Source of the DNA: Bacteroidales bacterium
Lineage (GTDB): Bacteria; Bacteroidota; Bacteroidia; Bacteroidales; Prolixibacteraceae
Direction: 5' to 3'
Assembly: GCA_031285325.1 (NCBI GenBank)
Contig: JAITWJ010000091.1
Location: forward strand, 1 to 50,285
DNA: 50,285 nt
Made by a program: the position numbers and the translations under genes. Shown here piece after piece: positions 1 through 50,285 of the stretch; within the stretch, counting starts at the first letter, position 1; every line of letters begins with the position of its first letter. The notes under the pieces were generated by a model. It did no database searches, was not told the DNA's origin, and saw only the letters and a list, made by a program, of their open reading frames with translations.

Positions 1-72
<72 letters not shown>

Positions 73-206
73 AATCGCTTATTTATAATAAATTACAAAG
101 AAACAGGTACAATACAATACCCCAAAGCATATTTTACCGCACAGCGGCATACGTAATATTTTTATAATATTGTGATAAAAAAATCAAAAAAAAAGTGCAA
201 TTCTTT

Positions 207-234
207 TTTGATTTATAAAAAACTTATATATTTG
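207..234 (+). promoter_or_regulatory. Putative promoter of the lipoprotein gene
   Basis: A Bacteroidota-type -7 box TATATTTG lies at 227-234 and a TTTG at 207-210, with a 16-nt gap that is shorter than usual. Transcription would start near 240 and give a leader of about 135 nt, very AT-rich from 300 to 375, before the ATG at 376. The rest of the gene-free stretch 71-375 shows nothing else recognisable. Confidence 0.45.
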
Positions 235-375
235 CTATCTGTTAAAGTAAGGGGTGAACGGTTTTTTTTATAAAATTGTCCCTGTAAACAGTAGAAAACG
301 TTTTTATAAAAACTGTAATATATTTTTATAAAATTATATAGAGTTTAATTTTTTTAATTTTAATTTTAATTTAGT

Positions 376-3354
376 ATGAAGAAAAACATCTTTTTTAAAT
401 TGTTGTTTCTCAGTACGTTCGTACTTTCTTTAAGTATCGGTTTCGTAGGTTGTAAAAACTATGACGACGATATCGAAGCCATTGAAGTAAGACTTGACCA
501 ACTTGAGAAACTTATTCCTAAAGACGGTGCCGTTGTTACCAGTGTTACTGGCAGTAATGGTACTCTCACTGTAACGTACTCAAACGGAGACACAAAAACA
601 GTACCGATTACCGGTACCCCGGGTGGACCGGTTTCTATGGGTGCAGACGGTTACTGGTACTCTGACGGCGTAAAAACCAACTATCAAATTGTTGCCGGTA
701 ATCCGCGTGTATCTACCGACGGTTATCTTGAATTTGCAACAACAGGCAGCGACGGAGCAGTAGTTTGGACAAAGTCTGAAATTTACGCTACCGGAGGGTA
801 CATTGTTGATGCAGGTGGAAACTACGAACTTTGGATGGCCAAAAAGGGTTCTACAACACTTGAAAAATTCATTTTACCCAAGTCAGGTGGCGGTTTAGCT
901 AAACTCGACATTCTTGGTTGGATTGAAGGCAAAGGAGCCGGTTCAGAAAACATATCGAGGACAGGAGACCTAAAGAACAGTGATGGAGATACATTTACGG
1001 TTAATTTTCATCGTGTAGCTGACTTCAAAGTCGATGTTAATAATTCTGGCACAGTCAGCGCAATGACCGGCGACCCTCTGGAAAGTTGGAGTGCAATGAC
1101 CGATGTTGTTAAAACACAGGTTCTCAATACGCTTGGCACCAAAGGTGCAGAACGTAAAGGTTTCCTTGTTCAGGTACATCCGGCTGGTATTGATATTTCG
1201 AAAATGAACTTCATTGTAGAAAATTCAAAAGGAGAACAGTTGCCGATACTTGTAGGCACTCCGGAACTTGTTACCGGTTTGTTCACCAAGGCTGCTGCTT
1301 CGAGCGCGCTGTATTTCGTTCCAACAGGTTATACCGCCGACAAGTATGCTACTCCTGCAGCATATACAGACCTCTTTAATGTTCTTGACGAGCCATTATA
1401 TACCCTTGTTGAAACAAACTCAAATACACGTTCTTCTGAATACACTCATTGGACAGTTGATTACAGGGAAGTTGTATCGAAAGAAGCTCGTGTAAACGCT
1501 CTTTCAACAACAGCAACAAACGATACTGACATTGCTGTAATTGTAGGTACTTCTTCTAAAATTAAAACAGGTATTCCTTACAGCCTTAAATTTGACCAGA
1601 CTGACGGTATTGATTTAGGGGCTACTCCTGTTACGGCTGCTTATGTATTAGATTATTATGTTGCACCAAACAGCGATTTCAACACAGAAATGTTCACCAT
1701 TAGTGTTGACAAGAAAGCCGGTACATTTACGGTTAATGCAATGCCGGATGCAATTACACTGGCCGACTTCGACCTGAACGTTTATAAACTTGGAGTTGAC
1801 GGTAACATCTACTGGGAAGTAATTAACATTCTTCCGGTTCGTTCAAACTTGTCGTCTGTTATGGCAATAGGTAACTATACTATCCAGGATGAAGACACAC
1901 GAACGGGCGCATTAGTAACCAGTACTGCGGTTAACGTTCCAATGACTCCTATGTTCGACGCATTGGCACAGCAGGCTATTGGCGGTTCTAACATGAGAAG
2001 CCGTTGGCAAGATGCACAAAGAGGCGCCAAAACATGGTCGATTGTATCGGTATCTGTAGGTGGTACAGCCCTCGAAGGAACTGAACTTGGTGCTTTCAAA
2101 ACCAATGTAGGAGCCAATGCTATTGCGTTTAAAGATCAAAACGGTGTCGCTGTTACTATTGCTGGTAATGATATGTATAAAGCACGCACTGTTGTCTTTA
2201 CTCCTGAATATTCTTATGGAGCTAACCTACCTGTATTCGAACTTAACAAAGAATACATTTTAGGAATTGAGTTCTCTGACGCTGATGGTAACTACCTGAA
2301 TACTGCTAACGTTAGCTTTACTCCGGTAATTCCGCCGCTTAGCGAAATGTTCCAGAAAGAAGCTGCATACTGGAATGGTAACGTACTGAATGCTTACTAC
2401 AAAACTCCTAATACTTGGGCTGCAGGTGCGTTCTACAATGTTACAGGACACGAAAATTCTACGTTCTTTAACGTTTACAATGGCACGCCATCTCTTAACA
2501 ACCACAGCGGTACTACTCCTTATGATGGAGGTTTCACACGCTTTGGTGTAAGCACAAACAGTAAGCGTTGGATTAACTCTGTTGAACTGGCTCTTAAAGA
2601 TTTTAATACTCAGAAAGTTCCGGGTACTGATGTTCTTGCAAATACAAAGGTAACCGTTCCGGTAACAGGTGGTATTTTGGGAACAGAAGTAGCAGGTACG
2701 CCTTCATTTACTTCATCTGTTGTTGAACTTGTTAACCAGTACGGCGGCAGCAAAGCCAACGATGCATACGGCAAAGAACTGGCAATGATTGTTGGTGTTG
2801 ATAAATACCTCAATGTTTACGATTACACACAGGCCGAAAAAGATGCTCTCGACTTCAATATGAAGATTATGAGCGCCCTCTTCGAAGGTAGAATTGAAGG
2901 AACATCAACAACAGGTAATGTTGAAGCTGCTTCTGTTGGTTCAAATGTTTGGTCTATTACCGACGCAGATATTAAAGGCTACAACTATACTAATTCAGGT
3001 GCTTACAGTTTGTTCCGTGTAGATAAAATAAACGGTGCCGGTGGTGTAGTTTACGATTACGCATACATTGACAAGGTTGAGTTCTTTGTTCCGAATGATG
3101 TTACCGTATATCAAATTACAGGATACGACACAGCCATTGGTACAGTAATTGAAAACGGAGTAACATACTTTACTGCAATAGAGCCTGTGTTGACTGGTTC
3201 AGCTAATACCACAGTGAAGTCTGTATTGTCAATTACAGCTCAGAATATTACTAATACTACTACAACCAAGATTGGTGTAAGAGTAACCGACCGTTTCGGT
3301 AAGGTGAAATCAGTTGAGGTTCCGTTAACTATAGTAGTAGGTAGTGGTAGTTAA
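376..3354 (+). CDS. Large surface-exposed lipoprotein, function unknown
   Basis: This 992-residue protein begins with a type II signal peptide: Lys-rich start, hydrophobic core to about residue 24, and lipobox FVGC with Cys26 as the lipidated residue. The mature start KNYDDDIE carries an acidic run of the kind known to send Bacteroidota lipoproteins to the cell surface. Residues 33-48 form a short heptad-like helix (IEAIEVRLDQLEKLI). Next comes a glycine- and threonine-rich beta segment (VTGSNGTLTVTYSNGD) and a long beta-rich body with no catalytic motif I recognise. The C-terminus resembles a stack of immunoglobulin-like strands. Similar leader-helix-beta layouts occur in Bacteroidota surface glycan-binding or adhesin lipoproteins, but no SusC/SusD partner is nearby. 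It is monocistronic, with its own promoter and a strong terminator. Surface lipoprotein is secure; the ligand is unknown. Confidence 0.8.
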   Translation: MKKNIFFKLLFLSTFVLSLSIGFVGCKNYDDDIEAIEVRLDQLEKLIPKDGAVVTSVTGSNGTLTVTYSNGDTKTVPITGTPGGPVSMGADGYWYSDGVKTNYQIVAGNPRVSTDGYLEFATTGSDGAVVWTKSEIYATGGYIVDAGGNYELWMAKKGSTTLEKFILPKSGGGLAKLDILGWIEGKGAGSENISRTGDLKNSDGDTFTVNFHRVADFKVDVNNSGTVSAMTGDPLESWSAMTDVVKTQVLNTLGTKGAERKGFLVQVHPAGIDISKMNFIVENSKGEQLPILVGTPELVTGLFTKAAASSALYFVPTGYTADKYATPAAYTDLFNVLDEPLYTLVETNSNTRSSEYTHWTVDYREVVSKEARVNALSTTATNDTDIAVIVGTSSKIKTGIPYSLKFDQTDGIDLGATPVTAAYVLDYYVAPNSDFNTEMFTISVDKKAGTFTVNAMPDAITLADFDLNVYKLGVDGNIYWEVINILPVRSNLSSVMAIGNYTIQDEDTRTGALVTSTAVNVPMTPMFDALAQQAIGGSNMRSRWQDAQRGAKTWSIVSVSVGGTALEGTELGAFKTNVGANAIAFKDQNGVAVTIAGNDMYKARTVVFTPEYSYGANLPVFELNKEYILGIEFSDADGNYLNTANVSFTPVIPPLSEMFQKEAAYWNGNVLNAYYKTPNTWAAGAFYNVTGHENSTFFNVYNGTPSLNNHSGTTPYDGGFTRFGVSTNSKRWINSVELALKDFNTQKVPGTDVLANTKVTVPVTGGILGTEVAGTPSFTSSVVELVNQYGGSKANDAYGKELAMIVGVDKYLNVYDYTQAEKDALDFNMKIMSALFEGRIEGTSTTGNVEAASVGSNVWSITDADIKGYNYTNSGAYSLFRVDKINGAGGVVYDYAYIDKVEFFVPNDVTVYQITGYDTAIGTVIENGVTYFTAIEPVLTGSANTTVKSVLSITAQNITNTTTTKIGVRVTDRFGKVKSVEVPLTIVVGSGS

Positions 3355-3378
3355 CCAAACTGTTAGATAAAATGATTT

Positions 3379-3407
3379 AAAAAAAGCGGCCAATGGCCGC
3401 TTTTTTT
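3379..3407 (+). terminator. Rho-independent terminator after the lipoprotein gene
   Basis: The inverted repeat GCGGCC-AAT-GGCCGC (3386-3400) is preceded by an A-run and followed by seven T residues. It lies 25 nt past the lipoprotein stop codon and can work in both directions. Confidence 0.9.
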
Positions 3408-3414
3408 ATGCCAA

Positions 3415-3740
3415 GGTGTTGCCGCTCAGCTAGAGTATTAATTGGTTTGTTTTCGTTCTCTTATTCTCCCTATTCAGGGCAAGGTTGTTAAGTTATCAGA
3501 TAAATTATTGAAAACAGGAATATACAACAACGCTTGTTTAGCCAACTTTCTTAGGCCTCGTCCGGTGAGCCGAAAAACAAGTGAAGTTGGCGTTAAAAAT
3601 CTTCCCTGTTTGAGCAACAAAGGAGCAAGTTTTGAAGATTTTAGCCTACAAGCGCGAGTTTTTCGTGCAAAGCGGGCGCAGTCTTGACTTTTTTTGCTTA
3701 CTTTTTTGTGTCAAGACAAAAAAGCAAGAGAAAATAAAAC
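3415..3740. repeat. Intergenic element with an 8-bp inverted repeat
   Basis: This stretch has no convincing gene; an 81-codon frame at 3442-3687 lacks any domain. Its coding-like text (RKTSEVGVKNLP, then FRAKRAQS) is followed by an inverted repeat GTCTTGAC (3681-3688) / GTCAAGAC (3710-3717) around a T-rich 21-nt loop. The layout recalls non-coding intergenic repeats I associate with Bacteroidota genomes, often mis-called as short hypothetical proteins; that recollection is not verified here. The remainder of the gap to 3805 is AT-rich and featureless. Confidence 0.4.
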
Positions 3741-3805
3741 CGACAAAACTACCTTATAACTAAACTAATTACGCAACACGTTACAAAATAACTTAACAGC
3801 CCTGC

Positions 3806-4384
3806 CTATTCAGGGGAAGAGGGGGAATTGTCTATTTTGAATCCGATAGGGTTTCTGGGGCGGTTAATCCGGTTGTTCTTAGATTGCAGTTCGGCTAGTG
3901 TTTCGTTGATGAGTTCGAGTTGGATGCGGGTATCTTCATTGATATCGTTGTAGTCAGTAAAAACTTTTTCGATGTATTGTTTTAATTCCATGACTTCGTT
4001 TTGCAGTTCTTTTACATTGTTTACAGACGGGTTTGTCATTAATTGACGCATGGCGACAAATGCTCTCATAATGCTGATGTTTACAGATATGGCAATATCG
4101 CTGCCCAGTAGCCCCGACAGCATTGCAATTCCCTGCTCGGTGAAAACATGTGGTAATTTTCTTGTGCCGCCCCAACTTGATGTCACAATTTGTGATTTCA
4201 AGTTTCTAAATTCCTGTGGCGTAAGTTGAAACATAAAATCGGGCGGGAATCGTTTTATATTACGTTTGACCTTTTGGTTTATTTCTCGTGTTTCAACCTG
4301 ATACATCTCGGCCAAATCGAAGTCGAACATTACGCTAAAGCCTCTGATTTCGTGTATTTTGTTTTTAATAACCTGCAATTCCAT
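3806..4384 (-). CDS. ORF6N-domain DNA-binding protein
   Basis: This 192-residue protein starts with an ORF6N domain (about residues 5-90), a KilA-N-related module common in phage and mobile-element regulators. Visible hallmarks are MFDFDLAEMYQVETREINQ, RNIKRFPPDFMFQLT and VFTEQGIAMLSGLL, which match the family's usual order. The region from about 118 to 175 is a predicted coiled coil (NEVMELKQYIEKVF, then ETLAELQSKN) that probably mediates oligomerisation. It stands alone on the minus strand, pointing towards the intergenic element downstream. The family is linked to phage anti-repressors and stray chromosomal copies. No phage structural genes are near, so it is probably a domesticated or orphan accessory gene. 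Its DNA target is unknown. Confidence 0.85.
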   Translation of the reverse strand: MELQVIKNKIHEIRGFSVMFDFDLAEMYQVETREINQKVKRNIKRFPPDFMFQLTPQEFRNLKSQIVTSSWGGTRKLPHVFTEQGIAMLSGLLGSDIAISVNISIMRAFVAMRQLMTNPSVNNVKELQNEVMELKQYIEKVFTDYNDINEDTRIQLELINETLAELQSKNNRINRPRNPIGFKIDNSPSSPE

Positions 4385-4427
4385 GCACTGATTAAATTTT
4401 TGTGCAAAGGTACAAAAGAATTAAAAA

Positions 4428-4620
4428 ATCTCTTAATTTTTAATTCTGAATTATTCCTCAAGGTGCTACCGTTGGGTTGGGTTATGCTCGGCTTTTAGTC
4501 GATAGCTCTGCTCTACTAAAGAAAGCCCTTAATTATTCCATTTCTTATTCCACAGGCAACGCCGCACCCAGCGTGCGGTTATAAAAGTCCAGCCCATTCA
4601 GGCTGTATTACCGAGTATAA
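4428..4620. repeat. Intergenic repeat copy A (modules M1 then M2)
   Basis: M1 (about 4428-4505) contains CTCTTAATTTTTAA and GTTGGGTTGGGTTATGCTCG. M2 (about 4499-4620) contains CCACAGGCAACGCC, GTGCGGTTATAAAAGTCC and AGCCCATTCAGGCTG. Both modules recur at 5466-5662 in the order M2-M1, as expected if they derive from a head-to-tail tandem. It fills most of the gap between the ORF6N gene and the DUF4160/DUF2442 cassette. The many short frames in it look spurious. Confidence 0.75.
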
Positions 4621-4645
4621 TTTTTTTAATTGATTTAATGTTTTA

Positions 4646-4672
4646 GGATATAAAATTATATCCTTATCTTTA
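4646..4672 (+). promoter_or_regulatory. Putative operator and -7 box of the DUF4160/DUF2442 pair
   Basis: A perfect inverted repeat GGATATA-AAAT-TATATCC (4646-4663) is followed immediately by TATCTTTA (4665-4672), close to the TAnnTTTG -7 box. The ATG is 28 nt further on. A repressor bound here would block the promoter. The helix-turn-helix-like tail of the second gene product makes autoregulation plausible, but this is inferred. Confidence 0.45.
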
Positions 4673-4699
4673 CAGCATAATAATAAAAATGGAAAATAT

Positions 4700-4942
4700 A
4701 TGCCAACTATATTATTTTTATTCGGGCTTCGATTTTATTTCTATACAAGAGATCATAATCCGATTCACGTTCACGTTGAAAGCAGATACGGTGAAGCCAA
4801 GTTTGAAATAGAAAATGAGATAGTTCTTGTTTATAACCACGGGTTAAAAGTAAAAGATTTAAGATTGGCGGAAAGTGTTTTAGAGGAAAATAAAGAAAAT
4901 TTCATTAACGAATGGCGTAAAATCTTTAAAAATGGAAATTAA
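4700..4942 (+). CDS. DUF4160 protein, candidate small toxin-like partner
   Basis: This 80-residue protein matches DUF4160: an N-terminal MPTILFLFGLRFYFYTRDH leads into NPIHVHVESRYGEAKFEIE, where the H-x-H-V-H cluster is the family signature. The conserved C-terminal helix contains LAESVLEENKENFINEWRK. The ATG at 4700 is used because the ATG at 4689 is out of frame. It overlaps the DUF2442 gene by 11 bp, so translation is probably coupled. DUF4160/DUF2442 pairs are recurrent in Bacteroidota and have the layout of type II toxin-antitoxin modules, but I know of no demonstrated activity. A second pair lies at 13759-14257. Confidence 0.85.
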   Translation: MPTILFLFGLRFYFYTRDHNPIHVHVESRYGEAKFEIENEIVLVYNHGLKVKDLRLAESVLEENKENFINEWRKIFKNGN

Positions 4943-5339
4943 AATTAGTAAATTATGGTTCGAGGGTAACAAGATTTTTATCCTTACGGAAAAAGGTGAA
5001 ACGTTGTGGCAATCTCTTTTGTGGTACAGTCGTCTTTTAGACGCAACCAAAGAACAGAGAAAAAACTACCGCACTACGTTTTCAGGGATACATTGGCCTG
5101 ATATTGACGAAGATATGTCTTACGAGAGTTTTTACTACAATAACTTGGAACCTGAAGGTATTTCCCGCCTGTTTATTACACATCCGGAATTGAACGTATC
5201 GGCTGTTGCCCGCCGTTTGGGAATTCAACAAAGCCTTTTAGCTGCATATATTCGAGGAACAAAAAAACCTTCCATCGATCGTGAAAATGAAATTAAAGTC
5301 GTTATAAGGCAAATAGGTAACGAATTGGCAAAATTATAG
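4932..5339 (+). CDS. DUF2442 protein with C-terminal helix-turn-helix-like domain
   Basis: Residues 1-75 form a DUF2442 domain (WFEGNKIFILTEKGETLWQS; the family core FSGIHWPDIDEDMSYESF). DUF2442 proteins are usually about 75-90 residues, as in the window's second copy. This one has about 50 more residues, LNVSAVARRLGIQQSLLAAY followed by IRGTKKPS, which read like a Cro/XRE-type helix-turn-helix. It could bind the inverted repeat at 4646-4663 and repress its own operon, as antitoxins do. It overlaps the DUF4160 gene by 11 bp. The DUF2442 call is firm, the helix-turn-helix reading is good, and the antitoxin role is inference. Confidence 0.85.
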   Translation: MEIKISKLWFEGNKIFILTEKGETLWQSLLWYSRLLDATKEQRKNYRTTFSGIHWPDIDEDMSYESFYYNNLEPEGISRLFITHPELNVSAVARRLGIQQSLLAAYIRGTKKPSIDRENEIKVVIRQIGNELAKL

Positions 5340-5465
5340 TTTAGAGCGAAAAATAATTATAGCTGCCACCAATATTTTAATAGGTGTTGTTTTATCCAAT
5401 TGCCGGGTCATGTATATTTATTACATTGAATTTCTGTAATAAACTGAATTATACCGTGTTTTCAG

Positions 5466-5662
5466 CTGATAGCCCTCTTAAAGAATGCCCATAAAGGGGA
5501 CTTTTATTGTTTCATCTCTTAGTCCACAGGCAACGCCACGCCGTGCGGTTATGAAAGTCCAGCCCATTCAGGCTGGTTTACTGAGCATAAATCTCTTAAT
5601 TTTTAAGTATTTCCCAAGGCGTTGTTATTGGGTTGGGTTATACTCGATTTTAGCCGATATAT
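5466..5662. repeat. Intergenic repeat copy B (modules M2 then M1)
   Basis: M2 (about 5466-5589) shares CCACAGGCAACGCC, GTGCGGTTAT and GTCCAGCCCATTCAGGCTG with copy A. M1 (about 5590-5662) shares CTCTTAATTTTTAA, CAAGG and TTGGGTTGGGTTAT. It has the same orientation as copy A, so the cassette at 4700-5339 lies between direct repeats. No gene lies in 5340-5724; a 63-codon frame at 5485-5676 is repeat-derived. Confidence 0.75.
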
Positions 5663-5680
5663 CCACTAATTATTAATTTA

Positions 5681-5707
5681 CAATTGTTAACTGTCAACTG
5701 TCAATTA
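5681..5707. repeat. TGTCAA-type dispersed repeat
   Basis: The run of CAATTGTTAACTGTCAACTG followed by TCAATTA is one of at least six AT-rich, partly self-complementary copies in the window (others near 13.7, 14.3, 15.1, 36.8 and 41.2 kb). It lies 18 nt beyond the rnfA stop codon. Confidence 0.6.
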
Positions 5708-5724
5708 AGTGTCGCGTTCATGAA

Positions 5725-6297
5725 TTAAACCAATCCGGTAAATCCCATAAACGCGATAGCCAATATACCCGCCGTTATTAGCGATACAGGCACACCTTTC
5801 ATTCCTTCCGGAATATCGGCGAGTTCGAGTTGTTCTCTTATTCCTGCAAGTATTACCAGGGCAAGCCCGAAACCAATAGCTGTTGAAGCTCCGTAAATAA
5901 CTCCTTCGAGCAGGTTGTAATTTTTCTTGATAACGAGTATTGCAACTCCCAGTACGGCACAGTTGGTTGTTATGAGCGGAAGAAAAATACCAAGCGCCTG
6001 GTAGAGTGGCTTACTTACTTTTTTCAGTATTATTTCTACCATTTGAACAAGCGAAGCAATTACAAGAATAAAAGTAATTGTTTGCATGAAACTTATTCCT
6101 AACGGATTAAGTATGTATATCTGAATAAGATATGTTGCTATTATTGCTAATGTTATAACAAATGTAACAGCTACCGACATTCCGATTGCCGTACTTATTT
6201 TGTTTGAAACACCAAGAAACGGACATATTCCGAGAAACTGCGCAAGAACAACGTTATTAACGAATACTGCCGATATTATTATTAATATGTATTCCAT
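5725..6297 (-). CDS. rnfA: Rnf complex membrane subunit RnfA
   Basis: RnfA is a six-helix inner-membrane subunit of the Rnf complex, which couples electron flow between ferredoxin and NAD to Na+ or H+ transport. The 190-residue length and the motifs [19 protein letters not shown] and [11 protein letters not shown] fit the RnfA/NqrE family; its conserved Cys residues help hold an intramembrane iron-sulfur centre. It is the last gene of the rseC-rnfBCDGEA operon, 5 nt after rnfE, its inverted-topology paralogue. It is directly followed by repeats. RnfA is told from RnfE by the VNNVVLAQ start and gene order. Confidence 0.95.
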
Positions 6298-6302
6298 AAT
6301 TT

Positions 6303-6890
6303 TTACGAGTTATGATTTTTTATCCGGTTTACTAATGCAATTAAATATCCGAGAGCAAGAAATGCTCCGGGTGCAAGAATAAATACGAGAATTCCATCGC
6401 CGGAGATAAATTTCCATCCGAATATCGATCCGCTGCCAACAAGTTCTCTGAACGCTCCCAAAAGTCCAAGCGCCGCGGTAAATCCAAGCCCCATTCCACA
6501 GGCATCTATCAGCGACGAAAAAACGTTGTTCTTACTCGCAAAAGCCTCCGCTCTTCCAAGTATAATACAGTTTACCACAATTAGCGGAATAAATATTCCA
6601 AGCGTTTCGTACAGCGATGGAACGTAGGCTTGCATAAGCAAATCGACAATTGTAACAAACGATGCAATAATTACTATAAATGCAGGTATCCTAACCTTGT
6701 CGGGTATTAAACTCGACAATAACGAAACAAATACATTTGAGCCTATTAATACAAAAGTTGTTGCAATTCCCATACCCAAACCGTTTATTGCCGACGATGT
6801 TGTAGCAAGCGTAGGGCATGTTCCAAGTACCAGAACAAGTATTGGATTTTCTTTTATAAATCCTTTTGTGAAATTTTTTAACTGGTTCAT
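6303..6890 (-). CDS. rnfE: Rnf complex membrane subunit RnfE
   Basis: This 195-residue six-helix membrane protein is the paralogue of RnfA. Visible motifs are [19 protein letters not shown] near the N-terminus and [18 protein letters not shown] mid-protein, both typical of RnfE/NqrD; the two Cys-containing helices face those of RnfA. Its start overlaps the rnfG stop by 4 bp (ATGA-type junction), so the genes are translationally coupled. The C-terminus VNRIKNHNS is cytoplasmic and slightly basic, as usual. Confidence 0.95.
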
Positions 6891-7462
6891 TTTAAACCTC
6901 CTTCCTGTAATGTGTTATATGCCCGCTGAACTGCTTCGCAGAAAGCCCGTGAACTTATTGTTGCAGATGTGATTGCATCAATCTGGCCACCGTCGTTTTT
7001 TACTTTAATAACGGTTTCGGCAGGATTTTTATCTTTAAACTGATCTTTAAACAATGGTTCGTCCATTTTGGTTCCCAGCCCCGGAGTTTCTTTTTGTTCA
7101 AGAACTGCAATATTGTGTATCGAACCATCGGCTTTAAAACCGACCATTAATGAAATATCGCCGCTGAAACCGTTTTTCGTATAAGTAGTTACTGCATACC
7201 CTACCGTATTGTCGTTCATTTTTGCAGGATAAACATCGAGACTGTCGCCTTCGCCGGTGGGAACTCTAAGCATTTCCGAATACGGATCGTTGTTAAATTC
7301 AGGCACAACCTGCTTAATTGCTTCAATCTTCTTGTTAAGCACTGATTGTTCTATAGGGCCTTTTGTAGATTCATATATCAACCCAAGCCCGGCCGCTACT
7401 ATCAACGAAATCAACGTAAGCGATATAACCATGTTTTTAAATGAGGACTCTGTCTTAGCCAT
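6887..7462 (-). CDS. rnfG: Rnf complex flavoprotein subunit RnfG
   Basis: RnfG carries covalently bound FMN on the outer face of the inner membrane. One N-terminal helix ([19 protein letters not shown]) anchors an FMN-binding domain. The flavinylation site is [10 protein letters not shown], where the Thr of SAT is the expected attachment residue; the family's usual form is SGAT, so a Ser replaces the Gly. The region [17 protein letters not shown] is the conserved FMN-domain signature. The 191-residue length is normal. It overlaps rnfD by 8 bp and rnfE by 4 bp. An ApbE-type flavin transferase is required but is not in this window. Confidence 0.95.
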
Positions 7463-8456
7463 TTTTTATCTCCTCTCCAAATCTTTTAGGTTTAATGTAA
7501 GCATTCATAAGCGGAACAAAAGCGTTCATAATAAGTATTGCAAAAGAAACTCCCTCGGGGTATGCTCCCCATATTCTTATAATTGCAGTGAGCAGCCCTA
7601 TTCCGCATCCATATAATATCATTGCTTTCGAATTCATTGGCGACGTTACATAATCGGTGGCCATAAATATAGCCCCAAGAAGAACTCCTCCGGAAAGTAT
7701 ATGAAAAGCAGGACCGGCATAAATATCAGGATTAAATACCCATAGAATTGAAGTAAACAACGCGAGGCTACCGATAACCGATACCGGTATATGCCACGTG
7801 ATGATTTTTTTATACAGCAAATAAATAAAGCCTATAAGAAGCGCCAATGCCGAAACTTCGCCGATAGAGCCTCCCAGTTTGCCCAATAACAATTCGACTG
7901 TTGATGGAATTGCTTGCATTAATTCCGATACGGATTCTCCGTTTTTTACTCCTTCTTTTATTACTGCAAGCGGTGTTGCACCCGTAACAGCATCGGCATA
8001 ACCTGTTGCAAAACCTGCGGGAACAGGCCATGTAGTCATTTGTGAAGGAAATGATATCAGCAAAAATACTCTTCCCACAAGCGCAGGGTTGAAAGGATTA
8101 TTACCTAATCCGCCGAAAGTCATTTTCGCAACTCCAATAGCTATGAGACTACCAATAATTACCATATATGCAGGTATATTCGATGGAAGATTCAACGCCA
8201 GCAACAGGCCTGTTACCAATGCCGAACCATCGGTTATTGATATTGGTTTACACAGTATAAATTTTTGTATCAGATATTCAAAAACTATACATGAGATAAC
8301 TGCGGTTGCTGTTGTTATTATGGCTCCTGCACCGAAAAATATTATAGAAGCAACAAGTGCCGGCAAAAGCGCTATAACCACTCCAAACATCAGTTTTTCA
8401 GTTGTTTCCCTTCCATGAATGTGGGGCGATAGCGATACATTGAGCTGGTTGTTCAT
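7455..8456 (-). CDS. rnfD: Rnf complex membrane subunit RnfD
   Basis: RnfD is a polytopic membrane subunit homologous to NqrB that carries a second covalent FMN. The attachment motif is DAVTGATPLAVIKEG, with the Thr of TGAT as expected site. Other hallmarks are the N-terminal SPHIHGRETTEKLMFGVVIA, the segment KMTFGGLGNNPFNPALVGRV, and MATDYVTSPMNSKAMILYG near the C-terminus. At 333 residues it is of normal length. The gene overlaps rnfG by 8 bp and starts 16 nt after rnfC, within a tightly packed operon. Confidence 0.95.
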   Translation of the reverse strand: MNNQLNVSLSPHIHGRETTEKLMFGVVIALLPALVASIIFFGAGAIITTATAVISCIVFEYLIQKFILCKPISITDGSALVTGLLLALNLPSNIPAYMVIIGSLIAIGVAKMTFGGLGNNPFNPALVGRVFLLISFPSQMTTWPVPAGFATGYADAVTGATPLAVIKEGVKNGESVSELMQAIPSTVELLLGKLGGSIGEVSALALLIGFIYLLYKKIITWHIPVSVIGSLALFTSILWVFNPDIYAGPAFHILSGGVLLGAIFMATDYVTSPMNSKAMILYGCGIGLLTAIIRIWGAYPEGVSFAILIMNAFVPLMNAYIKPKRFGEEIKNG

Positions 8457-8472
8457 GTAATTTGTATTTCTG

Positions 8473-9825
8473 TTATTTTATGTTTCTTTCGCGGATCATT
8501 TTCATTACGGTCGATTTACCGAGCCTTATATAGTCTAACGAAGGCCGGCCTGCAGGACATGTATAACTGCACGAGCCACATTCTATACAGTCTGTAACTT
8601 TCTCATCTTCGGCTCGTTCAAACATTGCTTTCATTGATAATGTCGCCAGCAAGTGCGGCTCAAGGTTCATTGGACAGGCTGTAACACATTTTGCACACCG
8701 TATGCACGCTATTTTTTCTACCCTTGTGGATTCGGAAGCCCGAAACAGTACAATCCCCGACATTCCTTTAGATGCAGGAACGCCGGTATTCTGGAGCGCT
8801 TTGCCCATCATAGGGCCGCCACTTACAATTTTCCCTGTGTCGTCGGGCAATCCGCCTGCGGCTTCAATCAAACTGCTTACCGGCGAACCTATCCGAACAA
8901 GATAATTACCCGGAGCAGGGAGAGATTTTCCGGTTACTGTAACAACTCTTTCAATTAAAGGTTTATTTTTTTGAACAGCTTCGTAAACCGCATAGGCAGT
9001 GGCTACGTTATGAACTACCGCGTTCACATCTATCGGTAATTTGCCCGAAGGGACCTCTCTGCCGGTTAACGTTTTAATTAACTGCTTTTCGGCTCCCTGC
9101 GGATATTTTACGGTAAGACTGTGAATAGAAATACCCGGAAACCGTTTGGCAAGTTCTTTTAAATGTTCAACTGCATCGGGCTTATTGCTTTCAATACCTA
9201 CCATTGCCTTTTCAACGTCTAAGGCTTTCATAAGTATTGCAATTCCGATAAGTATTTCTTCGCCTTTTTCGAGCATAAGCCTGTGGTCTGATGTAAGGTA
9301 AGGCTCACATTCAACGCCATTTATAATAATGGTATTACATTTTTTATCTTTTGGAACGGCCAACTTCACGTGCGATGGGAATGTAGCACCTCCAAGCCCT
9401 ACAATTCCCGATTCCTTACATTTTTCAATTATCTGTTCGGGTGCAAGTTCAATTTTACTTATCACATCGGCAGACCTGTCTATTGAATCAACCCATTCAT
9501 CGCCCTGAACATCGATAAAAATTGCATTTTGCCTGTAACCACTTGCATCGATAATGGTATCTATTTTACTTACAATTCCCGAAACCGAAGAATGTATATT
9601 GGAAGAAACAAAACCGTTTGCGGAAGCAATTAACTGTCCTGTTTTAACATAGTCGCCTTTGGCTACAACAGGAGCTGCAACAGCGCCTATATGCTGCGAT
9701 ATTGGTATCATCACGCTTTTCGGAATTGGCAGCGGCTTAATTGGAACGTTTTGGGTCAACTTATATTCGGGAGGGTGTATCCCTCCTTTCGGAAATGTAT
9801 TAGATGTTTTATAACGAATCATCAT
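8473..9825 (-). CDS. rnfC: Rnf complex NADH-binding subunit RnfC
   Basis: RnfC is the peripheral NADH-dehydrogenase-like subunit with FMN- and NADH-binding domains and two [4Fe-4S] clusters. The N-terminus FPKGGIHPPEYKLTQNVPIK is characteristic. GVECEPYLTSDHRLML and GLGGATFPSHVKL match the Complex I 51-kDa-type domain. Near the C-terminus two CxxCxxCxxxCP sets are seen: CIRCAKCVTACPMNLEP and CIECGSCSYTCPAG. At 450 residues it is the short form, without the long Ala/Lys-rich tail of enterobacterial RnfC. It lies 10 nt after rnfB. Confidence 0.95.
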   Translation of the reverse strand: MMIRYKTSNTFPKGGIHPPEYKLTQNVPIKPLPIPKSVMIPISQHIGAVAAPVVAKGDYVKTGQLIASANGFVSSNIHSSVSGIVSKIDTIIDASGYRQNAIFIDVQGDEWVDSIDRSADVISKIELAPEQIIEKCKESGIVGLGGATFPSHVKLAVPKDKKCNTIIINGVECEPYLTSDHRLMLEKGEEILIGIAILMKALDVEKAMVGIESNKPDAVEHLKELAKRFPGISIHSLTVKYPQGAEKQLIKTLTGREVPSGKLPIDVNAVVHNVATAYAVYEAVQKNKPLIERVVTVTGKSLPAPGNYLVRIGSPVSSLIEAAGGLPDDTGKIVSGGPMMGKALQNTGVPASKGMSGIVLFRASESTRVEKIACIRCAKCVTACPMNLEPHLLATLSMKAMFERAEDEKVTDCIECGSCSYTCPAGRPSLDYIRLGKSTVMKMIRERNIK

Positions 9826-9835
9826 TTATGTTTTT

Positions 9836-10699
9836 TCAACCGTTAATTGTTATACTTTCAGTTTCAACTTTGGGCTTGCGGGGCGGAAAGTTAAATTCCA
9901 AAATAGATTTTGTAGAACATTCTGCTACGCATTTTCTGCATAATTTACATTTTTTTGCATCAATATGCGCTAAATTTTTCTCGATTGTAATAGCTCCGAA
10001 CTCACAAACTTTTAAACATTTACTGCAGGCAATACACGCAGCTTTACATGCTTTTATGGCAATTGCACCTTTGTCGCAGTTAGAGCATGCCACATATATT
10101 TTTCTATCTTTCTTTTCTTTTTTGCGCAGTTCAATAAGGTTTCTGGGGCACGATTTTACACAAGCTCCGCATGCGACACACTTACTGTCGTCAATAACAG
10201 GTAACTTTGTTGAATTATCTATTTTTATAGCGCCAAACTTGCATGCTTTTACACAATCGCCGTTTCCAAGGCAGCCATAAGAGCAGTTTGTTTCTCCAAT
10301 ATAAAGGTTATGCTGTATGCGACAGCTTTCAACTCCGTCATAACGAGTTGTTCTTGGCCTGAACTCTGGAGTTCCGTTACATAATAACACCGCCGTTAAC
10401 GGCTCGGTTTCGTCTGCCGCTTTTCCAAGCATACCGGCAATAAGTTTCATAACTTCGCTTCCGCCAACGGGGCAATTTAAACCATCGAACGTTTCGGCGG
10501 CAACAAGAGCTTCAGCAAAGTTTCTACATCCTGCAAAACCGCATCCTCCACAGTTGGCGGCAGGCAGGGCGGCCTGTACGTCGTCGATACGCGGATCTTC
10601 ATTTACATGAAATTTTTGAGCCACAAAGTAGAGTATAACGGCAGAAACGGCTGCAAGCAAACTTAAACTTATTATTGTAACAATTATTGTTGAACTCAT
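9836..10699 (-). CDS. rnfB: Rnf complex ferredoxin-like subunit RnfB
   Basis: RnfB takes electrons from or gives them to soluble ferredoxin. A single N-terminal helix (about residues 4-27) is followed by a [4Fe-4S] domain with Cys50, Cys53, Cys58 and Cys76 (NCGGCGFAGC, then NCPVGG). The C-terminal half holds four more cysteine clusters: CSYGCLGNGDCVKACKFG, CVACGACVKSCP, CIACSKCLKVCEFG and CKLCRKCVAEC. It therefore carries more clusters than the enterobacterial protein, as is common in anaerobes. At 287 residues it is normal for Bacteroidota. It is the first rnf gene, 3 nt after the rseC-like gene. Confidence 0.95.
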   Translation of the reverse strand: MSSTIIVTIISLSLLAAVSAVILYFVAQKFHVNEDPRIDDVQAALPAANCGGCGFAGCRNFAEALVAAETFDGLNCPVGGSEVMKLIAGMLGKAADETEPLTAVLLCNGTPEFRPRTTRYDGVESCRIQHNLYIGETNCSYGCLGNGDCVKACKFGAIKIDNSTKLPVIDDSKCVACGACVKSCPRNLIELRKKEKKDRKIYVACSNCDKGAIAIKACKAACIACSKCLKVCEFGAITIEKNLAHIDAKKCKLCRKCVAECSTKSILEFNFPPRKPKVETESITING

Positions 10700-10702
10700 T
10701 TA

Positions 10703-11116
10703 TCAAATTTTTAATGAAAATGCAAATTTATTATTTATCTTCTTTTTGCATAGCAATAAAGAAATATAATACATAAAAATTGACAGTAATGCAATAATTC
10801 CGGCATGAGATTCTTTGAGTTCCAGGACAAGAAATACAATAAGAGTTGTTATTAAAATTACTAAAGGTATAAGATATACTAAAACGATGGCTGAATATCC
10901 CAACGATTTTTCCATTTGCACAATAACACAATCGCCTTCTTTTAAATTATAAGAACCTTTTATATCGATTGTTTTCTCTTGTTTTCCCGACACCGAGCAC
11001 ACTCCTTCGGCATGGCAACCTGAACATGCCGATACTGATGTTATTGCTACCGTAACAAACTTGTCATCAATTTTTTTGACAATTCCTTCGTGATTTACTG
11101 TTTTTGAACCGGGCAT
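10703..11116 (-). CDS. RseC/MucC-like membrane protein at the head of the Rnf operon
   Basis: This small protein has a soluble N-terminal beta domain with a cysteine set SACSGCHAEGVCSVSG and two C-terminal transmembrane helices (VLVYLIPLVILITTLIVFLV and the following IIALLSIFMYYISLLL). This is the RseC/MucC family layout. The frame is open from 11161 (152 residues), but the ATG at 11116 (MPGSKTVNHEGIVKKI) fits the family start better and gives 137 residues. In enterobacteria RseC works with Rnf to keep SoxR reduced; no SoxR is seen here. Position directly before rnfB is usual in Bacteroidota and suggests assembly or redox maintenance of Rnf. Family call is good; role inferred. Confidence 0.85.
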   Translation of the reverse strand: MPGSKTVNHEGIVKKIDDKFVTVAITSVSACSGCHAEGVCSVSGKQEKTIDIKGSYNLKEGDCVIVQMEKSLGYSAIVLVYLIPLVILITTLIVFLVLELKESHAGIIALLSIFMYYISLLLCKKKINNKFAFSLKI

Positions 11117-11242
11117 ATTTTGCTGTATGTTTTTCTTAAATATAAATAGTGTTGGCAACAATTACTTAAATAAAAAGGTTGCGATATAGCCTCCGGCGCG
11201 AGTTCGTAATAGACAATTATTCGCCGGCATTTTTCAAAATAA

Positions 11243-12907
11243 CTAATATACAAAACTGCTCCCGCCTAAAAATTCGCGTAACAGCGATGTTGGTGGTATT
11301 TCGCCATCATCTATTGGCTTGAAGTAAGAAAAAAATCTTAGCAGTCTGACCGATTCGGCATATTCTATCTGATTTTCGGGTACAAGTTTCAAAAGCGGCT
11401 CGGCATATTTTTTCAATACGGCAAGTTCGTACAGTGTGGCCGAATTGAACATAACATCAGCATTTTCCTGGTAGGGGAAAATATTGCGCTCCTCTCCTCT
11501 TATTACCGATGGCCAGCGTTTTATGGTATCGGCAGCATTGTAGCCTCTATACTGGCTGTCGCGAATAATCCGCCTTATTAACCGGTTGTCGGTTGTTGAG
11601 ATTAGGGTATGTTCGTCGAACGATATTTGTGTGAGTGCGGAAATAAATATTTTGAATGTATTTTTTTTGTCAATCTCGGGTATCAGATCGGGATTCATAC
11701 CGTGAATTCCTTCAACAATGAGAATATCCTGATCGTTTAGTTTGAGCCGGTCGCCATCGAAATACCTTTTTCCTCTCAAGAAATCGAATTTGGGCAGTTG
11801 TACTTCTTCGCCGTTGAAAAGACTAAGTAACTGGTTATTGAAAAATTCTACATCTACAGCGCCTAACGATTCATAATCGTAATTACCGTATTCGTCTAAA
11901 GGTGTTTTTTCGCTGTCAACAAAATAGTTGTCAACTGAAATTTGGTAAGATTTAATTCCATTTACAGCCAATTGTATGCCCAGCCGTTTGCTAAATGTTG
12001 TTTTACCCGATGCCGAAGGACCTGCTATAAGCACAAGTTTTATCTGTCCTCTTCTATATGAAATAAGATTGGCAATTTCGGCAATTTTTTTTTCGTGCAG
12101 CGCTTCCGAAATTTTTATAATTTCTCCTCCCTTTTTCTGCATCGTAAAGCTATTCAGATTACTTACCACCGAAACATTTAAGATTTTAGCCCAATCTTTG
12201 CGTTCTTTGTAAATACCGAACAATTTGTCGAGTTTTTTTATTTCGTTTAGTTGATTAAAATTGTTGGGTTGTGGTATTTGCAGTAAAAGTCCGTCGTAAT
12301 AAGGCACAAGGTCGAAATTGGTAATATATCCGGTTGAGGGCAGCAGTTGCCCGTACAGAAAATTGCCTATGGCGTTCAGAAAATACAAGTCTGAATACAA
12401 ATGCCCCTGTTGTTCAAAAAGTAAAGCTTTTTCGGATAGTCCCTGTTCTTTTAAAAGTTGCACCGACTCGCCGGTTTTCATTTCTTTTTGCACAAATGGA
12501 ATGTTCGCCGAAATAATATTATTCATTTCCTGTTTCAGAGTTAATATTTCTGAACCGGTTATGGGGTTTTCCAGTCCGTTAAATTCGCAGAAATAGCCGT
12601 TTGAAATACTTTCTCTTATGCGCATCGATACATTGGGGAATACCTTCTTTGCTGCGGTATAAAGCACGAAAATCAAACTGCGTGCATACATGCGTATTCC
12701 GTATGGATGCGAAACATCGAAAAATTCAATCTGTTTGGGTTTTACCATGCAAAACGAAAGTTCTTGTACCTGATGGTTTACAATAGCGCCACAAACTCTG
12801 TTTTTTGTTTTTATATTTAATTGTTCGCTTATTTCGAGCAGCGATGTGCCGAGCCCGAAATAATGTGTTTCGTTTGTGTTAATGCAAAAAACCTCAACCT
12901 GTTTCAT
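11243..12907 (-). CDS. Uridine-kinase-like nucleoside kinase with ThrRS-type N-terminal domains
   Basis: The 554-residue protein has three parts. Residues 1-60 resemble a TGS domain. Residues 62-270 align with the editing domain of threonyl-tRNA synthetase. The C-terminal half is a phosphoribulokinase/uridine-kinase domain with Walker A GPSASGKTT beginning at Gly296, SVDNYFVD, and the catalytic-loop region VEGIHGMNPDL. Compared with ThrS encoded in this window, only the first zinc or catalytic His is kept (His67 for His73). His77, Cys182 and His186 are replaced by Ile71, Leu184 and Leu188, so hydrolytic editing is not expected. This fusion is widespread in anaerobes; phosphorylation of uridine or a related nucleoside is likely but the substrate is uncertain. 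It is not tightly linked to neighbouring genes. Confidence 0.88.
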   Translation of the reverse strand: MKQVEVFCINTNETHYFGLGTSLLEISEQLNIKTKNRVCGAIVNHQVQELSFCMVKPKQIEFFDVSHPYGIRMYARSLIFVLYTAAKKVFPNVSMRIRESISNGYFCEFNGLENPITGSEILTLKQEMNNIISANIPFVQKEMKTGESVQLLKEQGLSEKALLFEQQGHLYSDLYFLNAIGNFLYGQLLPSTGYITNFDLVPYYDGLLLQIPQPNNFNQLNEIKKLDKLFGIYKERKDWAKILNVSVVSNLNSFTMQKKGGEIIKISEALHEKKIAEIANLISYRRGQIKLVLIAGPSASGKTTFSKRLGIQLAVNGIKSYQISVDNYFVDSEKTPLDEYGNYDYESLGAVDVEFFNNQLLSLFNGEEVQLPKFDFLRGKRYFDGDRLKLNDQDILIVEGIHGMNPDLIPEIDKKNTFKIFISALTQISFDEHTLISTTDNRLIRRIIRDSQYRGYNAADTIKRWPSVIRGEERNIFPYQENADVMFNSATLYELAVLKKYAEPLLKLVPENQIEYAESVRLLRFFSYFKPIDDGEIPPTSLLREFLGGSSFVY

Positions 12908-12970
12908 TTCTGTTTATTTTCTTCGATATGTTATTTACACCGCTCATATTTGTACGAGCCTGCCTGTTTG

Positions 12971-13477
12971 CTAATTGGTTTTGAACGAATATTTTATTTT
13001 TGAAAGTTCTTGATTGGCTTTAACAATTTTCTGTTTGAGACCTTCTTTATAGCTTAATAATTTATTCATAAGCGTTTCGTTGCCTGTTGCCATTATTTGA
13101 ACGGCCAGAATTGCGGCATTAGTTGCTCCGTTTACAGCAACTGTTGCCACCGGAATACCTGGAGGCATCTGTAATATTGCCATAATTGCATCGAAACCTG
13201 AAAGGCTTGCGTTAATAGGAACGCCAATTACAGGCAGCGGAGTAATTGCGGCAATTACCCCCGGTAAATGGGCGGCCATTCCGGCGCCTGCAATTATTAC
13301 TTTTATGCCTCTGTCTTTGGCTCCTTTTGCAAAAATCTCAACTTCTTCCGGAGTTCTATGCGCCGACAAAGCATTAATTTCAAAAGGGATTTCAAATTCA
13401 TTAAGCAATTTTGCGGCATTTTCCATAACATCCAAATCGGATGTACTGCCCATAATTATACTTACTTTGGGTTTCAT
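12971..13477 (-). CDS. purE: N5-carboxyaminoimidazole ribonucleotide mutase PurE
   Basis: PurE converts N5-CAIR to CAIR in de novo purine synthesis. The 168-residue sequence shows the class I signature: IIMGSTSDLDVMENAA at the N-terminus, NALSAHRTPEE with the active-site His, IAGAGMAAHLPGVIAA, and LSGFDAIMAILQMPPGIPVA. Class I PurE works with PurK, which is not in the window; purH lies 11 kb away in a different operon. It is on the minus strand and 63 nt upstream of the kinase gene, so co-transcription is possible but not evident. Confidence 0.95.
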   Translation of the reverse strand: MKPKVSIIMGSTSDLDVMENAAKLLNEFEIPFEINALSAHRTPEEVEIFAKGAKDRGIKVIIAGAGMAAHLPGVIAAITPLPVIGVPINASLSGFDAIMAILQMPPGIPVATVAVNGATNAAILAVQIMATGNETLMNKLLSYKEGLKQKIVKANQELSKIKYSFKTN

Positions 13478-13655
13478 ATATTTTACATTTACAAGGTTAC
13501 AATAATAGCGTTTTTTTCATAAAAATAAAAGCCGCGCAGGTTAAAACGGATAATTGACAATTTGTCTGAATCAAGATACTTCGGCTCTGCTCAGCGCAAG
13601 TTTTTGCTTGATTTTAGGATTAACAGGATGACCTATTATATTAACACTTTATAAT

Positions 13656-13716
13656 TTAACAGTTAAGGAAATTGTCAGCTGTCCATTATTAATTGTTAAT
13701 GTTAATTGTTAATTCA
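13656..13716. repeat. CAGTTAAGG/CAGCTGTCC repeat, left copy
   Basis: The segment carries CAGTTAAGGAAATTGT followed directly by CAGCTGTCCATTATTAATTG and more TTAATTGTTAA text. The same two blocks recur in the same orientation at 14264-14330, just beyond the second DUF4160/DUF2442 cassette. The preceding 13560-13640 holds TGTCTGAATCAAG and GATTTTAGGATTAACAGGAT split by a CGGCTCTGCTCAG insert, which looks like another interrupted intergenic repeat. Confidence 0.65.
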
Positions 13717-13726
13717 TAAAATCACC

Positions 13727-13749
13727 TAACTTTACACTGAAACTGTAAA
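13727..13749 (+). promoter_or_regulatory. Putative -7 box and operator of the second DUF4160/DUF2442 pair
   Basis: TAACTTTA (13727-13734) resembles the -7 box. It overlaps an inverted repeat TTTACA-CTGAAAC-TGTAAA (13731-13749) that ends 9 nt before the ATG. Placement parallels the 4646-4672 site, though the sequence differs. Confidence 0.35.
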
Positions 13750-13758
13750 ACAAACAAA

Positions 13759-14016
13759 ATGCCCGAAATTAGCAGATTTTTTGGGATAATCATTTCCCTA
13801 TACCTAAAAGACCACAACCCGCCGCACATTCATTTTTCGTATGGCGAGTATCAGTGCAAAATAAGTGTTATAGACCGAATCGTTGACGGGCAGGCGCCCG
13901 CAAAAGTTGTCGCAATGGTAAACAAATGGCTCGACCTGCGCGAACACGAAGTCCTTGCACTTTGGGACAAAGTACAAAAAGGCGAACCCGCCTCCAAAAT
14001 AGAACCATTAAAATAA
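13759..14016 (+). CDS. DUF4160 protein (second copy)
   Basis: This 85-residue DUF4160 protein has the family's HNPPHIHFSYGEYQCKISV segment and an N-terminal MPEISRFFGIIISLYLKDH. The conserved C-terminal helix reads VNKWLDLREHEVLALWDKVQ. It is clearly homologous to the protein at 4700-4942 but divergent (HVH replaced by HIH), so the two loci are not a recent duplication. It is 7 nt upstream of the DUF2442 gene and probably co-translated. No function has been shown to my knowledge; a toxin-like role is inferred from the paired layout. Confidence 0.88.
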   Translation: MPEISRFFGIIISLYLKDHNPPHIHFSYGEYQCKISVIDRIVDGQAPAKVVAMVNKWLDLREHEVLALWDKVQKGEPASKIEPLK

Positions 14017-14023
14017 AAACAAT

Positions 14024-14257
14024 ATGTTACGAGTAATAGATGTCGATTATCTGAAAGATTACAACCTTGCTGTAACATTCAACAACGGCGAAAAAAAAAC
14101 AGTAAACCTCAAACCGTATCTTACCGGCCGCCTGCTTGGCGAACTGGCAGATAAAAATAAATTCATCCAGTACGGCTTAACCCCCGTTACCATCGAATGG
14201 GCAAACGGAGCCGATTTAGCCCCCGAATTCCTCTACGAAATAGGACTACCTGTTTGA
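14024..14257 (+). CDS. DUF2442 protein (second copy, single domain)
   Basis: This 77-residue protein has only the DUF2442 domain: VIDVDYLKDYNLAVTFNNGE, then KTVNLKPYLTGRLLGELADK, and the closing TIEWANGADLAPEFLYEIG. Unlike the copy at 4932-5339 it lacks the C-terminal helix-turn-helix-like extension, which suggests that the two loci are regulated differently. Flanking direct repeats at 13656-13716 and 14264-14330 suggest the pair is an inserted cassette. Confidence 0.9.
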   Translation: MLRVIDVDYLKDYNLAVTFNNGEKKTVNLKPYLTGRLLGELADKNKFIQYGLTPVTIEWANGADLAPEFLYEIGLPV

Positions 14258-14263
14258 TAATTA

Positions 14264-14330
14264 ACAACAAACAACTGACAGTTAAGGGAATTGTGCATTA
14301 CCAACTGTCAGCTGTCCATTATAAATTGCT
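14264..14330. repeat. CAGTTAAGG/CAGCTGTCC repeat, right copy
   Basis: It matches the left copy at 13656-13716 (CAGTTAAGGGAATTGT and CAGCTGTCCATTATAAATTG), with about 14 extra nt between the blocks. It begins a few bases after the DUF2442 stop codon. Confidence 0.65.
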
Positions 14331-14424
14331 CCGCATAATTTCACAAAACGGTACGCTCCATTTTTTTTGGCGGTAATTTTTATTTTTCCATAGGCAATCA
14401 TATCAGGGTTTCAATGTATTGTAT

Positions 14425-14432
14425 TATCTTTA
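14425..14432 (+). promoter_or_regulatory. Possible -7 box upstream of adk
   Basis: TATCTTTA, nearly TAnnTTTG, lies 94 nt before the adk ATG. No clear TTTG is seen at the right upstream distance, so this is tentative. Confidence 0.3.
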
Positions 14433-14525
14433 GCTAACCAAATTTGTTAACACTTTTTTAAAAAAATTCATTTCGTTTATTAAACAGGTAAAAATACATT
14501 CGGTAACCAATTAAAAATAAAAAAA

Positions 14526-15104
14526 ATGCTGAACATAGTGTTATTCGGCCCTCCGGGGGCAGGAAAAGGAACCCAGGCAGAATTTCTTATTGAAACATTT
14601 GGGTTGAACCATTTATCGACAGGCGATTTATTGCGCAGCGAAATTGCCGCAGGCACACAACTTGGCATCGAGGCTCAAAACTATATGGAAAAAGGCGAGC
14701 TTGTGCCCGATTCGGTAGTTATTGGAATGATAAAAAACAAACTTGCATTAAGCAATAACACAAAAGGATTTATTTTCGACGGTTTCCCACGAACTGTAGA
14801 ACAGGCTAAAGTTCTCGACAATTTGCTGAACGAAAACAAAACGCCAATTTCAGGTATGCTGAACCTTGAAGTTGAAAAACAGGAGTTGATTTGCAGACTG
14901 CTTAGCCGCGGGAAAATATCGGGAAGAACAGACGACCAAAGCCAGTCGATTATTGAAAACCGGATTAATGTTTACAACGAAAAAACCTTCCCGCTAATTC
15001 AATATTACAGTCAACAAAACAAATATTACGGCATTAACGGAATGGGCGTAATTACTGAAATTGCCGAAAGGTTAAAAGAAGTTGTAGAAAAAATTGACAA
15101 TTGA
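14526..15104 (+). CDS. adk: Adenylate kinase
   Basis: Adenylate kinase interconverts AMP plus ATP and two ADP. The P-loop GPPGAGKGT occupies residues 8-16; STGDLLRSEIAAG and FDGFPRTVEQA are the AMP-binding signatures. At 192 residues it is the short type: the LID region (RLLSRGKISGRTDDQ) lacks the zinc-binding cysteines of long forms, as is normal for Bacteroidota. The last codons and stop (KIDN, TGA) are written inside a dispersed TTGACAATTGACAATGG repeat that runs to about 15122, so the present C-terminus may have been reshaped by repeat insertion. It is monocistronic. Confidence 0.95.
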   Translation: MLNIVLFGPPGAGKGTQAEFLIETFGLNHLSTGDLLRSEIAAGTQLGIEAQNYMEKGELVPDSVVIGMIKNKLALSNNTKGFIFDGFPRTVEQAKVLDNLLNENKTPISGMLNLEVEKQELICRLLSRGKISGRTDDQSQSIIENRINVYNEKTFPLIQYYSQQNKYYGINGMGVITEIAERLKEVVEKIDN

Positions 15105-15145
15105 CAATGGACAGTTGACAATAACGAAACGGGCAATTACGCCAA
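15091..15145. repeat. TGTCAA-type repeat and a module shared with 36203-36237
   Basis: Direct copies of TTGACAATTGACAATGGACA span the adk stop codon. The adjoining ACGAAACGGGCAATTACGCC (15124-15143) is the exact reverse complement of 20 bases at 36204-36223, and about 31 of 34 surrounding bases also match. So the spacers at 15.1 and 36.2 kb share a module in opposite orientation. Confidence 0.75.
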
Positions 15146-15172
15146 TTCTTCGCTTTTCCTGAAATTAGTTTG

Positions 15173-15403
15173 TTCTTCTTACATGAATATCATAAATTCT
15201 ACATTGAATACTGTACATTCTTGATGGAATTACATATATTCTATGTGGATTTATGCATATTCTTCACGGAATACTGTATATTTTATATTGAATAATGCAT
15301 ATTCTTGATGGAATTACGTATATTCTATATGGATTACTGTATATTATTTATGGAATATGCAAAATTATACATGAAATAATGTATATTCTTTATGATTTTT
15401 CTT
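15173..15403. repeat. 21-bp tandem repeat array, about 11 units
   Basis: Eleven degenerate 21-bp units run without a gap, for example ATATTCTTGATGGAATTACG plus T at 15299-15319. The conserved core is ATTC, five variable bases, GGAAT, which is itself palindromic. The array is AT-rich and lies between the convergent adk and alkylation-repair genes. A 21-bp period is two turns of B-DNA, so the palindromic cores lie on one face of the helix. Confidence 0.85.
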
Positions 15404-15407
15404 GAAT

Positions 15408-15479
15408 TTACTGAATAAATTTAACCTTACATACCCCGTACAGTGTTTTCAGAATTCCGGAAATTAAAACAGTTTCTAA
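15408..15479. repeat. TTTACTGAATAA ... AAAACAGTTTCTAA module, copy 1
   Basis: It holds TTTACTGAATAAATT, TTACATACCCCGTACAGTG, CCGGAAATTAAAACAGTTTC and TAA in order. The same blocks recur at 29744-29850. Its right end overlaps the stop codon (15476-15478) of the minus-strand gene. Confidence 0.7.
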
Positions 15480-16159
15480 GTATTTGCCGTAAGTTCTTCG
15501 TAAAGAGTTTCGCCAAGGTGCAGCGCATTTACCGATTCGCTTTGCTGAAGTTGTTTTGCAAATTCTGCCGCAAGCGCATTGAGTTTTTTTGAACGGTTTG
15601 CTATTGCAATTACCGTACGGTAAATAACCGTATAAAATTTTGCATCGCGCGAAAGAACTGTAAGTTCATCGAAAAAAGGTTCGAACATTTCGTCTAAAGC
15701 CTTTTTATCGGAAATGGCCAGCCGCCCCATAAGATGTATTCCTGTGAAACGTACAAATTGTTTTTTCCCTCTACACCATTCCAACGCCTTAATAAAGGCA
15801 AACTTGCTTTTTACCCAAAGGCAGGTAGAGAATATTTCGGCAATTTCGGTATTTTCGAAACTTTTTGTCCATAAATCCATCTGTTCTTCGGTAACTTTTA
15901 CATGCTCGTCGAGTATTGCAGACATTATCATGGTTTCGCGCCACTGCCTGTTCCAAAGTTTCAGCGCCAACAGATGGTCAGGTTCAAAACCAACGGCAAT
16001 ACTGCGAAGTTCGACTAACGAAACACCCCAGTTTAACCGGTATTTTAATCCTTTCTGGCTCATTAAATCTGAAATTTCGCCGTTTTTTCGCAGCTTTATT
16101 AATTCCAATATTCTTTGAAATTTTTTTTCTGTTTCAGGGTTGTCGAGAATAAAATCCAT
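15476..16159 (-). CDS. DNA alkylation repair (AlkD-like, HEAT-repeat) family protein
   Basis: This 227-residue all-helical protein matches the DNA alkylation repair family of HEAT-like glycosylases. Segments with the family look are LRSIAVGFEPDHLLALKLWN, RETMIMSAILDEH and KFAFIKALEWCRGKKQFVRF. AlkD-type enzymes remove N3- and N7-alkylated purines without flipping the base. This sequence is divergent and I cannot confirm the catalytic Asp, so it may have another role. It is the last gene of a minus-strand run DUF368-aroE-phosphatase-alkD, 6 nt after the phosphatase gene. Its stop codon lies within a dispersed repeat module. Confidence 0.7.
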   Translation of the reverse strand: MDFILDNPETEKKFQRILELIKLRKNGEISDLMSQKGLKYRLNWGVSLVELRSIAVGFEPDHLLALKLWNRQWRETMIMSAILDEHVKVTEEQMDLWTKSFENTEIAEIFSTCLWVKSKFAFIKALEWCRGKKQFVRFTGIHLMGRLAISDKKALDEMFEPFFDELTVLSRDAKFYTVIYRTVIAIANRSKKLNALAAEFAKQLQQSESVNALHLGETLYEELTANT

Positions 16160-16165
16160 AATTGA

Positions 16166-16660
16166 TTACTTTGTTGTATGAAACCTTGTTTTTACGATAT
16201 TCTCTAAAAGCCCCTTACAACTGTTTTCCAGCAAATCAAGAACCAGTTCAAAACCTTCGCCTCCGTCATAATAAGGGTCGGGAACTTCGCTGTAATTACA
16301 TTCTGTGGCAAAATCGGTCATTTTATAAATTTTGGCTAAATAGCTGTCTTTTCGTGCTATTGATTTTAGCTCGCGTATGTTGTAATTGTCCATCCCGATA
16401 ATTAAATCGAAGTTATCGAAATCGGCATACGGGTTTATTTTTCGTGAAATACTGTCGAGGTTATATCCGCGTTTCTTTGCATGTATTTGCATTCGCCCGT
16501 CTGCCATTTCGCCAACGTGCCAACCGCCTGTCCCTGCCGAGTCGATTTCAAAATAATTTTCGAGGCCTTTAAATTCGACCATTTTCTTGTAAACAGCTTC
16601 GGCGGCAGGCGAACGGCAAATATTCCCCGAACAAACAAAAAGTATTTTAATTTTATTCAT
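16166..16660 (-). CDS. Low-molecular-weight protein-tyrosine phosphatase
   Basis: The P-loop VCSGNICRS holds nucleophile Cys10 and phosphate-binding Arg16 (CX5R) near the N-terminus, and the DP general-acid loop is SEVPDPYYDGGEGF. At 164 residues it fits the family. These enzymes dephosphorylate tyrosine on kinases controlling polysaccharide export, or arginine in Gram-positives; no tyrosine kinase is in the window, so the substrate is unknown. It sits 8 nt after aroE in a tight minus-strand run. Confidence 0.93.
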   Translation of the reverse strand: MNKIKILFVCSGNICRSPAAEAVYKKMVEFKGLENYFEIDSAGTGGWHVGEMADGRMQIHAKKRGYNLDSISRKINPYADFDNFDLIIGMDNYNIRELKSIARKDSYLAKIYKMTDFATECNYSEVPDPYYDGGEGFELVLDLLENSCKGLLENIVKTRFHTTK

Positions 16661-16668
16661 GAATTATT

Positions 16669-17424
16669 TTATTGGCTATCGTTATCGTTCCAAATTTCGT
16701 AGGCTTTTAATGCCTGCTCCAGCAACATTTCGTAGCCATTTTTTACCGTTGCCCCATTTACCATTCCTTTTTTCATAAACAGTGTAAGTTCGGGGTTATA
16801 AACCAAGTCGAAAAGCAAATGCCTGTCGGTAATATATTCGTAGGGTATTGCAGGAAAAGTTTCTGTTTTGGGGTAAGTTCCCAATGGTGTGGCATTTATT
16901 ATGAGTAAGCGTTCGGCTATCATTTTTGAGTCAATATCGCTGTAGCGGATTTCATTTTCATTCAACTCTTCAATAGAAGCTGAAATATATTCGACACCTA
17001 AATTTTTAAGAACATATTTTAAGGCTTTTGATGCACCTCCGGTTCCAAGAATCAAAGCCTTTTTATGGTAATTTTTAAGCAGCTGTTTTAATGATTTATC
17101 GAAACCCAAGGCATCGGTATTAAATCCTTTTAATTTTACTCCCGACCCTGAACGAATAATTTTAATTGTGTTAACAGCGCCAATTTCCCGTGCAGAATCG
17201 TCTAAATAGTCGAGAAACCGTATAACCTGTTCTTTGTACGGAATTGTTACATTCAGTCCTTTTATTTCAGGATTGTTTATTATTATTTCACAAAACTTCT
17301 CTATCGAATCAATTTCAAAATTATCGTAGGTTGAATCAATTTGTTCAGTTTCAAATTTTTCTGTAAAAAAACGCTTCGAAAACGAGTGTGTAAGCGGATA
17401 TCCAACGAGTCCGTATTTTTTCAT
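16669..17424 (-). CDS. aroE: Shikimate dehydrogenase
   Basis: AroE reduces 3-dehydroshikimate to shikimate with NADPH. Substrate-binding motifs are YGLVGYPLTHSFSKRFF at the start, NVTIPYKEQVIRFLD with the catalytic Lys, and GAVNTI. The nucleotide fold shows GTGGASKALKYVL, and NATPLGTYP is also typical. The 251-residue length is slightly short but normal for Bacteroidota. It starts 1 nt after the DUF368 gene, so the two are co-transcribed. Shikimate kinase is encoded separately at 46833. Confidence 0.94.
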   Translation of the reverse strand: MKKYGLVGYPLTHSFSKRFFTEKFETEQIDSTYDNFEIDSIEKFCEIIINNPEIKGLNVTIPYKEQVIRFLDYLDDSAREIGAVNTIKIIRSGSGVKLKGFNTDALGFDKSLKQLLKNYHKKALILGTGGASKALKYVLKNLGVEYISASIEELNENEIRYSDIDSKMIAERLLIINATPLGTYPKTETFPAIPYEYITDRHLLFDLVYNPELTLFMKKGMVNGATVKNGYEMLLEQALKAYEIWNDNDSQ

Positions 17425-17425
17425 A

Positions 17426-18367
17426 TCAATTTTTTTTATTCTTGGTTTTTGTTAAACTTTCAATAACAAAAATAAGTGCAAATCCGGCAATAGCTATGGT
17501 AACTGCCCAAAATAACGAAGCAGAGTTACCGGTAATTTGTTCATACGTTTCAGGCATAATATTTTTTTCAACCAAAGGTTTAATTTCTCCGGTATGGTCG
17601 ATAAACGTTTCGGGAACCTGTTTCCAAGGCCAAACCTTGTTTAATGAACCAACCATAAAACCTGCCAGTAACGCTATGGTCTGGTTGTGATATTTTCGAA
17701 GAAGCCACGACAAAAAATTTGAGAAAGCAATAATTCCTATAACTGCACCGGCAAGAAATGTTATGAGTATGGAAATTTGCAGGTTGCCTACAGCTTCGAG
17801 TATAAATTTATACATCCCAAGTAAAACAAGAATAAAACTTCCTGAAATTCCCGGTAAAATCATTGCGCATATTGCAACAGCTCCGGAAATAAAAATAAAC
17901 CAATAAGCTGTGTTTGCCTCTACCGGTGAAATAATTGTAATAAAGTAAGCGACTAAAATTCCTGCAACAGCCGAAAATATATTAACTGCATTCCATTTTT
18001 TTATGGTTTTTGCCACATAAACAGTCGATGCAATAATAAGCCCAAAAAAGAATGACCAAATTAATACAGGATAATGGTTTAGTAAATACTCGATTAACTT
18101 GGCCAGTGAAAAAATACTTACCATAATACCAAGAACCACACTTAATAAAAAAGTACCGTTTATAGTTTTCCAAAATTCTGCAATTTTTAAACCAAACAAT
18201 AGTTTAATTGCCTTAAAGTTTATGGATTTAATAGAGTTAATCAACTCTTCATAAATACCTGTAATAAATGCGATTGTTCCGCCAGAAACACCCGGCACAA
18301 CATCGGCAGCGCCCATGCCGATTCCTTTTAAAACTAAAATGAGGTAATCTTTTGATTTTCTGTTCAT
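17426..18367 (-). CDS. DUF368 membrane protein, polyprenyl-phosphate translocase family
   Basis: This 313-residue membrane protein has about eight helices and the two inverted DUF368 repeats, seen as AADVVPGVSGGTIAFITGIY and CAMILPGISGSFILVLLGMY. DUF368 proteins have been shown in other bacteria to recycle undecaprenyl phosphate across the membrane, which would supply lipid carrier for wall and glycan synthesis. The cell-elongation operon follows after 240 nt, also minus strand. It is the first gene of the run with aroE. The gap 18368-18607 holds no recognised feature. Confidence 0.9.
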   Translation of the reverse strand: MNRKSKDYLILVLKGIGMGAADVVPGVSGGTIAFITGIYEELINSIKSINFKAIKLLFGLKIAEFWKTINGTFLLSVVLGIMVSIFSLAKLIEYLLNHYPVLIWSFFFGLIIASTVYVAKTIKKWNAVNIFSAVAGILVAYFITIISPVEANTAYWFIFISGAVAICAMILPGISGSFILVLLGMYKFILEAVGNLQISILITFLAGAVIGIIAFSNFLSWLLRKYHNQTIALLAGFMVGSLNKVWPWKQVPETFIDHTGEIKPLVEKNIMPETYEQITGNSASLFWAVTIAIAGFALIFVIESLTKTKNKKN

Positions 18368-18607
18368 ACAAAATTTTGTAGTTATATGTTCGTTATAAAA
18401 TATTTTTTATCTCTAAGAAACTTTTATTGAGTAATATTTCCGGTAAAAATATTTAATAAAAATGAGCCAAGAAAAACGACAGGCTTTATTTTTAAGTTTC
18501 CAATATTTTTTTCACATTTCATGCGCTTGCCTGCAAATTCATAAATTTATATACCTAACAACAAACCAAAATATTAAAACAGATATAGACAATTTACCAA
18601 GAACTTT

Positions 18608-20068
18608 TTAATTACCTGAATTTAACATTATGGGTTGTTCAAGTCTATCGGCATCAAGACGTATAAAAATAAAGAGCAGTATTGTAAACGACCACAAGGA
18701 AGAACCGCCATAACTAAAAAAGGGCAAAGGAATACCAACAACCGGCATCAACCCGATAGTCATTCCGATATTTATCATAAAATGAAAAAACAGTATTACA
18801 GCAACACAATAACCATAAATTCTTGAGAATACGGAACGTTGTTTTTCGGCCGACAATATTATTCTTACCACAAGGGCGATAAACAGTGATATAAATACAA
18901 GCGAACCAACAAACCCCCACTCTTCGCCAACAGTACAAAAAATGAAATCGGTACTTTGTTCAGGTACAAAATTGAACTTGGTTTGTGTTCCATTAAGGAA
19001 TCCTTTTCCTAAAAAGCCTCCCGAACCAATTGCAATTTTGCTTTGGTTCACATTATATCCAACTCCTAATGGATCTGAGTTAATTCCGAGTAATTCATTT
19101 ATTCTCGCCTGATGATGCGGCATAAGAAAATTATTAAATACAAAATCAACTGACAGGCTAAAAAATACGGCACCTAAAAAAATTACAAAAATTGTTACAG
19201 AATCTTTTATTTTTTTTCTGGCAAAATAAATTATCGACGTTACTCCTCCTGTTAGTGAACTTATTACGAATAAATCGATTGGCTGAAAATTTGTATTAAC
19301 AAGTAAATCAAAAAAGAAAATAAGGCCAAATGATGTGCCGAAGAAAAGTAATGTGAAACCAAACTGTTTCAATTTTGGGTTTATAATAAACAAAATTATA
19401 AGTGTTATAGCTAAAAGAGCAATGTTCAAAACCAAGTTAGACATTATAAGAGCACAAATAAAAAGTAACACCACAAGTGTGCCAAAAAACAAAACAACCC
19501 CCGAAAGACCTTCACGAAACAGAACAATTACAAAAGATAAATATACCAGCGCAGATCCTGTATCTTTCTGCATAAGTATCAACAAAACCGGCACAAGTAT
19601 AATTATTGCCATTACAAAATACGATTTTATCCGGTGGATTTTAAATCCAAAAGTGCTCATGTATTTTGCCAGGGCAAGACTCACGGCAAGTTTGCTAAAT
19701 TCTGAAGGCTGAATCCCTAAACTGCCAATACTAAACCACGATTTCGAACCATTTATTTCAGAGCCAATCAAAAGAACAAGAACTAATAAAAAAACAACAA
19801 ACAAGTAGATAAAAAAGGTAAAAAAAACGTAAAAATTTGTTTCAATTAAAATGATAATGAAAGCAATAATGAATGCTGCCCCAATCCACATCAACTGTTT
19901 TCCATAACGCTGCGAAAGGTCGAAAATACTGCTATGTTCGATGTTATAAACCGAAGCATAAATATTAAACCAGCCCATGAAAACCAGCAAAACATAAATC
20001 AGTACTGTAATCCAGTCTATGTTTGCCCATAAATTATTACGCCTTGGCTTTTCGGTTAAATTAAACAT
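18608..20068 (-). CDS. rodA: Peptidoglycan glycosyltransferase RodA
   Basis: RodA is the SEDS-family glycan polymerase of cell elongation, partner of the PBP2 encoded 3 nt upstream. Hallmarks are QPSEFSKLAVSLALAKYM, QKDTGSALVYL, DPLGVGYNVNQSKIAIGSGG, FVPEQSTDFIFCTVGEEWGF and LPFFSYGGSS. At 486 residues it is longer than the roughly 370 of E. coli; the extra residues lie in the middle (around 230-310) as additional membrane segments, which is usual in Bacteroidota. It is the last gene of purH-mreBCD-mrdA-rodA. Confidence 0.95.
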   Translation of the reverse strand: MFNLTEKPRRNNLWANIDWITVLIYVLLVFMGWFNIYASVYNIEHSSIFDLSQRYGKQLMWIGAAFIIAFIIILIETNFYVFFTFFIYLFVVFLLVLVLLIGSEINGSKSWFSIGSLGIQPSEFSKLAVSLALAKYMSTFGFKIHRIKSYFVMAIIILVPVLLILMQKDTGSALVYLSFVIVLFREGLSGVVLFFGTLVVLLFICALIMSNLVLNIALLAITLIILFIINPKLKQFGFTLLFFGTSFGLIFFFDLLVNTNFQPIDLFVISSLTGGVTSIIYFARKKIKDSVTIFVIFLGAVFFSLSVDFVFNNFLMPHHQARINELLGINSDPLGVGYNVNQSKIAIGSGGFLGKGFLNGTQTKFNFVPEQSTDFIFCTVGEEWGFVGSLVFISLFIALVVRIILSAEKQRSVFSRIYGYCVAVILFFHFMINIGMTIGLMPVVGIPLPFFSYGGSSLWSFTILLFIFIRLDADRLEQPIMLNSGN

Positions 20069-20071
20069 TGC

Positions 20072-21880
20072 CTAATATATATGCAACAAATCTACTTCAA
20101 TCATTCTTTCTTCTATCCATTTACGACTTTCAGCAATCTCTCTTTTGATATATTTTTCTACTAACAAACTCGCAATAGGTGCAGCATAAGTTGCACCAAA
20201 ACCGCTGTTTTCAACATACACGACAATTGCAATTTGAGGATTGTTTTTTGGAGCAAATGCCATAAAAACTGAATGGTCTTCTCCGTGAGGATTCTGAACA
20301 GTACCTGTTTTCCCACACATTTCAATTTCAGGTATATTCATTAAAGACGCTGCACTCGTGTTTTCAACCACCATCTGCATTCCTTCTATAACAGGTTCAA
20401 AATTTTCAGGTGAAATCTTTGTATAAATCTTTGTTTTAAATCGCTGGTCAATCTCACCATTTTCAATCTCTTTTATAACATGTGGAATAAAATACCAACC
20501 TCTGTTTGCTACTATTGCTCCATAATTAGCAAGTTGCAGCGGAGTCATTTCTATTTCACCTTGCCCAATTGACAGAGATCGAACAGTTTGAGCATTCCAA
20601 CGCCTTTCTCCATATAGCCGGTTGTAATGTTCGTCTGTGGGAATATTGCCATCATATTCGTTTGTTATGTCTGAATCGAGTTTCCGTCCTATTCCAAAAC
20701 TCAGCACATATTCGCGCCAAATGTTATAACCTTCGGCAGCAGTAGGATATTTGGTTATTATAGACCTAAAAGTATTCCACATAAACGGATTGCAAGATTC
20801 CCTTATTGCTTCAATAACTCCCAGAGGGGAAACATGGTTGTGGGTACAGCGTATTGGACTCGATTCGGGACCTGAACATGAAAATCTGGTATCGAGTGTG
20901 ATACTTTGTTCCTGAAGGGCAATCATGGCGTTCAAAATTTTAAATGTTGAACCTGGCGAGTATCCGGCAAGTAGAGTTCTATCGAACAATGGTTTAAGTG
21001 TATCGGAAAGCAATTTTGAATAATTGCTGCCTCTTGCTCTCCCAACAAGCATTCCAGGATTATAGTATGGTGCGCTAACCATAGTTAGAATTTCGCCTGT
21101 TAAAGGTTCGATAGCAACTACAGCACCTTTTTTATTGCTGAACAATTTCTCTGCATAAGCCTGTAGTTCCAAGTCGATGGTTGAAACCAAGTTTTTACCA
21201 ATTTTTGCAGTAACATCTTCTGTTCCATCCATATAACTATCTTGTATGCGATTATGCACATCGACCATAAATTTTTTCAGCCCTTTTTCTCCCCGCAAAT
21301 GTTCTTCGTACGACTTTTCAATTCCGCTAACCCCTATATAGTCGCCCATTCCGTAATAATCATCTCTTGCCAAATCGTTTTGCGTAACCTCGCCCACATA
21401 ACCTAAAACATGCGCTGCTGATGACGTTTCGTATTCTCTAAGCGTTCTTGGCAGTGTGTAAAAACCTTTAAATTTAAAGAGATGCTCCTGTAAAATGGCA
21501 TAATTTTCTGGCGAAATCTGTTTTACAATTACTGAAGGTTTATACCACGAATAATTTTTAGCTTCCTCTATTTTAGCCTCCAATTCTTCTTTTTCAACAC
21601 CAACAAGCTGACATAAATGAAGCGTATCGAAGTTTTTTACCTCACGGGGAGTAATTAACAAATCGTAAGAAGATTTATTGATAACCATAAGCTTCCCTTT
21701 ACGGTCGTAAATCAGTCCGCGTGCAGGGTACTGAATTACTTCACGCAATACGTTATTGGTAGCAAATTGTTTGTATTTTGGATCAAGAATCTGTAAATTG
21801 AACAAACAGATGACATATACTAATCCAATAAATACGAAAATCCCAATTACAGTTTTACTTCGTTTAGAAAATTTGTCCAT
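20072..21880 (-). CDS. mrdA: Penicillin-binding protein 2 (elongation transpeptidase)
   Basis: This class B PBP cross-links peptidoglycan during elongation. One N-terminal anchor helix (about residues 10-28) precedes a dimerisation domain with ARGLIYDRKGKLMVINKSS. The transpeptidase domain shows Ser311 in STFK, the SCN triad at 362-364 and KTGT at 524-527, all catalytic motifs intact. At 602 residues it is normal. It is 9 nt after mreD and 3 nt before rodA. Cys at the middle position of SxN is common in class B PBPs of this phylum. Confidence 0.95.
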   Translation of the reverse strand: MDKFSKRSKTVIGIFVFIGLVYVICLFNLQILDPKYKQFATNNVLREVIQYPARGLIYDRKGKLMVINKSSYDLLITPREVKNFDTLHLCQLVGVEKEELEAKIEEAKNYSWYKPSVIVKQISPENYAILQEHLFKFKGFYTLPRTLREYETSSAAHVLGYVGEVTQNDLARDDYYGMGDYIGVSGIEKSYEEHLRGEKGLKKFMVDVHNRIQDSYMDGTEDVTAKIGKNLVSTIDLELQAYAEKLFSNKKGAVVAIEPLTGEILTMVSAPYYNPGMLVGRARGSNYSKLLSDTLKPLFDRTLLAGYSPGSTFKILNAMIALQEQSITLDTRFSCSGPESSPIRCTHNHVSPLGVIEAIRESCNPFMWNTFRSIITKYPTAAEGYNIWREYVLSFGIGRKLDSDITNEYDGNIPTDEHYNRLYGERRWNAQTVRSLSIGQGEIEMTPLQLANYGAIVANRGWYFIPHVIKEIENGEIDQRFKTKIYTKISPENFEPVIEGMQMVVENTSAASLMNIPEIEMCGKTGTVQNPHGEDHSVFMAFAPKNNPQIAIVVYVENSGFGATYAAPIASLLVEKYIKREIAESRKWIEERMIEVDLLHIY

Positions 21881-21889
21881 TAAGAAAAA

Positions 21890-22393
21890 TTAATCCCTAA
21901 AAATAATATACTGACTCAAAACTATAACAAAAATAGAAAAAACAGAACTGACAATAATTTTTAAAATAGTATAAAAGAGTCCTGAAAATGAAAATATTTC
22001 GAGAAAAAACAATACCATGTGATGAAAAAACACCATAGCTACAGTATAAAGCATAAACCACTGAATACTGTTTTGTTTTAATCCAGGATAATTATTATTC
22101 TCTTTGTCGCGACTCGAAATTGCACCAATAATTACCGGCCTTAAATAGGCAATAAAAGTTGTAGCTGCCGCGTGAATACCAAGGCTATCTGAAAATACAT
22201 CGATAGTTAAACCTAACAAAAAGGCTAACGGCAACAGTAAATATTTAGGTATTGTTAGCGGAAGAAGCATAACAAAGAGAATATAAATAAAAGGATTTAC
22301 AAATCCACTGAATTGAATTTGATTCAATATCAAAACTTGTATTAAAACCATGCTAAAAAAAATAATACCGTATTTGATTATGGAATGAGTCAT
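21890..22393 (-). CDS. mreD: Rod shape-determining protein MreD
   Basis: A 167-residue membrane protein with about five helices, poorly conserved at sequence level as usual for MreD. LTIDVFSDSLGIHAAATTFI is the recognisable segment. Its start overlaps the end of mreC by 4 bp. Identification rests on topology, length and position between mreC and mrdA. Confidence 0.88.
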   Translation of the reverse strand: MTHSIIKYGIIFFSMVLIQVLILNQIQFSGFVNPFIYILFVMLLPLTIPKYLLLPLAFLLGLTIDVFSDSLGIHAAATTFIAYLRPVIIGAISSRDKENNNYPGLKQNSIQWFMLYTVAMVFFHHMVLFFLEIFSFSGLFYTILKIIVSSVFSIFVIVLSQYIIFRD

Positions 22394-23226
22394 TCTTGAA
22401 TCAGTTTTTCTAATTGGTTAATTTCTGTGGTATTCTTATTTTCAACAATTTCAACATAGGTTATTGTTTTAAAATCAACAGAAAGTTTTACTCTCACATC
22501 ATAGTAATTTTCGCCTTGGAGCTGTTCAAATGATTCAATTGTACCTATCAAAACCCCTTCAGGAAAAATGGAAGAATAACCACTGGTAACTATAGTATCT
22601 CCCAATTGTAAAGAAACATGAAATGGAACTTCCATCAGGTTCGCATAACGGTAATCTTTCCCATCCCAATACAAAGAACAAAAAAAGTTACTCTTTTTAA
22701 TTTTCGATGATACGCTCCAATGCTGATTCAATACCGACAATCCGAGTGAATAATTATCGGTTACGTTGGTAACCATGCCAACAATACCATCAGCCGATAT
22801 AATTCCCTGATCTGTTTTTATTCCATCTTTTCCTCCTTTATTTAATACGATATAATTGTATGGCTTATTAACTGAATTATTGACAACTTTTGCCGATACA
22901 AACTTAAAATACCCCGAATCGTATGGAATAAACGTAAAAGTTTTAGAATCGGGAATAACATCGTTATCTGACGGTCGTAACTTAAAGTTTGAACGGAGCC
23001 TTGCGTTTTCGGCAGCCAGCCTACTGTTTACTTTCGACAAGTTGAAATAATTTGTTACCGAACTGTACGTTTCGTAAATACTTCCGATAAATTGGCTTGC
23101 CGAATTCAGATACTTAGCCCTTTGGTAACTGTTATTGCTGAAAATAAATACGAACGAAATAATTTCCAGAGAAAAAAAAAGGAAAAATCCATAATTTTTT
23201 AACAGATACCTGAATAAACTACTCAT
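22390..23226 (-). CDS. mreC: Rod shape-determining protein MreC
   Basis: MreC is a bitopic periplasmic scaffold joining MreB to the PBP2-RodA synthase. One N-terminal helix (about 9-30) is followed by a coiled coil with KVNSRLAAENARLRSNF (about 62-80) and the beta-barrel core with NYIVLNKGGKDGIKTDQGII and DGIVGMVTNV. At 278 residues it is normal. It lies 23 nt after mreB. Confidence 0.93.
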   Translation of the reverse strand: MSSLFRYLLKNYGFFLFFSLEIISFVFIFSNNSYQRAKYLNSASQFIGSIYETYSSVTNYFNLSKVNSRLAAENARLRSNFKLRPSDNDVIPDSKTFTFIPYDSGYFKFVSAKVVNNSVNKPYNYIVLNKGGKDGIKTDQGIISADGIVGMVTNVTDNYSLGLSVLNQHWSVSSKIKKSNFFCSLYWDGKDYRYANLMEVPFHVSLQLGDTIVTSGYSSIFPEGVLIGTIESFEQLQGENYYDVRVKLSVDFKTITYVEIVENKNTTEINQLEKLIQE

Positions 23227-23249
23227 TTTTCAGAAAAATATCCTTACAA

Positions 23250-24272
23250 TTACCGAATTAAGAAAGAGAATTTATCTACATTTTTTAAAGCTGTTCCGGT
23301 TCCTCTCACAACAGCTCTCAGAGGATCCTCGGCAATATGAAAGGTGATTCCAATTTTATTAGTCAATCTTTTATCAAATCCTCTCAGTAATGCGCCTCCT
23401 CCAGCCAGCCAAATTCCTTTCGCCACAATATCGGCATACAATTCGGGTGGGGTTTGTTCTAAAGCGCCCAAAATAGCGGTTTCAATTTTTGAAATCGATT
23501 TTTCGAGGCAATGTGCTATTTCCTGATAGGAAACCGGCACTTCAATCGGAAGGGCTGTCATCTGGTTAGGTCCCTGTACTACATAATCAGGTGGCGGATC
23601 ATTCAGTTGAGAAAGTACCGAGCCCACATGAATCTTTATTTCTTCGGCGGTTCTTTCACCAATTTTTATGTTGTGCTGGTGGCGCATATATTCAACAATA
23701 TCGGCGGTAAGGTCGTCGCCGGCAATACGTATTGATTTGTTGGTTACAATTCCGCCCAGCGAAATTACGGCAATCTCTGTAGTTCCTCCGCCAATGTCAA
23801 CTATCATGTTACCTTCTGGCGCTTCCACGTCAAGCCCAATACCGATAGCTGCAGCCATTGGTTCATATATCATGTAAACCTCTCTGCCTCCGGCATGTTC
23901 AGCCGAATCACGAACGGCACGTATTTCAACTTCGGTACTTCCGGAAGGAATACAAATCACCATTTTCAATGCCGGTGAAAATATTCTCGATTTGGGGTTA
24001 ATCATTTTAATCATTCCCCTTATCATTTGTTCGGCAGCATTAAAATCAGCTATCACGCCATCTCTAAGCGGCCTTATTGTTTTCAATTTCGCATGTGTTT
24101 TCCCTTGCATTTGCCTGGCTTTTTCACCAATAGCCACCGTTTTTTCGGTTTTCAGGTCGATAGCAACAATCGACGGTTCATCAACTACTATTTTATCGTT
24201 TTGGATTATAATTGTATTTGCTGTTCCAAGATCAATTGCGATTTCTTGAGTTAAAAATGAAAATAGTCCCAT
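23250..24272 (-). CDS. mreB: Actin-like cell-shape protein MreB
   Basis: MreB forms membrane-bound filaments that guide side-wall synthesis. Actin-fold nucleotide motifs are IDLGTANTIII near the start, IVDIGGGTTEIAVISLGGIV mid-protein and LAGGGALLRGFDKRL near the end. The N-terminal MGLFSFLTQE is the usual membrane-facing start. At 340 residues it is normal. It lies 15 nt after purH and leads the mreBCD-mrdA-rodA set. Confidence 0.97.
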   Translation of the reverse strand: MGLFSFLTQEIAIDLGTANTIIIQNDKIVVDEPSIVAIDLKTEKTVAIGEKARQMQGKTHAKLKTIRPLRDGVIADFNAAEQMIRGMIKMINPKSRIFSPALKMVICIPSGSTEVEIRAVRDSAEHAGGREVYMIYEPMAAAIGIGLDVEAPEGNMIVDIGGGTTEIAVISLGGIVTNKSIRIAGDDLTADIVEYMRHQHNIKIGERTAEEIKIHVGSVLSQLNDPPPDYVVQGPNQMTALPIEVPVSYQEIAHCLEKSISKIETAILGALEQTPPELYADIVAKGIWLAGGGALLRGFDKRLTNKIGITFHIAEDPLRAVVRGTGTALKNVDKFSFLIR

Positions 24273-24287
24273 AATTTTTGGTTTATG

Positions 24288-25880
24288 TTAATGCTTAAAA
24301 TGCCTCTTGCCTGTAAAAGCCATAGCTATGCCAAATTCATCGCATGCTTCAATAACTTCATTATCTCTGATACTGCCACCCGGTTCAATAATGTATTTTA
24401 CACCATATTCGTTGGCAGCATCGATACTATCACGAAATGGGAAAAAAGCGTCGGATATTAATACTGATTTTTCAATATCAAGACCTTCTTTCATTTTAAA
24501 GCGTGGTATGGACAACTGCCGCAAACTGTCTAAGCGGTTGGGCTGCCCCATTCCTGCTCCTGTTAACCAAAACGAACCGTCTTTATTTTCTGTAACTATG
24601 GCAATTGAATTACTTTTCAAATGTTTGCAAGCTACTATACCAAATTTCGCCAGATTTGCTTTTTCGGTTTCAAATGGTTTTTTAGTAACAGTGTTAAATT
24701 CGGCATCCAATCCTTCGTCTTCATCCTGTATAAGAATGCCTCCGTTAATTGAGCGATACAATTTTTCACCGGTAATTTCGTTTTTCACAGGAACAACCAT
24801 GAGGCGCAGATTTTTCTTTTTTGTAAAAATATCGAGTGCATCTTCGGTAAATTCAGGTGCAATTATTATTTCAACAAATTTACTTCCAAACCAGTTCGCA
24901 ACTTCAGCAGTAACTTTATCGGTAAAACAAATTATACTTCCATACGCGCTTATTGGGTCGCCTTCCCATGCGAGCTCCAACGATTTTAAAATATTGCCGG
25001 TTACTGCCAGTCCACAAGGATTAAGATGTTTAATTACTGAAACTGCAACTTTGTTTTTTATGTGTTTTACCGAATGATAAGCGTCGCCGGCCGATTTCCA
25101 AGCTGCATCTGCATCAAGCATATTGTTATACGACAACGCCTTGCCTTGCAAAACATGTGCGTTTGCCAGAGTAACTCCTGCCGATGTATTGTTGTATTTA
25201 AAAAAAACAGCTTTTTGATGCGGGTTTTCGCCGTAACGGAGTATTTCACCATTATTCAGACTAATTCGTTCGGTATCTTCTGAAACATTGCGATTGAAAT
25301 AGTTGAAAATTGCCGAATCGTAATGCGACGAAACAGCAAAGGCTTTTCCGGCAAAGTTCCTGCGATCGTCTAACGATGATTCTCCACATTTTCCATTCAG
25401 CAAATTTAAAAGAGGAATGTATTCTTTTTGTGAAGGTACAACAATTACATCGTTGTAATTCTTTGCGGCTGCTCTGATAAGAGAGATCCCGCCTATATCA
25501 ATTTTTTCAATAATTTCCTGTTCTGCAGCTCCTGAAGCAACTGTATTTTCAAAAGGATAAAGATCAACAATAACCAAATCAATTTCGGGTATTTCGTATT
25601 GTACAAGATGACTTTGGTCGCCTTGATTGTTTCTGCGTGAAAGTATCCCGCCAAAAACTTTCGGGTGAAGCGTTTTTACTCTGCCGCCCAAAATCGACGG
25701 GTATCCGGTCAGGCTTTCCACCGAGGTAACTTCAATTCCGAGCGATTCAATAAACGATTTTGTACCACCGGTGCTTAAAATCTTAACTCCAAGTTCGTTT
25801 AACCTGTATATTATTGTATCAAGATTTTCTTTGTTATATACTGAAACAAGTGCGGTTTTAATTTTTTTATTATCAGTCAT
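24288..25880 (-). CDS. purH: Bifunctional AICAR transformylase/IMP cyclohydrolase PurH
   Basis: PurH performs the last two steps of IMP synthesis. The N-terminal IMP cyclohydrolase (MGS-like) domain has ALVSVYNKENLDTI, ILSTGGT and ILGGRVKTLHPKVFGGIL. The formyltransferase domain shows LRYGENPHQKA, the catalytic KHLNPCGLAV (usually KHxNPCG) and SDAFFPFRDSIDAA. At 530 residues it is full length. It is the first gene of the elongation operon, an arrangement common in Bacteroidota that links purine synthesis with growth of the side wall only by co-transcription. Confidence 0.96.
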   Translation of the reverse strand: MTDNKKIKTALVSVYNKENLDTIIYRLNELGVKILSTGGTKSFIESLGIEVTSVESLTGYPSILGGRVKTLHPKVFGGILSRRNNQGDQSHLVQYEIPEIDLVIVDLYPFENTVASGAAEQEIIEKIDIGGISLIRAAAKNYNDVIVVPSQKEYIPLLNLLNGKCGESSLDDRRNFAGKAFAVSSHYDSAIFNYFNRNVSEDTERISLNNGEILRYGENPHQKAVFFKYNNTSAGVTLANAHVLQGKALSYNNMLDADAAWKSAGDAYHSVKHIKNKVAVSVIKHLNPCGLAVTGNILKSLELAWEGDPISAYGSIICFTDKVTAEVANWFGSKFVEIIIAPEFTEDALDIFTKKKNLRLMVVPVKNEITGEKLYRSINGGILIQDEDEGLDAEFNTVTKKPFETEKANLAKFGIVACKHLKSNSIAIVTENKDGSFWLTGAGMGQPNRLDSLRQLSIPRFKMKEGLDIEKSVLISDAFFPFRDSIDAANEYGVKYIIEPGGSIRDNEVIEACDEFGIAMAFTGKRHFKH

Positions 25881-25904
25881 TTATTTCGTTTTTCAATTAG
25901 CTTA

Positions 25905-25935
25905 CAAAGATAAAATTATCAATTAATATTACCAA
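25905..25935 (-). promoter_or_regulatory. Promoter of the purH-mre operon
   Basis: On the minus strand, TTG (plus 25933-25935) is followed after 20 nt by TATCTTTG (plus 25905-25912). This matches the Bacteroidota -33/-7 consensus. The start codon lies 24 nt downstream of the -7 box. Confidence 0.6.
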
Positions 25936-26125
25936 TTTAATAATTAAGAATTAAGAGATTTAATGATTGAAAACCATTCGTAATTCAGCCAACGGCAACG
26001 CATCTGAGGAATGAATATCAGTTAACAATTATTTATCAAAAGATTAGAACGAAAATAAGATAGAAAACTGTTAGATACATTTCAAAACAGGCATTCAGGG
26101 GGTGTTTGTCATATTTATTACTGTT

Positions 26126-26773
26126 CTAATGCCCCGCAGGGCGGTTCGTGATTATTTTCTCCCTTATCAAATTTTCAATTTCATCGGTGCCGTATTCAAT
26201 CATGACAACGGGAACACTGACAGTTCTGTCAACTGCCGCATCGGGGCTCGACAAATGAATGAACAGAAAATGATCGTCATGGCTTGTGGCCTGTATTTCA
26301 TCCCAGCGTATCAGTTCGTGCCTTTTGCCTTTGAGTATTAACAGCCCCCCGTCTGAGATTTGTATGACGGGTTCCGGTTTTATCAGCCTGATGATTGAGG
26401 CAACTGCTCCGAACCCGAAAAACAGCATGCCGGCAATTCCTATAATATAACCCCGTGTGGGCGTATAATGGGGGCTGTCGTCAAACAAATGGAAGAAAGG
26501 CAGGCACAGCAGGCCGCAAAGTACAAAAGCGAGGCAGGCCCAAAGCAAAACAATTAATTTCCTGCGACTTTGTTTCAGCGTTATTATTTGTTGCCGTTCA
26601 ATCTTCCTGTTTCCTTTCCTTTCCAACGCGTACACGGCAGCTCCGCCAACTCCAAAAAGCGACAGCGTACTAATTCCCAGCAACAGCTCTTTGGCATTTT
26701 CTGCTTTTAATATCAGAAAAATTGACACTGCCGTAAAAATGGCGCTGATAACATATAGTAATTTTCGCTTCAT
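26126..26773 (-). CDS. Small membrane protein, possibly STM3941-like
   Basis: The 215-residue protein has four transmembrane stretches in two pairs: LLYVISAIFTAVSIFLIL with LLLGISTLSLFGVGGAAVYA, then LIVLLWACLAFVLCGLLCL with YIIGIAGMLFFGFGAVASII. A cytoplasmic beta-rich tail (IQISDGGLLILKGKRHELIR, then WDEIQ) resembles the PH-like tail of STM3941-type proteins. No catalytic motif is seen. It is a single gene; a 21-bp repeat array begins about 90 bp before its start codon. The membrane topology is clear, the family call is moderate. Confidence 0.65.
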   Translation of the reverse strand: MKRKLLYVISAIFTAVSIFLILKAENAKELLLGISTLSLFGVGGAAVYALERKGNRKIERQQIITLKQSRRKLIVLLWACLAFVLCGLLCLPFFHLFDDSPHYTPTRGYIIGIAGMLFFGFGAVASIIRLIKPEPVIQISDGGLLILKGKRHELIRWDEIQATSHDDHFLFIHLSSPDAAVDRTVSVPVVMIEYGTDEIENLIREKIITNRPAGH

Positions 26774-26860
26774 TTACATTTCAACCACTTTGGGCGGTTT
26801 GTAATTGGTTTTCGCATGCGGTGAATACTTATTTTTGTCGGGTGCAAAGATACGCATTTT

Positions 26861-27007
26861 TCGAGAGTGCCGGAACGGTTTCCGTTCGTGGTGGAATGAG
26901 ACGTATTCCATCAGGAATGGAGCATATTCTATCAGGAACGGAACACATTCCTGCCGGAATGCCACCTGTTCAATATTGAATTGAGGTTATTCCCTGTGGT
27001 TACAGTG
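26861..27007. repeat. 21-bp tandem repeat array, about 7 units
   Basis: Seven 21-bp units abut from 26861 to 27007; clear ones include GTATTCCATCAGGAATGGAG plus C (26903-26923) and ATATTCTATCAGGAACGGAA plus C (26924-26944). The core ATTC-N5-GGAA(T/C) is the same as in the array at 15173-15403. A 63-codon minus-strand frame (26774-26965) reads 7-residue repeats only because 21 divides by three. The rest of 26774-27202 shows no gene. Confidence 0.85.
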
Positions 27008-27202
27008 TGTGGCAAGGGCAAATGGCGGTCGCGCCTGCACGCGGGATTATTTATTATCAAAATTCATATTCCTCTAATAAGATTAAAAGATACTATTAAT
27101 CCATTAACACTGAAAATACTGATTCAGACAATATAGAAACCTGAAAATAAGTAAAAACAGTTGTAAATTTTAACTCACATTAACTATTCATGTTCGGGAA
27201 TT

Positions 27203-27210
27203 TATATTTG
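27203..27210 (+). promoter_or_regulatory. Putative -7 box of the DUF533-like gene
   Basis: TATATTTG lies 76 nt before the ATG at 27287. No TTTG is found at the expected upstream distance. Confidence 0.35.
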
Positions 27211-27286
27211 TTATTGATAATTTTGCTGTTCTGCGGTAAAAAACAATCGGATTATTGAATTTTTAACACTTAAAATATATAAATAC

Positions 27287-28024
27287 ATGTTCAATGCAAA
27301 AGAAATACTGGGGCAACTTATGCAGTCGTCCCAAGGAATGTCGGCACCACAGTCGGGCGCCGCAGAGCAAGGATCGCTTCTTGGTGGGATTGGCGGACTG
27401 TTGAAAAATCCGGCTGTTACCGGAGCCCTTAGCGGAGCCGGAGGCGGACTGCTGGCCGGACTGTTGCTTAGCAACAAAAAGGTACGCAGCGTGGGAGGCA
27501 AGGTTGCAGCCGTGGGCGGAGCAGCAGCACTTGGAGCCATTGCGCTGAAAGCTTATCAAAACTGGCAGGGCAACCGCGGTAACACACAAACAGCGACGGC
27601 CTCTGCACAGACGATGCGGAAACAGCCGCAGCAAAACATGCTCGACTTCAACTGTATGCCCGAACAGCAGCAGGAAGATCACAGCAGGGCCATGCTTGCA
27701 GCTATAGTTGCCGCGGCAAAGGCCGACGGACATTTCGACTCAAGGGAACAGCAACTGATTCAGGAACAGATAACAAAACTTGGCGATGCCGAAACAACTG
27801 CATGGGTGCAACAGGAAATACGCAAACCGCTCGATGCCGCGCGTATTGCCGCCATGGCAACATCGCCCGAACTGGCTTCGGAAATATACCTTGCCAGCCT
27901 CATGGTTATCGACGAACAGAACGAACACGAAAAAGCGTATCTCAATTCGCTGGCCAAGAAACTTGGGCTCGACCCGCAGCTAAGGCTTGAAATTGAGCAA
28001 CAACTGGCGCAGGCTGGTACGTAA
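27287..28024 (+). CDS. DUF533/TerB-like family protein
   Basis: This 245-residue protein has a glycine-rich helical hairpin (residues 30-85, with SGAGGGLLAGLLLSNKKVRS and AAVGGAAALGAIALKAYQNW) followed by a polar linker and a C-terminal helical TerB-like domain from about 125. That domain shows MLAAIVAAAKADGHFDSRE and ASLMVIDEQNEHEKAYLNSL, whose acidic residues resemble the metal-binding positions of TerB. The layout matches DUF533 (YebE of E. coli), a family of unknown function linked to envelope stress. The gene is richer in GC than its neighbours and stands alone. Confidence 0.82.
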   Translation: MFNAKEILGQLMQSSQGMSAPQSGAAEQGSLLGGIGGLLKNPAVTGALSGAGGGLLAGLLLSNKKVRSVGGKVAAVGGAAALGAIALKAYQNWQGNRGNTQTATASAQTMRKQPQQNMLDFNCMPEQQQEDHSRAMLAAIVAAAKADGHFDSREQQLIQEQITKLGDAETTAWVQQEIRKPLDAARIAAMATSPELASEIYLASLMVIDEQNEHEKAYLNSLAKKLGLDPQLRLEIEQQLAQAGT

Positions 28025-28067
28025 ATTAAGAAACCGACACAAGCGGTGTTTAAGCAAACAAAATAAG

Positions 28068-28106
28068 CCGTACTCTAAAAGTTAGACAAAACTTTTTGGA
28101 GTACGG
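28068..28106. terminator. Long hairpin between convergent genes
   Basis: CCGTACTCTAAAAGTT (28068-28083) pairs with AACTTTTTGGAGTACGG (28090-28106) around AGACAA, one bulge only. It lies between the ends of the DUF533-like gene and argH, so it could end transcription from both. There is no strong T-run, so a relic of an insertion-sequence end is the alternative. Confidence 0.55.
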
Positions 28107-28186
28107 TTCAAGTTTAATATTGTGTGAATATAAGGTTACAACAATTTTTCAAACCAATTCTATATACCGAAATTTACACAGTGTAT

Positions 28187-29518
28187 CTATTTCAATAACT
28201 CAGAGATTGAGTTTTCGATTTGTTCGAAACCGAAATTTTTGATCAATGTTGCCTTTTTTGCCGAAATTTTATCAATACACAAATTACCTATACTTCCGGC
28301 GTGCGTATGTGCGACTTTCTTCTCAGGCTTAAATTCGTTCTTTTCAATTTGTGTACTAACCTGTTTGTAGGCTTCCCTGAACGGAATTCCCTGTAAAACA
28401 AGTTTATTTACTTCCTCTACACTAAAAATATAATCGTACTTTTCGTCTTCAAGTAAATGAGTATTTACCGACATGTTTTTAAGGGCGAGTGCAACTATTT
28501 TTATGCAATCGTTTAATTCACAAAACATAGGCAAAAATATTTCTTTAACCATTTGTAAGTCGCGAAAATATCCGCTCGGCAAATTGTTAGTTATTAATGA
28601 AATTTGGTTTGGTATGCCCTGCAGTTTGTTACATCTTGCCCTTATTAATTCAAAAACATCGGGATTTTTTTTGTGTGGCATTATGCTTGAACCGGTTGTA
28701 AATTCAGCAGGCAAACTTACAAAATTGAAGTTTTGGCTCATAAAAAGACAAACGTCGAAAGCCAGTTTCGAAATTGTTGCAGCGAGGTTTGCCATAGCAA
28801 ACGAAACAATTTTTTCTACTTTACCACGCCCCATCTGTGCATAAACCACATTGTAATTCATGTTTTCAAATCCGAGTAAATTGGTTGTCATCTGTCGGTT
28901 GAGGGGAAATGATGAGCCATAACCGGCTGCCGACCCAAGCGGATTTTGATTGGTAATTTTGAATGATGAATGTAACAGTTGCAAATCATCGGTTAAACTT
29001 TCGGCATAAGCGCCGAACCATAATCCAAACGAAGACGGCATCGCAATCTGTAAATGCGTGTACCCCGGCATCAGAATTTCTTTTGTTTCTTTACTACGCT
29101 GCAGTAAAATATCAATTAATACAGATGTATTTTCTACTATTTCGCTTATTGCATTGCGCGTAAAAAGTTTCAAGTCAAGTAACACTTGGTCGTTGCGCGA
29201 ACGTCCACTGTGTATTTTTTTCCCAAAATCACCCAACTCTTTAGTAAGCATTAACTCAACTTGAGAATGGACATCTTCAACACCATCTTCAATAACAAAA
29301 TTCCCCGATTCTGCAATTCTATAAAGCTCTTTTAGTTTGGCCAATAAAACCTGAAGTTCTTCTTTCTCAAGCAGCCCAACCGATTCTAACATTATAATAT
29401 GCGCCATAGAGCCTAAAATATCGAACGGGGCTAAATAAAGATCAAGTTCACGATCTCTGCCGACAGTAAAATCTTCAATTGCCTTATTTAACGTAATTCC
29501 TTTTTCCCAAAGTTTCAT
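28187..29518 (-). CDS. argH: Argininosuccinate lyase
   Basis: ArgH splits argininosuccinate into arginine and fumarate, the last step of arginine synthesis. Hallmarks are SRNDQVLLDLKLFTRNAI, PGYTHLQIAMPSSFGLWFGA and the fumarase/lyase signature GSSIMPHKKNPDVFE with its catalytic Ser loop. At 443 residues it is complete. It is monocistronic, divergent from thrS across a 505-nt spacer. No other arginine gene is in the window. Confidence 0.95.
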   Translation of the reverse strand: MKLWEKGITLNKAIEDFTVGRDRELDLYLAPFDILGSMAHIIMLESVGLLEKEELQVLLAKLKELYRIAESGNFVIEDGVEDVHSQVELMLTKELGDFGKKIHSGRSRNDQVLLDLKLFTRNAISEIVENTSVLIDILLQRSKETKEILMPGYTHLQIAMPSSFGLWFGAYAESLTDDLQLLHSSFKITNQNPLGSAAGYGSSFPLNRQMTTNLLGFENMNYNVVYAQMGRGKVEKIVSFAMANLAATISKLAFDVCLFMSQNFNFVSLPAEFTTGSSIMPHKKNPDVFELIRARCNKLQGIPNQISLITNNLPSGYFRDLQMVKEIFLPMFCELNDCIKIVALALKNMSVNTHLLEDEKYDYIFSVEEVNKLVLQGIPFREAYKQVSTQIEKNEFKPEKKVAHTHAGSIGNLCIDKISAKKATLIKNFGFEQIENSISELLK

Positions 29519-29587
29519 TAGTATAAATTTTCAAAGTTGATTCAAATATTTTAGTATTTGTTTAGTTGTTTTTCTTTTGAATTTATG

Positions 29588-29595
29588 CAAATATA
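29588..29595 (-). promoter_or_regulatory. Putative -7 box of argH
   Basis: On the minus strand the sequence is TATATTTG, about 70 nt before the argH ATG. No -33 TTTG is evident. Confidence 0.4.
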
Positions 29596-29743
29596 GTGTT
29601 TCCTCTAATCATTATTGTGTAAAAAATAATTTCACCCTGTATCTTTAAATTATTTCGATTATTGCAAATATTTTGGCACTCCATATTATTGTGTTAAACT
29701 TAAATATTTTGGGTTGGTATTGTTTGGTTACAAAATTATTTTG

Positions 29744-29850
29744 AGTTTACTGAATAAGTTTTTTGAGAATTTACATACCCCTTATAGTGGTTTCGGAAGT
29801 TACAGAAAGTATCATACTACGTTTTCCGGAATTCAAAACAGTTTATCAAT
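29744..29850. repeat. TTTACTGAATAA ... AAAACAGTTT module, copy 2
   Basis: GAGTTTACTGAATAAGTT, TTACATACCCCTTATAGTGG and CCGGAATTCAAAACAGTTTA appear in the same order as at 15408-15479, with about 30 extra bases between the last two blocks. It lies in the spacer between argH and thrS; the rest of 29519-29960 has no recognised feature. Confidence 0.7.
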
Positions 29851-29964
29851 CAATTAACACAATGGTTAACACGATCATTAATTGTCAGCATACAAATTTT
29901 ATGAAAGCAGTACTTACACGTGAAATATGGACACATAAAACATAATTATTTAACCTATTTAAGT

Positions 29965-29991
29965 TTTGTAACAAATGAATAATTATATTTG
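29965..29991 (+). promoter_or_regulatory. Putative thrS promoter
   Basis: TTTG (29965-29968) and TATATTTG (29984-29991) form a Bacteroidota-like promoter with a short 15-nt gap. The thrS ATG is at 30024 and an AAAGGAG ribosome-binding site at 30005-30011. Confidence 0.5.
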
Positions 29992-30023
29992 CGGTGCTTT
30001 TAAGAAAGGAGAATAAAATAATA

Positions 30024-31979
30024 ATGATACAAGTTACCCTTGCTGACAAAAGTGTTAAGGAGTTTCCGGAAGCCATAAGCGGCATTGAAATAGCAATGTC
30101 TATTTCGCCACGTTTGGCAAAGGATGTTTTATCTGTCTCTGTTAATGGCGAAGTTTGGGATTTAACACGAAAAATAACCGAAAATGCAAGTATAAAACTT
30201 TTTACTTGGGATGACAGGGAAGGCAAAGAAACTTTTTGGCACACATCGGCACACTTAATGGCAGAAGCCATTGAATTTTTTTATCCAGGAACAAAATTTG
30301 GCATTGGACCTACTGTAGATTGCGGCTTTTACTACGATGTAGATATACCTGAAGGAGAACAGCTTTCAGAAAAAGATTTGCAGAAAATTGAACAAAAAAT
30401 ACTCGAGTTGGCACGTAATAACAACAACGTTGTACGCTCCGAAATTTCAAAAGCCGATGCAATAAATATGTTCGTTAAGAAAAATGATGAACTTAAACAG
30501 GAATTGATAATCGAACTTGAAGACGGGACCATAACACTATATAATCAGGGAAATTTTACCGATTTGTGCCGTGGCCCTCACCTGCCAAATACCGGATATA
30601 TTAAGGCTATAAAGCTAACTTCGTTGGCTGGTGCATACTGGCGTGGCAACGAGAAAAATAAAATGCTTACCCGCATTTACGGCGTTTCATTTCCAAAACA
30701 GAAAATGCTTGATGAGTATCTTATAATGCTTGAAGAAGCAAAAAAACGTGACCATCGGAAAATAGGCAGGGAAATGGAACTTTTTTCTTTTTCTGAATCG
30801 GTTGGACAGGGATTACCTCTTTGGTTGCCCAAAGGAACCCAGTTACGTATGCAGCTTGAAGATTTCCTGAAAAAAGTACAGAAAAAATATGGATACGAAC
30901 AGGTAATGACTCCACACATTGGCGATGTTAAACTTTATAAAACTTCGGGGCATTACGAAAAATACGGAAAAGATTCGTTTCAGCCCATTTCTACACCTGT
31001 TGAGGGTGAATCGTATCTGCTGAAACCGATGAATTGCCCACATCACTGCGAAATTTATAAAATCCGTCCAAAATCGTACAAAGACTTACCAGTCAGGATG
31101 GCAGAATTTGGTACGGTTTACAGGTACGAAATGAGTGGCGAACTTCACGGACTAACACGGGTTCGCAGTTTTACCCAAGACGATGCACATATTTTCTGCC
31201 GCCCCGACCAACTAAAAGACGAATTCAAAAAAGTTATTGATATAATTTTTATAATTTTCAAAGCATTAGAATTTGATAATTATACAGCTCAGATTTCTCT
31301 TCGTGATCCTAATAATCCGGGAAAATATATTGGGTCAAAAGAAAATTGGGACAAGGCGGAACAAGCAATTATTGAGGCTTGCCAAGAAAAAGGCCTGAAC
31401 ACAGTAACCGAACTCGGTGAAGCAGCCTTTTACGGGCCAAAGCTCGATTTTATGATAAAGGATGCATTAGGCAGAAGTTGGCAGCTTGGAACCATTCAGG
31501 TAGATTACAACTTACCTGAACGTTTTAATCTTGAATACATTGGTGCCGACGATAACCGCCACCGCCCTGTAATGATTCACAGGGCTCCGTTTGGTTCAAT
31601 GGAGCGTTTTGTAGCTGTTTTGATTGAACACACTGCCGGAAAATTTCCATTATGGCTTACTCCGGAGCAGGTTGTTATTTTGCCAATAAGTGAAAAATAT
31701 AATGATTATGCAAGAAAAGTTTCGGATATTCTAAATATTTCTGATATTCGCAGTGTTATTGACTACCGTAATGAAAAGATTGGTAGAAAGATACGCGACA
31801 ATGAATTAAAAAGAATACCTTATTTACTGGTTGTTGGCGAGAAAGAAGCAGAAACAGAAACTGTTTCGGTCCGTCGCCAGGGAGATGGTGACAAGGGTTC
31901 AATGAAAAACGGTGAATTTGTTGATTATGTATTAAATGAAATAAGAGATCAATTATCAGGATTGTATAACTTAAATTAG
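30024..31979 (+). CDS. thrS: Threonyl-tRNA synthetase
   Basis: ThrRS charges tRNA-Thr and clears mischarged serine. The ATG at 30024 is preferred over an in-frame GTG at 29994, because a ribosome-binding site AAAGGAG lies 12 nt before it, and gives 651 residues. TGS domain spans 1-60. The editing site is intact: His73 and His77 (HTSAH), Cys182 and His186 (LCRGPH). The catalytic core has [10 protein letters not shown] with a zinc-ligand Cys, [20 protein letters not shown] and [11 protein letters not shown]; the anticodon domain is C-terminal. It heads the thrS-infC-rpmI-rplT cluster. Confidence 0.97.
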
Positions 31980-32043
31980 GAGGAACCTAACAATAATTAT
32001 TAACAAAAAAATTCCGGGCAATACTTCCCAACCTAGAACGAAA

Positions 32044-32562
32044 ATGGAACAGGAACCGGAACACAAAATTAACAGAAAAATAAGGGCGCCCCAAGTAAGG
32101 TTGGTTGGGGATAATATAGAGAGTACAGGTGTTTATTCTTTAAGTGAGGCATTACGCATTGCTGATGAATTAGAGTTAGATTTGGTTGAGATTTCGCCTA
32201 AAGCAGATCCTCCCGTTTGTAAAATAATTGATTATTCTAAGTTTCTTTATCAGCAGAAAAAGAAACAAAAAGAAATGAAAGCAAAATCGGTTAAAGTAGT
32301 GGTTAAGGAGATACGTTTCGGACCACAAACCGATGAGCATGATTTCAATTTCAAATTAAAACATGCAGAAAAATTCCTGAAAGAAGGAGCGAAAGTTAAG
32401 GCTTTTGTTTTTTTCAAGGGAAGGTCGATTTTGTTTAAGGAGCAAGGCGAAATTTTATTACTTAAACTTGCCACCTCACTCGAAGATATTGGTACAGTTG
32501 AACAGTTACCAAAATTGGAAGGAAAACGAATGATAATATATATTTCACCAAAAAGAAAATAA
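32044..32562 (+). CDS. infC: Translation initiation factor IF-3
   Basis: IF-3 keeps the 30S subunit free and checks the start codon pairing. The N-domain shows [20 protein letters not shown], the linker [15 protein letters not shown] and the C-domain [20 protein letters not shown]. At 172 residues it is normal. It follows thrS by 64 nt in the widely conserved thrS-infC-rpmI-rplT order. The ATG was chosen since few residues precede the conserved N-domain. Confidence 0.96.
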
Positions 32563-32599
32563 TATAGTTCTTTGAAAGAATTATTAATTACGTAGCATT

Positions 32600-32797
32600 A
32601 TGCCAAAAATGAAAACTAATTCCGGGGCTAAAAAACGTTTTAGGCTTACCGGAACAGACAAAATTAAAAGGAAACATGCTTACAAAAGCCACATTTTGAC
32701 TAAAAAAAGTACAAAACGTAAGCGTAACTTAACTAATTGGACTACCATTGACAAAACCAATGAGAGTAATGTTAAGTTGATGTTGAACATGAAATAA
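32600..32797 (+). CDS. rpmI: Ribosomal protein L35
   Basis: This 65-residue basic protein starts with the canonical [19 protein letters not shown] and lies 37 nt after infC. L35 binds 23S rRNA in the large subunit. Confidence 0.97.
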
Positions 32798-32898
32798 TCC
32801 TTTATTTAGAAATTAAATAAGTTATTAACCAAATAATTGTGCTTTAAGTTTTTTTGTTGAATAACAATTGACGCCAATTATTAAAATGAATTAAAAGT

Positions 32899-33243
32899 AT
32901 GCCAAGAAGTGTAAATAGCGTAGCATCACGGGCCCGAAGGAAAAAATTACTAAAAAAAACACGAGGTTATTTCGGCTCCCGTAAAAATGTTTGGACGGTT
33001 GCAAAAAATACTTGGGAAAAAGGCCAGCAGTATGCTTACCGCGACAGAAAAGCAAAAAAGAGATCATTCCGTGCATTGTGGATTCAGCGAATTAATGCTG
33101 CCGTGCGTTTGGAAGGGATGTCGTATTCCCAATTTATGGGATTGTTAAAAAAGAACGATATTGAAATCAACAGAAAAGTTTTGGCTGATTTGGCCATGAA
33201 CCAGCCTGAAGCATTCAAAGCAATCGTTACAAAAGTAAAATAA
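32899..33243 (+). CDS. rplT: Ribosomal protein L20
   Basis: The 114-residue basic protein starts [20 protein letters not shown] and has [20 protein letters not shown] and [20 protein letters not shown], all L20 signatures. L20 is an early assembly protein of the 50S subunit. It closes the operon, with a strong terminator 30 nt downstream. No L20-binding leader could be identified by eye in the 101-nt gap after rpmI. Confidence 0.97.
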
Positions 33244-33273
33244 CAACTGTATTATTTTGGTGAAATAAAATTA

Positions 33274-33304
33274 AGCCCTGTGAGTTTTCACAGGGCTTTT
33301 TTGT
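33274..33304 (+). terminator. Terminator of the thrS-infC-rpmI-rplT operon
   Basis: AGCCCTGTGA-GTTT-TCACAGGGCT (33274-33297) forms a stem of at least ten pairs and is followed by a T-run to about 33304. Confidence 0.95.
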
Positions 33305-33385
33305 TGTATCAGGCAATGTTGTTCAGATTACATAAATATTGGTTATTGTCTTCAGCAAGCTATACTGTTTAAGCTGGGGAAACTA

Positions 33386-33919
33386 TCATCTTATTAAATA
33401 TTCCTGCGTGTAAAATTTGTTATTGAATATAATAATTCCCGAATACTTAAGCTCAATGGTTATTCTTCCCTTTTCACATTTAGGCAAATTTTGAAAAATT
33501 GAGTTACCTGAGTATAGGTTTTTTTCTATAAACCAAACTGAATTGTTTTCAGGGAAATGCGTTAATCTGTGAAAAATCAGTTCATCTAAAACGGCAAAAG
33601 GAAATGTTAAAATATTGTCATACAAACCATCACTTGAAATTTCGGAATAAAAAAAATCAGAATCCAACATGTACTTTAATTCTCTTTCTGTTTCTGCAGT
33701 TAAGGGTTTATGAAAGAAAACTTTTTCAGGATGAAAATAGTGTAACAACCGGTATAAATAGTTTAGCTGAATTTGTTTTGCCGTTTGTAAAACATCAGTC
33801 TCTTTAAAATAAATATTTTTATGATCTTTATACAAAACATTTGTTACAAGTTCATAAATAAACGGTGAATGAATACGAAACCCTTTTTTATTACTTCTGA
33901 CTATCTTCAAACCTGACAT
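33386..33919 (-). CDS. Degenerate SAM-methyltransferase-like protein
   Basis: Both ends of this 177-residue protein look like a Bacteroidota O-methyltransferase-like family: near the start GFRIHSPFIYELVTNVLY, then LLHYFHPEKVFF, and near the end IELKYSGIIIFNNKF. In that family the middle normally carries a glycine-rich SAM-binding loop (an LELGxGxG pattern) and the protein is about 60 residues longer. Here VFFHKPLTAETERELKYML stands in that place and no loop is seen. It is therefore probably not a working methyltransferase; it could be a binding-only relic or a decaying gene. It is divergent from recG with 29 nt between starts. The family call rests on memory of motifs. Confidence 0.5.
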   Translation of the reverse strand: MSGLKIVRSNKKGFRIHSPFIYELVTNVLYKDHKNIYFKETDVLQTAKQIQLNYLYRLLHYFHPEKVFFHKPLTAETERELKYMLDSDFFYSEISSDGLYDNILTFPFAVLDELIFHRLTHFPENNSVWFIEKNLYSGNSIFQNLPKCEKGRITIELKYSGIIIFNNKFYTQEYLIR

Positions 33920-33936
33920 CTATTAATTTGATTTAT

Positions 33937-33944
33937 TATATTTG
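33937..33944 (+). promoter_or_regulatory. Possible -7 box directly before recG
   Basis: TATATTTG ends 4 nt before the preferred recG ATG at 33949. If used, the transcript would be nearly leaderless. Confidence 0.3.
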
Positions 33945-33948
33945 TTTC

Positions 33949-36051
33949 ATGTCCGAATTTCTCGACCAATATATAAAGTTTCTTCCAGGTGTAGGCCCTG
34001 CAAAGGCTGAAATTTTGAACAGCGAACTGAAAATAAAAACATTCGGCGACTTGCTGTTTTATTTCCCTTACAAATATATTGACCGTACTAAATTTTATAA
34101 AATATCAGAAATTCATGCCCAAATGTCATATATTCAAATGAAAGGTGTTATACGTTCGTTCGAAACAATTGGCAAAGGCAATAAAGAACGGCTTACTGCA
34201 TGTTTTTGTGATGATTCGGGAAATATTGAACTGGTTTGGTTCCGTTCAATAAAATGGCAAAAAAAAAACCTCAGATTAAACAAAGAATACATTGTTTTTG
34301 GCAAACCGGGTGAATTTAATGGACGAATCAGTATTGTTCATCCCGAAATGGAAACAGAAGAAGAAAACAAGCTCAAACCGGTAGGTCTTTTCCAAGGATA
34401 TTACATTACTACCGAAAAAATGAAAAGCAGATCTTTAAACTCAAAAGCCATTAACAAACTGCAGTTAACACTTATTAATTTAGCCAAAGGAAAGATAAAA
34501 GAAACTCTTCCTGAACCACTTATTAAAAAACTGAAACTTGTTTCACTTGAAAATGCACTCTTCACCATTCATAAATTAGAAAATACAAACGATCTTAAAA
34601 ATGCTTCATTCCGTTTAAAATTTGAAGAACTGTTCATTGTACAACTAAAAATTCTGTCGCTTAAACATAAACGAGAAAATAAGTTCAAAGGATATAAATT
34701 TGAACACGTTGGATATAATTTTAATACATTTTACAATAACTTTTTGCCTTTTGAACTAACCAACGCTCAAAAACGGGTTATGAAGGAAATTCGCCGTGAT
34801 GTAAACTGTAATATACAAATGAACCGCCTTTTACAAGGCGACGTTGGCAGCGGTAAAACGCTGGTTGCATTAATGACTATGCTCCTGGCTATCGACAATG
34901 GATTTCAAAGTTGTTTTATGGCTCCAACCGAAATCTTAGCACAACAACATTTTCAATCAATATCCAAGTTCTTACAGGGTATGAACATTGAAATAGGGCT
35001 TCTTACCGGTTCAACTAAAGCAAGTGAGCGAAAAATTATACACAAAAATCTTGAATATGGGAAAACGCAGATTTTAATTGGTACTCATGCCTTGATTGAG
35101 GATACAGTTATTTTTAAAAACCTTGGTCTAGTGGTTATAGATGAACAACACCGTTTTGGTGTGGCGCAACGGGCAAAATTATGGCAGAAAAACGATTTTA
35201 TTCCGCCTCATATTTTAATAATGACAGCAACCCCAATTCCGCGCACTCTCGCCATGACTGTTTATGGCGACCTCAATATCTCAGTAATAGACGAACTTCC
35301 GCCTGGAAGAAAACCAGTGCAAACCTGGCATTTTTTTGAAAATAAAAGAAACCAAGTATTAAATTTTTTACATAAACAACTCGAAAACGGGACACAAGTT
35401 TACATTGTTTATCCGCTTATTTCAGAATCTGAAAAAATGGATTTGAAAAACCTCGAAGATGGTTACATACATACAAAAGAATTATTCCCGAATATTGAAG
35501 TGAGTATGGTACATGGAAGAATGAAACCCAATCTGAAAGAGAAAATGATGCATAATTTTAAAACAGGCAAAACCAAAATCATGGTGGCCACAACTGTAAT
35601 TGAGGTTGGAGTTGATGTACCCAATGCCTCGGTAATGGTAATTGAAAGTGCCGAGCGTTTTGGCCTGTCGCAATTACACCAACTGCGTGGTAGAGTTGGC
35701 CGTGGCGCAGAGCAGTCGTACTGTATTCTAATGTCATCGTACAAACTGAGTAACGAAAGCCGTAAACGCCTCGAAACAATGGTACGCACAAACGATGGCT
35801 TTGAAATTGCAGAGATGGATATGAAACTTCGCGGGCCGGGTGAAATTGACGGTACCCAACAAAGCGGTATCGGATTCGACCTGAAAATTGCAAACCTTGC
35901 CAAAGACGGCAAAATATTACAATTGGCACGAGATGAAGCCGCCGCAATTCTTGAAAAAGACCCAAAACTCTTAACTGATGAAAATAATATACTGCTTAAA
36001 AATATTATGAGAACAAAACAAGCCGATTTTGAATGGAGTTCAATAAGCTAA
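33949..36051 (+). CDS. recG: ATP-dependent DNA helicase RecG
   Basis: RecG remodels stalled forks and branched DNA. The N-terminal wedge has FLPGVGPAKAEIL and an OB fold (VIRSFETIGKGN). Helicase motifs are QGDVGSGKT (Walker A), DEQHRFGVAQR (DExH box), TATPIPRTLAMTVYGDL and QLRGRVGRGAEQSYC. The ATG at 33949 (MSEFLDQYIKFLPG) is preferred to the upstream 33928 start, giving 700 residues, normal for the family. It is monocistronic and converges on mtaB across a repeat-rich spacer. Confidence 0.95.
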   Translation: MSEFLDQYIKFLPGVGPAKAEILNSELKIKTFGDLLFYFPYKYIDRTKFYKISEIHAQMSYIQMKGVIRSFETIGKGNKERLTACFCDDSGNIELVWFRSIKWQKKNLRLNKEYIVFGKPGEFNGRISIVHPEMETEEENKLKPVGLFQGYYITTEKMKSRSLNSKAINKLQLTLINLAKGKIKETLPEPLIKKLKLVSLENALFTIHKLENTNDLKNASFRLKFEELFIVQLKILSLKHKRENKFKGYKFEHVGYNFNTFYNNFLPFELTNAQKRVMKEIRRDVNCNIQMNRLLQGDVGSGKTLVALMTMLLAIDNGFQSCFMAPTEILAQQHFQSISKFLQGMNIEIGLLTGSTKASERKIIHKNLEYGKTQILIGTHALIEDTVIFKNLGLVVIDEQHRFGVAQRAKLWQKNDFIPPHILIMTATPIPRTLAMTVYGDLNISVIDELPPGRKPVQTWHFFENKRNQVLNFLHKQLENGTQVYIVYPLISESEKMDLKNLEDGYIHTKELFPNIEVSMVHGRMKPNLKEKMMHNFKTGKTKIMVATTVIEVGVDVPNASVMVIESAERFGLSQLHQLRGRVGRGAEQSYCILMSSYKLSNESRKRLETMVRTNDGFEIAEMDMKLRGPGEIDGTQQSGIGFDLKIANLAKDGKILQLARDEAAAILEKDPKLLTDENNILLKNIMRTKQADFEWSSIS

Positions 36052-36105
36052 GAAATTACGGCGTGTTAGCATAATTTTAGTTCATCGTAAATATACGTAT
36101 AAGTG

Positions 36106-36125
36106 TTTAGAAACTATTTTGAATT
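36106..36125 (-). repeat. Inverted 19-mer, left boundary of the recG-mtaB spacer block
   Basis: TTAGAAACTATTTTGAATT matches in 17 of 19 positions the reverse complement of the right-hand copy at 36821-36840. The pair encloses about 735 bp. Confidence 0.65.
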
Positions 36126-36420
36126 GATAAGTTTTTTTTGAACTCTTCCTTGAAATACTTCGCGGTGGTTTCTCAACTCTGCGAAAGCAATTTCGCCCTC
36201 GTTGGCGTAATTGCCCGTTTCGTAATTGCGAACTGCAAGCTTGCGAAGCAGGAAACAATCCATAGCAATTATATGACGAAATGCATGTCCGCCGTTTGGC
36301 CGTTACACGGGCTATGCAAGTCGCAAATCGTGCTTCACGGTGCGCCCAACGGTTGCCTTGAACATTCCCGCAGGCTAAATTTGGGTATATTTCGTCTGTT
36401 CCATGCCTGCAAAGGCAGTT
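36126..36420. other. Spacer without a gene; shared module and C/G-rich text
   Basis: No convincing gene lies here. GGCGTAATTGCCCGTTTCGT at 36204-36223 is the reverse complement of 15124-15143. The segment 36270-36400 has coding-like composition on both strands but no recognised domain and looks like a non-coding repeat of a type found between Bacteroidota genes. Confidence 0.5.
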
Positions 36421-36422
36421 TA

Positions 36423-36650
36423 TTGTACCGAACAGCGTCATTCGGTACAATATTTTTTTATTATTATACTGAATGGATCGATTTGATATAATATTTTTTC
36501 AGGATTATACCGAATGATGTGATTTGGTACAATATATTTTTATTATTATACCGAACGGCGCCATCCGGTATAAGCCCAAGCTGGGGCGGAGTCAAATCGC
36601 GCTATTTGGTGCCTGCCCGACTTGGGGCGGGAGCGAATGACGCCTTTTGC
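36423..36650. repeat. Array of six hairpins with an exact 41-bp period
   Basis: Unit 1 is a perfect palindrome TTGTACCGAA-CAGCGTCA-TTCGGTACAA (36423-36450). Similar inverted repeats follow with centres at 36477.5, 36518.5, 36559.5, 36600.5 and 36641.5, always 41.0 bp apart. Stems change in step: unit 4 pairs ATACCG with CGGTAT, unit 5 CAAAT with ATTTG. The first three linkers are AT-rich, the last two GC-rich (CCCAAGCTGGGGCGG and CCCGACTTGGGGCGGG). Confidence 0.85.
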
Positions 36651-36655
36651 CCGTG

Positions 36656-36752
36656 CCGTCATTGCAATGAACCGCGAGGAACAAAGCGGGAAGCAATACA
36701 GCGTTACCGTGTTGCTTTGGATTGCTTCGGGCGTTGCCCTCGCAACGACAGG
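36656..36752. repeat. Imperfect long inverted repeat with GCGAGG/ATTGCTTC arms
   Basis: The left part GTCATTGC ... GCGAGGAAC ... GGAAGCAATAC pairs with the right part GGATTGCTTCG ... CCCTCGCAACGAC. This is the form of a widespread class of bacterial intergenic palindromes. It directly follows the 41-bp array. Confidence 0.6.
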
Positions 36753-36768
36753 CATCCTCCCTCTTAAT

Positions 36769-36804
36769 ATTAACTGTCAACTGTCCATTGTCAATTATCA
36801 ATTG
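36769..36804. repeat. TGTCAA-type dispersed repeat
   Basis: AATATTAACTGTCAACTGTC followed by CATTGTCAATTATCAATTG belongs to the family seen at 5681 and 15091. Confidence 0.6.
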
Positions 36805-36820
36805 TTTTTCCCTGTTTCTT

Positions 36821-36840
36821 GAAATTCAAAACAGTTTCTC
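36821..36840 (+). repeat. 19-mer, right boundary of the recG-mtaB spacer block
   Basis: AAATTCAAAACAGTTTCTC, inverted relative to 36106-36125 and same sense as the ends of the modules at 15408-15479 and 29744-29850. Confidence 0.65.
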
Positions 36841-36890
36841 AGTGTTTTTTATTTAAGATTTGTTGAAATAAGTGGTGCATAAGCCAAAAA

Positions 36891-38198
36891 TTAATCCGTA
36901 ATTTCGGCCGATACATTGCCATTAGGTTGAATTGATCTTAACTTCACTTTTATTAACTGGTTGATAAAAGCTTTACAGTACGGGATTTCTACTTTTATAT
37001 AATTTTCAGTGAAACCGGACATGTTTCCTTCTTTATTCTTCTGGTCCTCGAAAAGAACAATTTGTTCTGTATTCAGATATTTTTCGTAAAAGGCATTCAG
37101 TTTTTTTTCTGAAAGGTTAATGTACATTTGTGTACGGCGTTTTCTGTCCTCCATATCAACTTTTAACGGAATTTTCAGCGCCTGTGTCCCACTTCTTTCA
37201 GAATAGGTAAAAGCATGCAGTTGAGAAATTTCAAGGTTGTTTATAAAATCGTATGATTTCCGGAAAAATTCCTCTGTTTCACCGTTTGTTCCTGAAATTA
37301 CATCAACACCAATAAACGCGTGCGGTATAATTTCACGAATATACTGAACGCGTTTGGCAAATAAACCGGTAGAATATTTCCGTTTCATGAGTGAAAGAAC
37401 TTCGTCTGATCCGGATTGCAACGGAATATGAAAATGAGGCATTATTACTTTTGAATCGGCAACCAGTTTAATTATATCATCTTTAACAAGATTGGGTTCT
37501 ATGGAACCAAGACGCAGGCGTTGCAGTCCCTCTACATTTTCAAGTATTTTAAGCAAATCAATAAAATTTTCATTTGTAGATTTGCCATAATCACCAATAT
37601 TAACGCCGGTAAGAATTATTTCACGGAAACCTTTTTGGATGGCTTTCCGCGCTTCCGAAACCGTATTTTCAATTGTGTCGTTCCGGCTTCGGCCTCGAGC
37701 AAATGGGATTGTGCAAAAAGTACAGTAATAATCGCAACCATCCTGTATTTTAAGAAAACTACGGGTACGATCACCCCACGAAAATGCCTTGTGGTAATCT
37801 TTTATATTTGCCAAATGAGTGGTCTTTATTTCGGCTGTATCTTTTTTCTCAATTTTTCCAATATATGACAGAATATTAAATTTTTCCTGAGTGCCCAAAA
37901 CAAGATCAACACCTTCAATATGTCCTATTTCGTTAGGTTTTAATTGAGAATAACAACCAACCACAATTACCATAGCTTCAGGATTATTTTTTATTGCCCT
38001 GCGGATAATATTACGGCTTTCTTTGTCGCCCTGGTTGGTTACAGAACAAGTATTAATTACATATACATCTGCTTTTTCCTTAAAATCAACTCTTTCGAAA
38101 CCCACTTCGGTAAAACTTCCAGCTATTGTTGAAGTTTCAGCGAAATTGATTTTACATCCCAATGTACAAAAAGCAACCTTTTTCCCTTTATAATCCAT
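36891..38198 (-). CDS. mtaB: tRNA t6A37 methylthiotransferase MtaB
   Basis: MtaB adds a methylthio group to t6A37 in ANN-decoding tRNAs. The N-terminal UPF0004 domain binds one [4Fe-4S] cluster through Cys11 or Cys15 (FCTLGCKIN), NTCSVTN and VVGCYSQL. The radical-SAM cluster motif is GCDYYCTFCTIPFARGRSRN, where CxxxCxxC is intact. HIPLQSGSDEVL and DVISGTNGETEEFF are typical. The C-terminus carries a TRAM-like beta domain. At 435 residues it fits MtaB; MiaB and RimO differ in the N-terminal TLGC/NTC context. It is monocistronic. Confidence 0.92.
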   Translation of the reverse strand: MDYKGKKVAFCTLGCKINFAETSTIAGSFTEVGFERVDFKEKADVYVINTCSVTNQGDKESRNIIRRAIKNNPEAMVIVVGCYSQLKPNEIGHIEGVDLVLGTQEKFNILSYIGKIEKKDTAEIKTTHLANIKDYHKAFSWGDRTRSFLKIQDGCDYYCTFCTIPFARGRSRNDTIENTVSEARKAIQKGFREIILTGVNIGDYGKSTNENFIDLLKILENVEGLQRLRLGSIEPNLVKDDIIKLVADSKVIMPHFHIPLQSGSDEVLSLMKRKYSTGLFAKRVQYIREIIPHAFIGVDVISGTNGETEEFFRKSYDFINNLEISQLHAFTYSERSGTQALKIPLKVDMEDRKRRTQMYINLSEKKLNAFYEKYLNTEQIVLFEDQKNKEGNMSGFTENYIKVEIPYCKAFINQLIKVKLRSIQPNGNVSAEITD

Positions 38199-38505
38199 AT
38201 CTAATATTAAGGGATTCTAATGGTGAAAATAAATTTAAAAAATAAAAAAGTAAATCAAAAACTTATGACAGTTCAACTGTTACGATTTTCCCTATAGGGA
38301 GATAGGCTTTCTACGAATTAACATCAACCATTCTCACATAAAACAACTAACAACAAAAAAACACGAATACCAACACTTCTTAAATTATCCTAATTCATTC
38401 TCTTCTGTTTCTCATACGACAAATTAAATCGGTACGATTCTTAAACAGAAATCGTTATGAATGTATATAAAATAAGATGTTATTCTGAATTTCTGATTAC
38501 TTCAA
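38199..38505. other. Spacer without a recognised gene
   Basis: AT-rich. Two small palindromes are seen: ACAGTT-C-AACTGT (38268-38280) and TCCCTATAGGGA (38289-38300). No terminator or repeat family from elsewhere in the window was found. Confidence 0.5.
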
Positions 38506-38727
38506 TCAATATTCATCTTCATCAAAAAAGAAATCATCCTTACTTGGATAGTCTGGCCAGATATCTTCAATACTTTCATACATATCGCCTTCATCTTCAA
38601 TCTCTTGAAGATTTTCAATAACTTCAAGCGGAGCACCGGAACGAATAGCATAATCAATTAATTCGTCTTTTGTCGCCGGCCACGGAGCATCCTCTAATTT
38701 TGACGCCAGTTCAAGAGTCCAATACAT
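38506..38727 (-). CDS. Small acidic DUF2795-like conserved protein
   Basis: This 73-residue acidic protein starts MYWTLELASKLEDAPWPATK and continues DELIDYAIRSGAPLEVIENL, a block I recognise as strongly conserved among Bacteroidota. The C-terminus is very acidic (FFFDEDEY). It resembles the DUF2795 helical fold. Function is unknown. It has its own promoter-like TATATTCG upstream and no close partner gene; mtaB follows 307 nt later on the same strand. Confidence 0.85.
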   Translation of the reverse strand: MYWTLELASKLEDAPWPATKDELIDYAIRSGAPLEVIENLQEIEDEGDMYESIEDIWPDYPSKDDFFFDEDEY

Positions 38728-39379
38728 TTGCTAAATTTTTTGCGGTTAAACTTATTTTAAATGTGTTGCGAATATAATAAAAAAAGATTCTAAAAAAAGA
38801 AAATAATCATTTGCAAATTTTATAATTTGTTTTGAATTTATTGTGAACATGATTTGGCAAAATGTAATTTGTAATATTACCTCTACCTACTCTGTTTTAT
38901 ATTTACAAGCGGCAGCCTGTTTATGTAATCGATCATAACTTATGTATTTATAACAATAAAGATACGGAAATACAAAATCAATTATCTGATATTAAACACA
39001 TAATGATTCAAAACAGATCCCGAATACAATGGAAGAAAATACAATGTAATGATTGGGATAAAAAAAAACCGCATTGACTTCATTTGTGTAAAACCCCCGA
39101 TTTACAGGATTTGAGTGCCCGACCGATCAAACTTCCATCGACCCATAAAAGGCTCATCTCTAAAAAAGAGACTACAAGGCCTGTTTTAACGACCATAAAG
39201 AGCAATCTCAGTTTGAAATTTTTGTTGAGTTTACCAACTGATTAATCAATGCGGAAATATTGTTTCTCTTTAAGTAATCATATTTATATTCAGTAAACAT
39301 AGGAAGAAATTTTTACCGATCCAAATGTTTTGTATAATTTATTTCAATGCATTATGTTAATTAATTGTTTATCAAAAAT
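38728..39379. other. 652-bp spacer, nothing recognised
   Basis: Both strands were read without finding a gene, RNA or tandem repeat. The only link to other spacers is TATTCAGTAAA at 39287-39297, the reverse complement of the TTTACTGAATA block at 15408 and 29744. GATTTACAGGATTTGAG near 39100 resembles a common Bacteroidota intergenic motif. It may be decayed sequence. Confidence 0.5.
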
Positions 39380-40033
39380 TTATTTAACAGGTTTTTTTAC
39401 ATTAACAATACAATTTGCCATAATACTAAAACTGTTAGGTCCCTCATTGAAAAGCAAATCAAGAATACTGAGATTCGGAATAAAACCTGTTTTTTCAGAA
39501 AAAACCTGTGTGTATTTTTCGTTTTGAAACTGGTGGTTAATCAATTTGTTTTTGGGAGAAATTACTTCTCTGAAATTTTCAAAATCTTCAGAATTTTTTT
39601 CAAAATCACTCGTCAAAATAGTATTATTTTCAATCTCAAGTAATTCACAAATTGTATCATGAATTTTAAGGTTATAGTCAAGTAAAAATTTTTCTTTAAC
39701 TTCAAAAAGAGGAAAAATATCATCTTTAAAATAATCTAAATATGGCGATGAGCCATATGCCGAAAATATAGTACGCCAGTGGTTTCGCTGCCAATCAACA
39801 TCGTACGAAATTCTCAGATCTTTGATGAGTATTTTCGGTTTACGGCTTTTTACAACCGGAACAATAAGAGAAATAATGCCGTTTGCGCCCAGTATCTCGC
39901 AACGATTACGGAAAGTTTGTTTTGTGTAGTTTTCGAACTGCTCAATGTAAATATTAACCGACTTTATAGTCAATGCATAAAATGGGATGGGCGCGAAATA
40001 AGCCGTGCTGAGCAAAACAGAGGAAGATGGCAT
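39380..40033 (-). CDS. WbqC family protein
   Basis: This 217-residue protein matches the WbqC family: the N-terminal LLSTAYFAPIPFYALTIKS, the core IEQFENYTKQTFRNRCEILG, and VDWQRNHWRTIFSAYGSSPY with YLDYF. Family members are linked to surface polysaccharide loci and are thought to help modify sugars, but their reaction is not settled. It follows nspC by 21 nt on the same strand and is probably co-transcribed. No glycosyltransferases are near. Confidence 0.9.
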   Translation of the reverse strand: MPSSSVLLSTAYFAPIPFYALTIKSVNIYIEQFENYTKQTFRNRCEILGANGIISLIVPVVKSRKPKILIKDLRISYDVDWQRNHWRTIFSAYGSSPYLDYFKDDIFPLFEVKEKFLLDYNLKIHDTICELLEIENNTILTSDFEKNSEDFENFREVISPKNKLINHQFQNEKYTQVFSEKTGFIPNLSILDLLFNEGPNSFSIMANCIVNVKKPVK

Positions 40034-40054
40034 TTTGCAGTTTTTATATAAAAG

Positions 40055-41191
40055 TCAAGACAATCGATTTTTAAAATCATCGTATCCGAACTGTCTAATT
40101 ATTTTTAACTGTTTATCCTCTGTCCAAATGGCTATTGCCGGATGATTTACCCCATTAAACATAGTTGTTTTCACCATTGTATAATGAATCATGTCCATAA
40201 AAATAACCTGTTCGCCGATTTGTAGTTCATGGCCAAAGTCGTAGGATTCAAGAAAATCGCCGGCTAAACAGCTAATTCCACCGATACGGTATAGATATTT
40301 GCTGTTTTTGTCAGGTTCTTTTGCCCCGATTATTTTTGGCCTGTAAGGCATCTCGAGTGTGTCGGGCATGTGGGCTGTAAACGAAACATCGAGGATTGCA
40401 GTTTTTATACCTTTGTTTTCTACCAAATCAAGTACTTTAGAAACCAGCACACCGGTTTCCCATGCAACGGCGCTTCCCGGCTCAAGAATTACATCTACGC
40501 TGTATTTATTTTTAAAATCACGGAGCAGTTTAATCAAATGATTGTGGTTGTAGCCTCTGCGGGTTATAAGATGGCCTCCGCCCATATTTACCCATTTTAC
40601 ACAGTGTAAATATTTGCCGAACCTGGCTTCTAAGCTTTTTAAAACGTTTTCAAGACTGTATGAGTCCGACTCGCACAGTACATGAAAATGAATGCCTTCA
40701 ATGCCTTCGGGAAGTTCTTCGGGAAACTCCTCTATTCCCACTCCCAAACGAGATCCTGCAAGGCTTGGATTATAAAGATCTGTTGACACATCAGAATATT
40801 CAGGATTAACTCTAATTCCACATGAAATATGATGGCCGGCCTTTTTTGTTTCAGGGTAAAATTTATGAAACTGGTTAAATGAATTGAAAACAATATGACT
40901 TGAATATGATTTTAATTCATCAAATTCGTTTTCAAAATAAACAGGTGCATAAACATGTGCACGGGTTTTCATCTCTTCTGCACAAAGCCGTGCTTCGAAA
41001 AGCGAGCTGGCTGCCGCACCGCTTAAATATTGCCTTACAAGCGGGAAAGTACTCCACATGGCAAAGCCTTTAAATGCCATGATAATTTCTATTTCTCCTT
41101 CGTTCCGAATCCGGTTTATCAATTCCAGGTTATGGCGGAGCAACTCCTCATCGAGTACGAATGCTGGCGACGGTATTTTTGAAAAATCCAC
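40055..41191 (-). CDS. nspC: Carboxynorspermidine decarboxylase
   Basis: NspC is a fold-type III PLP enzyme that decarboxylates carboxynorspermidine or carboxyspermidine, the final step of the aspartate-semialdehyde route to spermidine-type polyamines in Bacteroidota. Lys41 in IIMAFKGFAMWSTFP is the expected Schiff-base residue. NMGGGHLITRRGYN, VILEPGSAVAW, LDVSFTAHMPDTLEMPYRP and GGISCLAGD with the active-site Cys are all present. At 378 residues it is complete. The partner dehydrogenase is not in the window. It leads a two-gene run with wbqC-like. Confidence 0.93.
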   Translation of the reverse strand: MDFSKIPSPAFVLDEELLRHNLELINRIRNEGEIEIIMAFKGFAMWSTFPLVRQYLSGAAASSLFEARLCAEEMKTRAHVYAPVYFENEFDELKSYSSHIVFNSFNQFHKFYPETKKAGHHISCGIRVNPEYSDVSTDLYNPSLAGSRLGVGIEEFPEELPEGIEGIHFHVLCESDSYSLENVLKSLEARFGKYLHCVKWVNMGGGHLITRRGYNHNHLIKLLRDFKNKYSVDVILEPGSAVAWETGVLVSKVLDLVENKGIKTAILDVSFTAHMPDTLEMPYRPKIIGAKEPDKNSKYLYRIGGISCLAGDFLESYDFGHELQIGEQVIFMDMIHYTMVKTTMFNGVNHPAIAIWTEDKQLKIIRQFGYDDFKNRLS

Positions 41192-41235
41192 TTTATGCGT
41201 TTATTGAATTAAAATAATTTTATACATCGGTTTAT

Positions 41236-41252
41236 TAATTGTCAATTATTAA
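41236..41252. repeat. TGTCAA-type repeat fragment
   Basis: TTAATTGTCAATTATTA overlaps the end of the pseudogene fragment at 41242-41342 and resembles the family at 5681 and 36769. Confidence 0.45.
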
Positions 41253-41342
41253 TGCCGTTCAGTATCAGGTCGCGGAACTCGGTGTAAAACTGGAAATGTT
41301 CGTCGTTGTGGAGGTTGTGCAGGTATTTTTTTTTATTTTCAT
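41242..41342 (-). pseudogene. N-terminal fragment of a DUF6261-like gene
   Basis: Read on the minus strand, the ATG at 41342-41340 starts MKIKKN, then an A-run (plus strand T-run at 41327-41335) puts the rest out of frame. The shifted frame reads YLHNLHNDEHFQFYTEFRDL and then ILNGINN before a stop. The NDEHFQFxTEF block is the N-terminal signature I know from DUF6261 proteins of Bacteroidota, which are about 200-250 residues. Only about 30 residues remain, cut off within a dispersed repeat. A 42-bp repeat array ends 46 bp upstream of the start. Confidence 0.6.
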
Positions 41343-41387
41343 GATGAATGGTATATAAATGTTAATAAACGGCAGGGTAAACAGGCG

Positions 41388-41579
41388 TCCGGAACTCCGG
41401 AAAGTATAACCGAGGGGTCGGCGAGGGTATCCGGAACTCCGGAAAGTATAATCGAGGGGTCGGCGAGGGTGTCCGGAACTCCGGAAAGTATAACCGAGGG
41501 CTCGGGCAGGGTGTCCGGAACTCCGGAAAGCATAACCGAGGGGTCAAACATAGTATCCGGAACTCCGGAAAGGCTCCCA
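41388..41579. repeat. 42-bp tandem repeat array, 4.5 units
   Basis: Units start at 41388, 41430, 41472, 41514 and 41556 (partial). Each begins TCCGGAACTCCGGAAAGTAT and continues with a second 21-bp half containing CCGAGGGGTCGGCGAGGGT. The array is GC-rich. A minus-strand frame across it reads a 14-residue repeat (LSGVPDTLADPSVI) because 42 divides by three; it is probably not a gene. Confidence 0.9.
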
Positions 41580-42221
41580 TAAGGGTGTGCGGTTATGCAG
41601 CCAGTTTTTGACAGTACCGGCCGGCGGCAGAAGGCCAGCAGTATAGACACAGATAAGGTGTTACAGTTCAGCATATATGGTTGTGTTTACGGCATTCAGC
41701 ATAAAAAGCGTTCATGCAATACTGCCAATACTGCAATAATAGCAAACTGTTTTCAATAAACCTGAACTGTGGGGAATAAATTCGGGGAAAAAGCGCTGAT
41801 TTTTTACCCCTGACGGGTGAAAGCTGGCGGGCGGGAAGGTACTGCAGTGGGCAATGCAGGTAGATTTTACTGTCTTCGCAGCCATTGCTGATGCTGAATA
41901 CATGTAATTGAAAATAATTCTTATTCAATATATTTTATTTTCTTAAAAATTATTCCAATGCCTTTTGTTTTTTGATATACTGTTTTTTTTGACTGCGGTG
42001 TGTAACAGATTAACAAAACAGTTTTTACAATGTAAAAATACAAATTAAGGTAATAATAACCGGTAATGTTAATACTACGCCTTTACTCTCTTAATTTGAA
42101 ATGCGGTGCAAAATGCTGTAAAGGCTAAAATTTACTGTAACATAAATAACTGTCATAACTTTTCAACTTTAACTTGTTAGTTATTGCACCGGCAAATAAA
42201 TCAAACCTCTATTATTTTAAT
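41580..42221. other. Spacer without a recognised gene
   Basis: From 41580 to about 41910 the sequence is GC-richer and has open minus-strand frames with no domain. From 41910 to 42221 it is AT-rich. No RNA or terminator was recognised. Confidence 0.45.
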
Positions 42222-42229
42222 TATTTTTG
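42222..42229 (+). promoter_or_regulatory. Putative -7 box of the parE-parC operon
   Basis: TATTTTTG lies 17 nt before the parE ATG. No -33 TTTG was found at the usual distance. Confidence 0.35.
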
Positions 42230-42246
42230 CTCGAAACTGAGGTGAA

Positions 42247-44082
42247 ATGACTCCAGATTACGACGAAGGGACAATTAAAACACTTGACTGGCAGGAACAC
42301 ATCCGGAAACGCCCGGGAATGTACATTGGTAAATTAGGCGACGGTTCGGCGCCTGATGACGGTATTTATGTTTTGATGAAAGAGGCGCTGGATAATTCTA
42401 TTGATGAATTTATGATGGGGTTCGGAAAGAAAATAAACATCAAAATTGACCAGGGAAAAGTTACAGTCCGCGATTTTGGCCGTGGCATCCCGCTTGGGAA
42501 ATTAGTAGATGTGGCCAGTAAAATGAATACAGGAGCAAAATACGATTCCAAGGTTTTTAAAAAATCAGTAGGGCTAAACGGAGTCGGAATAAAGGCTGTT
42601 AATGCATTATCATCATCTTTTAAAATAAAAGCCATAAGAGACGGAATTGCCAAGGAAGTTTTTTTCAGCAGGGGAATTATCTTGAACGAAATTGATTACC
42701 AGGAATTGAAAGAACCCAACGGCACCGAGGTGGTTTTTGAACCAGACACTGCCGTTTTCAGGAAGTATCACTTCGTGAGCGACTATGTGGTTAATATGAT
42801 TAAAAACTACACCTTCCTGAATACCGGATTAACAATAGAATACAACGGCGAACGCTTTTATTCTAAAAACGGACTGCGCGATTTGTTGGAAGAAAACATA
42901 GACCACGAACCTCTTTATCCGATAATACACTTAAAAGGTGATGATATTGAAGTGGCCATTACACACGGCAACCAATATGGCGAAGACTATTATTCGTTTG
43001 TAAACGGACAGCATACCACACAAGGAGGCACCCATTTACAGGCATTTCGCGAAATACTGGTAAAAACCATACGCGATTTTTATAAAAAAGATTTTGACCC
43101 CTCAGACGTGCGGGCTTCAATAGTTGCAGCCATAAGCATAAAAGTTGAAGAACCAGTGTTCGAGTCGCAAACCAAAACTAAACTGGGCTCGAGAGATATT
43201 GGGCCAAACGGCCCTTCGGTACGCACTCATATTGCAAATTTTATACAAAAAGAACTCGATAACTTCCTGCACAAAAACACCGGCGTTGCAGAAATTTTAT
43301 TACATAGAATTATTGAATCGGAACGCGAAAGAAAATCTATTTCAGGAATTAAAAAGTTAGCCAAACAAAGGGCAAAGAAAGTTAGCGTTCACAATAAAAA
43401 ACTGCGCGATTGCCGTGTTCACTTTAACGACAGTAACGACAGGAGTGAAGAATCAAGCATTTTTATTACCGAAGGCGACTCGGCCAGCGGCTCTATTACA
43501 AAGTCGCGCGATGTAAATACCCAGGCCGTGTTCAGTTTAAAAGGGAAACCACTCAATACCTACGGGCTTACAAAAAAAATAGTTTACGAGAATGAAGAAT
43601 TTAACCTTCTGCAAGCCGCTCTTAATATTGAGGAAAACATGGATGGCCTTCGTTATAACAAGGTAATAATTGCCACCGATGCCGATGTTGACGGAATGCA
43701 CATCCGACTGTTACTTATAACTTTCTTTCTTCAGTTTTTTCCCGAACTCATACGTAAAGGGCACGTTTACATTCTTCAAACACCACTTTTCAGAGTTAGA
43801 AACAAACAGAAAACATATTATTGCTATTCAGAAGAAGAAAAAATAAAATCGATAAATGCATTGCGCGGAAAGCCTGAAATTACCCGCTTTAAGGGATTAG
43901 GCGAAATATCTCCGGATGAATTCAAACATTTTATAGGAAAAGACATGCGCCTCGACCCGGTGATGCTAAAAAAACATGAACCTGTTTCGCAAATGCTCGA
44001 ATTTTTCATGGGTAAAAACACATCCGAACGTCAGAATTTTATCATCGACAACTTGTATGTTGAAAAAGATGAAGTAGCATAA
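42247..44082 (+). CDS. parE: Type II topoisomerase subunit B (topoisomerase IV-type ParE)
   Basis: This 611-residue ATPase subunit works with the downstream subunit A to unlink chromosomes. The GHKL ATPase shows [38 protein letters not shown] and [14 protein letters not shown]. The TOPRIM metal site shows [11 protein letters not shown] and [16 protein letters not shown]. The length matches ParE without the long insert of GyrB. Bacteroidota carry gyrase plus this second enzyme, so parE is a better name than gyrB. Confidence 0.92.
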
Positions 44083-44121
44083 ATTTATTAACACCAAAAC
44101 GAAGCCATTTAAGTGGGCAAT

Positions 44122-46767
44122 ATGTTTGAAAACGAAAGTTTAGAAAAAAACCTGAAACAGGAAGATGCACACGACGATAACGTTGTGGAAGAAATAAAAT
44201 ATTTGTCGGGAATGTACCGAAACTGGTTCCTGGATTATGCTTCATACGTAATTCTTGAACGCGCCGTGCCATATATAAACGACGGGCTTAAACCGGTACA
44301 AAGACGCATTTTACATGCCATGCGCGAAATGGACGATGGGCGCTACAACAAGGTTGCAAATATAATAGGACAAACCATGCAGTACCATCCGCATGGCGAT
44401 GCCTCAATAGGCGATGCCACCGTTCAGTTAGGACAAAAAGATTTATTGATAGACACACAAGGGAACTGGGGCAACATATACACCGGCGACGGTGCTGCGG
44501 CGCCGCGTTACATTGAGGCGCGTTTGTCTAAATTTGCCCTTGAGGTACTTTTTAACCCAAAAACTACTGAATGGAAACTTTCGTATGACGGACGTAAAAA
44601 AGAACCGGTAACCCTGCCGGTAAAATTTCCGCTCCTTCTTGCACAGGGAGTTGACGGAATTGCTGTTGGCTTGGCCTCTAAACTTTTCTCTCATAATTTT
44701 AACGACCTGATAGATGCCTCAATTGCCTGTCTGAAAAATATTGATTTTGAACTTTATCCCGATTTTCAGACCGGTGGGCTTGCCGATTTCAGCCGATACA
44801 ACGATGGAATTAGGGGCGGCACAGTAAAAGTACGTGCAAAAATTGAAAAACGCGACAGCAAAACTCTTGTTATTACCGAATTACCTTTTGGCAAAACAAC
44901 CGGATCGTTAATTGAAACCATAATTAAAGCCAACGAAAAAGGCAAAATCAAGATTAGGAAAATTGACGATAATACAGCCGAAAACGTTGAAATCCTGATT
45001 CACCTTACACCCGGCGTTTCGTCTGATAAAACCATTGATGCGTTATATGCTTTTACTGACTGTGAAGTTTCTCTATCGCCCAATTCCTGCATAATTGAAA
45101 ACGACAAACCCGTGTTTATCGGGGTTAAAGAAATTTTAAAACGCTCAACAAACAGCACACTCCAACTGTTAAAGCAGGAATTGGAAATACGAAAAAATGA
45201 ACTGGAAGAAGAATGGCATTTTTCGTCGCTCGAAAAAATATTCATAGAAGAACGCATATACAAGGATAAAAAATTTGAGGATTCAGAAAATATGGATCAA
45301 GCCATTGATTATATTAATAAAATGCTTGATCCTTGGAAACCAAAACTAAAACGCGAAATTACCCGCGACGACATACTGAAACTCACGGAAATAAGAATGG
45401 CAAGAATACTTAAATTTAACAAAGACAAAGCCGACGAAGTATTACATAACATTGAAGACGAAATTGCCGAAGTAGAAAATAACATCGAAAATATTATACT
45501 CTACACAATTCACTGGTTCAGCCATATAAAAGACAAGTACGGAAAAGGGCATGAACGGAAAACTGAAATCAGGAATTTTGAAAATATTGAAGCCTCTAAA
45601 GTTGTATTAAAAAACGAAAGGTTGTATTTAGACGAAATAGAAGGTTTTATGGGAACCGGGTTAAAAAAGGCTGAATATGTTTGTGAGTGTTCTGATATGG
45701 ATGACATTATCGTTTTCCGTCGCGACGGGTCATATTTGGTAACAAAAGTTTCTGAAAAAGCTTTTATAGGGAAGAACCCGCTGCATATTTCTGTTTTTAA
45801 AAAGAACGACACACGAACTATTTACAATGTAGTTTACAAAGACGGCGAAAGCGGATTCCACTACATGAAACGGTTTTTTGTTACGGGTATAACGCGCGAC
45901 AAGGAATATAGTATTACTATGGGAAGTAAAGGTTCAAAGATTGTATATTTCTCGGCCAATCCTAACGGCGAAGCCGAAACTCTGAAAATAATATTGAAAC
46001 CGAAACCAAGAATCAAAAAATTGGTGTTTGAAACCACATTTGGTGAATTAGGCATAAAAGGCCGCCAGTCGATGGGAAATATTCTTACAAAATATGAGGT
46101 TCATAAAATAAGTTTAAAGGAAAAAGGACTGTCAACATTAGGAGGAAGAAAAATATGGTTCGACGACGACGTGCTTCGGCTAAACGCCGATAAACGCGGC
46201 CGATACCTTGGTGAGTTTTCGGGCGACGATAAAATATTGGTTTTTTACAAAAAAGGTGAATATCAGTTATACAACTACGATTTGGGCAACCATTTCGAAT
46301 CAGATATCCTGTATATTGGCAAATATAATTCAGGAAACGTAATTTCAGTAATTTACTTAGATACAGAGGCTCAATACTATTATGTTAAACGGTTTGAAAT
46401 TGAAGAAAACGAAGGAAAACTGATACGATTCATTGGCGAAAACCCAGACAACAAACTGGTAAGTATAACATGGATGCGCTATCCAAGGTTTGAACTCGAA
46501 TTTACAGGGAAAAATTCCGAACGCGAAAACGAAATAATTGAAGTGGCCAAATTTATAGGAGTTAAATCATGGAAAGCAAAAGGTAAAAGGCTGTCAAATC
46601 ACGAGGTAGGCAACATAAAAGAACTGGAACCTGTAATGAAAGACGAATACGACAAGCCTGAACTTAACATACAAAAAGAAGAAATTTTAGATTCTGATCA
46701 TATTCCTTTTGAAATAGAAAGAACAACCAAAGAAGACGAAAACCTGAACCAGATGACCTTATTTTAA
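44122..46767 (+). CDS. parC: Type II topoisomerase subunit A (topoisomerase IV-type ParC)
   Basis: Subunit A cuts and rejoins DNA. The ATG at 44122 is preferred to the GTG at 44113 and gives 881 residues. SYVILERAVPYINDGLKPVQ is the conserved N-terminus. The catalytic Tyr is Tyr130 in APRYIEARLSKFA. The quinolone-contact loop reads HPHGDASIGDA: Ala94 is at the place of GyrA Ser83, while the Asp of position 87 is kept. The C-terminal third is a divergent beta-propeller-like region, ending in an acidic tail with NQMTLF. It follows parE by 39 nt. Confidence 0.92.
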   Translation: MFENESLEKNLKQEDAHDDNVVEEIKYLSGMYRNWFLDYASYVILERAVPYINDGLKPVQRRILHAMREMDDGRYNKVANIIGQTMQYHPHGDASIGDATVQLGQKDLLIDTQGNWGNIYTGDGAAAPRYIEARLSKFALEVLFNPKTTEWKLSYDGRKKEPVTLPVKFPLLLAQGVDGIAVGLASKLFSHNFNDLIDASIACLKNIDFELYPDFQTGGLADFSRYNDGIRGGTVKVRAKIEKRDSKTLVITELPFGKTTGSLIETIIKANEKGKIKIRKIDDNTAENVEILIHLTPGVSSDKTIDALYAFTDCEVSLSPNSCIIENDKPVFIGVKEILKRSTNSTLQLLKQELEIRKNELEEEWHFSSLEKIFIEERIYKDKKFEDSENMDQAIDYINKMLDPWKPKLKREITRDDILKLTEIRMARILKFNKDKADEVLHNIEDEIAEVENNIENIILYTIHWFSHIKDKYGKGHERKTEIRNFENIEASKVVLKNERLYLDEIEGFMGTGLKKAEYVCECSDMDDIIVFRRDGSYLVTKVSEKAFIGKNPLHISVFKKNDTRTIYNVVYKDGESGFHYMKRFFVTGITRDKEYSITMGSKGSKIVYFSANPNGEAETLKIILKPKPRIKKLVFETTFGELGIKGRQSMGNILTKYEVHKISLKEKGLSTLGGRKIWFDDDVLRLNADKRGRYLGEFSGDDKILVFYKKGEYQLYNYDLGNHFESDILYIGKYNSGNVISVIYLDTEAQYYYVKRFEIEENEGKLIRFIGENPDNKLVSITWMRYPRFELEFTGKNSERENEIIEVAKFIGVKSWKAKGKRLSNHEVGNIKELEPVMKDEYDKPELNIQKEEILDSDHIPFEIERTTKEDENLNQMTLF

Positions 46768-46832
46768 CCGCCGTTTGGCAAATCAGAAGAAAAATACAGC
46801 TTTACCAATACATATTTTGAAACGTAAACAAC

Positions 46833-47336
46833 ATGAGAATATATTTGATTGGATACATGGGTTGCGGTAAATCAACACTGGGACGAAGGCTATCGCAATA
46901 CGCCAGTCTAAAGTTCATTGATATGGATCACTATATTGAAGAACGAAACCATAAAACAATTCCGCAAATATTTGCTGAAGAAGGAGAAGTTGAATTTAGA
47001 AAAAAAGAACAAAAAGCCCTGGCAGAACTCTCAGAATTTACCAATGTAATAATTGCCACAGGAGGCGGCGCTCCCTGTTTCTTTAATAATATGGAATTAA
47101 TGAACAAAACGGGTAAAACCATTTATATGAATATAAAGCCGGAAATTCTGGCTGGCCGGCTGCTGAAATCTAAAACAGAGAGGCCACTCATTAAAGGTAA
47201 ATCTCAAAACGAACTTGTTGCTTTTATAAACGAAACACTCAAAAAACGCGATGAATTTTACAGGCAGGCAAAATACCATATAACAGAACCTGATTTAAAT
47301 TTGGATTGCCTACTGGAGTTAATTGAGAACCCGTAA
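46833..47336 (+). CDS. aroK: Shikimate kinase
   Basis: AroK phosphorylates shikimate in the chorismate pathway. The P-loop is GYMGCGKSTLGRRLSQYA at residues 7-24. FIDMDHYIEERNHKTIPQIF and EVEFRKKEQKAL bind shikimate, and IATGGGAPCFF is the third motif. The LID shows SKTERPLIKG. At 167 residues it is normal. It follows parC by 65 nt and may be in the same transcript. Confidence 0.95.
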   Translation: MRIYLIGYMGCGKSTLGRRLSQYASLKFIDMDHYIEERNHKTIPQIFAEEGEVEFRKKEQKALAELSEFTNVIIATGGGAPCFFNNMELMNKTGKTIYMNIKPEILAGRLLKSKTERPLIKGKSQNELVAFINETLKKRDEFYRQAKYHITEPDLNLDCLLELIENP

Positions 47337-47358
47337 AAATTAATAATAAGAGTTGGTA

Positions 47359-48186
47359 ATGCAGATAGAATTAATACATACCGGGTTTTTTTATGCTGAT
47401 GGCGGCGCTATGTTCGGCGCTGTACCGAAAAAAGTTTGGAGCCGCCACTACCCCAGCAACAAACAAAACAGTTGCATATTGTCTATGACTACATTGCTGA
47501 TAAGAACCGGAGAACGTGTTATTTTGGTAGATACCGGTGCAGGCAACAAACATCTGAAACAGTTAAGTTACTACCGTTTCTTTAATCTTACCGACCTGCA
47601 CTACGAATTATTTAAGCGCAACATAATGCCCGAACAGGTAAGCGATGTAATTCTTACACACTTGCATTTCGACCATTGCGGATATCTCACCCTTCATAAA
47701 CAGGAATGCGAACAGCTTGACGTAGCTTTCCCCAACGCCCGCCACTGGATAAGCGAACAGCAATGGGAAAACTTTCTTTCGCCAAATCCTCTTGAGAAAG
47801 ATTCTTTTTTTGACGAGAATATATTGCCCGTAAAAGCAAAAGGATTACTGCATTTAGTAAAGCATAACTGTACGCTATGCGAAGGCGTTTCACTGAAACT
47901 ATATAATGGGCATACGCTCGGGCAAATCGTACCTTACATAGGTACAAAAGAAAGAACATTCGTTTTTGCCGGAGATGTTATTCCTTTGGCTGCCTCTGTT
48001 TCACCGAAATGGATTTCGGCCTACGACAATTATCCCGTAACATCTTATCACGAAAAAATTCTCCTTCTAACAGAAGCGGAAAAAGAACATCAGGCTGTTA
48101 TATACTGCCACGACGCCTACACCAAATGCACTACCATAAAAAAAGTAAGAGATTCATACAAATCAGGCCTTGAAGTCCAGATTTAG
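47359..48186 (+). CDS. Metallo-beta-lactamase-fold hydrolase
   Basis: This 275-residue hydrolase has the zinc-binding motif THLHFDHCGYL (HxHxDH), the later GHTLGQIVPYI His, FAGDVIPLAASV Asp and the distal IYCHDAY His. The N-terminal MQIELIHTGFFYADGGAMFG and VPKKVWSRHYP resemble lactonase or quorum-quenching-like members, but the substrate cannot be told. The ATG at 47359 is preferred to the in-frame TTG at 47353. It is 22 nt after aroK and 71 nt before gcvH. Confidence 0.9.
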   Translation: MQIELIHTGFFYADGGAMFGAVPKKVWSRHYPSNKQNSCILSMTTLLIRTGERVILVDTGAGNKHLKQLSYYRFFNLTDLHYELFKRNIMPEQVSDVILTHLHFDHCGYLTLHKQECEQLDVAFPNARHWISEQQWENFLSPNPLEKDSFFDENILPVKAKGLLHLVKHNCTLCEGVSLKLYNGHTLGQIVPYIGTKERTFVFAGDVIPLAASVSPKWISAYDNYPVTSYHEKILLLTEAEKEHQAVIYCHDAYTKCTTIKKVRDSYKSGLEVQI

Positions 48187-48257
48187 TTTCGGTTTCACCT
48201 GAATTATAATCTGGAGTGTCTATAAAATTTATTAATTTAGCAGAAAAAATTATACAC

Positions 48258-48638
48258 ATGGAAATACCAGCTGATTTAAGATATACGCAAGACCACGAAT
48301 GGTTGCGTGTGGAAAATGGGATTGCTGTTGTTGGCATAACCGATTTTGCCCAATGCGAATTAGGCGATATTGTTTTTGTTGAGATTGAAACCGAAAATGA
48401 AGAACTTGAAAAAGGAGAAACTTTCGGAACAGTAGAAGCAGTTAAAACTGTATCAGATTTGTTTATGCCGTTGGCAGGACAGGTAATCGAAGTAAATACT
48501 GCCCTTATCGATGAGCCTGAACTGGTAAACAACGACCCGTACGGCAAAGGCTGGATGATTAAGATTGATATGTCCGATGAATCTCAGATTGACGAACTGC
48601 TATCGGCCAAAGAATACCAAGACTTGATTGAAACATAA
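48258..48638 (+). CDS. gcvH: Glycine cleavage system H protein
   Basis: GcvH shuttles the methylamine group from GcvP to GcvT on a lipoyl arm. Lys63 in GTVEAVKTVSDLFMPLAG is the lipoylation site; RYTQDHEWLRVENGIAVVGI and VNNDPYGKGWMIKI are typical. The ATG at 48258 (MEIPADLRYTQDHEW) gives 126 residues and is preferred to the earlier start at 48216. The partner genes gcvP and gcvT are elsewhere. Confidence 0.96.
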   Translation: MEIPADLRYTQDHEWLRVENGIAVVGITDFAQCELGDIVFVEIETENEELEKGETFGTVEAVKTVSDLFMPLAGQVIEVNTALIDEPELVNNDPYGKGWMIKIDMSDESQIDELLSAKEYQDLIET

Positions 48639-48713
48639 AGTTTCTACTTGAAAATATTTGATTAAAGTATCGGCAGCCGGCCAGTACATAACTAATTACA
48701 TGCCTTATTACAC

Positions 48714-48741
48714 AAAAACACTTGGTTACGGCAGTGTTTTT
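48714..48741. terminator. Possible bidirectional terminator
   Basis: AAAAACACT (48714-48722) pairs with AGTGTTTTT (48733-48741) around a 10-nt loop, between the convergent gcvH and transporter genes. Confidence 0.5.
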
Positions 48742-48765
48742 ATCCGATATTGCAAGTGGTTCTCC

Positions 48766-50088
48766 TTATATGAAAACTATCATTATTATTATATAAACAG
48801 GCAGTAAAACAATTAATGAGAACTTAATAATATAACCGAAAAAACTCGGCATCGAAATTTTATTTTCCTCGGCAATTGCTTTTACCATAAAGTTTGGCCC
48901 GTTTCCAATGTAAGTCATTGCGCCAAAGAAAACAGCTCCTAAAGATATACATTTCATAATTACAGCCGGAATGCCTGCTACGCCGTCAACAACATTCTCA
49001 AAAGTTCCTGTTGCCAATTCGTAAAATGAAATTGCAGTTGGCGCATTATCTAAAAATGAAGATAAAACTCCGGTGGCATAATAGAAATGCCACGGTTCGT
49101 TCAGTCCGAAAGACTTTGCATTTGCCGACAGGTATAACAATGCGGGCACCATAGTTACAAAAATACCCAGAAATAAAAATGCTACCTCGGTAATTGGCGC
49201 CCACGAAAATTTATTCGATTCGCGAATAACCTTTTTCGTAAACAACAACGACAACACTGCCATAATAATTAAAACCCCGGCCTGTATCAGTTTAAATGTA
49301 TTGCTGTAATGTTCAATGTCTTCCTGCGCAGTAAAAAACGTTTTCGATGTTATAAATGCAACAGCTGCAATTATTCCTGCCAACCATATAAAATTTGAAG
49401 TGCCGATAATCTTGAGCGGTACCGTTTCTGCCTTGTCTTTTAATATATGTTCTGCGGGTTCCTTTTTATACAGGTAACTGTCCCAAACAAAATATATCAG
49501 CAGTAACAGCCCGTTGGCCAATGCCCATGCCGGTAATAAATTAAAGAACCATGTAAATTCTACGCCTCTTAAATACAGCAAAAATAACGGCGGGTCGCCA
49601 AGCGGAGTTAAAAGCCCGCCACAGTTTGCAACAATAGCTATAAGGAATAATATTGTATGAACTTTGTGTTTTCGCTGCTGATTGGTATTAATAACCGGGC
49701 GAATCAACAACATTGCCGCTCCTGTTGTTCCCATAAACGATGCTAAAATTCCTCCTATCCCCAAAAACAATGTATTTACCAAAGGCTTTGCGGCTATGTC
49801 GCCTTTCAAATATATTCCGCCTGTTACTGTAAACAGCGCCCCCAGCAAAACTATAAACGGAACATAATCAAACAACAATTGATGCGTCAGATTATGCGTT
49901 AACCCGACAGCAATTAAATATATTGCCGTTGGTATTCCCAAAACCAAAGAAACAATCAATTTATTTTTGTTTTTTTCCCACCAATGATTCATAAACAACG
50001 GTGCAATTGCTATCATGAGCAACATCAAAACAAACGGAATTAACGACCATAATGGTAAATCTACCAATTCGTGTGAAGATTCTAACAT
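48766..50088 (-). CDS. NhaD/CitMHS-type ion transporter
   Basis: This membrane protein of about twelve helices belongs to the ion-transporter superfamily. GGLLTPLGDPPLFLLYLRG and TYIGNGPNFMVKAIAEENK are the paired motifs. It is usually annotated as a Na+/H+ antiporter of the NhaD type or as a CitMHS_2 citrate-type transporter; I cannot decide between them. The frame is open from 50193, but the ATG at 50088 (MLESSHELVDLPLW, 440 residues) is chosen because a consensus promoter at 50117-50147 lies within the longer version. Confidence 0.85.
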   Translation of the reverse strand: MLESSHELVDLPLWSLIPFVLMLLMIAIAPLFMNHWWEKNKNKLIVSLVLGIPTAIYLIAVGLTHNLTHQLLFDYVPFIVLLGALFTVTGGIYLKGDIAAKPLVNTLFLGIGGILASFMGTTGAAMLLIRPVINTNQQRKHKVHTILFLIAIVANCGGLLTPLGDPPLFLLYLRGVEFTWFFNLLPAWALANGLLLLIYFVWDSYLYKKEPAEHILKDKAETVPLKIIGTSNFIWLAGIIAAVAFITSKTFFTAQEDIEHYSNTFKLIQAGVLIIMAVLSLLFTKKVIRESNKFSWAPITEVAFLFLGIFVTMVPALLYLSANAKSFGLNEPWHFYYATGVLSSFLDNAPTAISFYELATGTFENVVDGVAGIPAVIMKCISLGAVFFGAMTYIGNGPNFMVKAIAEENKISMPSFFGYIIKFSLIVLLPVYIIIMIVFI

Positions 50089-50116
50089 ATAATTATGTCT
50101 TTTATTTATGATGCCG

Positions 50117-50147
50117 CAAAAGTAGTTTTTATTTAAGAAAAAACAAA
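50117..50147 (-). promoter_or_regulatory. Promoter of the ion transporter gene
   Basis: On the minus strand TTTG (plus 50144-50147), 19 nt, then TACTTTTG (plus 50117-50124) is an exact match to the Bacteroidota -33/-7 consensus. The start codon at 50088 is 28 nt downstream. Confidence 0.75.
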
Positions 50148-50158
50148 TTAAAGACAGG

Positions 50159-50177
50159 TTTAGAAACCGTTTTGAAT
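50159..50177 (-). repeat. TTCAAAACGGTTTCTAA repeat, inverted copy
   Basis: TTTAGAAACCGTTTTGAAT is the same 19-mer type as 36106-36125. The remaining bases to the window end show no gene. Confidence 0.55.
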
Positions 50178-50285
50178 GCAGGGAAACAAACAAATTACAG
50201 TTCAGGCATAATTTTTCATTATTTTTCTTTGAAGTTTAAAATGGTTTTACATACATTTATAGGAAATTTAATTAAACAGGAATAA

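What the first reader, a model, noticed from the sequence alone, without database searches (positions are those of the whole stretch)
36106..36840. recG-mtaB spacer is bounded by inverted 19-mers, like a non-autonomous mobile unit
TTAGAAACTATTTTGAATT at the left and the complementary form at 36821-36840 match at 17 of 19 positions and enclose about 735 bp of repeats without a gene. This is the shape of a MITE-like or composite element. Single copies of the same 19-mer lie at 15461, 29831 and 50159, so it may also be a simple dispersed repeat that happens to flank here.
Basis: partly seen in the sequence, partly recalled or inferred. Interest (0 to 1): 0.55.

Follow-up and report, generated by a model that had tools for sequence, protein, structure and literature searches.

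The report
Mobile-looking cassette carrying palindromic repeat array
The gap between two ordinary genes is one of dozens of look-alike DNA cassettes scattered through this bacterium, each ending in the same inverted sequence and many carrying rows of hairpin-like 41- or 42-letter repeats, and the same kind of repeat row sits in front of one uncharacterised gene family (DUF6261) across the Bacteroidota, which suggests an undescribed repeat-and-protein system.

Summary
Window 36109-36839 is bounded by a 17-nt inverted motif, AGAAACTGTTTTGAATT. It belongs to a family of about 100 such ends in this 2.16 Mb Bacteroidota genome (102 hits; 4 for the reversed control). Neighbouring ends always face each other (20 of 20), lie between genes and have two subtypes, usually one of each per element. 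Thirty-six congeners lack the family. No target duplication, parental transposase or empty site was found, so insertion is inferred.

The main result lies inside. Ends have a tandem array of 41- or 42-bp units within 1 kb on the inner side in 52 of 101 cases and on the outer side in 0. In the sampled genome 50 arrays have these periods and one has any other period from 30 to 55. Units hold a palindrome whose inner bases change in a compensated way between arrays. The same array type lies upstream of 45 of 56 DUF6261 genes across Bacteroidota and downstream of none. One inverted-ended element here still holds the whole DUF6261 gene; others, one in this window, keep the array and only the first 25-42 codons. 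Best reading: MITE-like carriers of orphan DUF6261 arrays. DUF6261 binding to the palindromes is inferred, not shown.

The parts
36107..36125 (+). Left inverted end (B subtype: AGAAACTATTTTGAATTGATAAGTTTTTTTTGAACTC...)
36823..36841 (-). Right inverted end (A subtype: AGAAACTGTTTTGAATTTCAAGAAACAGGGAAAAACAATTGATAATTGAC...)
36109..36839 (.). Whole inverted-ended element, 731 bp, 58 bp after the recG ORF and 52 bp from the mtaB ORF
36413..36582 (.). Tandem array of about four 41-bp units, each with an imperfect palindrome (TTATACCGAA...TTCGGTACAA type)
36301..36420 (.). Conserved box: 22 copies in the sampled genome, 17 of them within 60 bp of a 41/42-bp array
15170..15412 (.). Second array in the window, 42-bp units, next to an inverted end at 15461-15479 (-)
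29731..29848 (.). Small element: degenerate B-type left end and an inverted end at 29830-29848 (-); left limit approximate
41354..41599 (-). Third array, 42-bp units (GGAGTTCCGGATACCCTGCCCGAGCCCTCGGTTATACTTTCC)
41253..41342 (-). DUF6261 gene remnant: start codon and about 30 codons directly behind the third array, then lost
50160..50285 (+). Inverted end plus the leader found in the DUF6261-bearing element of contig C6, cut by the contig end

Best explanation
The recG-mtaB spacer is a MITE-like, gene-less element of a lineage-specific family. Its ends are the 17-nt inverted motif AGAAACTGTTTTGAATT with two distinct subterminal subtypes. The typical content is a tandem array of 41- or 42-bp palindromic units. 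The array is the orphaned cis part of a two-part unit, array plus DUF6261 gene, that occurs through the Bacteroidota; most elements here are derivatives in which the gene was lost and the array and ends kept. Shown: the ends, their pairing and polarity, the array periods, compensated palindromes, the upstream association with DUF6261, one gene-bearing element and truncated-gene intermediates. Inferred: that the elements moved by a transposase acting in trans on the ends, and that DUF6261 (helical by appearance, with invariant arginines) binds its array as DNA, one dyad about every four helical turns, to control itself or the unit.
For: 102 motif hits against 4 in the reversed control. All 20 neighbouring end pairs face inward. 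Array inside within 1 kb of 52 of 101 ends, outside for 0. In 490 kb the lag scan gives 17 arrays at 41, 33 at 42, and only one (44) at any other lag 30-55. DUF6261 in 75 of 140 family genomes. In a complete congener all 7 DUF6261 genes sampled have an array upstream, with 9 arrays in 400 kb; a congener with a single DUF6261 copy has none in 400 kb. 45 of 56 loci across the phylum have an upstream 41/42 array, none downstream. With only the outer motif fixed, TTGC-N9-GCAA units have all three inner pairs complementary in 60 of 74, against 0 of 7 outside arrays. Covariation exceeds all 500 shuffles. DUF6261 element with both ends: C6:10534-12069. Truncated genes behind arrays: C107, C62, window. 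No strand preference in folding favours DNA over RNA.
Against: No target duplication, no empty site and no transposase with these ends were found, so movement is not shown. About half of the ends have no array within 1 kb; some of these are at contig ends or are minimal elements. Three of the four intact DUF6261 copies in this genome lack clear inverted ends of this type on both sides. Eleven of 56 DUF6261 loci had no array detected.
Confidence: 0.6

Rival explanations
1. An ordinary MITE family: a deletion derivative of an IS whose transposase recognises the AGAAAC ends; the arrays are passive passengers.
For: Short inverted ends, intergenic placement, about 100 dispersed copies, absent from congeners, like MITECca01 in Cardinium (PMC9769881).
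Against: No parental IS: the DDE transposases found have other flanks and no Y1 transposase was found. No target duplication. Internal content is modular and far more variable than in a typical MITE, and the 52 against 0 array polarity is not explained by chance passengers.
Confidence: 0.2
2. The array is an RNA: a type III toxin-antitoxin-like unit in which tandem RNA repeats upstream restrain a DUF6261 protein.
For: Architecture matches: tandem repeats of about 40 nt directly upstream of one protein gene.
Against: Sense and antisense fold equally well (15 against 22 loci, p=0.20); G-T over A-C mismatches only 39 to 26; no significant similarity to known defence proteins in PADLOC; many orphan arrays; simple palindromes rather than a pseudoknot.
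Confidence: 0.12
3. A REP/RAYT-like system in which a protein mobilises palindromes.
For: Palindromes with conserved outer bases and variable stems, dispersed between genes, with a cognate gene next to arrays.
Against: No Y1_Tnp gene in the genome; DUF6261 has no HUH or other transposase family match; arrays are head-to-tail with fixed 41/42 period, not alternating.
Confidence: 0.08

Closest known systems
MITEs, e.g. MITECca01 of Cardinium (PMC9769881)
   Same: Short, gene-less, inverted ends, mostly intergenic, high copy, specific to one lineage of Bacteroidota
   Different: Variable modular content with 41/42-bp arrays; no parental IS and no target duplication found; two different end subtypes
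REP palindromes and REP-associated tyrosine transposases (RAYT; PMC2817692)
   Same: Dispersed intergenic palindromes with conserved outer bases and variable stems, and a protein family whose genes lie next to them
   Different: Fixed-period head-to-tail arrays; partner is DUF6261, not a Y1 transposase
Type III toxin-antitoxin loci (ToxIN, CptIN; PMC8860590, PMC4627078)
   Same: Tandem repeats of similar length directly upstream of one protein gene
   Different: No strand bias for RNA folding, simple palindromes, many orphan arrays, no detected similarity of the protein
DUF6261 (Pfam PF19775)
   Same: The gene in the C6 element and the remnant in the window belong to this family
   Different: Family of unknown function; I found no description of its upstream array

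Membership tests
MITE | Terminal inverted repeats at sharp boundaries | tested here: met
   17-nt ends; similarity stops at the same place in about 100 ends
MITE | Multiple dispersed copies without a transposase gene | tested here: met
   large ORFs are absent from the 27 paired elements except the DUF6261 gene on C6
MITE | Target site duplication | tested here: not met
   No length or offset significant over 27 pairs
MITE | Parental autonomous element sharing the ends | tested here: inconclusive
   PF13751, PF01609 and PF01797 searched; none has these ends; other transposase families and missing sequence not searched
MITE | Empty site in relatives | tested here: inconclusive
   recG and mtaB not adjacent in 36 congeners; no empty site among own copies
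REP/RAYT | Y1 transposase in the genome | tested here: not met
   No PF01797 match
Type III toxin-antitoxin | Tandem repeats directly upstream of the toxin gene | tested here: met
   45 of 56 DUF6261 loci
Type III toxin-antitoxin | Repeats act as structured RNA | tested here: inconclusive
   No strand preference, small G-T excess
Type III toxin-antitoxin | Toxin is a ToxN-like endoribonuclease | tested here: inconclusive
   Only PF19775 matches in Pfam; no significant PADLOC, PHROGs or PDB match by sequence; fold not predicted
DUF6261 (PF19775) | Profile match above curated cut-off for the C6 protein | tested here: met
   119 bits against cut-off 27

The most novel reading that the evidence does not exclude
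A previously undescribed two-part genetic system of Bacteroidota: a DUF6261 protein and a cognate array of 41/42-bp palindromic units whose stem sequence is private to each array, kept uniform within it and changed in a compensated way between arrays. In this genome the arrays have become mobile, gene-less cassettes of their own.
Probability: 0.45. Interest if true: 0.82.

Novelty: new variant of a known kind. Interest (0 to 1): 0.64.

Why it matters
A strict physical constant (41 or 42 bp), a compensated palindrome and one protein family of unknown function occur together across a phylum, including gut and oral species. That makes the function of DUF6261 directly testable: the first experiment is whether the protein binds its own array. 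It also gives a natural set of many related but distinct protein-site pairs, useful for studying how recognition changes in step. The gene-less carriers show how such arrays can spread and fill intergenic DNA in a small genome.

Tried and rejected
Target duplications of 2-12 bp at offsets 0-2: nothing beyond chance (best z 2.45 in 99 tests). The 7-bp AGTGTTT seen on both sides of this element, offset by one base, is not repeated at other copies. Empty sites by joining the flanks of 27 elements: no hit that is not the element's own end. recG-mtaB junction in named relatives and in 36 congeners: genes not adjacent. Transposases PF13751, PF01609 and Y1: none with these ends. RNA reading: no strand bias. 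Rfam: nothing in the window. Viral contigs: 10 single exact 18-mer matches, judged as chance and not studied further; no DUF6261 found in viral contigs by five protein scans. Structure prediction of DUF6261 was not attempted because none of its sequences came from a source the tool permits. Literature: one unrelated paper names DUF6261; no paper found on 41/42-bp arrays.

Full report
OBSERVATION. The inverted pair is real: 36107-36125 (+) and 36823-36841 (-), 17 of 19 matching, with three weaker copies elsewhere in the window. Shuffles give 0.15 matches on average, none as many as five. The element without the two partly conserved outer bases is 36109-36839, 731 bp. It lies 58 bp after the recG ORF and 52 bp from the mtaB ORF (the radical SAM protein and RecG are confirmed by Pfam). 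No ORF inside has a Pfam family above its cut-off.

FAMILY. In the 2.16 Mb genome (149 contigs) AGAAACTNTTTTGAA with at most one mismatch occurs 102 times, against 4 for the pattern read backwards. I took about 490 kb around these hits and read 101 ends with at most two mismatches. They fall mainly into two subtypes: A continues TTTCAGGAAACAGGGAAAAACAATTGATAATTGAC, B continues TTTACCGGATAAGTTTTTTTTGAACCCTTCCATGAACTGCTTCGCG. Profile searches found 27 facing pairs, 162 to 1536 bp, median 419, usually one A and one B. Neighbouring ends within 1 kb always face inward, 20 of 20. Elements lie between genes in every gene orientation, including divergent ones, so they are not simply terminators. The 36 congeners and 103 other family members have no copies beyond single chance hits. 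The genome is also smaller than its congeners (2.16 Mb against 2.9-7.8 Mb), and the closest named relatives in the RecG search are Prolixibacteraceae and other Bacteroidales.

MOBILITY IS NOT SHOWN. No target duplication of 2-12 bp stands out over 27 pairs. recG and mtaB are not adjacent in any congener or in the named relatives, so this locus has no empty site. Joined flanks find none within the sampled genome. Transposases found have other flanks and Y1 transposases were not found. Not every transposase family was searched.

THE ARRAYS. Inside many elements is a tandem array. In the sampled 490 kb, a scan of self-similarity at lags 30-55 gives 17 arrays at lag 41, 33 at lag 42, one at 44 and none elsewhere. 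Ends have an array within 1 kb on the inner side in 52 of 101 cases and on the outer side in none; 41 of 54 arrays have a facing end within 1 kb. The window holds three arrays: 36413-36582 (41), 15170-15412 (42) and 41354-41599 (42). The 120-bp box at 36301-36420 occurs 22 times and is within 60 bp of an array in 17.

PALINDROMES. Two classes recur: TTGC-NNN(3 nt)N'N'N'-GCAA in 41-bp units and TTTC-NNN(4 nt)N'N'N'-GAAA in 42-bp units; in these the 3-nt or 4-nt loop accounts for the difference in period, leaving about 24 bp of spacer. Selecting units on the outer motif alone, 60 of 74 TTGC-N9-GCAA units (18 arrays) have all three inner pairs complementary, with nine different stems, against 0 of 7 such motifs outside arrays; for TTTC-N10-GAAA it is 27 of 61 perfect and 28 with two pairs, against 4 of 73 perfect outside. 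Counts on aligned hairpins exceed every shuffle and every slid control, though those rows were chosen for being palindromic. Not every array carries one of these two cores: the window array at 36413-36582 has the 41-bp period and imperfect palindromes but not the TTGC core.

DUF6261. The largest pair, C6:10534-12069, carries a 245-aa gene that matches Pfam DUF6261 at 119 bits (cut-off 27) between an array and the B end. The genome has four intact DUF6261 genes and several remnants. All four intact ones are directly preceded by a 41/42 array. DUF6261 occurs in 75 of 140 family genomes and in 12 of 393 genomes sampled over the phylum. In 56 loci, 45 have a 41/42-bp array in the upstream stretch, other periods total six, and downstream stretches have none at all; this includes Prevotella nigrescens and, more weakly, a human gut contig. 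In 400 kb of a complete congener all 7 DUF6261 genes have an array on the upstream side and only two other arrays exist; 400 kb of a congener with one DUF6261 gene has none. Remnants in which only the first 25-42 codons survive occur on C107, C62, C17 and in this window at 41342-41253 (-); on C107, C62 and in the window they lie right behind an array. I read these as steps from a gene-bearing unit to an orphan array.

MECHANISM. Folding of 41 gene-linked arrays shows no preference for the sense strand (15 against 22, p=0.20), and wobble mismatches are only mildly favoured (39 G-T, 26 A-C). With compensated palindromes at about four helical turns per unit I prefer a DNA dyad recognised by DUF6261, which has invariant arginines and looks all-helical. 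This step is inference. How the elements spread is also inference: a transposase acting on the ends in trans is the simplest idea, but it has not been found.

NOVELTY. As inverted-ended elements these are close to MITEs, with defining points unmet or open. The array plus DUF6261 unit does not pass the tested features of REP/RAYT and is unproven for type III toxin-antitoxin loci. I found no paper describing it in the open-access library searched, which does not cover subscription journals.

Noticed in passing
L315: A DUF6261 plus array unit in another family of the phylum is flanked by an exact 16-bp inverted repeat TTTTGAGACAGCCTCT; 14 of 41 loci have some 16-bp inverted pair around the unit against 2 with shuffled flanks.
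   Followed up: partly
window whole; G000: This genome is 2.16 Mb while congeners are 2.9-7.8 Mb, so it looks reduced; gene order around recG is changed.
   Followed up: no
window 50160-50285 and 21 other ends near contig termini: The assembly breaks at these elements: 22 of 101 ends lie within 500 bp of a contig terminus.
   Followed up: partly
L209 about 2401-2445 and L211 about 2417-2465: Two DUF6261 copies share a downstream stretch GTTAGCGTCAGTGTCCGGTAC...GGCGCTGGCGCTAAT that looks like a terminator or another repeat.
   Followed up: no
L324 (C44): An insertion sequence with a DDE_Tnp_1_6 transposase (488-aa open frame) and 15-bp inverted ends GGAGGTTACTGAAAA, unrelated to the AGAAAC ends.
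   Followed up: partly
window 36640-36760 and many elements: Other shared modules inside elements: GTCACTGCGAGCTTGCGAAGCAGTCC palindromes and CCCCCGCCCCCTAAAGGGG blocks, shuffled between elements.
   Followed up: no
L257: In Prevotella nigrescens a DUF6261 gene with a 41-bp array lies close to a GxxExxY gene between two very long ORFs.
   Followed up: no
L259 4984-5172; L273 17034-17198: Two arrays of period 42 in a congener without a DUF6261 gene or remnant nearby.
   Followed up: partly
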